DNA of 35,225 nucleotides, from assembly GCA_001768615.1 (NCBI GenBank), contig MELE01000189.1:1-35225 (forward strand), written 5' to 3'. Shown in pieces: positions 1 through 35,225 of this stretch. The notes under the pieces are model-generated. The model saw nothing but the letters and a program-made list of their open reading frames with translations. It searched no databases and was not told the DNA's origin. Source of the stretch: Acidobacteria bacterium RIFCSPLOWO2_12_FULL_67_14b. GTDB lineage: Bacteria > Acidobacteriota > Vicinamibacteria > Vicinamibacterales > UBA2999. The translations under genes and the position numbers were made by a program. The number at the start of each line of letters is the position of its first letter. The stretch's first letter is position 1.

Positions 1-1400
1 GGGGCCGGCGGAGTGCCTGCCTTTCTCCATTTGCCTTCGGCGGTTTGGGAGAAGCCCTCCGGCCTCCTCACTTTACCTTCTGCCTTGTGCCTTGTGCCTT
101 CTGCCTTGTTGTGGCCTTCGCGATACGGCCCCGCGGGCAACTGGGCGACCACGCCGTTGGCCGGCGGCTGTGAGCGCCGCCTTCGCGTGAACCAGCCGGC
201 CAGCGGCTCCATCGTGCGGGCCGGCGTCTCGCGCGACAACTGCTGCAGCATGTCGACGTACTTCTTCTCGATCACCGGCCAGCCGTAGTGGCGCTCGAAG
301 AAGGTCCGGCCGTTGCGGCCGAGCGCGGCCTGCAGGCTCGGCGTCGAGTCGATCGCGCGCAGCGTCTCCGCGAACTCCTGGAAGTTCGCGTAGAAGAGGC
401 CGGCGTTGCTGCGCAGGCACTGGCCCTGCAGCACGTCGCATTTCGCGTTGGCGAGCACCGGTTTGCCGAGCGCCCACGCCTCGAGCGCCACCATCGAGAG
501 GCTCTCGAGGTAGGACGGCATGATCAGCAGCTCGGAGGCGGCGATCGCGTCGTACTTGTCCTGGTCCTCGAGGAAGCCGACGTGGTGGATGCGCGGGTGC
601 TTCGGGATCGGCAGGTGCGCGGTGCCGACGAGCACCAGGTGCATCCCGTCCACGAGCGACGCGCTGTAGTGCTCGAAGAACTCGAACAGCTCGGCGCATC
701 CCTTGTTCTCGTCGATGCGCCCGACGTAGATCGCGAAGCGATCGCGCATGTCGAACTTCTGGCGGAACCGCCCGGCGTTGGTCCGCTCGGGGATCTCCGA
801 CCCGATGCCCACGACCACGCCCGGCACCGGCTGGTTGGCCGACACGCCCTGGATGAGGGCCCGCTCCTCGTGCGAGTTGTACATGAACGCGCGGATCCCG
901 CGGAACACGGGCGGGTACAGCCCGAGGCCCAGCGCGCCGTCGCGTTCGGCCGTCGGCACGAGGATCGCTTTCGCGGGCACCGCGCGGCAGCCGTGGAACG
1001 AATGGTGGTAGCGAAAGCTGAAGAAGATGAAGAAGTCGTAGTCGGCTTCGTGCGTCTTGATGTGCGCGACGAGCGCCGGGCTCGTGGGGCCTTCCGCTTC
1101 GAGCCAGGCGAGCTCATCCCGCAGCGAGTGCGGCTGGGCGAACACCCGATCCGACCACTTCGCGAACTCGATCGGGTCGCGCTCCACGGCCACGGGGAAG
1201 CGGTGCACGGCAATTCCGTTGACCATCTCCTGGCCCGGGGGCAGCTCGTTCTTCCAGGTGATGTAATCGCGATGCGCGCACGTCGTCAGGACCTCCACTT
1301 GGACGTGCTTCGCCAGGTGCTCGGCCACGTAACGAGCGTGCTGCTCGGCGCCGCCGTTGATGTCGGCGCCGTACCGCTGGACGACGACGGCGACCTTCAC
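1..1400 (-). CDS. GT4-family glycosyltransferase (partial, runs off left edge)
   Basis: Predicted cytoplasmic or membrane-associated glycosyltransferase that moves a sugar from an activated donor to an envelope glycan; the substrate cannot be told. The N-terminal Rossmann half opens with VAVVVQRYGADINGGAEQHA (Gly-Gly donor/acceptor loop). The C-terminal half opens at about residue 220 with FAIYVGRIDENKG and carries the E-x7-E motif in ESLSMVALEAWALGKPV at about residue 305. GTG at 1400 is chosen because it overlaps the upstream gene's stop by four bases (GTGA). The enzyme fold ends near residue 390 (YGWPVIEKKYVDML). After that an Arg/Pro-rich tail continues without a stop to base 1, and its codons fall in CCTTSTG heptamer repeats, so the tail is probably not functional protein. 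The family call is strong; the true end is unknown. Confidence 0.88.
   Translation of the reverse strand, partial: MKVAVVVQRYGADINGGAEQHARYVAEHLAKHVQVEVLTTCAHRDYITWKNELPPGQEMVNGIAVHRFPVAVERDPIEFAKWSDRVFAQPHSLRDELAWLEAEGPTSPALVAHIKTHEADYDFFIFFSFRYHHSFHGCRAVPAKAILVPTAERDGALGLGLYPPVFRGIRAFMYNSHEERALIQGVSANQPVPGVVVGIGSEIPERTNAGRFRQKFDMRDRFAIYVGRIDENKGCAELFEFFEHYSASLVDGMHLVLVGTAHLPIPKHPRIHHVGFLEDQDKYDAIAASELLIMPSYLESLSMVALEAWALGKPVLANAKCDVLQGQCLRSNAGLFYANFQEFAETLRAIDSTPSLQAALGRNGRTFFERHYGWPVIEKKYVDMLQQLSRETPARTMEPLAGWFTRRRRSQPPANGVVAQLPAGPYREGHNKAEGTRHKAEGKVRRPEGFSQTAEGKWRKAGTPPA
76..110. repeat. Heptamer tandem repeat CCTTCTG/CCTTGTG, five copies
   Basis: Five consecutive seven-base units (CCTTCTG, CCTTGTG, CCTTGTG, CCTTCTG, CCTTGTT). 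The array lies in the 3' tail frame of the glycosyltransferase. It is the complement of the GGCAGAA array at 9331-9351 and related to the GCTGAAG array at 21873-21900. Confidence 0.85.
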
Positions 1401-2572
1401 TGCTGTCCGTCGTCGTCAGAGGATCCGTCGGCGGGTGCATCAGGTGCATCAGGTGCAGCAGGTGCATCGGGTGCGTCAGGCCCGACTTCGCGGCCGGAGG
1501 CCGCTTCCGCCTCCGCTGAAGCTTCGGCGGACAGGTCGGCGGGGTCTCGCCGCAGCTCGCCAGAGTCTTCGCGAGCGGAGGCGGATGCTTCGGGTACCGC
1601 CAATGCTTCGGGCTCGTCAAAGCCATCGGACTCGTCGAATGCATCCGATTCATCGGTCCCGTCAAAGCCCCCTGGCGCATCTGGCGCATCTGGCGCACCC
1701 GGCGCACCTGATGCACCTGATGGACCCGGCGCACCGAAGGCACCCGAGGCACCTGAGGCACCTGGCACACCCGTTCCCCCGCGTCGGCCCCGCCGCCGGC
1801 GGCGCCGCTTACGGCTGCCATCGCCGGGTTGACCCTGCCCTTGTGACTGGCCGCCGCCCTGCGCCGGCTGATTGCCGGTCGGCACGTAGCCCTCGCCCGA
1901 GTCACCCGGCGTGCTGACGGCCGGCGCCTCGTCCTCGTCGTCGCGGCGATCGGGGCCGCGCACGGCCTCGGGCCGGTACTGCACGACGCCTTCGAGGGCG
2001 CGGACGCGGCGCTCGCTGAAGTCGAGGCGGCTCGACAGCGACTCGACCCGCATGCGCAGGTTCTGCGCCTCGATGCCCATGCGCGTGGTTTCGAGCACGA
2101 GGTTGTGGAGCACCTCGTAGTACAGCGCGTTCCACTCGGCGCGTGACTTGTCGAACTCGATCTTGCGCCGGGCCTCCCGCTTGAGGAGCGTGACGTTGAA
2201 CTCCGCCTGCTTGTGAATCACGTGCAGCAGCGGGTTGGGGTTGAACATCAGCTTCAGCAGCGGGTTGAAGATCTTGCGCATCAGGCGCAGGAAGCCGCGG
2301 TGCGTGGCGAAGATGTCGGCCTCGTCCGCCGTGTAGGGCGGCGTGATCGCCGGCGGTTCGGTCTGCACCGCCGGCCGGCTCTTGCGGAACTGCTCGAGCA
2401 GGTCCGACCGGAGGTTCTTCGGCTCGAGGAACTTCTCGAGCCGGACCGACGCCAGCTCGCGGATCTGCTCTTCGGTGTAGTCGGCGCCGCGCTTCTCGAG
2501 AATACGCTGGCGGATCTGCTTCATGATCTGCTCGACGTCGACCGACTCGGAACGAATGGTGAACTCGCTCAT
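1397..2572 (-). CDS. Unknown protein of glycosyltransferase cluster with coiled coil and low-complexity tail
   Basis: 391 aa, function not recognised. The N-terminal 195 residues look folded: an amphipathic start (VDVEQIMKQIRQRILEKRG), a helical middle with NPLLKLMFNPNPLLHVIHKQ near 103-121, and a probable coiled coil at about 150-194. I recall similar 'VEQIMKQIRxRI' proteins beside glycosyltransferases, which suggests a scaffold or partner role, but that is inference. Residues about 200-391 are disordered: an acidic/Gln-Gly stretch, a basic patch (RKRRRRRRGRRGG, about 254-266), then Gly/Ala/Pro/Asp tripeptides (GAS, GAP, DAP) and acidic repeats, all encoded by nine-base tandem repeats. It lies 12 bases after the DUF362 gene and overlaps the glycosyltransferase by four bases, so all three are probably one transcript. 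Confidence 0.8.
   Translation of the reverse strand: MSEFTIRSESVDVEQIMKQIRQRILEKRGADYTEEQIRELASVRLEKFLEPKNLRSDLLEQFRKSRPAVQTEPPAITPPYTADEADIFATHRGFLRLMRKIFNPLLKLMFNPNPLLHVIHKQAEFNVTLLKREARRKIEFDKSRAEWNALYYEVLHNLVLETTRMGIEAQNLRMRVESLSSRLDFSERRVRALEGVVQYRPEAVRGPDRRDDEDEAPAVSTPGDSGEGYVPTGNQPAQGGGQSQGQGQPGDGSRKRRRRRRGRRGGTGVPGASGASGAFGAPGPSGASGAPGAPDAPDAPGGFDGTDESDAFDESDGFDEPEALAVPEASASAREDSGELRRDPADLSAEASAEAEAASGREVGPDAPDAPAAPDAPDAPADGSSDDDGQQ
1426..1770. repeat. Nine-base coding repeats (GGTGCATCA / TGGCGCATC type)
   Basis: Two arrays of degenerate nine-base units, near 1433-1480 and 1675-1770, encode Gly-Ala-Ser, Gly-Ala-Pro and Asp-Ala-Pro tripeptides on the minus strand. The unit core GGYGCAYCN resembles the AGGCACCNN nonamers at 8202-8237. 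The period is a multiple of three, so unit gain or loss keeps frame. Confidence 0.8.
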
Positions 2573-2584
2573 CGATATGGACCT

Positions 2585-3871
2585 CTACGCGGCCGGCCGC
2601 GGCTTTTCGCGCCGCTTGCGGCTGGCAAACTCGGGCGCTTCCGCAATGCAGGTTCCGAGGATGCCGATTGACTGTTTGAACGCGTGCATGCCCGCACGCG
2701 TGATTGTGGCGGGCGACTCGCCGACCTGCGGGAAACCATCGGCGTCGGGCGTCAGCTGCTCCCAGTTCTCGAACAGCCGCCCCCACGGACTCGACAGGGC
2801 CTGGGCCATATGGCGCTTGCCCAGCACCGGATACCAGAAACTGTCGTGGTAGATCACGCTCGCGATGTACGCCCAGGGCGCGAGCACGGTCTTGAGCGAC
2901 CATTCAACGGGTTTGCGCAGCGGGCCCCAGTAGATCCGGTGCTGCATGCGCGAGGCGAAGGTCATCTCCTTGAACGGACCGACGAACTTCCAGTCCTGCT
3001 TGGCGGCCTCGACATCACCGACAATCTCGATGTCGCGCGCGTCGCCGCAGCCGAGGCCGAGGTCGTGCGCCAGCCGGATGTACTTGATCGACAGCGGGTC
3101 GAAGCCCATCAGCTTGGCCGCCACCGCGTCGATGGCGACCTGGTCGGCGCCGGCCAGCATCACGTTCTTGACGTGCGGCACCATGCAGCGCGGGCCCGGG
3201 CCGTCGCCGGCGAAGGTGCCGTCCATCACGGCGAAGACGCCGCGGTGGATCTTCTTCTGGATCATCAGCAGGTCCACCAGCGTTTCGTGGATCACCGGGT
3301 GCGTCCAGTGGCGGCGCTCGTTGAGCAGCCCGCCAAACGCGTTCTTCATCGCCCCCGTCGTCGTCGTGAAGACGTGGGTCTTCACCGTCGGCAGGTGGAT
3401 GATGTTTTCCCCGATGAAGCGCTTCGGGATCATGAAGCCGTCGGGGTAGACCTCGTTGAGGCAGAGGAACTTGTCGGCGAGCTCGCTGCCGACGGCGTCA
3501 CGGACGTTGATCCAGGGCTCGTCGCCCTCGTAGAGATGGACATTGCGGATGCCGTGCGCCTTGACGACCGGCAGCTGCTTGTTCTCGGCCTCGCCGAGGT
3601 GCGCGTCGATGACGACGGTGCGGTTGTGGCAGGCGTGGATCAGGTCGGGGTTGAAGCCGTCCTGCTTCATCGCGCGGATCACGCCGTCGAGCTGCCACGG
3701 CGTGGTGGAGCAGCCCGGGAAGAAGAAATGCCAGGAGATGTTGACCTTGAGCGCGGTGTCGGCGTCCTTGGCGAGGACGTCCTGATAGCCGGCCAGGTTC
3801 ATGACCGCGTGCGTGTCCTTCAGGACCGTCGCGGGCGACGTCGTGACGAGTGCGACCTTAGATCGGGCCAA
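2585..3871 (-). CDS. DUF362 domain-containing protein
   Basis: 428 aa. The N-terminus (KVALVTTSPATVLKDTHAVM) and the core phrases KVNISWHFFFPGCSTTPWQ, IIHLPTVKTHVFTTTTGAMKN, VFAVMDGTFAGDGPGP and LAGADQVAIDAVAAKLMGFDP match the DUF362 family, whose biochemical role is largely unsettled. Some members carry ferredoxin modules; no CxxCxxC cluster is seen here, so this is the stand-alone type. The C-terminal 130 residues are specific to this subgroup and contain aromatic-rich segments (WAYIASVIYHDSFWYPVLG) that might touch the membrane. The start lies seven bases after the UbiA-type gene stop, consistent with one operon for envelope glycan synthesis. Confidence 0.85.
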   Translation of the reverse strand: MARSKVALVTTSPATVLKDTHAVMNLAGYQDVLAKDADTALKVNISWHFFFPGCSTTPWQLDGVIRAMKQDGFNPDLIHACHNRTVVIDAHLGEAENKQLPVVKAHGIRNVHLYEGDEPWINVRDAVGSELADKFLCLNEVYPDGFMIPKRFIGENIIHLPTVKTHVFTTTTGAMKNAFGGLLNERRHWTHPVIHETLVDLLMIQKKIHRGVFAVMDGTFAGDGPGPRCMVPHVKNVMLAGADQVAIDAVAAKLMGFDPLSIKYIRLAHDLGLGCGDARDIEIVGDVEAAKQDWKFVGPFKEMTFASRMQHRIYWGPLRKPVEWSLKTVLAPWAYIASVIYHDSFWYPVLGKRHMAQALSSPWGRLFENWEQLTPDADGFPQVGESPATITRAGMHAFKQSIGILGTCIAEAPEFASRKRREKPRPAA

Positions 3872-3877
3872 TTCCTC

Positions 3878-4774
3878 TTACGACACGTACGGCCGGTAGA
3901 TGATCAGGATTACTGCGATGCCCCACAGCGCCACGCAACTGAGCAGCGGCCGGTCCCGCAACAGCAAGTCCGATGGGCTGCCGCCGCCGTGCTTGCGATG
4001 CACGAGGTACAGGTACCGGAAGATGCCGTAGATCGGGAACGGCGTGGTCAGCACCAGCAACGGGGTGCCGAACCGCTCGGCCGTGTCGGGGCTCGCGCAG
4101 TAGATGATGTAGACGACGAGGGTTGCCGCCGCCACGATCGCGATCATCTGATCGAGCAAGTACGAATCGTACTCCTCCAAGATTGGACGATGCTCCGTGG
4201 CCCCGTCGGCCAGCATGGTGATCTCATGCCGCCGCTTGGCCAGGCCCAGGAACAACGCCAGCAGGACGGTGCAGACCAGCAACCAGTCGCTGACCGGCAC
4301 GCCTATTACCAAACCACCCGCCACGGCCCGCAGCACGAAGCCCATCGCGATCGCCATCACGTCGAGGATCACGAGGTGCTTCAGCCAGCGGGTGTACGAG
4401 ACAAACAGCGCCAGGTACGCCGCGGCGGCCACTGCCAACATCGGCTGCAGCGCGTAGGCTGCGGCCAGCGCCAGCACGCTCAAGCCCGCCGCCCACGCGA
4501 GGGCCGTGCCGGGCGCGAGCGCTCCGGAAGCGATCGGGCGCATCCGTTTCAGCGGGTGCTGCCGATCGGCTTCACGGTCCGAGACGTCGTTGATCAGGTA
4601 GACGGCCCCGGAGAGCGCGCAAAAAATCAAAAAGGCCGCCGAAGCAAGCGCCAAGGCGGCCGGGTCGAGCAATTTAACGGCAAAAATCAGCGCCGCAAAG
4701 ACAATGAGGTTCTTGGTCCATTGATCCGGTCGCACCGAGACGAACAGGTTCGCGACCGTGGACCGAGTCTCCAC
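3878..4774 (-). CDS. UbiA-family prenyltransferase, decaprenyl-phosphate phosphoribosyltransferase-like
   Basis: 298-aa polytopic membrane protein with about nine hydrophobic segments. The first Asp-rich motif NDVSDREAD (62-70) and the second conserved region YTRWLKHLVILDVMAIAMGF (about 127-146) fit the UbiA superfamily. The opening VSVRPDQWTKNLIVFAALIF is typical of the DPPR synthase branch (mycobacterial Rv3806c type), which transfers 5-phosphoribose from PRPP to decaprenyl phosphate for arabinofuranose donors. That substrate is a family inference. The neighbouring glycosyltransferase supports a polyprenyl-linked glycan pathway, and PRPP is also the purine precursor used by the purF and purD products nearby. 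It starts two bases downstream of the STAS gene stop. Confidence 0.88.
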   Translation of the reverse strand: METRSTVANLFVSVRPDQWTKNLIVFAALIFAVKLLDPAALALASAAFLIFCALSGAVYLINDVSDREADRQHPLKRMRPIASGALAPGTALAWAAGLSVLALAAAYALQPMLAVAAAAYLALFVSYTRWLKHLVILDVMAIAMGFVLRAVAGGLVIGVPVSDWLLVCTVLLALFLGLAKRRHEITMLADGATEHRPILEEYDSYLLDQMIAIVAAATLVVYIIYCASPDTAERFGTPLLVLTTPFPIYGIFRYLYLVHRKHGGGSPSDLLLRDRPLLSCVALWGIAVILIIYRPYVS

Positions 4775-4776
4775 AG

Positions 4777-5115
4777 TTACTTGTAGCTCTTGACGGCTTC
4801 CGCCTCCGAATCGAAGGTATCGAATACCGTCAGCAGCTTCGTGATCGACAGCAGATCCTCGATGCGCTTGGTCAGGTTGAGCAGCTTGAGGCTGCCGCCC
4901 TGGCGGCTCACCGTCGTGTAGGTCCGGACCACTTCGCCCAGACCCGCGCTGTCGATGTAGGGCACGCCTTCGAGATTGAGCAACAGCTTCTTCTTGCCGG
5001 CGGCCAGCAGACTGTTGATCTTGTCCTTCAGCAACTCGTCGCCTTCACCCAAGGTCATCTTGCCCTTGAGATCGAGCACGGTCACATCACTTACGGTGCG
5101 TTCGACGATTTCCAT
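4777..5115 (-). CDS. STAS-domain anti-sigma factor antagonist
   Basis: 112-aa single STAS domain. The phosphorylatable serine lies in the signature YIDSAGLGEVV (Ser56), after the beta strand KKLLLNLEGV. Proteins of this type (SpoIIAA/RsbV) release a sigma factor by binding an anti-sigma kinase when unphosphorylated; no partner kinase is encoded next to it, so its target is unknown. The start is preceded by TAGGGGAC, a good ribosome binding site. It stands at the head of the envelope-glycan genes, two bases before the next, which hints that it is co-transcribed with them. Confidence 0.92.
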   Translation of the reverse strand: MEIVERTVSDVTVLDLKGKMTLGEGDELLKDKINSLLAAGKKKLLLNLEGVPYIDSAGLGEVVRTYTTVSRQGGSLKLLNLTKRIEDLLSITKLLTVFDTFDSEAEAVKSYK

Positions 5116-5192
5116 TCGCGTAAGTCCCCTACGTCGAGAAAACCCTTACAACACTGGCGTTTAAGCGCCCCAAAAGGTGCCGAATGTTACCA

Positions 5193-5390
5193 CTACTCCG
5201 TCTCCCGACGCATCTTCTTACGGTTGCGTTTCCGGGCGAGCGCCTGCTTGGCGCGGCGCTTGTCTCCCGGCTTCAGGTAGAAAGAGTGCTTCTTGATGTC
5301 CTTGATGATGTCTTCCTGCTGCACCTTGCGCTTGAAACGTCGCAACGCGCTTTCGATCGACTCACCTTCCTGCAATTTCACCTCGGCCAT
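5193..5390 (-). CDS. rpsU: 30S ribosomal protein S21
   Basis: 65 aa, usual length for S21. It begins MAEVKLQEGESIESALRRFK and has the basic tail KRRAKQALARKRNRKKMRRE. S21 sits in the small subunit near the anti-Shine-Dalgarno end of 16S rRNA and assists initiation. The start is marked by a very strong AAGGGGGTG site, seven bases before the ATG on the minus strand. It lies 77 bases upstream of the STAS gene on the same strand and is divergent from purD. Confidence 0.97.
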   Translation of the reverse strand: MAEVKLQEGESIESALRRFKRKVQQEDIIKDIKKHSFYLKPGDKRRAKQALARKRNRKKMRRETE

Positions 5391-5488
5391 CTGTAGTCAC
5401 CCCCTTTCGACCTGGATTCGTCCCTTGTGCCGACCAAAGATCGACAGGACAAGTATGTTAGGCTATCACAACCCAGCGCACGGCCGGA

Positions 5489-5516
5489 GATAGAGTTAAA
5501 CACTGTGTTTTCTATC
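5489..5516. promoter_or_regulatory. Putative operator/hairpin between rpsU and purD
   Basis: The 174-bp divergent gap holds the dyad AAACACTGTGTTT (5498-5510), flanked by GATAGA (5489-5494) and its complement TCTATC (5511-5516); only a three-base bulge (GTT) breaks the long symmetry. It is AT-rich in a GC-rich setting and ends about 48 bases before the purD ATG. A regulator-binding site is possible; no known motif is recognised. Confidence 0.4.
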
Positions 5517-5564
5517 ACTTAAGTCGATACGTCAGCCCCTTCGTCAATTACCCTAATACCAGGC

Positions 5565-6854
5565 ATGCGCATCCTCGTTCTTGGCTCCGGCGCGCGCGAG
5601 CACGCCCTGGCCTGGAAGCTCGGTCAGGAACCGGCCGTGGATTACCTGGTCTGCGCTCCCGGCAACGCCGGAATGCAGTCCGGTGTGGCCCCGCTCGACC
5701 CCTTAGACACCGACGCTGTCGTTCGGTTCGTCAGGCGCGACCGCATCGACCTCACGGTAGTGGGTCCGGAAGCGCCCCTGGGCCGCGGGCTGGCCGATCG
5801 CCTGCAGGCCGAGGGCTTGCGCGTCTTCGGCCCCACGAAGGCGGCCGCGCAGCTCGAGACCAGCAAGGCGTTCGCCAAAGACTTCATGCAGCGTCACGCC
5901 GTCCCCACCGCGCGCTATCGGGTGTGTGGGAGCGCGGACGAGGCGATCGCCGCCATCCGGTCGGGGGAGTTCGGCGACGCGCTGGTGGTGAAGGCCGATG
6001 GCCTGGCGGCGGGGAAGGGCGTGGTGGTGGCGCCGGATCGGGCGACGGCCGAATCCGCCGTGCGATCGGCCATGGTCGACCGCAGCTTCGGCGATGCGGG
6101 CGCGCGCGTGGTGCTCGAAGAGCTGCTGCAGGGTCCCGAGGTGTCGTTCTTCGTGATTGCCGACGGCGAGAATTACGTTCCGCTGCTCTCCGCCCAGGAT
6201 CACAAGCGCATCTTCGACAACGACGAGGGACCGAACACGGGCGGCATGGGCGCGTTCTCGCCGAGCCCGTTGATGACGGCGGCGCTGCAGGAGCAGATCG
6301 AGCGCGACATCGTTCAGCCGGTGCTGCGCGGCATGGCGGGCGAGGGCACGCCGTTCCGCGGGTTCCTGTACTGCGGCTTGATGCTCACCGCGGATGGGCC
6401 CAAGGTGATCGAGTTCAACGTCCGCTTCGGCGATCCCGAGGCGCAAGTCGTGTTGCCGTTGCTTGTCGAGCCGCTCGCTCCACTCTTGCTCGCGGCTTCA
6501 GAGGCTCGCCTCTCGGGCTCCGGGCTCCGGGCTCCGGAGCCCGGATCGCGTCGCGCATCAGTAGGTGTCGTTCTCGCCGCTCATGGCTACCCCGGCGACC
6601 CTCGCTCCGGCGACGTGATCACCGGCCTGGCTGATGTCGCGCGCGATTGTCCGGACGTGCTGGTGTTTCACGCCGGCGTGAAGGCGCGTGGCGCCGATCT
6701 GGTGACCGCCGGCGGCCGCGTCCTCACCGTCGTCGCGACCGCTCCCTCCTTCGAGATTGCGATCGCGCGCGCCTACGAGGCTGCCGGCAAGATTCGCTTC
6801 GAGGGTATGCAGTACCGTCGCGATATCGGGGCAAAGGCATTGTCGATTGACTGA
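5565..6854 (+). CDS. purD: Phosphoribosylamine-glycine ligase (GAR synthetase)
   Basis: 429 aa, usual length. ATP-grasp enzyme joining glycine to phosphoribosylamine, step 2 of IMP synthesis in the cytoplasm. The N-domain starts MRILVLGSGAREHALAWKL. The ATP-grasp region has KADGLAAGKGVVVA and GPEVSFFVIADG, the catalytic loop shows AQDHKRIFDNDEGPNTGGMG, and the metal-binding end is EFNVRFGDPEAQVVLPLL. A surface stretch before ASVGVVLAAHGYPG (about residues 312-328, RLSGSGLRAPEPGSR) is encoded by CGGGCTC heptamers and a perfect palindrome and looks like absorbed repeat DNA. The last codons and the stop lie in a 35-nt inverted repeat shared with the convergent esterase gene. It stands apart from the main pur run, separated by minus-strand genes. 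Confidence 0.97.
   Translation: MRILVLGSGAREHALAWKLGQEPAVDYLVCAPGNAGMQSGVAPLDPLDTDAVVRFVRRDRIDLTVVGPEAPLGRGLADRLQAEGLRVFGPTKAAAQLETSKAFAKDFMQRHAVPTARYRVCGSADEAIAAIRSGEFGDALVVKADGLAAGKGVVVAPDRATAESAVRSAMVDRSFGDAGARVVLEELLQGPEVSFFVIADGENYVPLLSAQDHKRIFDNDEGPNTGGMGAFSPSPLMTAALQEQIERDIVQPVLRGMAGEGTPFRGFLYCGLMLTADGPKVIEFNVRFGDPEAQVVLPLLVEPLAPLLLAASEARLSGSGLRAPEPGSRRASVGVVLAAHGYPGDPRSGDVITGLADVARDCPDVLVFHAGVKARGADLVTAGGRVLTVVATAPSFEIAIARAYEAAGKIRFEGMQYRRDIGAKALSID
6514..6544. repeat. CGGGCTC heptamers and 18-bp perfect palindrome inside purD
   Basis: Three CGGGCTC units (6514-6534) run into the perfect palindrome CCGGGCTCCGGAGCCCGG (6527-6544). The repeat is in frame with purD and falls in a loop of variable sequence just before a conserved strand. 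Confidence 0.85.
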
Positions 6855-7047
6855 TTGGCGATTTAGCGACTGTTTCGTGATTGGGTGATTGGCTGATTGG
6901 GTGATTCGATTGGGGCATCGTCGAATTGTTGATTGGCCGGCGGAACCAGCGGGCGATCTCACATTCGGAAATCACGAGTTCGAATCTGGAAATCACCCAA
7001 TCAACAATCGGCAACAGTCACTAAATCAGCAATCGGTCAATCGTCAA
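6840..7047. repeat. Convergent-gene inverted repeat with GATTGGGT octamers
   Basis: The arms 6840-6874 and 7013-7047 are inverted copies, 35 nt each, matching at 30 positions by hand alignment. Between them are TGATTGGG/TGATTGGC octamers (about 6879-6902) and their complements (about 6989-7010). Each arm includes a stop codon: purD TGA at 6852-6854 in the left arm and the esterase TGA (7046-7044) in the right. The RNA of either strand could fold into a long stem, so it may serve as a two-way 3' end structure. There is no T-run, so it is not a standard intrinsic terminator. Confidence 0.75.
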
Positions 7048-8240
7048 TGTGCCGGCAAGAGCGCACGAAGCGCATCGTCCAGGTGCGCTCTGAACGTATT
7101 GGTGTTATGCCCTTCCGGGACTTCCAGATACGACACCGGCGCATTGACGTCGTCCAGCGCCGTCCGCAGCCTGCGGGCGCCGTCGATCGACGTGTCGTAG
7201 ACGCCGCCGAGCACGAAGAACCTGATCGAAACCGCGGCCCTTCTCGCCTTGGCCTGGTTGGCGATCACCGTCGCCGTTTGCGCCGGCGGCGCGATGGCGG
7301 CGCACAGGCCGAACACCGAAGGGTACTCAATCGCCAGGTCGACGGCGCCGTAGGCGGCAAGCGAGCTGCCGACAATCGCGCGGTGATCGGGCGTGGGGAA
7401 CGTGCGGAAGCGCTTGTCGACCAGCGGCACGAGCTCCGTGGCCACAAACGCGCGCCAGCGAGGGTTTCGCGAGTATTCCTCCTGGCGGTCCCCCGGCTCC
7501 GCGAAGACGGCGATCACCGGGGGAATGGCCCGGCGCGCGATCAGCCGATCGAGCACGCGGGGCACGTCCATCTTCTCGACGTAGTTGCTGCCGTCGAGCA
7601 CGTAGATCACGGGGAACAGCGTTTCGGCCGGTGCGGCGGCATAGCCGGGCGGCAGGTAGAACCACACGCGCCGTGAGCCGCCGAGATAGCGCGAGGTGAT
7701 GGTCTCGGCGATCACCCCGCCCGCCGGCGCCGCCTGTTCGTCGTCCACTTCCGACTGCGCCGTCCAGAACGGCATCCGCACTTCCGAGCGCGGGCCGGCA
7801 TACGCCTGCACCGTGCGCGGATTCAGCGGATCGGCAGCCGCATCCTTATCGAACAGGAACACGTACTCGACGCGCGCGTTGGTGTAGGCCGTGCCCTCGA
7901 GGTAGGACCAGCTCGTGCCCTCGATGCGCGTCATCCTGCCGATGGTCGCGTCGTAGCCCTGCGGCGTCGAGGCCCACGCGTTGAAGTCGCCGACCACGCG
8001 CGGGGTGGCGCCGTTGGCGTCCTTCGCGAGGAACACGAGCCGCGTCTGGTTCTCGACGACTGGGGTGCCGCCCCTGGTCGCGACGAACCGTGCGACGGCC
8101 GCATCGCGCGCGGCCGGGTCGAGGCCCGGGAGCCGGCGTCGGAGCGCGGACCACGACTGCGGCTCGCCCACACAGCCGGCAAGCAAGAGCACCAACCCGA
8201 TAGGCACCATAGGCACCCCAGGCACCCTAGGCACCTTCAT
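7044..8240 (-). CDS. Putative lipoprotein esterase (enterochelin esterase-like alpha/beta hydrolase)
   Basis: 398 aa. The signal peptide ends in a lipobox, LLLAGC, with Cys23, so an exported lipoprotein is predicted. Next is an early-set domain of the kind found before Fes-like esterases (RVVGDFNAWAS). Then comes an alpha/beta hydrolase domain (VWFYLPPGYAA, FPVIYVLDGSNY) with candidate nucleophile in IVGSSLAAYGA near 290, acid in GGVYDTS near 347, and His in PEGHNTNTF near 380. The nucleophile elbow reads GSSLA, with Ala in place of the last Gly. The substrate is unknown; a siderophore or other ester is possible. ATG at 8240 is chosen because it overlaps the rlmN stop (ATGA) and gives a clean signal peptide. 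Its first 13 residues (MKVPRVPGVPMVP) come from four nine-base repeats. Confidence 0.82.
   Translation of the reverse strand: MKVPRVPGVPMVPIGLVLLLAGCVGEPQSWSALRRRLPGLDPAARDAAVARFVATRGGTPVVENQTRLVFLAKDANGATPRVVGDFNAWASTPQGYDATIGRMTRIEGTSWSYLEGTAYTNARVEYVFLFDKDAAADPLNPRTVQAYAGPRSEVRMPFWTAQSEVDDEQAAPAGGVIAETITSRYLGGSRRVWFYLPPGYAAAPAETLFPVIYVLDGSNYVEKMDVPRVLDRLIARRAIPPVIAVFAEPGDRQEEYSRNPRWRAFVATELVPLVDKRFRTFPTPDHRAIVGSSLAAYGAVDLAIEYPSVFGLCAAIAPPAQTATVIANQAKARRAAVSIRFFVLGGVYDTSIDGARRLRTALDDVNAPVSYLEVPEGHNTNTFRAHLDDALRALLPAH
8202..8237. repeat. Nonamer tandem repeat AGGCACCNN, four copies
   Basis: Four consecutive units (AGGCACCAT, AGGCACCCC, AGGCACCCT, AGGCACCTT) span the rlmN/esterase junction and encode the VP-rich start of the lipoprotein signal peptide on the minus strand. 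Confidence 0.9.
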
Positions 8241-9301
8241 AGTTCGGCCGCCAGTCTTTGTGCGGCCGATTGGCGGCCCTGCCCTTCGACGATCAGCTGC
8301 CCGCACGCGGCGCGGATGTCGCGGCCGCGGCTCTTGCGCACCGAGACCATCAAGCCGCGGTCGACGAGGATCTTCGCGAACTCATTCACCCGCGCATCGT
8401 CCGGCCGCTCGAAGGGAATGCCGGCGGCGGCATTGAGCGGCAGCAGGTTGACCTTGGCCTTGACCCCCGCCAGCACCTTCACCAGCTTCCGGGCATCCTC
8501 GTTCGAATCGTTCACGCCGGCCAGCATCACGTACTCGAACATGATGCGGCGGCGCTTCGCGAGCGGGAACCGCTTGCAGGCGTCGATCACATCCTGCATC
8601 GAGTACTTCCTGTTCAACGGCACGATCGCGCCGCGCGTCTCCTCGGTGGCCGCGTGCAGCGACACGGCCAGGTTGGGCATCAGCGGCTCCTGCGCCAGCT
8701 TGTCCATCATCGGCACCAGGCCGACGGTCGACAGCGTGATGCGTTTCGGATGCAGCGCCAGCCCCACAGGCTCGTTCAACATCCGCAACGCCTTCATCGT
8801 CGCATCGTAGTTGTGCAGCGGTTCGCCCATGCCCATCAGGACGATGTTGAACGACTTGTCGAGCAGGTCGAGCGTGCGGGCCAGCAGGCGGACTTGCGCC
8901 GTGATTTCGGCCGCGCTCAGGTTGCGCACCAGGCCCATCCTGCCGGTCAGGCAGAAGGCGCACCCCATCGCGCACCCGACCTGTGTCGACACGCAGAAGG
9001 TCTGCGCCGGAGTGTCGGGAATGAAGACGGACTCGATCTGGCGGCCGTCGGCCATGCGGAGCACGAACTTCTGCGTGCCGTCCTCGGAGACATCCCGCCG
9101 GACGACTTCGGGAGTCGAGACGGTCGCGGCCGTGCCGAGGGCCGCGCGGAGGTCCCGGCCGAGGTTCGTCATCTGGGCGAAGTCGGTGACGCCGCGCTTC
9201 CAGATCCAGCGGTAGAGTTGCTTGGCGTGAAACCGGCGATGGCCGAGCGACTCGACGAAGTCCTCGAGCTCCTTCAGCTCCAGTCCGGCAAGGTCAACCA
9301 T
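8237..9301 (-). CDS. rlmN: Dual-specificity 23S rRNA/tRNA adenine-C2 methyltransferase
   Basis: 354 aa, usual length. Radical-SAM enzyme that methylates A2503 of 23S rRNA and A37 of some tRNAs. It has an N-terminal helical domain (FHAKQLYRWIWKRG), the 4Fe-4S triad CAMGCAFC (Cys110, 114, 117), the SAM-binding phrase VLMGMGEPLHNYD, and the C-terminal cysteine of RAACGQL (Cys333) that relays the methyl group; the other catalytic Cys lies in TFCVSTQVGC. It is followed by the esterase with a four-base overlap. A TTGTACACT stretch about 20 bases upstream may hold the -10 box. Confidence 0.97.
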   Translation of the reverse strand: MVDLAGLELKELEDFVESLGHRRFHAKQLYRWIWKRGVTDFAQMTNLGRDLRAALGTAATVSTPEVVRRDVSEDGTQKFVLRMADGRQIESVFIPDTPAQTFCVSTQVGCAMGCAFCLTGRMGLVRNLSAAEITAQVRLLARTLDLLDKSFNIVLMGMGEPLHNYDATMKALRMLNEPVGLALHPKRITLSTVGLVPMMDKLAQEPLMPNLAVSLHAATEETRGAIVPLNRKYSMQDVIDACKRFPLAKRRRIMFEYVMLAGVNDSNEDARKLVKVLAGVKAKVNLLPLNAAAGIPFERPDDARVNEFAKILVDRGLMVSVRKSRGRDIRAACGQLIVEGQGRQSAAQRLAAEL

Positions 9302-9330
9302 CTCACCGGACAGTGTACAACCCGCCTGAA

Positions 9331-9351
9331 GGCAGAAGGCAGAAGGCAGAA
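9331..9351. repeat. GGCAGAA heptamer repeat, three copies
   Basis: Three perfect GGCAGAA units in the 55-bp gap between rlmN and the end of the GtrA fusion gene; same family as the array at 76-110. Confidence 0.9.
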
Positions 9352-9356
9352 GGCCG

Positions 9357-10619
9357 TCAGCTGATAAAACGCGCGCGGACCGACGCGAGCGTCCGCGTCA
9401 TCGACTCGCGGGCCGTGCTGTTGACGATGGGCCGGATCAGCCCGCCGATGATGGGCGGCAGGCTGCGGCTGAGCGTCAGCGACTCGATCTCCACCAGCAC
9501 GCCGCCGTCCACCTGCTTGTAGCGCCAGTACGAGTTGAGCCGCCACATGTAGCCGCGATCCTTCCCCTCGGGCAGGGCCCGTTCCCTTGGCGTCCCGGCG
9601 TTCTCGATCTCGACGATCCGCGTCGAAATGCTGTTGCTCAGCGCGCGGTCCGGCGCGAGGCGGCGGTACTCGACGTCGTACTCCGAGTCGTACACGGCGG
9701 TGACGAACTTCGTCCGCCGCAGCCTGAGAAAGACCTTCTGCGAATCGCCGTCCGGCGAGCGCGAGACGACGCGGGACGAGAGGACGTCCTCCTGCTTGTG
9801 CTTGTCGGATTGCGGCTCCTGCAGCACCTTGAGCAGCTCGTCGAGTTTCACCCTCGGCACGAACACCGTGCCCCGCCAGTGATTGATCATCCCGCCGTCG
9901 ATTTCAATCTCGTTGGACGAGTCGTCTCGGACCACGCCGCGCGTCACGATGACCTCGCCCCGGCGCAGCGCCGCCAGCGTCCGGGCGAACTGCGGGGGCG
10001 GCTGGCGCTCGATGTCGAGAAACGGCGCGTTGTTCTGGAGATCACGCGCGAAGCGCGCTTCCACGGCCGCCGCGTACCGCGCGAAGTCCTTCGCGGTCTT
10101 CGGCTGCAGGACCGCTTCCATCGAGTCGGCACCGGCGGGCGCGGCGACCGACGCGAGCGCCACGACGGCCGCCGCGCGAAACACCAGCGTGTCGGCGGCC
10201 GCAAGGTTGACGAGCCCCAGCGCGATCACGCTCGCGATGTTGGCCACCACCGGCGACAGGCCCGCCGCCTCGACGAACACCGCGGTCAGCACCACGCTGC
10301 CGGCGATCGACGTCGCGGCCGTCAGCCAGTTGAACCGCAGCAGGCGGGCCCAGCGATCCCCGGTGGTGGCGGCAGGCCGATCCCGCCACGTCCACCGCTC
10401 GTGGATCACGAAGTTGCAGAGGATCGCAATCTCGACCGCGATCGCCGTGGCGACGAGATAGTGAACGCCGATGCGAGTCAGCACCGCCAGGCCCGCGATT
10501 TGGGCGACGAACCCGACGAGGCCCGTTGCCACAAAGCGGAGGGAACGCGGAGCCAATCCCGACAAGGAGGGCCGTCCCGACAAGCAGTGCCCTCCCGACA
10601 AGCTGTGCCTACCCGTCAT
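9357..10619 (-). CDS. GtrA-like membrane domain fused to an exported START-like domain
   Basis: 420 aa. Residues about 27-148 are a four-helix GtrA-like domain (LRFVATGLVGFVAQIAGLAV, CNFVIHERWTWRDRP), a family linked to flipping or moving polyprenyl-linked sugars. It runs straight into RAAAVVALASVAAPAGADS (148-166), which looks like a signal peptide, and then a 255-residue soluble domain. Its end (MWRLNSYWRYKQ, VLVEIESLTLSRSLPP, IIGGLIRPIVN) resembles START/SRPBCC lipid-binding folds. The start ATG at 10619 overlaps the stop of the phosphatidyltransferase gene (ATGA). A GTG at 10184 (VFRAAAVV) could be an independent start for the exported half. The N-terminus TGRHSLSGGHCLSGRPSLSG is 18-base repeat DNA. 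Domain calls are good, substrate unknown. Confidence 0.75.
   Translation of the reverse strand: MTGRHSLSGGHCLSGRPSLSGLAPRSLRFVATGLVGFVAQIAGLAVLTRIGVHYLVATAIAVEIAILCNFVIHERWTWRDRPAATTGDRWARLLRFNWLTAATSIAGSVVLTAVFVEAAGLSPVVANIASVIALGLVNLAAADTLVFRAAAVVALASVAAPAGADSMEAVLQPKTAKDFARYAAAVEARFARDLQNNAPFLDIERQPPPQFARTLAALRRGEVIVTRGVVRDDSSNEIEIDGGMINHWRGTVFVPRVKLDELLKVLQEPQSDKHKQEDVLSSRVVSRSPDGDSQKVFLRLRRTKFVTAVYDSEYDVEYRRLAPDRALSNSISTRIVEIENAGTPRERALPEGKDRGYMWRLNSYWRYKQVDGGVLVEIESLTLSRSLPPIIGGLIRPIVNSTARESMTRTLASVRARFIS
10558..10611. repeat. 18-base tandem repeat, three copies
   Basis: Units at 10558-10575, 10576-10593 and 10594-10611 share CCCGACAAGN and a GCC-containing end. They are translated as LSG-containing repeats at the start of the GtrA fusion protein, just after the overlap with the upstream gene. 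Confidence 0.88.
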
Positions 10620-11290
10620 GATCGCTTCGCCTCTTCGAGGTAGAGCGCGCGGACGTTGGCGCTGCTCGTGATGATGAAGGTCGCGGCCATCCCGATCGCT
10701 CCAAAGATACCGCCAAGATCGAACAAACGAACGTCTGCGGCGCCAAAAAAATTGACCGCCGGGGCCTCGATGGCGGCGATCGCGCCGGCGGCGAGCAGGA
10801 TGCGCAATTCGGTCGGGCCGACGCCCAGAAAAGACATCGTGAACGTCCCGCGCGCATGGGTGGCTAGGTACGTCTCGGCCGACACGAGGAAGAACGCCGC
10901 CACCACGAGCGTGGCGACCAGGGGGCTCATCAACCCCGAGGCCGCCAGCCCGGCAAAGAGCAGCGCCGCGCCGGCGAGGTCGATGACGTGGTCGACGTAA
11001 TAGCCATATCGCGGCCGCTGTTGATTGCGGACGCGGGCGAGCGTGCCGTCGAGGCTGTCGCCGAACCAGTTCAGCAGCAGGCACAGGGCCACAAGCCACG
11101 CGCCGGCAACGGGATCCGCCTGCGCGAACCAGAACGACAGTCCCGCGCCGGCCATCGACGCCAGCCCGAGCGCGGTCAGGTGATCGGAGTGGACCCACCG
11201 CGGCAATCGCCCGGCGATCCAGATGAGCAGGCGCTTCTCGGAAGCCGCGAGGATGCTGCGGTTGAGGCGGACGTGGGTCGTGGTGGACAT
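10616..11290 (-). CDS. CDP-alcohol phosphatidyltransferase family protein
   Basis: 224-aa integral membrane enzyme that would transfer a phosphoalcohol from a CDP-linked donor to an acceptor such as inositol, glycerophosphate or another lipid. The signature is complete: FGDSLDGTLARVRN then YGYYVDHVID, giving Asp78, Asp81-Gly82, Ala85-Arg86, Gly96, Asp100 and Asp104. About six hydrophobic helices follow. The specific product cannot be read from the sequence. A good AGAGGAGA site precedes the ATG. It overlaps the GtrA fusion gene by four bases, so both may act in one lipid or glycolipid pathway. Confidence 0.9.
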   Translation of the reverse strand: MSTTTHVRLNRSILAASEKRLLIWIAGRLPRWVHSDHLTALGLASMAGAGLSFWFAQADPVAGAWLVALCLLLNWFGDSLDGTLARVRNQQRPRYGYYVDHVIDLAGAALLFAGLAASGLMSPLVATLVVAAFFLVSAETYLATHARGTFTMSFLGVGPTELRILLAAGAIAAIEAPAVNFFGAADVRLFDLGGIFGAIGMAATFIITSSANVRALYLEEAKRS

Positions 11291-11341
11291 CTCGGAATCT
11301 CCTCTGATCCGGAATGTGCAAATGGCCCCCCAACCAGCTCA

Positions 11342-11400
11342 CCCGCCTTCGCCCAAGGCTTCGGCGCGGCAGGCACCGGCGCCAAGGCTACGGCGGGGGC
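11342..11400. repeat. Dispersed repeat with CCGCCTTCGCC...CGGCG core (intergenic copy)
   Basis: The 178-bp divergent gap holds CCGCCTTCGCCCAAGGCTTC and a second half-copy, GCCAAGGCTACGGCGG. The same core recurs on the opposite strand inside purS (14226-14259) and in the Tat-signal protein gene (21368-21398). Nothing else but promoter-like DNA is seen in this gap. Confidence 0.65.
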
Positions 11401-11412
11401 AGGCCCGTGTGA

Positions 11413-11418
11413 TATGAT
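11413..11418 (+). promoter_or_regulatory. Possible -10 box for the peptidase-purine run
   Basis: TATGAT, 50 bases before the GTG start of the M16 peptidase, is the best -10 match in the gap. No convincing -35 box lies 17 bases upstream. A CTGCTGC/GCAGCAG stem (11435-11441, 11454-11460) sits between it and the start codon. Confidence 0.3.
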
Positions 11419-11468
11419 TCCAGGGGAATTCTTTCTGCTGCAACCACTTAACCGCAGCAGGTCTCCAC

Positions 11469-12737
11469 GTGCCCGAGTCCAACATCCGCCGCGCCGTCCT
11501 TGCCAACGGTGTCCGTCTTGCCACCGAGCGAATGCCGCACGTGCGATCGGTCGCCGTCGGCGTGTGGCTGACACGCGGATCGCGGCACGAGCCCGTCGAG
11601 CACACCGGCATTGCGCATTTCGTCGAGCACATGCTCTTCAAGGGCACGCCGACGAGATCCGCCGAGGAAATCGCCCAGCAGGTGGATTCGATCGGCGGCC
11701 AGATCGACGCCTTCACCTCGAAGGAGTACGCGGGCTACTACCTCAAGGTCCTCGACGAGCACCTGCCCCTGGCCGTGGACATCCTCGCCGACCTGATCAC
11801 GAACCCGCTGTTTTCCGCCGAGGACATCGAGAAAGAGAAGAAGGTCATCCTCGAAGAGATCAAGATGGTCGAGGACACACCCGACGATCTGGTCCACGAG
11901 ATTTTTGCGGAAGGGTTCTGGGCGGGCCATCCGCTCGGCCGGCCGATTCTCGGCACGCCGGCGAGCGTGATGTCTCTCGATCGGGCCACGCTGACGCGAT
12001 ACTTCGCCAACACCTACGTCGCGTCGAACTTCGTCGTGGTCGCGGTCGGCAACCTCGATCACGACAACGTCCAGGCGCTGCTCGAGCGCGCCCTTGAAGG
12101 GCTGCCTCACACCGGCCCCGATTCCGACGACCTGCCGCCGGTGACCGCTTCGACCATCCAGGTGCGCCGCAAGGAACTCGAGCAGAGCCACGTGGTGTTC
12201 GGCACGCCGGCGCTGCCGCAGCACCATCCGGAGCGCTATGCCGGCTACGCGTTGAACACGACGCTCGGCGGCTCGATGAGCTCGCGCCTGTTCCAGAACG
12301 TGCGTGAAAAGCGCGGCCTGGCGTATGCGGTCTTCTCGGGCCTCTCGGCCTACCAGGACGCCGGGGCGCTCAGCATCTACGCCGGCTGCGCCAACGACGT
12401 GGTCGCCGAGCTGATCGAGGTGGTGGTCGCCGAGATCCGGCAGATGAAGGCGGGCGGGCTCGACGAAGTCGAGCTGCGCCGCGCCAAGGACCACCTGAAG
12501 GGCTCGCTCATGCTCGGGCTCGAGAGCACGTCGAGCCGGATGTCTCACCTCGCGCGGCAGGAGATGTACCGCGATCGCACCGCCGGCCTCGACGAAATGC
12601 TGGCGGCGATCGAGCGCGTGACCGCAGAGGATGTGTTGCGGCTGGCCGATCGGTTCTTCACCAACGGATCCCTGGCGGTGACGGTGCTTGGCAACGTCAA
12701 CGGCTTGAAAGTTACCAGCGACCAACTAGCCCTTTAA
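11469..12737 (+). CDS. M16-family zinc peptidase
   Basis: 422 aa, the usual length of a single-chain bacterial M16 processing-peptidase-like protein. The inverted zinc motif HFVEH (His50, Glu53, His54) is followed 76 residues later by the third ligand, Glu130, in KKVILEEIKMVED. The second half has the usual VFGTPALPQHHPERYAGYAL and LFQNVREKRGLAYAVFS phrases. No signal peptide is seen, so it is probably cytoplasmic. The start is GTG with a GCAGG site nine bases upstream. Its TAA shares one base with the purB ATG (TAATG), which ties it to the purine run by translational coupling. Confidence 0.93.
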   Translation: MPESNIRRAVLANGVRLATERMPHVRSVAVGVWLTRGSRHEPVEHTGIAHFVEHMLFKGTPTRSAEEIAQQVDSIGGQIDAFTSKEYAGYYLKVLDEHLPLAVDILADLITNPLFSAEDIEKEKKVILEEIKMVEDTPDDLVHEIFAEGFWAGHPLGRPILGTPASVMSLDRATLTRYFANTYVASNFVVVAVGNLDHDNVQALLERALEGLPHTGPDSDDLPPVTASTIQVRRKELEQSHVVFGTPALPQHHPERYAGYALNTTLGGSMSSRLFQNVREKRGLAYAVFSGLSAYQDAGALSIYAGCANDVVAELIEVVVAEIRQMKAGGLDEVELRRAKDHLKGSLMLGLESTSSRMSHLARQEMYRDRTAGLDEMLAAIERVTAEDVLRLADRFFTNGSLAVTVLGNVNGLKVTSDQLAL

Positions 12738-14029
12738 TGATCCCTCGTTACACCAACCCCGAGATGGGCCGCATCTGGAGCGAGCAACGCCGCTACGAGA
12801 CGTGGCTCGAGGTTGAAGTGGCCGCCGCCGAGGCGATGGCCGAGGCCGGCATCGTGCCGGTGGAGGCCGCCCGGGAGCTGCGGGCGAAGGGCGCCTTCGA
12901 CATCGCGCGCATCGACGAGATCGAAAAGACCACGCAGCACGACGTCATCGCCTTCACCACCGCGGTGGCCGAGAAGGTGGGACCCTCCGCGCGCTGGCTT
13001 CACTTCGGCCTGACCTCGTCCGACGTCATCGACACCGCGCAGGCCGTGCAGATGGTCGAAGCCTGCGACCTGATCCTCAAGAACCTGTCGGTGCTCGGCG
13101 AGGCGATCCGGACGCGTGCGTTCGAGCACAAGCACACGCCCATGATCGGCCGCACGCACGGCGTGCACGCCGAGGTGATGACGTTCGGCCTGAAACTGGC
13201 GCTGTGGTACGCCGACCTGGAGCGCGGCATCGCGCGGGTGCGGCGGGCGCGCGAAGGCGTGCGCGTCGGCATGGTGTCGGGCGCGGTCGGCACCTTCGCG
13301 CACCTGGACCCTGCGATCGAAGAGGCGGTCTGCCGCCGGCTCGGCCTCGAGCCCGACGCGGTGTCGTCGCAGGTGATTCAACGGGACCGTCACGCCGAGC
13401 TGGTGAGCACGCTCGCGGTCACCGCCGCCTCGCTCGAAAAGTTCGCGCTCGAGATCCGCGGCCTGCAGAAGACCGAGATTGGCGAAGTCGAAGAGCCGTT
13501 CGGCAAGGGCCAGAAGGGCTCGTCGGCGATGCCGCACAAGCGCAACCCGATCGGCTGCGAGCAGATCGTCGGCCTGGCGCGCCTGTTGCGGGGCAACGCC
13601 ATGGCGGCGATGGAGAACGTGGCGCTCTGGCACGAGCGCGACATCTCGCACTCGTCGGTCGAGCGCGTGATCCTGCCCGACAGCTTCATCGCCCTCGATC
13701 ACATGCTGCGGCGCTTCACCCGCATTGTCGCGGGCATGGTCGTGTATCCCGACCGGATGCTGGAGAACCTGAACCGCTCGCGCGGCGTCGTGTTCTCCGG
13801 GCAGGTGCTGCTGGAACTGGCGCGCCGGGGCGTGTCGCGCGAGCAGGCCTACGAGTGGGTGCAGCGCAACGCCATGCGCTCGTTCCACGAGAAGCTGGAC
13901 TTCAAGCCGCTGCTGCTGGCCGACGCCGACATCGGCGCGGTGCTGCCGGCCGCGGAAATCGAGAAGGCGTTCGATCTGAAGCAACAGCTCAGGAACGTTG
14001 ACGCGGTGTTCGACCGGGTGTTTTCGTAG
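12737..14029 (+). CDS. purB: Adenylosuccinate lyase
   Basis: 430 aa. Cleaves SAICAR to AICAR and adenylosuccinate to AMP, releasing fumarate. It opens [20 protein letters not shown] as PurB does. It has the catalytic His region [14 protein letters not shown], the substrate stretch [23 protein letters not shown], and the mobile signature loop [11 protein letters not shown] at about 261-271 with the catalytic serine. It is coupled to the M16 gene by a one-base overlap, and a perfect 10-bp hairpin lies right after its stop. Confidence 0.97.
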
Positions 14030-14051
14030 AGGCGGGTCTTGAGACCCGCCT
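14030..14051. repeat. Perfect 10-bp palindrome between purB and purS
   Basis: AGGCGGGTCT TG AGACCCGCCT spans the three bases after the purB stop to the purS ribosome binding site (TGGAGGAG, 14051-14058). As RNA the stem has a two-base loop and would abut the purS site. It could tune purS translation or be a dispersed palindromic element; it has no T-run. Confidence 0.8.
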
Positions 14052-14062
14052 GGAGGAGTGCA

Positions 14063-14338
14063 ATGCGCGCGCGTGTGTATGTGACGTTGAAACCATCGGT
14101 GTTCGACCCCCAGGGCCGCGTCGTCGCCGACGCGCTGGTCACGCTGGGCTACGGCGACGTGAAGGACGTGCGCCAGGGCAAGTTCTTCGAGGTCGAGCTC
14201 GACGGCGCCGACCCGGCCACGGCGAACTTGTCCGCCGAAGCGCAACGCGCGAAGGCGGAGACGCGGGTGACCGAGATGGCCGACAAACTGCTGGCCAATC
14301 CGGTGATCGAAAGCTACCGCGTCGAGGTCCTCGAATGA
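14063..14338 (+). CDS. purS: FGAM synthetase PurS subunit
   Basis: 91 aa. PurS is the small partner that joins PurQ to PurL and helps pass ammonia. It starts [20 protein letters not shown] and ends [17 protein letters not shown], both typical. Usual members are about 80-85 aa; the extra length is a loop, [17 protein letters not shown], encoded by dispersed repeat DNA at 14226-14259. ATG at 14063 is preferred over the upstream in-frame TTG at 14039 because of the TGGAGGAG site and the family N-terminus; the TTG lies inside the hairpin. Confidence 0.95.
14226..14259. repeat. Dispersed repeat copy inside purS
   Basis: Begins ACTTGTCCGCCG and ends GCGAAGGCGGA, the same ends as the element at 21368-21398 with a slightly longer centre. 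It encodes the extra loop of PurS. Confidence 0.65.
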
Positions 14339-14340
14339 CC

Positions 14341-14368
14341 CGGGCGCCGGGCGCCGGGCGCCGGGAGC
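14341..14368. repeat. CGGGCGC heptamer repeat between purS and purQ
   Basis: Three CGGGCGC units plus one CGGGAGC fill almost the whole 37-bp purS-purQ gap. The unit is one base different from the CGGGCTC units inside purD. No clear ribosome binding site remains other than GGGAG, eight bases or more before the purQ ATG. Confidence 0.9.
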
Positions 14369-14375
14369 CGACACG

Positions 14376-15086
14376 ATGAAATTCTCTGTGGTCGTGTTCC
14401 CCGGATCGAATTCGGACTACGACGCCTTCTACGCCGCCTCGCGTGTGGTCGGCGAAGACGCCGCGCTGGTGTGGCACAAAGACACCGACCTGCAGGGCGC
14501 CGACGTCGTGATCCTCCCCGGAGGATTCGCCCATGGCGATTACCTGCGCACCGGCGCCATCGCGCGCTTCTCGCCGATCATGGGCGCCGTGAAGGCGTTC
14601 GCGGATCGCGGCGGGCCCGTGCTCGGCATCTGCAACGGCTTCCAGGTGCTGCTCGAGGCGGGCCTGCTCCCGGGCGCGATGGTGCGCAACGATCGCGTCA
14701 AGTTCGTGTCGCAGCTGGTGCCCGTCCGCGTCGAGCAGACCGACACCCCGTTCACCGCCGCCTGCGCGTCGAAGCAGGTGCTGCGCCTGCCGATCGCGCA
14801 CGGGGAGGGCAACTACTACGCCCCGCCGGAGGTGCTGGCCGAGATCGAAGCTCGCCGCCAGGTCGTGTTCCGCTACTCGAGCCCCTCCGGCGAGGTGTCG
14901 GATGCGTACAACCCCAACGGATCGCTCAACAGCATCGCCGGCATCTGCAACCGCGAGCGCAACGTGGTCGGGCTGATGCCGCACCCCGAGCGCGCCTCGG
15001 AGGCGCAACTGGGCAGCGCCGACGGGCGCCTCGTCCTGGCGTCGGCGGTCAAATGGGCGGCGGAGGGGATGCTTCGCCATGCCTGA
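14376..15086 (+). CDS. purQ: FGAM synthetase glutaminase subunit PurQ
   Basis: 236 aa. Class-I amidotransferase that frees ammonia from glutamine for PurL. It has the N-terminal [14 protein letters not shown], the oxyanion region [17 protein letters not shown], the nucleophile elbow GICNGFQ (Cys86), and the His-Glu pair in LMPHPERA (His203, Glu205). Its end overlaps the start of the membrane microprotein gene by eight bases. Confidence 0.97.
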
Positions 15087-15287
15087 CAACACACCGTCCG
15101 CCAGGCCGATCGTCATGCTGGTCATGATCATCAGCGCCCTGTCGCTGGCGCTGCTGGCCGGCCTGATCTTTGCCGGCATCGTGCCGCTGCCGGAGGAGTC
15201 GCGGGCCGTCGCGGCGCTGGTCGTGGGTGTGGCCGCCGCCGCCGACTTCCTCGTCGCCCTCTGGTTCTTCCGCGCGGGTCAATCGTC

Positions 15288-15291
<4 letters not shown>
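15079..15291 (+). CDS. Two-TM microprotein embedded between purQ and purL
   Basis: 70 aa, not recognised. Two strongly hydrophobic helices are seen, at about 11-35 ([20 protein letters not shown]) and 43-64 ([20 protein letters not shown]), joined by PLPEESR. Both N- and C-termini would lie on the same side. The ATG is inside the last codons of purQ (eight-base overlap) and its TGA overlaps the purL ATG (ATGA), so it is read in the same coupled string as the FGAM synthetase subunits. A membrane anchor for purine enzymes is conceivable but is pure inference. Confidence 0.8.
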
Positions 15292-17513
<2,222 letters not shown>

Positions 17514-17535
17514 TTTAGGGGCGCCGGAGAAATGA

Positions 17536-18978
17536 ATGTTCGATAAGTTCCGCGACGAATGTGGCGTCTTCGGCATTTACGGGCATGCCGAAGCGTCGAA
17601 GATGGCCTACCTGGGCCTCTACTCGCTGCAGCATCGCGGACAGGAAAGCGCCGGCATCGCCTCCGCCGACGGCACGAAGGTGCGCGCCGTGCGGCAGATG
17701 GGCTACGTCAACGACATCTTCAACGAGACCACGCTCGCGCCGCTCGTCGGTCACATCGCCATCGGTCACACGCGCTACTCGACGGCGGGTGACAGCAAGC
17801 TGTTGAACGCGCAGCCGATCCTCATCGATTGCGTGCACGGCCAGGTCGGCATCTGCCACAACGGCAACATCGTCAATGCCGATGAGATCCGGGAGCGGCT
17901 GGTCCGCGCCGGGTCGATCTTCCAGACCAACAGCGACACCGAAGTGGTCCTGCACCTGTACGCTCGCTCGCGTGCGGGGTCGGTCGAAGACGCGGTGGTC
18001 GAGTCGATCACGCAGCTGACCGGCGCGTTTTCGTTGGCGATGATCACCAGGGACCAGCTGATCGCGGTCCGCGATCCGCACGGCTTCCGGCCGCTGGCGC
18101 TCGGCCGGCTCGGCGAGTCCTGGGTCGTCTGCTCCGAAACCTGCGCGCTGGATCTGATCGGCGCCACCTACGTCCGCGACGTGGAGCCCGGCGAGGTGGT
18201 CATCGTCGGCCCCGACGGGCTGCGATCGATCAAGCCGTTCCCCGCCTCGCGTCTGTCGCACTGCATCTTCGAGCACGTCTACTTCGCGCGGCCCGACAGC
18301 GAGGTCTTCGGCGAGAGCGTCAACGAAGTGCGCACCAACCTCGGGCGCGAGCTGGCGCGCGAGACCGGCGTGCCGGCCGACGTGATCGTGCCGATCCCCG
18401 ACTCGGGCGTGTGCGCGGCGATCGGCTACTCGGAAGAGGCGAAGATCCCGCTGCGGTTCGGGTTGATCCGCAATCACTACGTCGGCCGCACGTTCATCGA
18501 GCCGGCCCAGTCGATCCGGCACTTCGGGGTGAAGGTGAAACTGAACCCGGTGAAGAGCATCCTCACCGGCAGGCGCGTGGTGCTGATCGACGACTCGATC
18601 GTCCGCGGGACGACGAGCCGGAAGATCGTCAAGATGGTGCGCGCCGCGGGCGCCGCGGAAGTGCACCTGCGCATCAGCTGCCCGCCGACCATCTCGCCCT
18701 GCTTCTACGGCGTCGACACGCCGCGGCGGCAGGAACTGATCGCCGCCACCCACTCGCTCGAGGAGATCCGCAAGTACATTGCAGCCGATACGCTGGGCTA
18801 CTTGAGCCTGGGCGGCCTGCTCTCGTCGGTCAACGGCAAGGGCGCGGCCTACTGCACGTCGTGCTACACGGGCCAGTATCCGGTGGCCTTCCCTCGCGAT
18901 CACAGCGGATACCTCCAGCTCACGTTGAAGGTCGATGCCGAGCCGCTGCCCCAGGAAGAGCCCGAAACGGTTGGCTAA
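17536..18978 (+). CDS. purF: Amidophosphoribosyltransferase (Fe-S type)
   Basis: 480 aa. Commits PRPP to purine synthesis by making phosphoribosylamine from glutamine. The catalytic cysteine is Cys9 in RDECGVFGIYGH, so an eight-residue propeptide must be removed. The glutaminase domain has YSLQHRGQESAGI, GHTRYST and CHNGNIVNADE; the PRPP loop is VVLIDDSIVRGTTSRKIV. Cysteines in SHCIFEH (about 242), SPCFYGVDT (about 388) and the pair YCTSCY (about 440 and 443) match the four ligands of the 4Fe-4S cluster in the Bacillus-type enzyme. An oxygen-sensitive, propeptide-processed enzyme is therefore expected. The final codons overlap the HEAT-protein start. Confidence 0.97.
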   Translation: MFDKFRDECGVFGIYGHAEASKMAYLGLYSLQHRGQESAGIASADGTKVRAVRQMGYVNDIFNETTLAPLVGHIAIGHTRYSTAGDSKLLNAQPILIDCVHGQVGICHNGNIVNADEIRERLVRAGSIFQTNSDTEVVLHLYARSRAGSVEDAVVESITQLTGAFSLAMITRDQLIAVRDPHGFRPLALGRLGESWVVCSETCALDLIGATYVRDVEPGEVVIVGPDGLRSIKPFPASRLSHCIFEHVYFARPDSEVFGESVNEVRTNLGRELARETGVPADVIVPIPDSGVCAAIGYSEEAKIPLRFGLIRNHYVGRTFIEPAQSIRHFGVKVKLNPVKSILTGRRVVLIDDSIVRGTTSRKIVKMVRAAGAAEVHLRISCPPTISPCFYGVDTPRRQELIAATHSLEEIRKYIAADTLGYLSLGGLLSSVNGKGAAYCTSCYTGQYPVAFPRDHSGYLQLTLKVDAEPLPQEEPETVG

Positions 18979-20167
18979 ACTCCCGCTGCCGTTCGCCGCC
19001 TGGATTCTCGCGTTCTGGGTGGGGCACCCCTTCATGGGGTGCCAGGATGTCGCCGCGCAGGAGCGCGGTCCGACGCCCGTGACGCCGGAACAGATCCGGG
19101 CGGCCATCGGCAAGCTCGGCGATCTCGACTACCCGACGCGCATGACGGCCGGGCGCACGCTCCGCCGCGCGCCGGCCGCGCAGGCCGTGCCGGCGCTGAT
19201 GCAGGCCGTCCAGGAACACGCCGACGGCTTCATCCGGTTTCGATCGCTCGTGCTGCTGACCGGCTTCAACGACCCCCGCCTGCCGGACATGATGGAAGAG
19301 CTGCTGGCCTCGCCGAACGATCGGCTGCGCGAGGTGGCGTACGCCTACTTCGAACAGCATCCGGAGATGCCGCTGGCGCCGAAGATGCTCGCGGCGCTCG
19401 ACAAGGAGCAGGGTGAGTTCGTGCGGCCCGCGCTGGTGCGCGCGCTCGCTGCCGTCGCCAGGGCCCCCGGGGTCACCGAAGCGCTGGTCCGCGATGCCGG
19501 ACGCGGCCTCGACTTCTTCCGCAGCACGGTGATCGAGGCGCTCGGCGACTACCGGATCGCGGCCGCGGTGCCGAAGCTGATGGAGATTGCGAAGATCGAC
19601 GGGCCGCTGCAGGACGATGCGGCCACGGCGCTCGGGAAGATCGGCGACAAGGCCGCGCTCGGCGTGCTGGCCGAGATGCAGCGTACCGCGCCGAAGGAGA
19701 CGCAGCCGTCGATCGCCGCCGCCATCTGCCTGATCGGCAGCAGCTGCACCGTGCACATCGGTTACCTGGAGAAGACCCTGGGCTACGCCGAGACCTATCC
19801 CGGCTATCAGGATCTGCTGCGCGGCGCGGCCGCCGGACTGGGCGCGATTGCCCGCAAGGGCGACGCCGAAGCGCTCGACATCCTCTTCCGCGTCGGCATT
19901 CCCTCGCAGGATCCCGTGCGCGCGCCCGTGACGCTCGCCCTCGGCCTGGTCGCGCTGCGCAACACGCCGCTGATGCTCCAGACGCTCGAAGGGCGCGCCG
20001 ACCGCGACGGCGCGCTCGGCATCCTGGCCGAGGCCTTCGACATGCTCGAGGAAGACCTCGAGGAAGAGCGCTTCTTCGTCGAGGTCCGCCGCACGTACTG
20101 GGCCGCGCCAGACGGATCGCCGACACGGAAGCTGTGCGAACAACTGATTACAAAACTTGATTTTTGA
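18935..20167 (+). CDS. Exported HEAT-repeat protein
   Basis: 410 aa, function unknown. After a signal-like N-terminus (LAKLPLPFAAWILAFWVG, then VAAQ) come about ten alpha-helical HEAT-type repeats, for example YPTRMTAGRTLRRAPAAQAV, DDAATALGKIGDKAALGVLA and LLRGAAAGLGAIARKGDAEA. Such scaffolds bind proteins. ATG at 18935 has a GAAGG site and gives a basic n-region; TTG at 18971 is an alternative giving a shorter signal peptide. Both overlap purF, so it is translated with the purine genes even though it seems to be exported. The signal-peptide codons include a perfect 8-bp hairpin that adds GHPFMGC. Confidence 0.8.
   Translation: MPSRCPRKSPKRLAKLPLPFAAWILAFWVGHPFMGCQDVAAQERGPTPVTPEQIRAAIGKLGDLDYPTRMTAGRTLRRAPAAQAVPALMQAVQEHADGFIRFRSLVLLTGFNDPRLPDMMEELLASPNDRLREVAYAYFEQHPEMPLAPKMLAALDKEQGEFVRPALVRALAAVARAPGVTEALVRDAGRGLDFFRSTVIEALGDYRIAAAVPKLMEIAKIDGPLQDDAATALGKIGDKAALGVLAEMQRTAPKETQPSIAAAICLIGSSCTVHIGYLEKTLGYAETYPGYQDLLRGAAAGLGAIARKGDAEALDILFRVGIPSQDPVRAPVTLALGLVALRNTPLMLQTLEGRADRDGALGILAEAFDMLEEDLEEERFFVEVRRTYWAAPDGSPTRKLCEQLITKLDF
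19023..19043. repeat. Perfect 8-bp hairpin inside a signal-peptide coding region
   Basis: GGCACCCC TTCAT GGGGTGCC, a perfect stem with a five-base loop, is in frame in the HEAT-protein gene and encodes the stretch after the hydrophobic core. Confidence 0.8.
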
Positions 20168-20175
20168 CGCCGTCG

Positions 20176-20250
20176 GTCTTCAGCCGTCAGCCTTCAGTGC
20201 ATTGGAACCTGCTGATGGCCGAAGGCCGATGGCTGAAGGCTGAAGGCTGA
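20176..20250. repeat. TCAGCCT/GGCTGAA inverted repeat in the purM leader
   Basis: The left arm (20176-20197, CTTCAG-type units) and the right arm (20211-20250, GGCTGAA heptamers) are complementary over much of their length. They fill the 86-bp gap before purM. The last unit supplies the only GAAGG-type ribosome binding site for purM. Confidence 0.8.
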
Positions 20251-20253
20251 TCG

Positions 20254-21279
20254 ATGGACTACAAATCCTCCGGCGTCGATATCGATGCGGGCAACGAAAC
20301 CGTCCGGCGCATCAAGACGTTGGCGAAGTCGACGTTCACACCCGGCGTGCTCTCGGAGATCGGATCGTTCGGCGGCCTCTTCAAGCTTGACACCGCCGCC
20401 TGGAAGGAGCCGGTGCTCGTGTCGAGCGCCGACGGCGTCGGCACGAAGCTCAAGGTCGCCTTCATGGCCGGCGAACACCGGACGATCGGCGCCGACCTGG
20501 TGAACCACTGCGTCAACGACATCCTCGTGCAGGGCGCAGTCCCGCTGTTCTTCCTCGATTACCTGGCGACCGGCCGTCTGCAGCCCGACGTCGCGGAGCA
20601 CATTGTCGAGGGCATCGCGCGCGGCTGCAGGGACAACGGCTGCGCGCTGCTTGGCGGCGAAACCGCGGAGATGCCCGGCTTCTACCACGACGGCGAGTAC
20701 GACGTGGCGGGCTTCATCGTCGGCGCCGTCGATCGCGCGAGCCTGATTGACGGGCGGACGATTGCGCCCGGCGACGTGTTGATGGGCCTGCCCTCATCCG
20801 GGCTCCACACCAACGGCTACTCCCTCGCGCGCAAGATTGTGTTCGACGAAATGAAGCTGGCCGTCGACAGCCACGTGCCCGACCTGGGCGAAACGGTGGG
20901 GCAGGCGCTGCTTCGGACGCACCGCTCGTACCTACCGGTCGTTCGGCCGCTGCTCGGCCGCGGGTTGATCAAGGGGATGGCGCACATCACCGGCGGCGGC
21001 ATCACCGACAACCTGCCTCGCGTGCTGCCGGCCGGCACCGCCGCGCGCGTGGTCCGCACGTCGTGGCGCGTGCCCGCGATCTTCCGGTGGCTGGGCGAGT
21101 CCGGCCGGGTGCCGGAGTACGACCTGCGCCGCGCCCTGAACATGGGGATCGGCCTGATCCTCGTGGTAGCCGCGAAGGATGTCGATGCGGTCAGGAAGGA
21201 TCTGCTGAACGCCGGCGAGGCCAACAGCGTGACCATCGGCGAGATCGTCAAGGGTGATCAGGACGTCCAGTACGTGTAG
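20254..21279 (+). CDS. purM: Phosphoribosylformylglycinamidine cyclo-ligase (AIR synthetase)
   Basis: 341 aa, usual length. Closes FGAM to AIR with ATP. Diagnostic phrases: MDYKSSGVDIDAGNETVRRI, VSSADGVGTKLKVAF, GADLVNHCVNDILVQGA, FFLDYLATGRL, CALLGGETAEMPGFY, PSSGLHTNGYSLARK and HITGGGITDNLPRVLP. It follows the HEAT gene by 86 bp of repeat DNA. The next gene, for a Tat-exported protein, starts nine bases after its stop, so the oxidoreductase pair is probably read from the same transcript. Confidence 0.97.
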   Translation: MDYKSSGVDIDAGNETVRRIKTLAKSTFTPGVLSEIGSFGGLFKLDTAAWKEPVLVSSADGVGTKLKVAFMAGEHRTIGADLVNHCVNDILVQGAVPLFFLDYLATGRLQPDVAEHIVEGIARGCRDNGCALLGGETAEMPGFYHDGEYDVAGFIVGAVDRASLIDGRTIAPGDVLMGLPSSGLHTNGYSLARKIVFDEMKLAVDSHVPDLGETVGQALLRTHRSYLPVVRPLLGRGLIKGMAHITGGGITDNLPRVLPAGTAARVVRTSWRVPAIFRWLGESGRVPEYDLRRALNMGIGLILVVAAKDVDAVRKDLLNAGEANSVTIGEIVKGDQDVQYV

Positions 21280-21288
21280 GATCTGCGC

Positions 21289-21891
21289 ATGAAGCGCAGA
21301 ACGCTGCTGCAATGGCTCGGGAGCGCGGCCGCGTCGCTCCCGCTGCTGCGGGTTACCCTCCGCGCCGACTTGTCCGCCGTAGCCCTGGCGAAGGCGGACG
21401 AGCTCACCGCCGGCCAGGTGCTCGTCCTCCGCGACGTTGCCGCCACCGTCCTGCCGTCGGCCCTCGGCCCGAAGGGGCAGGACGCCGCGGTCGACAACTT
21501 CCTTCTCTGGATTCGCGATTACAAGGAAGGCGTGCCGCTGTCGCACGGCTACGGCAACCCGCGGCTGGTGCGGACCGGACCCTCGCCCGCGCCCGCTTAT
21601 GCCACGCAGATCGCGGCGCTGCAGCAGGTCGCGCGCGAGCGTGGCGGACGGTTCGGCGTCCTGCCTCTCGACACCCGGCGCGCCATCCTGGACGAGGCGT
21701 TCAAGGCGGCCCGCATCCAGAACCTGCCAGGCCGGCCCGACGGCCGCCACGTGGTCGCGGACCTGATGGCGCATTACTTCCGCAGCTCCGCCGCCAACGA
21801 CCTTTGCTACAACGCGCGCATAGGCCGCCATAGCTACCGCGCAATCAGGATAACCACTGTTCGGCCCGCACCGCTGAAGGCCGAAGGCTGA
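21289..21891 (+). CDS. Gluconate 2-dehydrogenase subunit 3-like Tat protein
   Basis: 200 aa. It has a twin-arginine-type start (MKRRTLLQWLGSAAASLPLL). The body has the subunit-3 family pattern: LVLRDVAATVLPSALGPKGQ, DNFLLWIRDYKEGVPLSHGY, LPLDTRRAILDEAF and DLMAHYFRSSAANDLCYNARIG. In known complexes this subunit escorts the FAD-containing GMC subunit through the Tat system and assists its maturation. That subunit is encoded 16 bases downstream. Residues after the signal (RADLSAVALAKADE) come from the dispersed repeat at 21368-21398, and the last residues (PLKAEG) from GCTGAAG heptamers. Confidence 0.85.
   Translation: MKRRTLLQWLGSAAASLPLLRVTLRADLSAVALAKADELTAGQVLVLRDVAATVLPSALGPKGQDAAVDNFLLWIRDYKEGVPLSHGYGNPRLVRTGPSPAPAYATQIAALQQVARERGGRFGVLPLDTRRAILDEAFKAARIQNLPGRPDGRHVVADLMAHYFRSSAANDLCYNARIGRHSYRAIRITTVRPAPLKAEG
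21368..21398. repeat. Dispersed repeat copy inside the Tat protein gene
   Basis: ACTTGTCCGCCGTAGCCCTG followed by GCGAAGGCGGA. The complement reads TCCGCCTTCGCC, then an AGGGCTACGGCGG core, like the intergenic copy at 11342-11400. Confidence 0.7.
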
Positions 21892-21900
21892 AGGCTGAAG
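21873..21900. repeat. GCTGAAG heptamer repeat, four copies
   Basis: Units GCTGAAG, GCCGAAG, GCTGAAG, GCTGAAG span the stop codon of the Tat protein gene and the short gap before the GMC oxidoreductase start. Confidence 0.9.
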
Positions 21901-21907
21901 GCTGCTT

Positions 21908-23497
21908 ATGGCCGTCCACGAATCGGACGTCTGCGTGATCGGCGGCGGCATCACCGCCGCGATGCTGATCGAACGGCTGGCCGAGCTCAGGCCCGGCCTG
22001 CGCATCACCGCGGTCGAAGCGGGACGCGCGATCTTCGATCGCGAGAACCGCCTCGACTACCACAAGCGGGCCCTCGCCTACGGCGAGCACCCCTGGCACG
22101 GCGACTTCATCGAGGATCAACAGGCCCGGGGGATGATCTCGATGACGATGGCGGTGGGAGGGCAGGCGCTGCATTGGGGCGGCGCATGCAACCGCTTCTC
22201 GCAGGAGGATCTGCGGCTGAAGTCGCTCTACGGCCTGGCGGACGACTGGCCGATCGAGTGGGACGAGCTCGAACGGCACTACGTCGACGCCGAGCGCCGG
22301 TTGAACGTGGCCGGCGATCCCAGCCCGTATCCTGAAGACCGCCGATCGGCGGCCTACCCGCAGCGCGCGATGCCGCTGTCGTACAACCTGCAGATCCTCA
22401 GGCGCTGGGCGGAACAGAGCGGCCTCAAGTTCTCGCCACTGCCGATGTCGCGCAACCTGACGGCGCCGTTCGGCGGCCGCGGCGCGTGCGGCCTGTACGA
22501 CACGTGCGGCGACGTGTGTCCGACCGGCGCGCGCTACTCGCCGGACTTCACCTACCAGCAGCTGATCGCGGCGAAGAAGGTGACGCTGCACGATCGCATG
22601 CTGGTGCGCAAGCTCGTGCTCGACGAGGGGCGCAACACCATCGCGGCCGCGCACGGCTGGCATCAGGATCGTCCCGACGAGGTCACCGAGTATCGGGCGA
22701 AGACCTTCGTGCTGGCGTCGGGGCAGTGCTGGAGCCCGCACCTGCTGCTGTTGTCGGCCAGCGCGCGGTTCCCCAACGGGCTGGCGAATGGTTCGGGCCT
22801 GGTCGGGCGCTACATGAACGGCCACAAGTTCATCTCCGCGCAGGCGGCGATCGACGAGGAGACGTTCCCCGGCCAGAACATGACGCACAGCCTGATTTCG
22901 CGTGAGTACTTCCGGTGCGGCGCGGACAAGGGCTTTGTCCGGCACGACACGCGCGTCTGGGAAAGCGCGGCCGGCAAGGAGCCGCGGCTGCGCAGCCCGG
23001 AGGGCCGAGTGCTGCTGGGCGACGAGCTGCTCGCCGACTGGCGCGGCCGCGCGATGAAAGGCAGCTCCGTACGGTTGCGCACTTACTATGATTCGCACCC
23101 GTCGATCGACAGCCGGTTGACGCTGGATCAAACGTCGAAGAACCGCTACGGCGATCCGATGCCGAGGATCGATCGCCGGCTCGACGCGGCCGCCGAGGCG
23201 CGCGAAGCGGCGACGCTGGCGCATTGCACCGCCGTGTTCGAGCGGATGGCGCGGGCCAGCAACGGCCGGCTCACCGGGAAGCCGTCGGTGTCGACCTACT
23301 GGGATCACCCTGCGGGCGGGTGCCGCATGGGGACGGATCCGTCAACGAGCGTCGTCGACAGCTTCGGCCGCACGCACGATCACGAGAACCTCTTCGTGAT
23401 CGGTGCGCCGACCCTGCCGACGGGTGGATGCACGAATGGGACCCTGACGTTCGTTGCCGTCTCGCTCCGATCGGCCGCGAAGATCGCCGAGGGTTAA
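21908..23497 (+). CDS. GMC-family FAD oxidoreductase (gluconate 2-dehydrogenase large-subunit type)
   Basis: 529 aa. The FAD-binding start is DVCVIGGGITAAMLIERL; the flavin-attachment region is MAVGGQALHWGGACNRFS. A cysteine group, ACGLYDTCGDVCPTG (about 195-205), resembles the metal- or cluster-binding insert of membrane gluconate/sorbitol dehydrogenases. The C-terminal catalytic block has YWDHPAGGCRMGTDPSTSVV and ENLFVIGAPTLPTGGCTNGT. It oxidises a sugar or alcohol outside the cytoplasm after co-export with the Tat subunit; the substrate is unknown. Its TAA shares two bases with the inverted repeat that bounds the RAYT element, so that element lies flush against this gene. Confidence 0.88.
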   Translation: MAVHESDVCVIGGGITAAMLIERLAELRPGLRITAVEAGRAIFDRENRLDYHKRALAYGEHPWHGDFIEDQQARGMISMTMAVGGQALHWGGACNRFSQEDLRLKSLYGLADDWPIEWDELERHYVDAERRLNVAGDPSPYPEDRRSAAYPQRAMPLSYNLQILRRWAEQSGLKFSPLPMSRNLTAPFGGRGACGLYDTCGDVCPTGARYSPDFTYQQLIAAKKVTLHDRMLVRKLVLDEGRNTIAAAHGWHQDRPDEVTEYRAKTFVLASGQCWSPHLLLLSASARFPNGLANGSGLVGRYMNGHKFISAQAAIDEETFPGQNMTHSLISREYFRCGADKGFVRHDTRVWESAAGKEPRLRSPEGRVLLGDELLADWRGRAMKGSSVRLRTYYDSHPSIDSRLTLDQTSKNRYGDPMPRIDRRLDAAAEAREAATLAHCTAVFERMARASNGRLTGKPSVSTYWDHPAGGCRMGTDPSTSVVDSFGRTHDHENLFVIGAPTLPTGGCTNGTLTFVAVSLRSAAKIAEG

Positions 23498-23515
23498 AGG
23501 GGTCGGGGATCTTTT
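23496..23515. repeat. Left copy of the RAYT-flanking inverted repeat
   Basis: AAAGGGGTCGGGGATCTTTT, the exact complement of 24267-24286. The first two bases belong to the TAA stop of the GMC gene. Confidence 0.9.
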
Positions 23516-23547
23516 GTTTCAAGAAGGGTGCCGAGGTTCAAGGGGTC

Positions 23548-24216
23548 TCAGGCTTCCGCTTTGCCTGCCTGCCGGCCGATCGGCCGCAGCGATAGTCCAC
23601 AGAACGGTGCCACGGCCCGCTGCCACGCGGGTTCGCCGATTGGGTGGTTGCGCCGCACCATTTGCCTCATGGCGGCGAGCTCCGCTACCGTTTCAGGTCT
23701 ATTGACAATCTCAATCCAATTAGGGGGTCGCAGAATTGGCCATGGGGCAAGCGAAATCGTGTCGCAGAATTCGCGTGGCCCGGCCAGGCTCGACCACGGC
23801 CACTGCTCAGCTTTGTCGGCGAGTTGCGCTCGGAGCGGATTGCGCTCGACGTATCGACAGACGCGAACGAGGTAGCCATCCGTTTGCACTGGCAGCGCGA
23901 TGAACCGGCCCTGATACAGAGAGCCGGTTCCCCTGGTCCCGTGTGCGGCGTGCCACCGCTGGGCGTGTGTGCCAGTGATCCAGTGCATCAATCGCGAAAG
24001 ATCTTCGATACGATCGCAGATAACGACGAAGTGCCAGTGATTGGGCATCACGCAGTACGCAATTATTTGGACGCTGGAGCGGGACAGTCCTTCACGAACC
24101 ACCTTGAGAAACGCCGCGTAGTCAGTGGGTCCCTCGAAGATCGTGGCGCGGCGCACCGCGCGGTTGATCACATGGAACACTGTTCCTTGTAGATTGTGAC
24201 GAAGGCGCCTGGGCAT
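23548..24216 (-). CDS. REP-associated tyrosine transposase (Y1_Tnp, IS200-like)
   Basis: 222 aa, usual RAYT length. The HUH nuclease motif is NHWHFVV (His60, His62). The catalytic tyrosine is expected at Tyr115 in YLVRVCRYVERNPLRAQL. The N-terminus (RRLRHNLQGTVFHVINRAVRR) and GSLYQGRFIA are typical. RAYTs cut and join single-stranded hairpin DNA and are linked to the spread of REP palindromes; most are single-copy domesticated genes. The tail (LRPIGRQAGK) is a worn form of the usual RPxGRPxK end. A GGAGAAGAAG site precedes the ATG. The gene looks intact. Confidence 0.93.
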   Translation of the reverse strand: MPRRLRHNLQGTVFHVINRAVRRATIFEGPTDYAAFLKVVREGLSRSSVQIIAYCVMPNHWHFVVICDRIEDLSRLMHWITGTHAQRWHAAHGTRGTGSLYQGRFIALPVQTDGYLVRVCRYVERNPLRAQLADKAEQWPWSSLAGPREFCDTISLAPWPILRPPNWIEIVNRPETVAELAAMRQMVRRNHPIGEPAWQRAVAPFCGLSLRPIGRQAGKAEA

Positions 24217-24230
24217 CTTCTTCTCCGGAT

Positions 24231-24848
24231 TTGCGAGTTACTATTCGCAAAGTGGATGCCAGCCAGAAAAGATCCCCGACCCCTTTACTCGGCGTCCTCA
24301 TCTCGGGCCGCGGGTCGAACCTCAAAGCCATCATCGACGCCATCGGCGACGGCCGTCTCGACGCGCGGATCGCGGTGGTCATCTCGAACCGGGCCGACGC
24401 GCCCGGGCTCGAGCACGCGCGCGCGGCCGGCATCGAGACCCTCGTGATCAGCCATCGCGCCCACGCGGCGCGCGAAGACTACGATCGCGCGCTGGTGGCG
24501 GAGCTGCAGAAGCGCGGCGTCGCCCTCGTCTGCCTGGCCGGCTTCATGCGCGTGCTCAGCCCGGCGTTCGTCGACGCCTATCCGAACCGCATCCTCAACA
24601 TCCACCCCTCGCTGCTGCCCAAGTACCCGGGCCTCCACCCGCAGCAACAGGCGCTGGACGACGGCGCCACCGTGAGCGGCGCCACTGTTCATTTTGTGAA
24701 CAAGGACCTCGACGCCGGCCCCGTTGTCCTCCAGCGGGAGGTGCCGGTCCTGCCGGGCGATACCGCCGACACCCTGGCCGCACGGATCCTCCAGGTCGAG
24801 CACACCCTGTATCCGGAGGCCATTGCCGCCGTGATCAACCAGGGCTGA
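24231..24848 (+). CDS. purN: Phosphoribosylglycinamide formyltransferase 1
   Basis: 205 aa as drawn, with a non-ATG start. Transfers formyl from 10-formyl-THF to GAR. The family begins at LGVLISGRGSNLKAIIDAI; catalysis uses ILNIHPSLLPKYPGLHPQQQ (Asn, His) and the Asp in NKDLDAGPVVLQ. No ATG lies upstream in frame. The possible starts are TTG at 24231 and GTG at 24252, both inside the RAYT element. The residues SQKRSPTPLL just before the conserved part are translated from its right inverted repeat. GTG 24252 follows a TTTGCGA/TCGCAAA hairpin and a TACTAT box (24239-24244) at a spacing that fits a leaderless message; no ribosome binding site is visible for either start. Confidence 0.93.
   Translation: MRVTIRKVDASQKRSPTPLLGVLISGRGSNLKAIIDAIGDGRLDARIAVVISNRADAPGLEHARAAGIETLVISHRAHAAREDYDRALVAELQKRGVALVCLAGFMRVLSPAFVDAYPNRILNIHPSLLPKYPGLHPQQQALDDGATVSGATVHFVNKDLDAGPVVLQREVPVLPGDTADTLAARILQVEHTLYPEAIAAVINQG
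24239..24244 (+). promoter_or_regulatory. Possible outward -10 box for purN
   Basis: TACTAT lies in the loop of the hairpin TTTGCGA (24230-24236) / TCGCAAA (24245-24251). Transcription would start at about 24251-24252, the GTG candidate of purN. The -35 region is poor. Confidence 0.3.
24267..24286. repeat. Right copy of the RAYT-flanking inverted repeat (within purN frame)
   Basis: AAAAGATCCCCGACCCCTTT, the exact complement of 23496-23515. It is read in the purN frame as part of SQKRSPTPLL. Confidence 0.9.
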
Positions 24849-24894
24849 CGCGCACACGCCAACCACGTGGAACCCCTCGACATGCGCCGCGCGG

Positions 24895-24963
24895 GCGAGC
24901 GTCGGCGCGGCTGAGCGCGTCCATGTCGTGCTGAACTGGTTCGACGAGTTGAAGCGCAAGGTG
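24895..24963 (+). pseudogene. C-terminal scrap of a kinase/TolB-repeat protein
   Basis: About 23 codons read ERVHVVLNWFDELKRKV, the characteristic last strand and helix of the WD40/TolB-repeat proteins abundant in Acidobacteriota. No upstream part of such a gene is present; purN ends 47 bases earlier. The frame has no stop here and continues by chance into the parE frame. The rest of the stretch 24849-25042 holds nothing recognisable except the parDE promoter region. Confidence 0.65.
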
Positions 24964-25007
24964 CGGGGTGGTAGAAGTCAGGAAAGGCAGAAGGGTTGCG
25001 GCAAGCC

Positions 25008-25036
25008 TTGCCAAATTTTGCCAAATCGCCTACGGT
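25008..25036 (+). promoter_or_regulatory. Putative parDE promoter
   Basis: TTGCCA (25008-25013), 17 bases, TACGGT (25031-25036). The direct repeat TTGCCAAAT/TTGCCAAAT overlaps the -35 box and may be the ParD operator. Predicted transcription start is near 25043, where a GTG in the parD frame lies. Confidence 0.4.
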
Positions 25037-25051
25037 GGGATCGTGAGCACC

Positions 25052-25282
25052 ATGAATGTCTCCCTGCCCGAGTCCCTCAAGGACTTCGTCGACGAGCAGG
25101 TCACCCGGCGCGGCTACGGCACCAGCAGCGAGTACGTGCGCGAACTGATCCGCAGGGATTCGGATCGGCTACATCTGCGAGGCCTGCTGCTGGAGGGGGC
25201 CGCCTCTGCTGCGGCTGGACCCGCTGGCACCGGCTATTTCGCCGGCCTGCGCAAGCGCGTCCGGCGACGCGCCCGGCGGTGA
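25052..25282 (+). CDS. parD: ParD-type ribbon-helix-helix antitoxin
   Basis: 76 aa. It starts MNVSLPESLKDFVDEQVTRR and continues GYGTSSEYVRELIRRDSDRL, the standard ParD DNA-binding fold, followed by a toxin-binding tail. ParD neutralises ParE and represses its own operon. ATG 25052 is taken; the in-frame GTG at 25043 is possible. The stop overlaps the toxin start by four bases (GTGA). Confidence 0.92.
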   Translation: MNVSLPESLKDFVDEQVTRRGYGTSSEYVRELIRRDSDRLHLRGLLLEGAASAAAGPAGTGYFAGLRKRVRRRARR

Positions 25283-25611
25283 AACCCAGGCGCGTCAAGC
25301 CAGTTTTGCCGCGTAAGCCGGCCAACCGAGATGTTGATGAGGCCATCGCGCACTACTTGAGCGAGGGCGCGCAGCAGGCTGCGCTGGGTTTCATCGATGC
25401 ATTGGAGCAGGCCTACGTCCACATCGGACGCCACCCTGCCACCGGCTCTTCCCGCTACGCCCACGAGTTGAACCTTCCCGGACTGCAGTTCTGGCCGCTG
25501 GCGCGCTACCCGCATCTGGTGTTCTACATCGAGCGCGGAGATCACATCGATGTCTGGCGTGTGTTGCACGGGCAGCGCGACATCCCGGCGTGGATGCGCG
25601 AGCCCGATTGA
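25279..25611 (+). CDS. parE: ParE/RelE-superfamily toxin
   Basis: 110 aa from GTG at 25279. The RelE/ParE core is seen in DVDEAIAHYLSEGAQQAALG, FIDALEQAYVHIGRHPATGS, LPGLQFWPLARYPHLVFYIE and DHIDVWRVLHGQRDIPAWM. ParE members poison DNA gyrase. The start is fixed by the four-base overlap with parD; the open frame extends much further upstream but that part is a shadow of parD. Confidence 0.92.
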   Translation: MKPRRVKPVLPRKPANRDVDEAIAHYLSEGAQQAALGFIDALEQAYVHIGRHPATGSSRYAHELNLPGLQFWPLARYPHLVFYIERGDHIDVWRVLHGQRDIPAWMREPD

Positions 25612-25642
25612 CGGGCCGACCGTATCAATGTATTAATACAGT
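25608..25642 (+). promoter_or_regulatory. GntR-gene promoter with overlapping palindromic operator; leaderless start
   Basis: TTGACG (25608-25613), exactly 17 bases, TATTAA (25631-25636). The -10 box lies inside the perfect palindrome TGTATTAATACA (25629-25640), the kind of site YtrA-type GntR regulators bind. The GTG start at 25643 is seven bases after the -10 box, where transcription should begin, so the message is probably leaderless and self-repressed. Confidence 0.7.
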
Positions 25643-26029
25643 GTGTTCCTGCACGTCAACCCGTCCACGGGGCTGCCGATCTACCTGCAGATTCAGGCCC
25701 AGGTGAAGCAGGCCGTGGCCGCCGGCGCCCTGCGCGCCGGCGACGCGATGCCGTCGGTGCGGAAGCTGGCCTCGGACCTTCGCATCAACCCCAACACGGT
25801 CGCGCGCGCCTATCTGGAACTGGAGCGCGAAGGCGTGATCGCCGCCGTGCCCGGCGGCGGCACGTTCGTCGCCGACGGCCCGCCGGGGCTGCTCAAGGCC
25901 GAGCGCGTCCGCCGGTTCAGGCCCCTGGCCCGCCAGGTCGCCGTCGAGGGAAGGCAGCTGCGGTTGTCGCGCGACGAGATCGTGCAGCTCGTGGACGAGG
26001 AGTTGAAAGCATTCGGAGGGAAGTCATGA
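25643..26029 (+). CDS. GntR-family regulator, YtrA subfamily
   Basis: 128 aa. The winged helix covers about residues 12-75: LPIYLQIQAQVKQAVAAGAL, AMPSVRKLASDLRINPNTVA, RAYLELEREGVI and GGGTFVAD. The short C-terminal helical region, without a ligand-binding domain, is the hallmark of the YtrA type, which represses its own ABC transporter operon. It overlaps the ATPase gene by four bases (ATGA). No Shine-Dalgarno is seen at the GTG start. Confidence 0.93.
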   Translation: MFLHVNPSTGLPIYLQIQAQVKQAVAAGALRAGDAMPSVRKLASDLRINPNTVARAYLELEREGVIAAVPGGGTFVADGPPGLLKAERVRRFRPLARQVAVEGRQLRLSRDEIVQLVDEELKAFGGKS

Positions 26030-26961
26030 CCGACCACGCCATTGCCACCCGCGGACTGGTGAAGCGCTACGGCCAACAGGAAGCGGTAAACGGCCTCGAG
26101 ATGCGCGTGCCGGCCGGCGCAGTGTACGGATTCCTGGGCCGCAACGGCGCCGGCAAGAGCACGACGATCAAGATGCTGATGGGCCTGGCGAGGCCCGACT
26201 CCGGGAGCGCGAGCGTCCTCGGACTCGACTGCGCGACCCAGACCCTCGACATCCTCCGTCGTGTGGCGTTCGTAGGCGAGAACAAGGTGCTCTACGACGA
26301 GCTCACCGCAGAAGAGATGGTGCGATTCACGCGCAGCTTCTACCCGCGCTGGTCGGAGCCGGCCGCTGAGGCCTGCGCACGACGGCTCGAATTGCCGATG
26401 CGGCAGCGCTTCAAGACGTTATCGAAGGGTAACCGCGCGAAAGTCTGGCTGCTGCTCGCTGTGGGCCAGGCCGCCGAGCTGCTGGTGCTCGACGAGCCGA
26501 CGGCGGGGCTCGACCCCGTCAATCAGGACACGCTGCTGCAACTCGTCGCCGAGGGCGCCGGCGCCGGGACGTCCACCGTGTTCTTCTCGTCCCACGACCT
26601 CGCCGAGGTCGAGCGGATCTGCGACTGGGTGGGCATCGTCGACGCCGGGCGGATGCTGATGGAGGCGCGGCTGGACGACATTCGCGAGCACTACCGCCTG
26701 GTGATCGCGGAGGGACGCGACCTGCCGATGGAGCGGGCGGCGCCAGTCCTGTCGGCGACGCGCAGCGGATCGTTTTCGCGGTACCTCGTGGCGCGAGACG
26801 CCGACGGCTTCGCCGCGCGGCTCAGATCCCTCGGCGCGTCGGTGCCCGAGGTGACGCCCCTGTCACTGCGCGACGTGTTTCTCGAACTCGTTCGCAAGGA
26901 GGATCCATGTACCTCTGGAAATGCTGGCGCGACACTCGCAGCGCCTTCCGTGGCTTCGTAG
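26026..26961 (+). CDS. ABC transporter ATP-binding protein
   Basis: 311 aa. Walker A is GRNGAGKST (38-46), the signature is LSKGNRAK (about 133), Walker B is LLVLDEPTAGLD (about 152), and the H-loop is SSHDLAEVE. The C-terminal 90 residues form the usual extra domain of exporter ATPases of the YtrB/CcmA type. The last 18 codons (from KEDPCTSG) overlap the permease gene in another frame for 55 bases, so the natural end may once have been earlier. It pairs with the permease for export or drug/peptide resistance; the substrate is unknown. Confidence 0.93.
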   Translation: MTDHAIATRGLVKRYGQQEAVNGLEMRVPAGAVYGFLGRNGAGKSTTIKMLMGLARPDSGSASVLGLDCATQTLDILRRVAFVGENKVLYDELTAEEMVRFTRSFYPRWSEPAAEACARRLELPMRQRFKTLSKGNRAKVWLLLAVGQAAELLVLDEPTAGLDPVNQDTLLQLVAEGAGAGTSTVFFSSHDLAEVERICDWVGIVDAGRMLMEARLDDIREHYRLVIAEGRDLPMERAAPVLSATRSGSFSRYLVARDADGFAARLRSLGASVPEVTPLSLRDVFLELVRKEDPCTSGNAGATLAAPSVAS

Positions 26962-27626
26962 CCGGCCTGCTCGCGGTCGGGATCTTCTGCCTGTACGTGC
27001 AGTTCGATCCCCTTGGCTGGATCGCCGCCAAGCCGGAATCGTCGCGGCTACTCTGGCACATGATGTCCGACGCGCTCGGAGCGCAGCTGGGGAAGCTGAT
27101 CCTGATTGCCGGGTTCATCCTGGGGGCGCTGGGCGTGGGCGTCGAGTTCGAACGCGGCACCGCGGATTTCCTGCTGACGCGCCCGCGCTCCCGCCGCGCC
27201 TTCCTCTGGACCAGTTGGTGCGTCGGCGCCGCGCAGATTCTGACGCTGGTGCTGCTGGCCCACGCGATCACCTGGCTCACGGCGCCCGATCTGCCGGCGG
27301 CTCGCCCCGGCTTGTTCTTCCGCGTCCTACTCGGGATGTGTACGATGGCCCTTTTCACCTACAGCCTGACGTATCTGATGACGACGCTGGCGCGGAACAG
27401 CCGGAACGGGACCGGCCTGAGTCTAGCCGCCCTTACGGCCCATGTCGGCCTGTACGCGTGGCTGAGGTTTTGGCACGGCATCACGACTCCCGTTTTATTG
27501 GACTTAATCGAGAGCCGCGACCGAGTCGACGCAGGCGTGCGGTTCGGCTCCCTGCTCGGCTGGCTGGCCGTCGGCCTCATGCTGATGGTGGTCGCGCAAC
27601 TCCACTTCGAACGAGCGGAGGTGTAA
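26907..27626 (+). CDS. ABC transporter permease (ABC-2-like)
   Basis: 239 aa with about six hydrophobic helices: FVAGLLAVGIFCLYV, LGKLILIAGFILGALGVGV, AAQILTLVLLAHAITWL, VLLGMCTMALFTYSLTYL, LSLAALTAHVGLYAW and FGSLLGWLAVGLMLMVVAQL. The loop EFERGTADFLLTRPRSRRAF is typical of ABC-2 exporters, contacting the ATPase. A strong AAGGAGG site four bases before the ATG supports this start despite the 55-base overlap with the ATPase gene. It ends four bases from the convergent hydrolase gene. Confidence 0.88.
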   Translation: MYLWKCWRDTRSAFRGFVAGLLAVGIFCLYVQFDPLGWIAAKPESSRLLWHMMSDALGAQLGKLILIAGFILGALGVGVEFERGTADFLLTRPRSRRAFLWTSWCVGAAQILTLVLLAHAITWLTAPDLPAARPGLFFRVLLGMCTMALFTYSLTYLMTTLARNSRNGTGLSLAALTAHVGLYAWLRFWHGITTPVLLDLIESRDRVDAGVRFGSLLGWLAVGLMLMVVAQLHFERAEV

Positions 27627-27630
27627 GCCT

Positions 27631-29235
27631 CTACCTGCCCATTGCTTTCGCGAACGCGCTCCACGGCACCGGCTGCCCATGCACCGGCGCGAGCGTCGTC
27701 ACGTCCAGCTTCATGCGCTGCACTTGATTGAACAGGCTCCGCATGGCCGGCGTCGGCGATGCCGGCGGCGGTTCGTGGGTATCGAAGAGATCCGCCTGGA
27801 AGGCGATCCGCTCGGCGGGCAAGTACGCCATCAGCATCCCGGCCACGTGCGCCAGCGGCTGCACGTAGTAGACGCGCAGGATGCGGCTGTTGTCGGTGAT
27901 CACATAGTTTTCGTTGATCGCCTCGAAGTTGTACCCCTCCGACAACTCCGTCGGCGGCCACAGCGCCACGATGTCTGGGGCGATCGTCCGCGGCCGGTAA
28001 TTGAGCACGTCGCGATTGAGGAAGTCGATCGCCTTCCGGTGCGCCACCACTGTCGCGCCGATGTGCAGGTAGGTTCGCAGCCCGCCGATGTGATCGAAAT
28101 GCGGGTGCGAGCTGATCAGCCAGCGGATCGGCTTGCCGGGCGCGAGCTTCACCACCTCTTCGATCACCGCCAGGCTGCGCGCCTCGTTTGTCGGCGCCTC
28201 GAACACCGCCACGAAATCGCGGAACTCGATCACGTAGCTGTTGTGCGTCGAGCCGCCCAGCAGGTACACGCCTGCGGCCATCTTCTCGACCGTGACCGCC
28301 GCCGGCCACGTCGCCTGCCTGACCGCGTCGGGCACCGGCACCGGATCGTCGCAGACGTTGGGCTGCACTCGGGGGAACTTCCCCCCGTAGGCGTTGTGAC
28401 CGGTGCTGGCGTTGTCGAACTGCCAGTTGTCGTCCCATCCCTGGTGCGAATGCCAGTTGATCGGCCACTTCACGTCGCCGAACGTCATCTGCTCGGTCGA
28501 TTCGTGCTCGATGTTGAAATCGCCGATCGACGGTTCGTTCACCGTCGTCTTGATCCGCTGAATCTGATTCTGCGGGTTGATGGTGGCTTCGACCCGGTAC
28601 TTCCCGAGCACCGTGATCGAGACGACGTGCATCTTCTCGGGACTGACGACGTTGCCGTCGCGCCCCATCTCGATCTGCTCCCATCGCCAGATCGCCTTGG
28701 GATTGGCGCCCGGCAAGCGCGCCGCCTTGAGGAACCCGGGCGGGTTCAGCCAGAGGTCGAGCTGATAGCGCTCGGCATCTTCAGGCGACGCCGCGACCGG
28801 CGCGCCGCCTTCGCCGTCGACGTGCCAGGCGTGCACGCCGTTCACGATGTGCGTCTGGCGGGTCTGCTTCTGGATCGGCGTGCCGCCGCGCCAGCCAAGC
28901 CCGTATTTCCACGAGGCCGGATTGAGGCCGGGCCGGCGATCGAAGGTCTCCGTGCTCGTCGCGGTTTCCCAATTGATCGTGCGCGTGTAGTTGGCCATCG
29001 CATCGATCCGCGGCCAATCGACGTTGGCGGCGTATTCGAAGGTCTGGCCCACCGCGCCGGCGTAGCCGGTGCCGGAGAACGTGATGCATTTCAGGTTCGC
29101 TTCGCCGATCTCGCGCGAGGCCGCCGCCAGCAGCGGCTGGGGATCGACATAGCCCGGTGGAAATGGCTGCGCGGAAACCAATACGCCCGCGAGTGCTGAC
29201 GCCACGACACACGCCCAGGTTCGTCTCATGCTCAA
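27631..29235 (-). CDS. Exported metallo-beta-lactamase-fold hydrolase
   Basis: 534 aa. It has a signal peptide (MRRTWACVVASALAGVLVSA). Residues about 25-300 form an N-terminal beta-rich domain seen in large secreted members of this family; it is not assigned. The MBL domain starts at about 315 (MAAGVYLLGGSTHNSYVIEF). It has the zinc motif SHPHFDHIGG (about 376-385), a later ligand in PLAHVAGMLMAYLP, Asp in FQADLFDTHE and His in APVHGQPVPW. The substrate is unknown. ATG at 29235 or 29229 both give a signal peptide. Upstream lies the pseudogene region. Confidence 0.87.
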   Translation of the reverse strand: MSMRRTWACVVASALAGVLVSAQPFPPGYVDPQPLLAAASREIGEANLKCITFSGTGYAGAVGQTFEYAANVDWPRIDAMANYTRTINWETATSTETFDRRPGLNPASWKYGLGWRGGTPIQKQTRQTHIVNGVHAWHVDGEGGAPVAASPEDAERYQLDLWLNPPGFLKAARLPGANPKAIWRWEQIEMGRDGNVVSPEKMHVVSITVLGKYRVEATINPQNQIQRIKTTVNEPSIGDFNIEHESTEQMTFGDVKWPINWHSHQGWDDNWQFDNASTGHNAYGGKFPRVQPNVCDDPVPVPDAVRQATWPAAVTVEKMAAGVYLLGGSTHNSYVIEFRDFVAVFEAPTNEARSLAVIEEVVKLAPGKPIRWLISSHPHFDHIGGLRTYLHIGATVVAHRKAIDFLNRDVLNYRPRTIAPDIVALWPPTELSEGYNFEAINENYVITDNSRILRVYYVQPLAHVAGMLMAYLPAERIAFQADLFDTHEPPPASPTPAMRSLFNQVQRMKLDVTTLAPVHGQPVPWSAFAKAMGR

Positions 29236-29245
29236 TTCCCACTTC

Positions 29246-29960
29246 TCATTTCGGCAGCTTTGCCTTCAACTCTTCGAACCAGTTGAGGACGACAACGAAA
29301 CCCGCAGGCGTCGCGGTTCGATCGGCTGCCAGGTTCTCTTTGATCATCAGGAACCGCTGGCCGTCCGGCGCCACGTCGTCCATGCCGTAGGTGCCCCTCC
29401 TGAAATCCGCGCGGCCAGGACAATTGATCGCGCGTCGAACAGCCTCGTTGGATTGCCGTGGCCGAAGGTCGTGGTGGGCCGGACGTCCACCGCCACAATG
29501 CTGTCGCCGTTGACGAAGAACAGCTCACGGCCGCTCCGCACCCAGGCCGGAGTTCGGCCGCCGTCGGTCGAGATCGAGCCGTGTGCCAGCGAACGTCCGT
29601 CGGGTGAAATCTCCGCATTTCTCTCGTTGAACTGCAGTTGGACCAGGGGCGTCGTGCGCGGCTTGCCGTCCAACACCACCATTCCAAGGTCCCACGCGGT
29701 CTTGTACACCAGCGTCCCGTTTCGGGAGACGCTGACGTTCCGCCGACGGTGGTGCCCATGATCGCCGCCGGACGCTCCGTGACCGGGACCGAATCCCCCG
29801 CGGTTTCTGCCGGAGGGCAGCACCGAAGGTATCCTGCTCACCGTTGGTCGAATCGACCGTCCTCAGCAGCGTCTGCTCACCGCCGTCAGCGGCCACGCGA
29901 GACAAGCCGCAGGGGCGGTCGCTCGTCGCGAACACGATCATGTCGTCCGGACCCCCACTG
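29246..29960 (-). pseudogene. Decayed TolB/WD40-repeat half of a kinase-type protein
   Basis: Reading leftward, one frame gives DDMIVFATSDRPCGLSRVAA and GGEQTLLRTV (about 29960-29840). A second frame gives VSVSRNGTLVYKTAWDLGMV, NAEISPDGRSLAHGSIS, WVRSGRELFFVNGDSIVAVD and NPTRLFDARS (about 29750-29410). The first frame then returns with GTYGMDDVAPDGQRFLMIKE and ends VVVLNWFEELKAKLPK. These are in the right order for the C-terminal half of an Acidobacteriota kinase/TolB protein, but at least two frame changes and internal loss mean it cannot be translated whole. No intact gene is seen between 29236 and 30206. Confidence 0.75.
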
Positions 29961-30026
29961 ATGGGAACGGCCGCGTACATGGCGCCGGAACAAGCGCGCG
30001 GAAAGGTCGTCGACAGACGGGCGGAC
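29958..30026 (+). pseudogene. Ser/Thr kinase activation-segment fragment, opposite strand
   Basis: 23 codons encode LMGTAAYMAPEQARGKVVDR RAD, kinase subdomain VIII and the following helix. It is on the plus strand, directly abutting the minus-strand TolB remnant near 29957. In an intact gene the kinase would precede the TolB half on the same strand, so an inversion or scrambled deletion is implied. Confidence 0.7.
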
Positions 30027-30206
30027 AGGATGACGCCGGCGGCTGTCGCCTGCATCGAGAGCGTCGGCCACATGGTGTGGCGGGCAGATTCTAGCAGAAC
30101 GGCCTGGGCTTCAAGCCTCGGGCTCTGACCACCGCCCTTGTCAAACGCCCGAAGCCCGGAGCCTGGCGGGAGCCAGACCGTCAACATATATGCTAACATC
30201 TGACAC

Positions 30207-30472
30207 ATGAGGCGCACCACCATCTACCTGGAGCCGGAGCTCGAGGTGCTGCTGAAGCTCGAGACGCGGCGCCAGAAGCGGCCGATGGCCGAGCTGATTC
30301 GCGAGGCCGTGCGCACCTATGTGACGCGCGAGCCGCGACAGGGGCCGCCGGGCGCCGGCAAGTTCGCCAGCGGCCACGCCGACACCGCCGAACGCGCCGA
30401 CGACGTCCTGGCCGACACCGGGTTCGGCCGGGGAGCGACGCCGCCCCGCCGCGCGCGAAGCGGCGCCGATGA
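30207..30472 (+). CDS. Ribbon-helix-helix antitoxin with apparent -1 frameshift near its end
   Basis: The RHH fold is clear: MRRTTIYLEPELEVLLKLET then RRQKRPMAELIREAVRTYV, followed by PGAGKFASGHADTAERADDV and LADTGFGRG, the usual toxin-binding tail. In the given frame there is no stop and translation would go on for 272 codons across the toxin gene. Adding one G to the run GGGG at 30430-30433 restores GSDAAPPRAKRR and a TGA at 30470-30472, overlapping the toxin ATG as ATGA. So the natural product is about 88 aa, and the base loss is either a real mutation or a sequencing error. Confidence 0.8.
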
Positions 30473-30876
30473 GCGTCCTGCTCGATACCGGCATCGTGTA
30501 CGCCTACTACGATCGGAGCGACCGCTGGCACGCGCGCGCCAAGCGCCTCGTCGAGGGCGAGCAGCACGGTCTGATTCTCCCCGCCCCGGTCATTCCGGAG
30601 GTCGACCATCTGCTCGGCCATCGCCTGGGGATGAAAAGCCGGCTCCTCTTCTACACCGGGATTGTCGGTGGGTACTATTTCGTCGCGGACCTGCCGCGCG
30701 ACGCCTACTCGCGCATCGCGGATCTGAACCGCCAGTTCGACGACCTCAATCTGGGGTTCGTCGATGCCGCCATCGTGGCGCTTGCAGAGAGCCTGGATGT
30801 GGCGCGCGTGGCGACGACGGACCGGCGGCACTTCACGCCGATCGCCGCCGCCCTCTCGCTGGAGCTTGTGCCCTGA
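30469..30876 (+). CDS. PIN-domain ribonuclease toxin (VapC-like)
   Basis: 135 aa. The acidic metal-binding residues of the PIN fold are Asp6 (SVLLDTGIVYAYYD), Glu44 (VIPEVDHLL), Asp99 (LGFVDAAIVALAE) and Asp118 (VATTDRRHF). Such toxins cut RNA, usually tRNA. It is coupled to the RHH antitoxin upstream; if that protein is extended or truncated, neutralisation and autoregulation could be altered. Confidence 0.92.
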   Translation: MSVLLDTGIVYAYYDRSDRWHARAKRLVEGEQHGLILPAPVIPEVDHLLGHRLGMKSRLLFYTGIVGGYYFVADLPRDAYSRIADLNRQFDDLNLGFVDAAIVALAESLDVARVATTDRRHFTPIAAALSLELVP

Positions 30877-30996
30877 CGAGCGTGTCGAACGAGTTCCGGG
30901 CCGGTGTCAGGCCTCACGAGGCCTCACGCCATTCGGTTCGAACACCGCCGGATGAAGGACCTGTCGCAAATCCGCAAACGCGGGCCATATTGCTGC

Positions 30997-31776
30997 TCAG
31001 GCGGGGACCAACGCGATCGCTCTGACCGGACTGCCGCTGCCCCCGACGAGCTTCAGCGGCGCCGCAATCACCACCGCGCCCGTCGCCGGCAGCCGATCGA
31101 GATTACAGAGACTCGCGAGGCCGAGTCTTCCGTGGCCATGCATGATGTTGTGGTTGGGAAACGGCGGATCGAATCGTCCCGCTTGCCCGGCGTCCGTGCC
31201 GATCGTCTCCACGCCCACTCCCAACACGTCACGATCGGTCGCGAGCAGCCGCGATACCGCCTGATCGAAGCCGGGACCATGCGGACCATCGTCGCGAACA
31301 TTCAAAAAAGCTTCGGCGGTCGATCGACGGCTCCATCCCGTCCGCAGCAACACCCATGCGCCGCGAGGGATGCGTCCGTTGACCGCCTCCCATCGCTCGA
31401 GGCCGGCCACGTCGAGCAGGCAGTCCTCGTTTGCCGCGACGTCGGCCGTGATGTCAATCACACAAGCGGGCCCGATGAACTGCCGGGCGGGGATCGTGTC
31501 GGTCGTGTTGTTGGGCAGGTCGCGTCCAGTGATCCAATGCACCGGTGCGTCGAAATGCGTGCCCGTGTGCTCGCCCATCCGGATCGTGTTCCAGTACCAG
31601 GCCGGGCCCTTGTCGTCGAAGCGCGAGATCACTTCGATCGACACGCCAGGCGAGGCCGCAAACATCTCTGGCAGCCCGATCACCGGTGTATCGGGACCGA
31701 GAGGCTGTGTGAGATCGACCACCGTGACCCGGCCCGCGGCGAGCTCGGCGACGAGCGTGGCAAGGACCGATGACAT
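30997..31776 (-). CDS. Cyclase-family metal hydrolase (kynurenine formamidase-like)
   Basis: 259 aa. The family motif HTGTHFDAPVHW gives His70, His74, Asp76 and His80, and later residues PNHNIMHGHGRLGLASLCNL complete the usual core. The family opens amide or ester bonds in N-formylkynurenine, isatin and related compounds. The strand VTVVDLTQPLGPDTPVIGLP is standard. It follows the TPP-enzyme beta gene by 12 bases, so it likely works in the same degradation or biosynthesis route; the substrate is not evident. Confidence 0.9.
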   Translation of the reverse strand: MSSVLATLVAELAAGRVTVVDLTQPLGPDTPVIGLPEMFAASPGVSIEVISRFDDKGPAWYWNTIRMGEHTGTHFDAPVHWITGRDLPNNTTDTIPARQFIGPACVIDITADVAANEDCLLDVAGLERWEAVNGRIPRGAWVLLRTGWSRRSTAEAFLNVRDDGPHGPGFDQAVSRLLATDRDVLGVGVETIGTDAGQAGRFDPPFPNHNIMHGHGRLGLASLCNLDRLPATGAVVIAAPLKLVGGSGSPVRAIALVPA

Positions 31777-31788
31777 GGTTCTTCCCCG

Positions 31789-32352
31789 TCAGCGCGTCTG
31801 CAGATGACGCTGAAACTGAAAGCGGTTTTCCAGCAATTCGAGATCAGTCACGAAGGCCGCCGGCCCGATCGCATCGACCTTGGCCACGATCGTCGTCAAT
31901 TCGCGCGCGCGTTGCGCATCGTCGAACTCCGTGACGAATGCCTCGAGGTCATTCACCGCAGCCGTGCGTGGAATGCCGGCCGCGGCCGCAATGGCGGCGA
32001 GGTTGGTGCCGGTCGATGTCGCGGTGGGAAACCCGCCGACCGAGAGCAGCGACTCGTTGTCGAACACGACGTGCAGCAGATTGCGCGGACGGTACCGTGC
32101 AAGGGTCGTCAGCCCTCCGAGGTTCATCAGCACCGAACCGTCACCATCAAGCACGACCACCGGCACTGACGGACGGCTGAGCGCAATGCCGAGGCCCACC
32201 GAAGAAGCAAGGCCCATGGCGTGCTGCAGGTAAAAGAAATTCTGGCGATGACCGATCGACTGCAGCTCGGCGGCCACGGCGCCCATGATCGTGACCACCG
32301 CGCAGGGCTCGAGTCGGTCGTAGACGGCGCGCAACGCATCGATGCGGGTCAC
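31789..32352 (-). CDS. Thiamine-diphosphate decarboxylase, beta (TPP-binding) subunit
   Basis: 187 aa from GTG at 32352. The TPP/Mg motif is VVLDGDGSVLMNLGGL (GDG about 69-71), ending in HVVFDNESLLSVGGFPT. Together with the upstream alpha gene it forms a split enzyme like sulfopyruvate or phosphonopyruvate decarboxylase. GTG 32352 is chosen because it overlaps the alpha stop by four bases (GTGA); an ATG at 32364 is also in frame. Confidence 0.87.
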   Translation of the reverse strand: MTRIDALRAVYDRLEPCAVVTIMGAVAAELQSIGHRQNFFYLQHAMGLASSVGLGIALSRPSVPVVVLDGDGSVLMNLGGLTTLARYRPRNLLHVVFDNESLLSVGGFPTATSTGTNLAAIAAAAGIPRTAAVNDLEAFVTEFDDAQRARELTTIVAKVDAIGPAAFVTDLELLENRFQFQRHLQTR

Positions 32353-32864
32353 GCGTCCTCCCACATCAGATCGCGCGTCAGCAGCAGCGCCACCGGCCGA
32401 TTCGACGAGTCTGCGAGCGTCTGCGCCTCCCGGATGCGCTGGGGCACGCGCGCCGGATCGTCGAGGCGCATCACGGGAATGCGCAGCGCCGCGAGCACCG
32501 GCTCGGTAACCGCGCCGCCCTCGGTTTGCCAGGGGTCGCGCTCGCCAAACGAGCCGCGGTCACTGATCAGCATCAACAGCGGCACCCTGAACAGCTGTGC
32601 GCCAGAAACGATGCCGTTGACCGAGGCGAGGAACCCGTGGTTCTGCATGAGCATCGCCGACTTGACGCCAGCCAGGTGGGCGCCCATGGAAATTCCGACG
32701 CCCTCCTCTTCCTTGGCCAGGCGCACCAGCGTGACGTCCGGATCGTCATCGGCCATGCGGATCAGATGCACGAGCCAGGTTTCGGGAAGCGCCGACATCA
32801 GCCGGACGCCGCAGTCCTTCAGCGCGTCGAACAGGATCGCTGAATTGGCGGCCGAGACGGGCAT
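32349..32864 (-). CDS. Thiamine-diphosphate decarboxylase, alpha (PYR) subunit
   Basis: 171 aa from ATG 32864 (an in-frame ATG at 32885 adds MRYHAAA). The PYR domain carries the activating glutamate in LAKEEEGVGISMGAHLAG, then SAMLMQNHGFLASVNGIVSG and FRVPLLMLISDRGSFGERDP, as in the alpha chain of sulfopyruvate decarboxylase. A sulfonate or phosphonate substrate is possible, but no other coenzyme M or phosphonate genes are near. It reads into beta and the cyclase gene, a three-gene unit. Confidence 0.87.
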   Translation of the reverse strand: MPVSAANSAILFDALKDCGVRLMSALPETWLVHLIRMADDDPDVTLVRLAKEEEGVGISMGAHLAGVKSAMLMQNHGFLASVNGIVSGAQLFRVPLLMLISDRGSFGERDPWQTEGGAVTEPVLAALRIPVMRLDDPARVPQRIREAQTLADSSNRPVALLLTRDLMWEDA

Positions 32865-32954
32865 GGCGGCGGCATGATACCGCACCTCGACCGCGGCGCC
32901 CCAGCGGCCCCCTGCGCGCCGGGCGGGCCATCGTGGAGCGGGCCAGACGAAACC

Positions 32955-34829
32955 TTACGCGTCGGTGTCCTCGTGCAGCCAGTGCGAGAGGACACGCCTG
33001 ACCGCTTCGAGAGAAACGGGCTTAGACAGGTAGTCGCTCATCCCGGCTTGGATGCATTTCTCACGGTCCCCGGTCAGGGCATCGGCCGTCACGGCGATGA
33101 TGGGGATGTCCTTCAGCTTTCCGCCCTTTCCGCGAATGGCCGCGGTCGCCGCGAATCCGTCCATCTCTGGCATGTGCGAATCCATGAGGATGAGCGCGTA
33201 TGGCTTGGATTCCAGCGCGCGCAGGGCCTCGACGCCGTTGTTGACGACGTCCGATTCGTAGCCGAGCTTCTTGAGTATGAACGCGGCCACCCTTTGGTTG
33301 ACGCGATTGTCCTCCGCGATGAGGATTCTTCCGTTCTTGGCGGCGGCCGTGGCCACGCCGGACGCCGCGCCCTCGCCCGAGCCGGGGGTCTTCTTCGAGA
33401 CAGCGTTCACGATCGCGTCGAACAATGAGGATTGGCGCACCGGTTTGGTCAAGCACGACTCCACGCCTTCATGGCGGGCCTCCTGCGACAACCCCGCGCG
33501 GTCTACCGAGGTCATCAGGATTAAAGGCAAGCCGGACAGCGCGGGTTGCGCGTGGATGGCGCGTACCAATTCGAGGCCGTCCATCCCTGGCATCTGCATG
33601 TCGATGAGGGCAAGACCGTACGCCTGGCCGGCGGCGGCGGCGCGCCCAACTTCCGCCAAGGCCCCCGCCCCATCCGCTTCGGAGAATCCGCGCATGCCCC
33701 AGGCTTCGAGGCGGCGCTTCAGGATCTCCCTGTTGGTGGCGTTGTCGTCGACCACCAGGACTCTGAGGGCGGCGAGATCGGCGCTCGCAATCTTGTCCAT
33801 AGCCGCGCCCTCGCCCAATTCGAAGGGGATCTCAAACCAGAAAGTCGCCCCTTTCCCCTCAGAGCTGCTCACCCCGATGCGGCCCCCCATCAACTCGACG
33901 ATCCAGCGCGAGATGGCCAGTCCCAGCCCGGTCCCGCCGTAGCGGCGCGTCGTCGAGGCGTCCGCCTGCGAGAACGCCTGGAAGAGGTGCGGCTGCAGTT
34001 CGGGAGCGATGCCGATGCCGGAATCCCTGACTTCGAAGCGGATGGTGACCGTCTTCTCCGTCGCCGCCGTCTTGCGCGCACTCAGCACGACTTCGCCGGT
34101 CTGCGTGAACTTGATCGCGTTGTTGAGCAGGTTGATGAGCACCTGGCGCAGGCGCCCGTCGTCGCCGCGCAAGGCCCTGGGCGCGTCGGACTCGACGGCC
34201 ACGACGATCTCCAGTCTCTTCTCATGCGCTTTGACGGCCACGAGCTTGCCGCAATCCTCGACCGTGCGCAACAAGTCGAAGCCTGAGGACTCCAGGTCCA
34301 TCTTGCCGGCCTCCAGCTTGGAGAAATCAAGAACGTTGTTGATGAGCGTCAGAAGGGTCTCGCCTCCCATGTTGCCCATCTGGGCGAACTCCGCTTGCTG
34401 GGCGGACAGCGGCGTATCGAGGAGGAGCTGGGTCATCCCGATGACGGCGTTGAGCGGGGTCCGCAGTTCGTGGCTCATGCAGGCGAGGAACTGGCCCTTC
34501 GCCACGGCGGCCGCTTCCGCAGCCTCGAGCGCGATCCCCAGTTCGCGTGTGCGCTCTTCGACGCGCGCCTCCAGTTCGGCGTTGGCCTCCCGAAGCCGCT
34601 GTTCCGCTGCCTCGCGCGCCGACACCTCCGACTGCATCGGCCTGAGGATGAAAGCGTACAGGATGGGGACCAGGGTCAAGACGAGCGTGCTGGAGTCGAG
34701 GATCGTCACGACCCAAGGGGACTCGAGATGGAGTGACGGAATAAGGCTCATGATGACCATCTCGATGGCGAAGATCGAGAGCGCCACTGTCAGAGCCAGC
34801 CTAAGGGGAGGGGTCATGTGCTCCATCAC
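32955..34829 (-). CDS. Hybrid sensor histidine kinase with two receiver domains
   Basis: 624 aa. Two N-terminal helices (about 9-31 and 43-64), a coiled coil (68-110), HisKA with His120 in CMSHELRTPLNAVIGM, and HATPase with LINLLNNAIKF, DSGIGI and GGTGLGLAISRWIV. Then come two receivers: the first with RVLVVDDNATNRE, phospho-Asp in ALIDMQMPGMDG (about 410) and Lys in CLTKPV, the second with RILIAEDNRVNQR, LMDSHMPEMDG (about 549) and YLSKPV. No periplasmic sensor domain is seen. ATG at 34817 (MTPPLRL) has a GGAG site and may be the true start. The output partner is not in the window. Confidence 0.93.
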   Translation of the reverse strand: MMEHMTPPLRLALTVALSIFAIEMVIMSLIPSLHLESPWVVTILDSSTLVLTLVPILYAFILRPMQSEVSAREAAEQRLREANAELEARVEERTRELGIALEAAEAAAVAKGQFLACMSHELRTPLNAVIGMTQLLLDTPLSAQQAEFAQMGNMGGETLLTLINNVLDFSKLEAGKMDLESSGFDLLRTVEDCGKLVAVKAHEKRLEIVVAVESDAPRALRGDDGRLRQVLINLLNNAIKFTQTGEVVLSARKTAATEKTVTIRFEVRDSGIGIAPELQPHLFQAFSQADASTTRRYGGTGLGLAISRWIVELMGGRIGVSSSEGKGATFWFEIPFELGEGAAMDKIASADLAALRVLVVDDNATNREILKRRLEAWGMRGFSEADGAGALAEVGRAAAAGQAYGLALIDMQMPGMDGLELVRAIHAQPALSGLPLILMTSVDRAGLSQEARHEGVESCLTKPVRQSSLFDAIVNAVSKKTPGSGEGAASGVATAAAKNGRILIAEDNRVNQRVAAFILKKLGYESDVVNNGVEALRALESKPYALILMDSHMPEMDGFAATAAIRGKGGKLKDIPIIAVTADALTGDREKCIQAGMSDYLSKPVSLEAVRRVLSHWLHEDTDA

Positions 34830-34831
34830 GA

Positions 34832-35038
34832 CTAGGTGTCCAGCACCGCTCGCACCTTTCTGAGTAGCGTTGCCGCGGTGGCGGGGTTCGCGGTGATGAA
34901 CTCTCCGCCTGGCGTCGTCTGGTAGATGCCGTGAAACGAACGCTCGAATGCGCCGGTACTTTTCTTCAGCCTGCCGGAGGCGGGCGGCGCATCCGGCATC
35001 GCTGTTCTCCTGGGCCCAAGGGTTTGGACCTGGCCCAA
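34832..35038 (-). pseudogene. PAS-start / receiver-end fusion scar
   Basis: 68 codons. GAFERSFHGIYQTTPGGEFI TANPA is the first part of a PAS domain, but it breaks off and is joined in frame to TLLRKVRAVLDT, which looks like the last helix of a receiver domain. A deletion joining two signalling genes, or parts of one, would explain this. It stops two bases before the hybrid kinase, so it may still be translated as a short peptide. An inner ATG (MPDAPPASG) could be the start. Confidence 0.55.
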
Positions 35039-35085
35039 GCTGTGGAAGATAGCATGGAAGACAACTCGACCAAGATGAGAGGTCT

Positions 35086-35225
35086 TCAGCCGTGAGGAGC
35101 CCGAAGAAGGACCTTTTCTACGATCTCTTCTTCTGAGTAGACGGCCATCCAGCGAGAATCTCTCAATACAGGGGGCGCACCCTCGTCCATCCGGCTCCGC
35201 TCGTTCTGGTCGTCAGACTTGAGGG
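35086..35225 (-). CDS. C-terminal end of an unidentified gene (partial)
   Basis: An open frame enters from the right edge and stops at TGA 35088-35086. The 45 visible residues include RDSRWMAVYSEEEIVEKVLL and end RAPHG. No family is recognised. It is the same strand as the kinase genes. The 47 bases between it and the PAS scar hold nothing identifiable. Confidence 0.35.
   Translation of the reverse strand, partial: LKSDDQNERSRMDEGAPPVLRDSRWMAVYSEEEIVEKVLLRAPHG

Follow-up and report, generated by a model that had tools for sequence, protein, structure and literature searches.

A TIRYT-like element between a GMC oxidoreductase gene and purN in an acidobacterium, and the recurrence of RAYT-like genes upstream of purN in its order

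Introduction

RAYT-like genes stay low in copy number, as host genes do, and are not known to confer a benefit on the host. Among the described systems, TIRYTs (TIRtrons) have a gene for a Y1 transposase that is flanked by terminal inverted repeats (TIRs) with a GGGG motif, and in some of them the repeat is also found elsewhere in the genome (Di Nocera et al. 2013, PMC3733652). The portions of that report on which we draw name a sharply defined acidobacterial TIRYT group and describe a motif, GGGGWSAS, that is common to some TIRs and is not defining. They also describe GTAG REPs, which can lie within ORFs or give neighbouring ORFs their TAG stop codon; the term 'start codon' is absent from its main text. 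Y1 transposases with HUH and tyrosine motifs have been placed in TnpA-Y1 subclass 2.1 in an account whose main text lacks the term 'promoter' (Quentin et al. 2018, PMC6006769, as far as drawn on here). Predicted sigma54 regulons include transposases of COG3666, COG3464 and COG3385, according to the sections used of a study whose main text holds neither IS200 nor REP-associated as a term (PMC12316311).

Results and Discussion

The window, that is the whole stretch of 35225 nucleotides analysed here, comes from Acidobacteria bacterium RIFCSPLOWO2_12_FULL_67_14b (G000), and in it a small transposon-like unit sits exactly between a GMC oxidoreductase gene (21908-23497, forward strand) and purN. 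The unit is bounded by two terminal inverted repeats (23495-23515 and 24267-24287) of 21 nt and 100% complementarity, the sole perfect pair of such length listed for 23000-25200. A first-pass annotation had described a perfect 20-nt repeat, of which the perfection and the enclosure of an intact transposase gene hold good and the length becomes 21 nt. It had also noted that the left copy shares bases with the GMC stop codon, and indeed the TAA that closes the GMC ORF (23495-23497) falls within the left arm. The enclosed gene (23548-24216, reverse strand, 222 aa) is divergent from purN and is preceded by a Shine-Dalgarno-like CCGGAG, picked out by eye (24223-24228, reverse strand). Its match to Y1_Tnp (PF01797; E 9.1e-15, 55.3 bits against a cut-off of 23) places it in the TnpA-Y1 superfamily, and it resembles subclass 2.1 in its HUH (NHWH) and tyrosine (YVERNP) motifs. 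As the NCBIfam equivalog model REP_Tyr_transpos (NF047646) scored 70.6 bits, under its curated cut-off of 80, we call the gene RAYT-like.

When the genome (92% complete) was searched with the 20-mer at up to 3 mismatches, as had been suggested at first pass, the window pair and one other pair only were found, the latter bounding a 121-bp miniature element (C194:3957-4077) with identical arms. Beside this miniature element, a repeat of this kind sits at the stop of a 322-aa ORF. The earlier label 'domesticated', in the sense of inactive, finds no support for the window copy, as its HUH and tyrosine motifs are intact and the genome has a miniature element with identical arms.

With its perfect 21-nt pair around a Y1 gene and one further pair elsewhere in the genome, the window element is TIRYT-like and thus of an already known kind. 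Its repeat, GGGGTCGG, differs from GGGGWSAS by one letter (A to G) and so does not match that motif. As in the GTAG REPs, a host gene takes its stop codon or coding residues from a repeat element; unlike them, as far as the portions used of PMC3733652 go, the window element gives one neighbouring gene its stop and the other its start region, in an arrangement that is found again and again at the same gene. A start-codon-supplying repeat, a link to purN and a sigma54 promoter are likewise without mention for TIRYTs in those portions.

In another species of the same genus (G008) the same unit lies at the same place, with an identical left repeat and with the Shine-Dalgarno-like sequence and the purN-side features described below retained. 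We reject a chance repeat, as the repeat is perfect over 21 nt and kept in another species. The assembly is fragmented (258 contigs), which might raise the thought of an assembly or binning artefact joining the repeat to purN, but the identical junctions in the assembly of G008 make this practically inconceivable and we reject it. On the purN side, the alignment of the two genomes contains a block identical at 60 of 60 nt (24230-24289, 100%), against 67% identity for the RAYT-like gene, 74% for purN and 81% for the GMC gene. As a counterpoint, such a block could persist through the RAYT gene's own promoter, the palindrome and the repeat without any function for purN.

ORF and profile matches delimit purN from the first residue of its conserved core to its stop as 24288-24848 (forward strand). 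Re-examination reproduced the earlier observation that purN has no ATG and that its in-frame starts lie inside the element: the ORF opens at TTG 24231-24233, and before the core GTG 24252-24254, kept in G008, is the sole further ATG, GTG or TTG. As these are the only in-frame starts, the right arm, which encodes KRSPTPL in the purN frame, must be translated as part of PurN. Position 3 of TIGR00639 aligns to residue 20 of the TTG-started ORF, and the PurN family core therefore begins at the right-arm boundary. We consider GTG 24252 the most likely start codon, from which translation would begin, with TTG 24231 as the alternative. RAYT-free relatives with the same PurN N-terminus had been named at first pass as grounds for doubting that the element supplies the purN start region. 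Five members of the genus (G001, G003, G004, G006 and G007) have no RAYT gene within 1400 nt upstream of purN, and in all five the residues before the shared core differ, while G008, with the element, has the same residues; the comparison thus bears out an element-supplied start region.

Upstream of GTG 24252, a palindrome (TTTGCGA-N8-TCGCAAA, 24230-24251), kept in G008, can form a hairpin with a 7-bp stem and an 8-nt loop. Its energy as DNA is -6.1 kcal/mol (z -3.88), which 3 of 200 shuffled sequences equalled or bettered, and no other match to it at up to 3 mismatches was found across the 9 genomes of the genus. On the reverse strand, reading towards the RAYT-like gene, lies a sigma54-type -24/-12 element, TGGCATCCACTTTGCG (24246-24261), in which GG-N10-GC falls in the frame TGGCAY-N5-TTGC. 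It scored 15.5 of 16.25 with none of 100 shuffles as good, on a scale of hand-set weights around a consensus. The sigma54 gene rpoN was found in the genome, and we infer that sigma54 RNA polymerase transcribes the RAYT-like gene from this element, within the purN start region. The transposases of COG3666, COG3464 and COG3385 are presumably of other families, and the likeness to them lies in a transposase gene under predicted sigma54 control.

The first-pass annotation had read a TACTAT box in this hairpin (24239-24244, forward strand) as a possible promoter of purN. The hairpin is real, and the box as a -10 element is unproven, because the hairpin overlaps the sigma54-type element of the opposite direction. 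A purN mRNA that is leaderless at GTG 24252, made from a new sigma70-type promoter, would be compatible with an element-supplied purN start, and the seven bases between TACTAT and the G of the GTG, like the box itself kept in G008, are consistent with it. However, a consensus scan found no sigma70-type promoter in 23400-24400, and TACTAT occupies the loop of a palindrome sharing bases with the -12 portion of the promoter-like element on the other strand, so that we regard a leaderless start as doubtful. A terminator scan of the locus found nothing.

The earlier reading of the arrangement was incomplete in that it missed its recurrence at purN beyond the genus and the family, elsewhere in the order. 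A divergent RAYT-like gene lies upstream of purN at 27 of 133 distinct purN loci of this acidobacterial order, the Vicinamibacterales, many of them covered for part of purN only, in families f1, f5, f10 and f15, which rules out an oddity of one genus. In f10 it is present at 11 of 11 purN loci, and the orientation is divergent to purN in all 28 purN-upstream matches. Seen from the transposase, 162 genomes of the order gave 77 matches to RAYT at E <= 1e-30, of which 21 adjoin purN. A repeat pair was detected at 15 of the RAYT loci, and at 13 of these the repeat is translated in PurN from every ATG, GTG or TTG start, while at two (L052 and L135) a start lies downstream of it; the other 12 of the 27 have no pair of at least 12 nt. 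Where RAYT is absent, an ORF of at least 80 codons upstream has its stop overlapped by the purN start at 57 of 106 loci, against 2 of 27 with RAYT. Outside the order, RAYT was found in 4 of 396 genomes of the phylum at E <= 1e-40, with none of the five loci having purN within about 1.5 kb, and at 0 of 18 purN loci examined in the class (25 genomes have purN). Among the best 80 of 101 RAYT relatives from genome records, many with truncated flanks, purN lay in the flank of two, both Acidobacteria already counted (G008 and G084). A literature search (including RAYT together with purN), with subscription journals and preprints mostly outside its coverage, found no description of the arrangement, and the recurrence with a putatively translated repeat looks new.

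With a cut-off of 14.5 picked after the scores were known, a sigma54-type element is present at 23 of the 27 RAYT-bearing purN loci and at none of the 106 RAYT-free ones. It was found at none of the 42 scored RAYTs of other phyla (43 of 80 loci taken), at none of the five RAYT loci of the phylum outside the order, and in 0.85% of 4000 random stretches. A threshold of 12 is also passed by 17.9% of random stretches, by 8 of the 42 RAYTs of other phyla and by 12 of 26 controls taken from the reverse strand. As 14 of 35 scored non-adjacent RAYTs of the order (of 56 matches) carry one at 14.5 too, the element is not a trait of purN. This distribution over purN loci of a sigma54-type element that reads towards RAYT looks new.

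The purN-linked RAYT could have been domesticated to regulate purN, or the supply of nitrogen and purines, under the control of sigma54, and have largely ceased to be a mobile element. The sigma54-type element at 23 of 27 loci would fit this, as would the dN/dS of 0.11-0.19 across six compared adjacent pairs (0.15 between G000 and G008) and the open frames (187-242 aa) of four f10 copies that have lost HUH and/or tyrosine residues. However, the non-adjacent RAYTs share the sigma54-type element, catalytically dead copies show dN/dS of 0.57-0.73, as in decay, one further pair (L053/L110) gives 0.29, two others are saturated, and copies with an internal stop (G060, G070) or a truncation (L021) occur, which together leave a regulator quite unlikely.

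Repeated independent insertion, with the purM/GMC-purN junction as a favoured target site and each lineage gaining a copy of its own without long-term maintenance, has a chance somewhat short of even. The repeat sequences vary between genera, and such repeats stand at other gene ends too, at the 322-aa ORF stop beside the C194 miniature element and, in L061, where a MeaB gene begins; L061 is the one non-adjacent RAYT of the order whose neighbour was identified. On a quick tree under a simple model, with 29 of 80 other-phyla loci and excluding the adjacent copies L021, L100, L101, L165 and L169, which are divergent or broken, the purN-adjacent label needs at least seven changes, of which well-supported branches force at least three. 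The same tree, from which four divergent f10 copies are absent, nevertheless groups its seven adjacent f10 copies as one clade apart from its seven non-adjacent ones, and the presence of RAYT at every f10 purN locus and the constant orientation over 28 matches also argue against a succession of unrelated insertions.

Conclusions

The locus is, with high probability, best explained by a TIRYT-like element at a tight gene junction, its repeats forming the GMC stop and the purN 5' end. In this reading a Y1 transposase gene with two terminal inverted repeats lies precisely between two tightly packed genes. The gene before it ends in a stop codon made of the outermost bases of the left repeat, and the purN 5' end is read from the right repeat and the stretch just inside it. 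The original purN start, which in RAYT-free relatives often overlaps the upstream stop, is gone, and the transposase gene would probably be transcribed by sigma54 RNA polymerase. Sequence comparison establishes where the unit lies, its translated repeat, the block conserved in G008 and the always-divergent recurrence in the order. A weaker proposal is start-codon capture, whereby the element may be kept in place since the host needs the purN start that it carries; because that start belongs to a purine gene, precise loss of the element would harm the host. This proposal is weakened by the 106 of 133 purN loci that have no RAYT and so show that the unit is not always there. In its widest form, which is less likely than not, such elements would enter the stop-start junction of purM (or GMC) and purN, supply stop and start, and then be unable to be lost cleanly, and under sigma54 the transposase gene would become fixed in the purine operon of some families, outliving its catalytic residues.

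For genome annotation, the first residues of PurN here can be transposon repeat, and start codons are easily miscalled. The 27 RAYT-purN loci, in many of which the repeat writes the gene start, offer a concrete and testable reason for RAYT retention, and the sigma54-type promoter would be a first handle on the timing of transposase production.

A RAYT element at the start of purN

The contig (C189 of genome G000, whose assembly comprises 258 contigs) encodes purM, a hypothetical gene, a GMC oxidoreductase, the element and purN, in this order. A perfect terminal inverted repeat of 21 nt (left arm 23495-23515, right arm 24267-24287) delimits the element, and the arms enclose a minus-strand gene for a Y1 transposase (RAYT) of 222 aa, divergent from purN. 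Such a Y1 gene between terminal repeats is of a known kind, TIRYTs or TIRtrons (PMC3733652, PMC6006769). The GMC stop codon (23495-23497) falls inside the left arm and the right arm is in frame with purN. As the TIGR00639 alignment to PurN begins at residue 20 of the TTG-started ORF, the conserved enzyme starts at the end of the repeat. The only in-frame ATG, GTG or TTG codons before the PurN core are GTG 24252 and TTG 24231, both internal to the element, in agreement with the first-pass annotation, and the purN start region most probably comes from the element. Downstream of purN, the region 24968-25611 contains a gene for a ParE-type toxin (PF05016, E 1.1e-10), preceded by a small ORF that resembles a ParD antitoxin by eye and gave no Pfam match at 1e-3.

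We compared nine genomes of the genus, seven of which have purN at E <= 1e-40. G008, a relative of another species, carries the element at the equivalent junction with both arms identical to those of the window. Pairwise alignment of G000 and G008 gave identities of 81.4% for GMC (last 764 nt), 67.3% for the RAYT and 74.2% for the purN core, and positions 24230-24289 and the left arm were identical at 60/60 and 21/21 nt. The RAYT dN/dS for this pair was 0.15, with synonymous sites nearly saturated. The profile search found no RAYT upstream of purN in G001, G003, G004, G006 and G007, and the residues before the PurN core differ in these five, so the comparison with RAYT-free relatives favours a start region supplied by the element. 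By eye, GMC and purN share bases of their stop and start codons in G001 and G007 (TGATG, GTGA).

Recurrence at purN across the order

Our set of purN loci numbers 134, at 133 distinct places, and covers 132 of the 162 genomes of the order; we searched it with a profile built from the purN-adjacent RAYTs. A RAYT lies upstream of purN at 27 of the 133 distinct loci, counting one marginal match (L136, 50 aa, E 5e-4) and one truncated copy (L021), and 28/28 hits are divergent to purN (L020 and L177 being one place). By family, the pairing was present at 7/38 loci in f1, 5/9 in f15, 4/26 in f5, 11/11 in f10 and 0/49 in the rest. Of the 77 RAYT matches in the order at E <= 1e-30, 21 are at purN, which are not 21 independent events because of shared ancestry; given several thousand genes in each genome, the chance expectation would be far below one. 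In the class outside the order, none of 18 fetched purN loci had a RAYT, and the RAYT-purN pairing was not found in the literature searched.

Repeats at the starts and stops of host genes

An exact inverted repeat pair of at least 12 nt is present in 15 of the 27 RAYT loci, and 12 show none. In 13 of these 15 (exceptions L052 and L135) PurN includes the translated repeat for any choice of ATG, GTG or TTG as the start, and at three loci, L019, L024 and L030, the repeat contributes the ATG itself (AAATGACTCCCGACCCC, protein MTPDP). By eye, 7 of the 15 listed left arms (L007, L008, L019, L030, L052, L121 and L125) contain or abut a stop codon of the upstream gene. The purN start overlaps the stop of an upstream ORF of at least 80 codons at 57 of 106 loci without a RAYT, against 2 of 27 with one. 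A copy of the purN-linked clade located away from purN (L061 in genome G033) supplies a divergent MeaB gene with its ATG (1436-1438, minus strand) and first residues, MTSDP, and thus start donation goes beyond purN. PMC3733652 describes REPs that contribute a stop codon or coding residues; no report of a repeat from which a conserved host gene takes its start was found in the literature searched.

The two arms within a genome agree with 0-3 mismatches (adjacent loci compared) yet differ between genera, a pattern that fits concerted change or fresh ends. At L052 (genome G067) the inverted repeat extends past the element, over 44 nt with 3 mismatches, and its outer part at the purN side mirrors, by eye, the last bases of the upstream gene at its 3' end; this looks like a copy made by fold-back repair.

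A sigma54-type element upstream of the RAYT

Upstream of the RAYT and pointing to it lies TGGCATCCACTTTGCG (complement of 24246-24261), a sigma54-type element that scores 15.5 of 16.25 with weights hand-set from a consensus; 0/100 shuffles were as good. At a cut of 14.5, picked after the scores were seen, such an element occurs in the 200 nt preceding the purN core at 23/27 RAYT loci (exceptions L021, L100 with 14.0, L135 and L136) against 0/106 RAYT-free loci. Upstream of RAYT starts it was detected in 22/26 adjacent and 14/35 non-adjacent RAYTs of the order and in 0/42 scored RAYTs of other phyla, and 0.85% of 4000 random 130-nt stretches reached the cut. The score is unspecific at low values, since 17.9% of random stretches, 12/26 reverse-strand controls and 8/42 other-phyla RAYTs also pass at >= 12. 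The gene rpoN was found in G000 and in 40/43 family genomes. We predict that the element is probably the RAYT promoter; sigma54-type promoters on RAYTs were not found in the literature searched.

Away from purN, distantly related Y1 lineages of the order (e.g. L058, L075, L037, L067, L071 and L073) are also preceded by sigma54-type elements, so this may be a feature of the host group and not of a single element family. Several related RAYTs in L180-L222 (Planctomycetota, Nitrospirota and others) have TTGAC-like and TATAC-like boxes instead, located by eye, among the matches listed, between the repeat and the ATG.

A hairpin with a TACTAT -10 box had earlier been proposed near the purN start. 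The palindrome (24230-24251) is real, occurs among the nine genus genomes only at the window locus and in G008, and overlaps the -12 part of the sigma54-type element. The TACTAT box sits in the loop region of the palindrome, and a scan near the purN start found no sigma70-type promoter.

Mobility and retention of the RAYT

The description of the window copy as domesticated was not borne out. Its RAYT retains the HUH and Tyr motifs, and a miniature element of 121 bp, both arms of which are identical to the window 20-mer, lies elsewhere in the genome (L005, C194:3957-4077), which together make recent activity likely. At its outer end this miniature element shares bases with the stop codon of a minus-strand ORF of 322 aa.

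A RAYT tree of 85 rows places the window and G008 copies together, next to non-adjacent RAYTs from the genus. The seven adjacent f10 copies that it includes form a single clade, separate from the non-adjacent f10 copies, and purN adjacency requires a minimum of 7 changes on the tree, of which 3 or more are forced. RAYTs thus seem both to have moved and to have been retained for long, on a tree that does not separate gain from loss.

The catalytic residues are kept in 21 of 25 aligned adjacent RAYTs. The losses are in family f10, where L100, L101 and L169 are without both motifs (HUH, Tyr) and L165 is without the tyrosine, and these four still have open frames of 187-242 aa. Pairwise dN/dS among L100, L101 and L169 was 0.57-0.73 for the RAYT versus 0.22-0.27 for purN, consistent with decay or weak constraint. 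Of the remaining adjacent RAYTs compared in pairs, six pairs fell at 0.11-0.19, L053/L110 at 0.29 and two were saturated. It is doubtful that retention is explained by capture of the start codon, by which a host purN depending on the element for its start would keep it from being lost cleanly. Long-term maintenance of the RAYT at purN in f10 is itself very likely.
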